Positions 1-10,767 of a stretch of 10,767 nucleotides of DNA are shown here, piece after piece. Positions within the stretch are counted from its first letter, which is position 1; each line of letters begins with the position of its first letter. This stretch comes from Pseudomonadota bacterium (GTDB lineage: Bacteria; Myxococcota; UBA9042; PHBI01). The translations under genes and the position numbers were made by a program. Below the pieces are notes generated by a model. The model searched no databases. It saw nothing but the letters and a program-made list of their open reading frames with translations, and had not been told where the DNA came from. The stretch covers positions 1-10,767 of the forward strand of contig SYAK01000137.1 of NCBI GenBank assembly GCA_005788935.1. Reading direction: 5' to 3'.

Positions 1-47
1 CTGGCGGTTTTCAAGACCGCAGCCTTCAACCACTCGGCCACTCCTCC
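1..47 (-). tRNA. tRNA-Ser (anticodon UGA), 5' part only
   Basis: Read on the minus strand the first bases give a 7-base acceptor strand GGAGGAG, then TG, a D-arm (GCC...GGC) with the AGTGGTTGAA loop typical of serine tRNAs, and an anticodon arm with stem GCGGT/ACCGC and loop CTTGAAA. The anticodon is TGA, complementary to + strand positions 11-13, so it decodes UCA and other UCN serine codons. The window ends just after the anticodon stem, so the long variable arm, T-arm and 3' acceptor strand lie to the left and cannot be checked. The 5' end is placed at 47 because the acceptor strand starts there. Confidence 0.93.
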
Positions 48-79
48 GTACGTTGCGTACGTCGGCTGCCAAGGCAGCC
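47..79. other. Two adjacent inverted repeats in the tRNA 5' leader
   Basis: Two perfect inverted repeats lie back to back. The first is CGTACG-TTG-CGTACG (47-61); its inner edge is the first base of the mature tRNA. The second is GGCTGCC-AA-GGCAGCC (64-79). Neither is followed by a T-run on either strand, so they are poor intrinsic terminators. They may fold in the tRNA precursor or help end transcription of the cassette whose last gene stops at 193. The remaining bases up to 192 hold no convincing promoter or gene that I can see. Confidence 0.5.
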
Positions 80-192
80 TCCCGTCCAGGACAGCCGTAC
101 ACGACGGCCGCACGGGCAAGCGGTGAGGAGCGGCCTACCACCAGCGTTGCGTCGATGCAAGCGGAACGTGCGATCACAACGAATCCGGTTGC

Positions 193-2562
193 TTAGGGGG
201 CCCCCATGGCACGGACCCGCTCGGGACGTTTCCACTCCCCCTGATCGCGCTCGCCGAACCAGGCGTCGAGCTCGCTGCCCGCATCGATGAGGTCGAGGTC
301 GTCGATCATCTCGGTGGTGGACGGGACGAACTCTTCGGCGTTGGACGGCGCACATTCGGTGGGACGCGGAATCTGGGCACAGTGCTGCGCCTTGAGCGCC
401 TCCTCCTTCGCCATCGCCTGCGCCTTCTTCTTGCTGACGCCCGTCGCGAGCCCCTGACCCGAGCTCACCGAGTTGTACATGAGCCAGAGGAGGAAGTGGA
501 TCGGGTGGAAGTGATCGAGGATCCCGCGCCAGTCGGTCACGTCGAGCCCGATGTGCTTCGCGACGTCCTTGTTGAGCCAGATGAACGGCAGCACGCTGCG
601 GATGGCGTCGCGCCCGAGCGACGACTCGCGCAGCAGCGCCTCGAACTCCACGACGCGCTGATCCCACCCCTCGGCCTTCGACAGCGACAGCACCCAGTCG
701 ACCATGTCCGACCACTCGGAGACGTGGCGCGTCACGAGGCGGCGCGTGAAGCGCTTCTCCTCGACGAACTCGGTCGGCGAGGTCCAGAAGCCCTCGATGG
801 TCGACGGGTCGAGGATCCGCTGCGGTGACAGGGCAGACCCACGCCGCTTCTGCGTCCCGAAGAGACTCAGGATGTCACGGCTCTCGACGAAGAGGTCGGC
901 CCCGACGTCGACAGGCAGCTCGGTGAAGAAGCGCCCGTGAACGCCCATGTCGACGGCGTCCTTCCAGGTGGGCTCGGCGAAGACCTCGACGTGGATCTGC
1001 GCCTTCCACTCGTCCTCATGGCCGAACATGCCCATGCGCCCGATGACGTCGCCCGGCTTGATCGTGATCGGGTTCTTCTCGTGCAAGATCTTGGCGAGCT
1101 TGCCGTCGCGCAGCCCCTGCACTCCATCGCCGACCTTGAGCCATCCCGTCTTCTTGTCGATGGCGTCGGGGTCGGTGACGTCGACCTCGTTCGCGTCGAC
1201 GATGTCCTCGACCTCTTCCTCGTCCTCGCCCGGCTTCTTCTCGAGGTCGGCTGCCGCTCCGTCGGTCTTGCCCGCGTCCGCCTTCAGCAGATCGCGCACC
1301 CACTGCGGCGACGCGTCGTCGACCTTCGTGAAGTCGATCGTGTCGAGGTGCATGTAGAGGGAATAGAAGACCAGGTTCTTCGGCGGCGGGACCTCGGTGG
1401 CGCCCGGCATCACCGGCTGTGCCATCGGCACCGTGTGCTTCAGCAGGATGAAGTTGTTGTGCCCGAGCTTGCTCGGCGCACGCCCGAAGCGGGCCGCGAC
1501 GAGCACGCCCTGCATCATCGCGTAGACCTTGTCGCCGCGCTTTCCTCCAAGGTGGATGCCGCCATGCCAGGTCTGGTTGATGCCGATCGGGTACCAGCCG
1601 TTCGTCTGCGTCTCGTTGTGCTGGTAATATTTTTCGGCGTAATCGCGCACCTTGGCCGGCTCGAGCAGGCTCCCGATGTTCTTCCCCTCCTCGAGGTCGA
1701 TCGGGAAGGCGTTCTTGCCACCTGCGAGTGCGTGGTAGACGCGCTGCCAGTCAAAGCCCGGACCGGGATCCCAGCGCTGCGACTCCCAGTGCCAGTGCGC
1801 CATGAAGCCCGCGTGCGAGGCCGGATCCTCGAGCGGCGTGTTGATGACCTCACCGTCGAGGCCGATCGGGTAGGCGTTCTTGATCTCGGGCAGCTGGATC
1901 ATCAGGACCCGCAGCAGCTCGATGATGGCCGCGTACTGCGGCTCGGTGTAGCCATAGGCTTGCACCTTGACGTAAGCGAGCTCTTTCACGTCTGATTTCG
2001 GGCGCTTGAACTCGGGCTTCATCATCTCCTCGTAGCGCGCGTGGCCAGCGCGATACATCTCGCCGTCGGGCTCCTTCACGAGGTTCTTCATGATGTTGTT
2101 GAGGTCGATGCCGACCGACTTCCCGTTCGCTTCACCTGCGTGATAGCCGCAGTCGCGGACGTCGAGGACCTGATAGATGGTCCCGTCCCAGTCGATGATG
2201 AAGTGCGTCGACAGGTTGCGCGAACGCAGCACGTTGAAGCACATGTTGGCGTCGACGCAGCCGTCGATGTGAAAGACGATCTGGTTGACGTGGCCCGCGA
2301 GCTCCTCGGGGGTCCTCAGCGTCTTGCCCTTGTCGATGCGCCCGTCACTGTAGCAGGGAGACCCGCCACCGAGGCACTTCGCGCTCGTCGTCTCCGAGTA
2401 GAAGCTCATCACGGCGGGCTCGCTGCCCGGGTCGTTGAAGGTCACGACCTTCACGTTGCCGCCGAGCCGATGGTACTCGCCCGCGATGATGATGCTCTTG
2501 CCGTCGGGTGCAGGGGCTGCACCATCCGTCGCGGCCGACGCTGCTGCCGGAGTCTCAGCCAC
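193..2562 (-). CDS. Bidomain peptidoglycan hydrolase-like protein: PGRP/Amidase_2 domain plus M23 (LytM)-like domain
   Basis: Predicted 789 residues. Residues about 90-280 look like the zinc N-acetylmuramoyl-L-alanine amidase (AmpD/T7 lysozyme/PGRP) fold: H98 in FHIDGC, H141 in YHAGE, D153 in SVGIDL at the AmpD Glu116 position, H256 or H258 in AHWHWE, and D265 in RWDPGPGF. Such enzymes cut the bond between N-acetylmuramic acid and L-alanine. Residues about 330-530 look like an M23 endopeptidase: HGGIH (333-337), YMHLD with H405, a GD.IGRMG turn, and QIHVEV (522-527). Two M23 positions differ: the HxxxD Asp is H337, and the first His of HxH is Q522. An acidic insert (about 429-469) interrupts this domain. 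Residues 580-789 match nothing I recognise. No signal peptide is visible; the N-terminus is Ala/Pro-rich. The GTG start at 2562 is chosen because of the strong ribosome binding site and because longer versions only read the upstream gene in another frame. Last gene of the cassette. Confidence 0.85.
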   Translation of the reverse strand: MAETPAAASAATDGAAPAPDGKSIIIAGEYHRLGGNVKVVTFNDPGSEPAVMSFYSETTSAKCLGGGSPCYSDGRIDKGKTLRTPEELAGHVNQIVFHIDGCVDANMCFNVLRSRNLSTHFIIDWDGTIYQVLDVRDCGYHAGEANGKSVGIDLNNIMKNLVKEPDGEMYRAGHARYEEMMKPEFKRPKSDVKELAYVKVQAYGYTEPQYAAIIELLRVLMIQLPEIKNAYPIGLDGEVINTPLEDPASHAGFMAHWHWESQRWDPGPGFDWQRVYHALAGGKNAFPIDLEEGKNIGSLLEPAKVRDYAEKYYQHNETQTNGWYPIGINQTWHGGIHLGGKRGDKVYAMMQGVLVAARFGRAPSKLGHNNFILLKHTVPMAQPVMPGATEVPPPKNLVFYSLYMHLDTIDFTKVDDASPQWVRDLLKADAGKTDGAAADLEKKPGEDEEEVEDIVDANEVDVTDPDAIDKKTGWLKVGDGVQGLRDGKLAKILHEKNPITIKPGDVIGRMGMFGHEDEWKAQIHVEVFAEPTWKDAVDMGVHGRFFTELPVDVGADLFVESRDILSLFGTQKRRGSALSPQRILDPSTIEGFWTSPTEFVEEKRFTRRLVTRHVSEWSDMVDWVLSLSKAEGWDQRVVEFEALLRESSLGRDAIRSVLPFIWLNKDVAKHIGLDVTDWRGILDHFHPIHFLLWLMYNSVSSGQGLATGVSKKKAQAMAKEEALKAQHCAQIPRPTECAPSNAEEFVPSTTEMIDDLDLIDAGSELDAWFGERDQGEWKRPERVRAMGAP

Positions 2563-2563
2563 C

Positions 2564-4333
2564 TCAGCCTCCCTTCGCCTTCTTCTGGGCTTCCTTCGCC
2601 TTCTTGGCGGCGGCGATCGCCTTCGCCTTCGCCTTGTCCGCCCCCTTGCCGCCCTTGACCGCCTTCGCCGCCGCGGCCTCGCCACCCTTGGCGAACTTGA
2701 GGATGATCTTGAGCAGGATGAGCAGCACGACGAGGGCCACCGCGATCGCGACCGCGAGGAATCCGCCCTTGCCGAGCTTCGCCTCGCCGAGCGCCTTCAC
2801 CTCCGCGACGACGCCGGGCTCGAAGCGCGGTGGAATGAGGACCTTGAAGGGGTCGGACTTGAAGCTCGACTTGCCCGCGCGGGCCTCGAGGATGTAGCTC
2901 GCGTCGCCCTTCGGCGTCACCGTGTCATCGGCGAACGTGACGACGATCTGGCCGTTCAGCTCCTCGACGAGGGCATCGGAGACGGCGCCGACATCCTCGG
3001 CCGCCTCGGCGTGGCGCGGCGTCCCGCCCGTGCGCCAGGCCAGCAGCTCGAGGCGCTCGCGCGTCGCAGGCGTACCCGTCGGGTGGATGACGCTGTAGAT
3101 GCGGATGTTGGCAGCCTTGGCGAGCCCGAGCCAGGTCGGCAACTTGCGGACGAAGACGGCCTGCTCGGCGGAGATGAACTCGGCCGCGCGCGCCGACTTC
3201 CGGCTGTCGATGCAGGCCTTGCGCGCCTCGCCGTAGGCCTTCTTCGTGCCGTAGTCCTTCGGGTTGGCGGCGGACCGTTTGGCGAGCTGCGCGACCCCGG
3301 CCTCCTCGTCGCAGGCCTTCTCGATCTGGAAGCTGCAGTCGGCGAGCGCGTCGATGTAGCCGTCGCGCCCGTCGCCTGTCAGGATCAGGATTCGCGGTTG
3401 CCCAGGCCGCGCGTCGCGCGCGAGCATCTCGAGCGCGAGATCGAGAGCCTGAACCCGTGACGCGTCGCCGTCGGCCGACATGCCGGTGCGCTTCAGCGGG
3501 TGCGAGGGGTCCTGGCAGAGCTTGTAGGGCTGCCCGAGGCCGAAGAGCTGCGGCCAGTAGCCCTCGTAGGGCAGGCGGGCCCCAGCCACGATGTCAGCGA
3601 AGTTGTCGTAGCGTGCGTGGAGCCCGCAGCGGGCCTCGTTCGGCGCAGGGCCCTCGGGCGGTGCGGCAGGTGCCTCCTCCCCCTTCGCGGCCGCGATCTC
3701 CTCGGGCGTCATGCCCCAGTACTCCAGGTTGTCCGTCTCCCACGTCCGACAGGCCTCGAGGATGTCGGGCGTCATCGCCGTCAGCCCGTTCAGGTGCCCC
3801 TGCTTGAAGACGTACGCATGGACGAAGTCGTTGTACCAGATAACGTTCAGCTGGTTCGCGGCGCCGAGCTTCTTCGCGAACAGGGCGGCCGCTGTGCGGG
3901 ACGTCGTGCCGAGGACCCCCGCGCGATACTCGAGATCCTGAAAGCCTGGCGCCACGATGGCGATCGCAGCCCCCTCCTTCAGGGCGTTTGCGAAGGCGAG
4001 CTCGGGCTTGACCGCGAGGGCCTCGCGCTTGCCGAGCTCCTCGGGCTCGAGGTCCTTCGGCCAGGTCAGCGCCCCGTCGACGAACGCGAAGAGCTCGACC
4101 GGACTCTCACCGTCTGGCTTGCGCGAAAGGCGCACCTGCGTGATGAGGTCGGTCGGGATGGGGCGGACGTTCTTGCCGAGAACAGACGCGTAGACCCGGA
4201 TGAGCGGGGCCTTCGAGGTGTCGATGTGGTTGATCTTGAGCTGCGGTTCGAAGCTCTGCGCGGAGCTGGCGCGCGGCGCGCAGACGACCCCGAGAAGCAG
4301 CAGCGCGACGAGTCGGAATGCGGGCGCGCTCAT
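2564..4333 (-). CDS. Sec-exported, membrane-anchored von Willebrand A-like protein with Lys/Ala-rich tail
   Basis: Predicted 589 residues. Residues 1-25 form a Sec signal peptide (hydrophobic LVALLLLGVV, likely cleavage after SSA). Residues about 120-465 resemble a von Willebrand A domain: a first strand AIAIVAPG, a helix and strand QLNVIWYNDF, then RILILTGDGRDG (315-325) where vWA proteins have a TDG strand, RIYSVI, the LELLAWRTGG segment, and QIVVTF at the end. A Cys- and Pro-containing insert (about 190-285) splits the domain. The DxSxS metal motif is not seen; APGFQ stands in its place. One membrane helix spans about 524-547, followed by a 42-residue tail with 13 Lys from 549 on and only 3 acidic residues, predicted to face the cytoplasm. 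ATG at 4333 overlaps the upstream stop (ATGA), so I prefer it to GTG at 4342. Membership in the vWA family is by pattern only; a plausible role is a surface adhesion or assembly platform. Confidence 0.8.
   Translation of the reverse strand: MSAPAFRLVALLLLGVVCAPRASSAQSFEPQLKINHIDTSKAPLIRVYASVLGKNVRPIPTDLITQVRLSRKPDGESPVELFAFVDGALTWPKDLEPEELGKREALAVKPELAFANALKEGAAIAIVAPGFQDLEYRAGVLGTTSRTAAALFAKKLGAANQLNVIWYNDFVHAYVFKQGHLNGLTAMTPDILEACRTWETDNLEYWGMTPEEIAAAKGEEAPAAPPEGPAPNEARCGLHARYDNFADIVAGARLPYEGYWPQLFGLGQPYKLCQDPSHPLKRTGMSADGDASRVQALDLALEMLARDARPGQPRILILTGDGRDGYIDALADCSFQIEKACDEEAGVAQLAKRSAANPKDYGTKKAYGEARKACIDSRKSARAAEFISAEQAVFVRKLPTWLGLAKAANIRIYSVIHPTGTPATRERLELLAWRTGGTPRHAEAAEDVGAVSDALVEELNGQIVVTFADDTVTPKGDASYILEARAGKSSFKSDPFKVLIPPRFEPGVVAEVKALGEAKLGKGGFLAVAIAVALVVLLILLKIILKFAKGGEAAAAKAVKGGKGADKAKAKAIAAAKKAKEAQKKAKGG
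2568..2575 (-). promoter_or_regulatory. Ribosome binding site that fixes the amidase start
   Basis: On the minus strand AAGGGAGG ends 5 bases before GTG at 2562. It is the best Shine-Dalgarno match seen among the genes here. It sits inside the last codons of the upstream gene, whose TGA (2566-2564) ends one base before the GTG, so translation of the two genes is probably coupled. An ATG further upstream at 2685 would add 41 mostly arginine residues that are only an out-of-frame reading of the Lys/Ala-rich end of the previous gene. Confidence 0.7.
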
Positions 4334-4761
4334 GAGAACCACCGGATGTCGCGGACGCCGTAGGTGACGGCCGCCTCACTGACCGCGCTCCGCCCGCCGA
4401 GGACGGCCTCGAGCGTGTAGCGGTAGGTGCCAGGGACGCGGCCCTCGAACGGATAGGCCAGATGCGCCGCGACTCGCGCGGTTCCCGAAGGGCCGTCGAG
4501 TCGGACGCGGCCGAGATCGCGCGTGACGACCCCGCGCGGCGTCTCGATGTGGAGCCACAGACGGGCCTTGGCGCCAAACGGAGCGTTCGGAAAGCGAAGC
4601 CCGACCGTGACGGGCGCGTCGGGAAAGACGACTGGGTCGATGAAAGCCACTGCGTCGCCGCGCGAGAGGCGCACGAGCCCACCCGCGACCGCACCGCCGA
4701 GCCCGAGCGCGGCCGTCAGCCTGAAGAATCCTCGTCGTCCGAGCTTCGTCACGTCCGTCAT
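4330..4761 (-). CDS. Small Tat-signal protein with a beta-rich, Ig-like domain
   Basis: Predicted 143 residues. The N-terminus has a twin-arginine motif GRRGFFR (8-14) followed by a hydrophobic stretch (about 15-31), so export in folded form by the Tat pathway is likely. There is no clean AxA cleavage site right after it, so it could stay anchored. The rest (about 40-143) alternates short hydrophobic strands such as VTVGLRF, ARLWLHI and YRYTLEAV, with a GTYRYTLEA segment typical of immunoglobulin-like or fibronectin-like folds; I cannot name a family. The ATG at 4761 is chosen because the Tat signal begins there; upstream in-frame sequence is arginine-rich, unstructured and crosses the divergent promoter region. 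No Shine-Dalgarno is seen before it. First gene of the three-gene cassette and joined to the vWA-like gene by an ATGA overlap. Confidence 0.8.
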   Translation of the reverse strand: MTDVTKLGRRGFFRLTAALGLGGAVAGGLVRLSRGDAVAFIDPVVFPDAPVTVGLRFPNAPFGAKARLWLHIETPRGVVTRDLGRVRLDGPSGTARVAAHLAYPFEGRVPGTYRYTLEAVLGGRSAVSEAAVTYGVRDIRWFS

Positions 4762-4768
4762 GGGTACG

Positions 4769-4798
4769 AGTCTAGAACGTAACGGCGCGGTGAAACAA
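4769..4798 (-). promoter_or_regulatory. Possible sigma70-type promoter of the cassette, near-leaderless
   Basis: On the minus strand TTGTTT (4798-4793) and TAGACT (4774-4769) are 18 bases apart, matching 3 and 4 of 6 consensus positions. A start point about 7 bases after the -10 would fall at or next to the ATG at 4761, giving a leaderless or nearly leaderless mRNA, in keeping with the missing Shine-Dalgarno. This is the most AT-rich patch of the intergenic region. Confidence 0.4.
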
Positions 4799-4861
4799 GG
4801 GCCCTCCACGCGAGGGTGGGATGCCGCAGGCGGGCTGCCGGACGTCGGGCCGCGACGGACG

Positions 4862-4890
4862 TTGCGCGAGGGGGCGGCCGCGCTTAGGCT
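4862..4890 (+). promoter_or_regulatory. Weak promoter candidate for the thiL operon
   Basis: TTGCGC (4862-4867) and TAGGCT (4885-4890) are 17 bases apart, each matching 3 of 6 sigma70 positions. It lies about 50 bases before the thiL start, with a palindrome just downstream. No thiamine pyrophosphate riboswitch is recognisable between here and the start codon. Confidence 0.25.
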
Positions 4891-4901
4891 GCCGGAGCGC
4901 G

Positions 4902-4913
4902 GTGCCCGGGCAC
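4902..4913. repeat. Perfect 12-bp palindrome upstream of thiL
   Basis: GTGCCCGGGCAC reads the same on both strands and lies 28 bases before the thiL start codon, just after the promoter candidate. The position suits an operator or a leader hairpin. In GC-rich DNA such a palindrome can arise by chance, so its role is open. Confidence 0.35.
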
Positions 4914-4941
4914 GGAGCCCCGCGCGCGGGGGCGGAGCGAC

Positions 4942-5958
4942 GTGACGAGCCTGAACGCCGAGGACTGGACTATCGCGGCCATCGCCGCCCGGGTGCCCCA
5001 TCCGCCGTCTCCTGCGGGTCCTGGCGACGACGCGGCGATCGTGACGGCGGCAGGCGGTGTCGTGGCGCTGACGACCGACCTGCTCATCGAGGAGACGCAC
5101 TTCCTCGCGGCCCATCCGCCCGAGGCGCTCGGCTGGAAGTCGCTGATGGTCAACCTGTCCGACGTCGCCGCGATGGGAGCGGTCGCGACGGGCTTCTGTC
5201 TCGGGCTCGGGTTGCCGCGACGCTGGCCCGGGTCCCTGCGGCGGCGCTGGGTGGAGGGCTTCGCCGACGGGCTGGGCGCGGCGGCCCGGCAGGCGGACGT
5301 GATGCTCGTGGGGGGCGACACGGTGCGCGCGGATGCTGGCGTCGTCATCGCCATCACCGCCTGGGGCAGCACCGGGGCGCGACTGCTGCGGCGGGACGCG
5401 GCGCGGCCTGGCGACGAGGTGTGGGTGCTCGGACGGGTCGGGCGGGCGGGCGAGGGCCTGCGCCGCTGGCTCGCCGATGCGCGGACCCGGTCAGCGTCGC
5501 TCGAGGCGGGCGAAGTGCCTCCGACGTGGGAGGCGGCAGCCGCGACCGCGCTGCTCGCCGATCCCTGCCTGCGGGCACACCTCCGCCCAGAGCCAGCGCT
5601 CACGGCCGGGAAGTCGGCCGCCGAGCGCGGCGCGACCGCGGCGATGGATCTCTCTGACGGCCTCGCGCGCGACCTTCCGCGGCTCGCCGAGGCGAGTGCC
5701 GTGACCCTCGCGATCGACCTGGCGCGCCTGCCAGATGACCTGACACTTCGTCAGCTGACACCTGCCGCCCGCGCCACAGGCGGCGAAGACTATGGTCTGC
5801 TCGTGACCGCCCCGGTCTCCTGCCACGCAGCCATCGCGGAGCTCGGCTTCACGGCGATCGGGACCGTCGGGCCACGGGACGCCGACGGTGTTCTGGTACG
5901 CTGGTCCTGCAACGGCGCGGCGATTGCGCCACCCTGTCCTGACTTCGAGCACTTCTGA
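4942..5958 (+). CDS. thiL: Thiamine-monophosphate kinase
   Basis: Predicted 338 residues, the normal length for ThiL. The enzyme phosphorylates thiamine monophosphate with ATP to give the active cofactor thiamine diphosphate, in the cytoplasm. It belongs to the PurM/AIR-synthase fold rather than to Walker-type kinases. Signature segments appear in the family order: GPGDDAA (26-32), TTDLLIEETHF (44-54), WKSLMVNLSDVAAMGA (65-80), GGDTVRA (124-130), AMDLSDGLARDL (234-245) and ATGGEDYGLL (278-287). The Asp residues in these motifs bind Mg and the phosphates, and all are present. The GTG start has a GGAG four bases upstream and gives the expected short N-terminus before GPGDD. First gene of the plus-strand cluster; its stop ends one base before the next ATG. 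Confidence 0.95.
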   Translation: MTSLNAEDWTIAAIAARVPHPPSPAGPGDDAAIVTAAGGVVALTTDLLIEETHFLAAHPPEALGWKSLMVNLSDVAAMGAVATGFCLGLGLPRRWPGSLRRRWVEGFADGLGAAARQADVMLVGGDTVRADAGVVIAITAWGSTGARLLRRDAARPGDEVWVLGRVGRAGEGLRRWLADARTRSASLEAGEVPPTWEAAAATALLADPCLRAHLRPEPALTAGKSAAERGATAAMDLSDGLARDLPRLAEASAVTLAIDLARLPDDLTLRQLTPAARATGGEDYGLLVTAPVSCHAAIAELGFTAIGTVGPRDADGVLVRWSCNGAAIAPPCPDFEHF

Positions 5959-5959
5959 C

Positions 5960-6982
5960 ATGAGCCGCCGCTACCTCGAAGCTGTCGAGACCAACGCGCG
6001 CGTTCGCGTCGGGCTCATCTCGAACCCGCTCGCGCACACGAACTGGCGGTCGGTCGCCCATCCGCGGCTCCGTGCCCTGCTGCCCGAGCCCGACCTCGCG
6101 GTCGAGACCCCGAGCATCTCGGCGCTCGACGCGACCTTCTCCGACCTGCTGCTCGCGCGCGGCGTCAACGTCCTGATCCTCAACGGCGGGGATGGCACGA
6201 TCCACCACGCCGTCAACAGCGCGCTGCGCGTCCTCGACGGGGCCGCACGCGACCTCGGGCGTCCCCTGCCCGGCCCGGCCTTCCTGTTCGTCAACGGCGG
6301 CGGGATGAACATGCTCGCCCGCGTCCTCGGGACCGTGGGACACCCCGTCCGGACCGTCAGACGCTTCCTCGCGCTCACCCGCGGCGCCCGCCTCGGCAGC
6401 ATCCCGCGGCGCCCCGTCCCGCTGCTCGCCGTCCGCGAGGCCTCCGGGCTGACGCGCCACGGCTACATCTTCGGGTCCGAGCTCGTCTACAACGCGCTGA
6501 CGATGTACGAGCGCTTCGGGCAGGGTTACCGCGGGCTCGGCCGATTCCTGTGGGAGGTCGGGGCGGGCTACACCCTCAAGACGAAGCTCTGGCAACGCTA
6601 CGGGCACCTCCTCGACGCCCCGAAGACCGAGCTGACGCTCGACGACGAGCGCCTGCCGACGTATGCAGCGGCGGTCGCGACGACCGTCCCGTTGCAGCTC
6701 GCGAAGGGGCTCGTGTCGGCGGTCCGCCACGTCGCAACACCAGGCACGATGAACACGGTCACCGTTCTGCCGACCGCCCCCGAGGCGCTGATTGGCCTCA
6801 TCCCGCCACTCATGGTCGGCGCGCCCGCGGAGGGCGTCCTGCGCCGCGCGGTGCGGCGAATCGCCCTCGCGGGCCCCTACACGCTCGACGGGGAGCGCTT
6901 CGACCGACACGAGGCGCCTGGGGACGCGGCGCTCGAGGTGTCGGGGACCGAGCGGGTGATCTGGGGAGTGGATCTGCGATGA
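5960..6982 (+). CDS. Diacylglycerol/sphingosine kinase-type lipid kinase (YegS/DagK-like catalytic domain)
   Basis: Predicted 340 residues, close to the usual 300-340 of bacterial YegS/DgkB-like lipid kinases. It begins VRVGLISNPLA, the usual first strand with the Asn-Pro, followed by the nucleotide-binding loop LNGGDGTIHHAVN (74-86). The second glycine-rich segment FVNGGGMNMLAR (110-121) corresponds to the family's GTGNDFAR region, with G where T is usual. The C-terminal beta domain ends with TLDGERF (308-314), as in the family's DGE motif. These enzymes transfer phosphate from ATP to a lipid hydroxyl on the cytoplasmic side of the membrane; the actual lipid cannot be told from sequence. The ATG lies one base past the thiL stop with no strong ribosome binding site, which suggests translational coupling. 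An ATG-less upstream extension into thiL was rejected. Confidence 0.85.
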   Translation: MSRRYLEAVETNARVRVGLISNPLAHTNWRSVAHPRLRALLPEPDLAVETPSISALDATFSDLLLARGVNVLILNGGDGTIHHAVNSALRVLDGAARDLGRPLPGPAFLFVNGGGMNMLARVLGTVGHPVRTVRRFLALTRGARLGSIPRRPVPLLAVREASGLTRHGYIFGSELVYNALTMYERFGQGYRGLGRFLWEVGAGYTLKTKLWQRYGHLLDAPKTELTLDDERLPTYAAAVATTVPLQLAKGLVSAVRHVATPGTMNTVTVLPTAPEALIGLIPPLMVGAPAEGVLRRAVRRIALAGPYTLDGERFDRHEAPGDAALEVSGTERVIWGVDLR

Positions 6983-8295
6983 GCGCCCGCTGGTCCCTGC
7001 TGTGGTCGAGTCTCCTCATCGCGTCCGCCTGCGCGCCGCGTGCCCGCGATGGCTTGCCGGCGTCGGGACTGAGCCCGCTGCCGGCCATCCCGGCTGGAGC
7101 ACCCGACGCGGACGGGGCGGCCACCGCGACCGGTCAGGCGGAGGAAGCTGAGCGCCCGGTCATCGTCGCCGAACCGGAGACCCTCCGCGTCTACCGGGCC
7201 ACCCCAGTCGAGCTCACGGCGAGCCCGCCCGCGTCGGTCGCCCCCGACGCCTTCAGCCGCGCGAGCTGCCGCTGGAGCTTCGGCGACGCAACGCCCGAGC
7301 GCGAGGGGTGTGCGATTTCACACACATTCCTCCGCGGGACAGCCGACGAGCGGGTGACGCTGACCGTCGAGCTTGACGGGACCCGCCACAGCGTGACGCG
7401 CATTCTGCCGCTTGAGCGTCTCTCGGTGTCGCCCGAGGCGCTCGGCGAGGCCCCCACGGACGGGACCCTGCCGCCGCCACCCGACGGTCCGACGAGCTTT
7501 CGCCTCGTGCTGCTGTCCGAGACCGCCGGGGTCACTGGGCAAGCCAACCTCGCCGCGACGCTCGCGGCGCTGTCGCCCGCCCTGGTCGTCCACCTCGGCG
7601 GGGTCGTGGCGCGGGCTGGGGCTGCGGCCGCGACGACGCCCGAGGGCGCCTGGGAGACCATCCGCGACCGCCTCGCCGAGCCCCTCGCGCGCGCAGGCGT
7701 CCCGCTCGTCTGGGCGCTCTCACCCGAGGATCTCGGCTCGGGCCCGGTCGTGCGGCACCCCGCTAGCGCCGAAGGAGCCCTCGAGCTGGCGGCGGGCTCG
7801 CGCTTCCCGAGTCGCAGCGCCATGACCTTCCGCGGCGTGCATCTGACGGTGCTGACCGGCGACGTGCAGGACGATGAGACCCTCGCCTGGCTGCGCGCCC
7901 GGCTCGACGAGGCACAGGTCTACGAAGCCCGCATCGTCCTCTCCCACCTGCCCCTCCACCCATTCAGCGGGCGGGTCGGCCCGACGCTCGGCCCGCGTTT
8001 CAAGCTCTACGAGCTCTTCCTGCGGGCACGGGTCTCATTGCTTGCGACCGCAGCACACGGTGTTCATTACGCTGCGCGCTACGGGGCCCTGCCCGTCGTA
8101 TCGGTGGGCCGCATCGACGGCTCCCCGTCGGCCCTTGCAGGTCAGGCGCTCGTCCAGCCGCCAAGCCTGACGCTCGTCGACGTCGAGGAGGGCCGACTCG
8201 CGCGCGTCCACGCCCTCGAGCAGACCCCCGACGGGCGCTGGCTGCCGCTCGACCCCGCCTACCTGCCCGACCGCGTCGAGGTCTACACGCGATGA
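6979..8295 (+). CDS. Lipoprotein with PKD-like domain and degenerate metallophosphoesterase domain
   Basis: Predicted 438 residues. A signal peptide ends in a permissive lipobox IASAC, so C18 is probably lipid-anchored; a low-complexity Ala/Pro linker follows to about 60. Residues about 68-145 look like a PKD domain (CRWSFGDAT, ISHTF), with C97 and C111 able to form a disulfide. Residues about 173-380 follow the outline of calcineurin-like metallophosphoesterases, strand by strand: RLVLLSETAG for the DxH strand, VVHLGGVV for the usual hLGDhh, VWALSPED for GNHD, IVLSHLPLHP for the conserved SH.P, and ATAAHGVHYA for GHxH. Most metal ligands are replaced; H323, H360 and H363 remain. I infer a non-catalytic envelope binding protein. 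The ATG overlaps the previous stop (ATGA), with GGGGAG ten bases upstream. Longer in-frame versions enter the lipid kinase gene and lack the signal peptide at their start. Confidence 0.75.
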   Translation: MSARWSLLWSSLLIASACAPRARDGLPASGLSPLPAIPAGAPDADGAATATGQAEEAERPVIVAEPETLRVYRATPVELTASPPASVAPDAFSRASCRWSFGDATPEREGCAISHTFLRGTADERVTLTVELDGTRHSVTRILPLERLSVSPEALGEAPTDGTLPPPPDGPTSFRLVLLSETAGVTGQANLAATLAALSPALVVHLGGVVARAGAAAATTPEGAWETIRDRLAEPLARAGVPLVWALSPEDLGSGPVVRHPASAEGALELAAGSRFPSRSAMTFRGVHLTVLTGDVQDDETLAWLRARLDEAQVYEARIVLSHLPLHPFSGRVGPTLGPRFKLYELFLRARVSLLATAAHGVHYAARYGALPVVSVGRIDGSPSALAGQALVQPPSLTLVDVEEGRLARVHALEQTPDGRWLPLDPAYLPDRVEVYTR

Positions 8296-9470
8296 CCCAG
8301 CCCCGCGGTCTCTATGTTCATTTCCCGTGGTGTGTCCACCGCTGCCCGTATTGCGACTTCGTCCTGACGACCGCACGGGTGCCGCCCTCGGAGGCCTATA
8401 CCGACGCCCTGCTCGCCGAGCTCGCCCATCGACGACAGACGGAGTGGGACGGTGCGTTGGGCACGCTCTACATCGGCGGCGGCACGCCGAGTCTCTGGGA
8501 GCCGCGGGCCCTCGCGCGCTTCGTGGCCGCGGTCGCGCCCGAGCTCGTGGCTGGCGCCGAGCGCACCCTCGAGGCAAACCCCGAGCAGGTCGATGACGAA
8601 TGGCTCGAGGCCATCACGGCCCTCGGCTTCAACCGGGTGTCACTCGGCGTTCAGTCCCTCGACGCGGAGGCCCTCACCCACCTCGGCCGGGGACATGGTC
8701 CCGATGGCGCCGCGCGCGCCCTCGATCGTCTGGCTGACGCCCACGCGGGCGGGCGGCTCGGGAGCTTCTCGGTCGACCTGATGTACGGCTGGCGCCGCTC
8801 CGATGGCCGCCCGCAGGAGGTCGAGGGGCTGCTCGCCGAGGCCACGGCCATCGTCACCCGGTGGCGGCCGCCGCACCTCAGCTGCTATGCGCTCACCGTG
8901 GAGCCGCGGACCGTGCTCGGCCGCAAGGTGCGGGACGGGCTCGTGGCGGCCCCGGATGACGGATTGCAGGCCGAGATGATGTTCGCGCTGCGCGACCACC
9001 TCGCCGAGCTCGGTTACCGCCACTACGAGGTCTCGAGCTTTGCCCGCGACGGCGCGCTCGCGGTCCACAACACCCGCTACTGGGACATGACGCCGTGGCT
9101 CGGGCTTGGCGCGGGGGCCGCAGGCTTCACCGGGACCCGGCGCTATCGCAACCAGCCCGTCATCCGGCGCTACCTGGCGGCCGAGCCCCACGCGACCGAG
9201 ATCGAGTCGCAGCTGCTGACGGACGATGACCTCGCCTTCGATGCCGTCATGACCGGTCTCCGCCGCCTTGACGTCGGGGTCGCGTGGACGGACGCGCTCG
9301 AAGACCGCTTCGGCGAGACCATGCGCCGCGCGGTCGCCGACGGACGGCTCCACCGCGAGGACGGAGCGGCGGGGCCACGGGTCCGGGTCACCGACATGGG
9401 CCTGCGCTTCCTCGACGACGTGCTCGCGGAGCTGCTCGTATCGCTCGACGCGCCCGTGAAACGCCCGTGA
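8292..9470 (+). CDS. hemW: HemW-family radical SAM protein (heme chaperone, coproporphyrinogen oxidase-like)
   Basis: Predicted 392 residues, normal for HemW. The N-terminus YVHFPWCVHRCPYCDF carries the radical SAM CxxxCxxC cluster (C14, C18, C21). There is no fourth Cys right after it, which points to HemW rather than the oxygen-independent coproporphyrinogen oxidase HemN. GGGTPSL (62-68), LEANPE (93-98), RVSLGVQS (115-122), DLMYG (162-166), HYEVSSFAR and HNTRYW (259-264) follow in family order, then the HemW C-terminal domain. HemW binds heme and a 4Fe-4S cluster and is thought to deliver heme to membrane proteins. One difference: the segment usually ending GAHG reads GAGAAG (273-278), with Ala in place of His. 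ATG overlaps the preceding stop by 4 bases. The stop is created by an 11-bp tandem duplication. Confidence 0.92.
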   Translation: MTQPRGLYVHFPWCVHRCPYCDFVLTTARVPPSEAYTDALLAELAHRRQTEWDGALGTLYIGGGTPSLWEPRALARFVAAVAPELVAGAERTLEANPEQVDDEWLEAITALGFNRVSLGVQSLDAEALTHLGRGHGPDGAARALDRLADAHAGGRLGSFSVDLMYGWRRSDGRPQEVEGLLAEATAIVTRWRPPHLSCYALTVEPRTVLGRKVRDGLVAAPDDGLQAEMMFALRDHLAELGYRHYEVSSFARDGALAVHNTRYWDMTPWLGLGAGAAGFTGTRRYRNQPVIRRYLAAEPHATEIESQLLTDDDLAFDAVMTGLRRLDVGVAWTDALEDRFGETMRRAVADGRLHREDGAAGPRVRVTDMGLRFLDDVLAELLVSLDAPVKRP

Positions 9471-9472
9471 AA
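9451..9472 (+). repeat. 11-bp tandem duplication at the hemW stop codon
   Basis: CGCCCGTGAAA occurs twice in direct succession (9451-9461 and 9462-9472). Being 11 bases, it shifts the frame, and the second copy supplies the TGA that ends hemW. With only one copy the frame would run on a few codons to the TAG at 9497-9499. Confidence 0.8.
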
Positions 9473-9505
9473 CGCGGTCCACGCAGCCCGCGGCCCTAGT
9501 TCTTT
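9473..9505 (+). terminator. Possible weak terminator after hemW
   Basis: CGCGG (9473-9477) can pair with CCGCG (9488-9492) across a 10-base loop, followed after a few bases by TTCTTT (9500-9505). The stem is short and the T-tract interrupted and partly inside the end of the convergent gene, so this is a tentative call for the boundary between two converging genes. Confidence 0.25.
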
Positions 9506-10767
9506 CCGCCCCCGACGGGCGGCGCGTCGCGCAGGGTCGCCTCCTCCTCCTCGGAGACGCGCTCACGCAGCGTGTCCCCATGCACCGTCAGCAGGCGGGC
9601 GCGGGGAATCGGCTCGCCCAAGGCGAAGGCGAGGATGCCCGTGACCCCGGCCTGCGGGCCCGCGGTCAGGAGACGCCGCAGGACCTCACCCCGCACGTCG
9701 GCCACATCACCCGCAGAGGCCCCAGCCACCGCGACCCCGAGCAGGCGGGCCGCGTCATGGACCTCGGCGTGAAACGGGCCCGGGCGCTGCTTTGCCGCGG
9801 CCTCGAAGCGGCGCGTGAACGCATCCGGTCGCAGGTCGGCAGCCGCCTCGGAAAGCCACGTGTCGGCGAAGATCGCGTTGTCGGTCAGCCCGGTGCCACG
9901 GTCGATGACGCTCGCGTGATGCCAGCCCGCCCCCCCGAGCAGCTGCACCCCAGCACCTGAAGGCCGGGTCCGGGGCATGATGCCGGCGAACTCGAGGAAG
10001 GGCACGATGCGCCGCACCCGGGCGGCCGTGTCCGGGATGAAGAGCCCGTCGAAGTCGGGGCGCACGTCCTTCGGGCGCCGTCCGGGCCCACCGACCCCGA
10101 CTGGCAGGAGCCCCTCCGCGGCGAGGCGGAAGTCCTTGGTCTCCGGTTCGTAGCACGACGTCCGGGCGTGGGCCGCGCCAAGCCGCACCACCTCTTCGAC
10201 GAAGGCCGCCGCCTGGCGCGCCGCGGGTCCAAGGGGCGTCGACGTCCCCTCGGCACGTTCCTCGGGGGCGAGGACCGCAAGGCGCTTGAGACCGACCTCG
10301 AGCACCGCATGGCGCGCCACCGCCCGCGCAAGCTCCTCCGGACTGGTACGAACGCGGACCGCGGGGTCGAGCGCGCCAGGGACGGTTGAGGGGACACGCT
10401 CGAGCTGCGACCCGAGCGTCACGTGCGGAATCCCGAGCGGCCGCGTCACAGCGAGCGACTCCGCGGTCTCGAGACGCCCGACCGGGCCGAGGATGGCGAC
10501 GACGCGCCCGTCCGCGACGAGTTCTCGGGCCATAGCGGCCGCCTGACGTGCGTCGCCGGCCGTGTCGCGGACGACCAGCGTCAGCCCCTCCAAACCCTCG
10601 AGGGCCAGCTGAAGCGCCTGGAGAGCGCCGTTGCCGACGTGACCATAGCTTCCGGTGAGCGGCAGGAGGACGCCGAGGGCGCGCGGACGGACGTCGAGCC
10701 AGCTGGCAAGCGGCCAGCTCGTCGGGCTCACCGCCGAAGGGCCGACGGTGACAGCCCCCGTGGCCTC
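9496..10767 (-). CDS. Periplasmic-binding-fold protein, penicillin-binding-protein activator (LpoA/LppC-like) or Leu/Ile/Val-binding type; 5' end missing
   Basis: About 423 residues are visible. ALGVLLPLTGSYGHVGNGALQALQLAL-type sequence near the start (18 onward from the GTG at 10731) is the opening of the type I periplasmic binding fold shared by LivJ-like binding proteins and LppC/LpoA activators. The segments LVVRDTAGDARQAA, VVAILGPVG and IPHVTLGS fit the same fold, and FDGLFIPD plus FAGI mark the second lobe, as in bacterial penicillin-binding-protein activators. LpoA-type proteins stimulate peptidoglycan synthases from the outer membrane. The frame stays open for all 12 codons between 10731 and the window edge, and the GTG at 10731 gives no signal peptide, so the true start lies to the right of the window. 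It converges on hemW (25 bases between stops). Substrate-binding for amino-acid transport is the alternative. Confidence 0.75.
   Translation of the reverse strand, partial: EATGAVTVGPSAVSPTSWPLASWLDVRPRALGVLLPLTGSYGHVGNGALQALQLALEGLEGLTLVVRDTAGDARQAAAMARELVADGRVVAILGPVGRLETAESLAVTRPLGIPHVTLGSQLERVPSTVPGALDPAVRVRTSPEELARAVARHAVLEVGLKRLAVLAPEERAEGTSTPLGPAARQAAAFVEEVVRLGAAHARTSCYEPETKDFRLAAEGLLPVGVGGPGRRPKDVRPDFDGLFIPDTAARVRRIVPFLEFAGIMPRTRPSGAGVQLLGGAGWHHASVIDRGTGLTDNAIFADTWLSEAAADLRPDAFTRRFEAAAKQRPGPFHAEVHDAARLLGVAVAGASAGDVADVRGEVLRRLLTAGPQAGVTGILAFALGEPIPRARLLTVHGDTLRERVSEEEEATLRDAPPVGGGKN

Follow-up and report, generated by a model that had tools for sequence, protein, structure and literature searches.

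A conserved three-gene cassette of Myxococcota encodes two exported proteins and an AmpD-type amidase with a WHIX-like half, a possible cargo of a contractile injector other than the T6SS

In the 10,767-nt stretch of Myxococcota DNA analysed here (the window), three adjacent genes, A, B and C, make up a cassette that is a real, conserved set, found in the same order in related genomes. By its sequence, the largest product, C, is an amidase of the AmpD type in which the ligand residues are intact, and it resembles the WHIX peptidoglycan effectors at profile level in its first conserved region. We propose, with a probability of roughly 0.45, that C is a wall-cutting cargo loaded onto the spike of a contractile injection system other than a T6SS, and that B and A serve it as exported immunity or anchoring partners.

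Results

The three genes are tightly coupled on the minus strand

All three reading frames lie on the minus strand: gene A at 4330–4761 (143 aa), encoding a twin-arginine (Tat) type exported protein; gene B at 2564–4333 (589 aa), whose product combines a signal-like N-end and a vWA fold with a single membrane helix at the C-terminus; and gene C at 193–2562 (789 aa), encoding an Amidase_2 and WHIX-like protein without a signal peptide. The start of B and the stop of A share an ATGA overlap at 4330–4333. At the B/C junction (2560–2573), a GGGAGG ribosome-binding-like site within the end of B lies just upstream of the TGA stop of B (2566–2564), one g and the GTG start of C (2562–2560). The ATGA and TGA-g-GTG junctions are as the original prediction of a tight three-gene coupling had them, and A, B and C probably share one transcript.

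Profile searches returned no Pfam match in A or B and no above-cut-off NCBIfam match for A, B or C, and Rfam and ARAGORN gave no match anywhere in the window. At the very edge, positions 1–47 (minus strand) look, by the familiar pattern, like a serine tRNA gene of which the window takes in the 5′ half only, ARAGORN reporting no tRNA in the window. On the plus strand, positions 4942–9470 hold a tight divergent run in which genes overlap by 4 bases in two places: thiL, a DAGK-type lipid kinase gene, a gene for a PKD-like putative lipoprotein, and hemW. Its thiL scores above the TIGR01379 cut-off, and a thiL-group gene is near the cassette in other loci too.

The order of A, B and C is conserved across relatives

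A first collection scan found five relatives of C, with 34 to 48% identity in the best segment, and in all five loci A and B lie upstream of C in the same order, which is thus not unique to one genome. The 4-nt A/B overlap is kept in L002–L005, and L001 has a 62-nt gap instead. In a survey of 377 genomes from the phylum of G002, a sample of a larger group, C was present in 80, presence being defined as a match at E of at most 1e-20 with the family alignment of C; three of these genomes (G339, G368 and G370) match in the M23-like part only.

Of 66 loci, the window included, 57 have B immediately before C (at most 700 nt by profile ends), three have it 1.7–3.4 kb upstream (L056, L059 and L099), and two have room for B but lack it (L075 and L076); the other four (L057, L064, L070 and L090) end 0–1.7 kb upstream of C, too near to it to show whether B is there. 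These counts, like those for A, are not fully independent of position, because matches adjacent to C or B went into the rebuilt profiles of B and A. An A profile match precedes B in 39 of the 55 loci with room and none was found in the other 16, nine of which have a loose Tat-like frame (L074 is doubtful). The three genes are not regularly apart in the loci examined; that, or an order unique to one genome, would have refuted the original prediction, which thus passes its own check. The hand-made gene finder missed genes in several loci; the genes flanking the cassette vary between groups of loci, and the conserved unit is accordingly the three genes themselves.

In L056 and L059, B and C are separated by the insertion of a 676-aa gene, which we take to resemble that of a membrane sulfatase-type protein, and of a reversed 323–343-aa gene. 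L057, which breaks off at its contig end, shows a portion of this large gene ahead of C.

A and B are predicted to be exported

The N-terminus of A, MTDVTKLGRRGFF, is of Tat type. Its RRGFF motif (residues 9–13, positions 4723–4737, minus strand) was assigned from the sequence and the family alignment, in which R9, R10, G11 and F12 are invariant in six of six members, and the Tat signal of the original prediction is thereby borne out.

By a simple hydropathy rule, 44 of 48 B family members have a hydrophobic N-end and 47 of 48 a hydrophobic helix near the C-end. In the B of the window these are a putative signal peptide at about residues 1–25 (4259–4333, minus strand), called by the hydropathy rule alone, and a C-terminal membrane helix at about residues 522–546 (2696–2770, minus strand), which is followed by a Lys/Ala-rich tail; both agree with the earlier description of B as exported and membrane-anchored. 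The part at about residues 113–466 (2936–3997, minus strand) was assigned a vWA fold in the fold test and contains GDGRDG, but the DxSxS metal site (MIDAS) is absent from it and was found in none of 50 B family members, so that the label vWA-like holds for the fold and fails for the metal site. On the reading proposed here, B and A would be exported immunity or anchoring partners of C.

The N-terminal domain of C is an AmpD-type amidase with conserved ligands

The Amidase_2 domain of C (residues 92–268, positions 1759–2289, minus strand) scores 47.6 bits against a Pfam cut-off of 26. Its ligand positions H98, H256 and D265 are kept in 121 of 121 sequences, namely 120 of 205 C relatives, among the matches listed, plus the C of the window (P0003). 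A signal-like stretch, borderline by hydropathy, was seen in one of the 121 C sequences listed, versus the 44 of 48 for B; the C of the window has no hydrophobic N-end or helix of the kind seen in B, and no Tat signal. AmpD-type domains cut the MurNAc-L-Ala bond. AmpD and other Amidase_2 enzymes lack the WHIX-like half and are shorter, the length of C being about four times theirs.

A phage derivation of C was considered and rejected: at E 0.01, none of 50,697 phage records matched P0003, and viral contigs gave nine loci, all of which match the amidase part only.

The other half of C is WHIX-like rather than an ordinary M23 enzyme

The motifs of M23 enzymes are named HxxxD and HxH. The Peptidase_M23 match of C lies below the Pfam cut-off (20.9 versus 28.7 bits) and is found at E 0.01 in 44 of 58 family members, and Foldseek gives LytM-type chains at low rank. 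C differs from the LytM type in having HxxxH where M23 has HxxxD, and position 522, the first His of HxH, is variable. An ordinary M23 enzyme was rejected on these grounds; of the amidase/M23 dual enzyme that had been predicted, the amidase stands, and the M23 half is better described as a WHIX-like variant.

The first WHIX-like region, delimited by hhalign (residues 321–425, positions 1288–1602, minus strand), contains the WHxxxH motif as WHGGIH (residues 332–337, positions 1552–1569, minus strand, by family alignment). Among the relatives listed plus the C of the window, the W is kept in 121 of 121 sequences, the first H in 120 and the second H in 118. When this region was compared with a profile of seven WHxxxH proteins, which is distinct from the reference sequence of PMC12135965, hhalign gave a probability of 99.4 and an E of 4.2e-21, versus probabilities of at most 0.6 in all ten column-shuffled controls. 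The second conserved region (residues 500–700, positions 463–1065, minus strand), with HVE, SEW and HFHPIHFL, gave weak local matches to the same seven proteins (hhalign E 0.003–0.005), of which three have SEW and three an FHP-type motif, a fourth (L113) having a diverged FHP-type one.

VgrG, PAAR or TssH was found in the retrieved stretch of four of the seven comparison proteins (L110, L113, L114 and L115), and no T6SS gene was found in the stretches of the other three (L116, L117 and L118). L113 belongs to a Capnocytophaga plasmid that also bears T6SS baseplate genes. Its WHxxxH protein, some 900 aa long (5953–8657), comes right after VgrG-like and PAAR genes, and the frame is absent from the incomplete gene table of the plasmid.

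C shares traits with WHIX effectors and TseP

The WHIX domain, described in 2025, loads peptidoglycan effectors onto the T6SS spike, and it was defined as a T6SS-specific loading domain because nearly all carrier genomes (>98%) have a T6SS (PMC12135965, in the parts drawn on here). The same parts of that source place the immunity gene upstream when the toxic domain of a WHIX effector is N-terminal, describe the flanking gene products as mostly having signal peptides, and list one AmpD-like amidase and one PGRP among the N-termini (its Table 2). As far as subclass II of these effectors is described there, C shares with it the WHxxxH motif, the first region, an N-terminal peptidoglycan-cutting domain, the lack of a signal peptide and an upstream gene with a signal-like N-end; it differs in having no C-terminal toxic domain, in its fixed partners A and B, in its weakly alike second region and in being carried mostly by genomes without TssC. 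WHIX effectors have a signal-bearing neighbour on the toxic-domain side, and B is such a neighbour of C: it adjoins C upstream in 57 of 66 loci and is signal-like in 44 of 48 members, so that its place and N-end fit the immunity pattern of N-terminal toxic domains.

The zinc amidase TseP-N has H19 and H23 in HxxxH spacing plus a further His and Glu, and was superposed on 3SLU (PMC11893102, in the part cited); the Foldseek results for C include 3SLU at rank 27 (E 0.014). HxxxH spacing and a listing with 3SLU are common to C and TseP, compared by description from that part of the paper, whereas TseP joins its N-domain to a C-terminal lysozyme and C joins the like region to an N-terminal AmpD-type amidase.

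C-bearing genomes carry an eCIS-like injector more often than a T6SS

TssC was found in 16 of the 80 C-bearing genomes versus 53 of the 297 others (p 0.63), some of its absences possibly being gaps because the 80 include MAGs, and in two of the 30 genomes with the strongest C matches. The sheath (PF04984) occurs in 74 of the 80 versus 80 of the 297 (Fisher p 1e-27), and in 60 of the 64 C-bearing genomes without TssC. A sheath subtype of about 400 aa, defined after seeing the data and counted among the matches listed (to about 2e-15), is present in 65 of the 80 versus seven of the 297 (p 7e-50, post hoc); among the same matches, 15 genomes have C without the subtype and the seven have the subtype without C. 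TssC is not associated with this subtype (p 0.74).

A recurrent run was seen in 20 injector loci, with the sheath in 19, a gp19-like tube in 19, a 123-aa protein in 18, a Pvc16-like protein in 17, a CIS_tube-like protein in 14 and a VgrG-like protein in 11, as counted with an incomplete gene finder. In L146, Pfam and PHROGs identify Pvc16_N, two sheaths, two gp19 tubes, CIS_tube with LysM, gp25 and a VgrG-like tail protein (PHROG), a gene content that indicates an eCIS-like injector. The 123-aa protein of L146 (7403–7774) has a weak match only, to a phage tail assembly chaperone, and a 1,088-aa protein without a Pfam match (13049–16315) lies between the second tube gene and the CIS_tube gene. 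In the relative G001, where C reaches 48% identity over the best segment, the injector run is present (L140) and TssC gave no match, and from relatives such as this we infer that the genome of the window may carry an injector as well.

eCIS clusters are known from Myxococcota MAGs, for which a role in predation was suggested (PMC11937823, in the part cited). The phylum and the clusters with sheath and gp19 tube are common to those systems and the present ones, and the cited part of that account mentions no WHIX protein or A-B-C cassette. Within the literature covered, subscription journals and preprints being outside its scope, no paper linking WHIX with eCIS was found.

In the loci examined, the cassette and the injector are encoded apart. 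None of six injector profiles matched in any of the 66 cassette loci, and conversely nothing in the PAAR loci or in any of the 20 injector loci matched the profile of A, B or C; with zero cross-matches, a direct clustering of the two was rejected. TssH was found in one of the 66 cassette loci and VgrG or PAAR in none, the same queries matching six of nine comparison loci, and C as a strict T6SS effector was likewise rejected on these and the TssC counts. In L099 (genome G335), a C homologue (10760–12709) lies on a contig with TssH and TssC, so that the C family can also adjoin a T6SS; the locus may connect the members that go with a T6SS to those that do not.

PAAR was found in 133 of the 377 genomes, in 48 of 80 with C versus 85 of 297 without (p 4e-7) and, in genomes without TssC, in 39 of 64 with C versus 54 of 244 without, but is not taken as evidence of delivery because the three of 19 mapped contexts that were read gene by gene (L122, L126 and L131) look housekeeping. 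These PAAR proteins are mostly of about 106 aa, with a DAHGCPACPH motif (L120–L123, L135, L136 and L139).

Shared ancestry may account for the co-occurrence

An rpoB tree was built for 61 of 80 chosen genomes, 25 of them with C; the 80 came from a random draw thinned by hand, to which the seven subtype-without-C genomes were added deliberately, five being retained. The cassette needs only five changes on this tree, giving three to five independent pairs. In cassette-differing pairs, the sheath subtype differed in the same direction in a mean of 1.2 and in the opposite direction in 0.0 of 3, and after removal of three long branches in 2.2 and 0.1 of 4, respectively. Differing pairs thus nearly always point in the same direction, but both traits are clustered on the tree and the independent changes are too few for any test, so that the strong co-occurrence may be ancestry.

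Discussion

The gene order, the amidase ligands, the missing signal on C, the export signals of A and B, the likeness of the first region to WHIX and the co-occurrence with the injector are observed here; from them we infer the loading, delivery and target of C and the roles of A and B along the following lines. C would dock on the injector spike through its WHIX-like second half and would be delivered without a signal peptide, as injected effectors are; in most cassette bacteria the machine would not be a T6SS but an eCIS-like system whose genes lie in another part of the genome. From what is known of the family, the AmpD-type domain would cut the MurNAc-L-Ala bond, and the WHIX-like half may supply a second zinc site, as TseP-N does. 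B would be fixed in the inner membrane with its vWA domain in the periplasm, and A would be its Tat-exported companion. Since both would face the compartment in which C would do harm, their most likely task is to shield the wall of the producer or to tether C or the injector at the membrane. Immunity proteins usually change fast, and the conservation of B is evidence against this part of the proposal. The lack of linkage between cassette and injector, the possible shared ancestry, the weak match of the second region, the three comparison proteins without a T6SS gene in their stretch, and the genomes that have only C or only the sheath subtype also count against the proposal. A joint job at the cell wall, as originally predicted, is likely, and predation-related lysis is compatible with the evidence; for the spore coat, also named then, nothing seen lends support.

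Among the alternatives, remodelling of the producer's own wall survives best, although we hold it to be unlikely. C would hitch-hike on the Tat-exported A, B would hold C in the periplasm, and the link to the injector would be common descent. Tat transports folded metalloenzymes, and hitch-hiker export is known in other systems. The place of A before B in 39 of 55 loci by profile, with a loose Tat-like frame in nine more, agrees with such a role, as do the genes such as thiL beside the cassette in several genomes and the clustering of the cassette on the tree. This explanation leaves unaccounted for both the likeness of C to a spike-loaded WHIX region and the strength of the injector association.

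The next alternative, to which we give rather long odds, is a lysis module in which a cytosolic, endolysin-like C opens the wall of the producer to free the injector particles, with A and B gating its access. C is amidase-based and signal-less, its amidase part matches phage endolysin families, it co-occurs with an eCIS-like system, and R-tailocins are released by a holin, a lysin and a spanin (PMC10598620, in the part cited). However, A and B are not holin-like, B having one C-terminal membrane helix and A one Tat-type signal; a WHIX-like half serves no known endolysin need; and the cassette and the injector lie apart in the loci examined. An ordinary T6SS effector with upstream immunity genes is very improbable, since the WHIX-like architecture of C, the TssH and TssC of the L099 contig and three large genomes with TssC that match C in the M23-like part only are set against TssC in only 16 of 80 C-bearing genomes and two of 30 with the strongest matches, VgrG, PAAR or TssH queries that match one of 66 cassette versus six of nine comparison loci, and the injector run of G001 without a TssC match.

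If C does ride the spike of a non-T6SS injector as cargo, a large WHxxxH family in mostly TssC-less, injector-bearing genomes would break the rule that ties WHIX to the T6SS. Because most C-bearing genomes gave no TssC match but have another injector, the cargo family may serve more machines than had been supposed, and a principle of cargo loading would be common to T6SS and eCIS. More tentatively, and with the odds rather against it, WHIX might be a general spike-docking module of several contractile injection systems, the Myxococcota amidase riding an eCIS-like machine and B and A forming an undescribed exported guard or docking pair. For the injectors of Myxococcota, the finding would point to the bacterial wall as a target.
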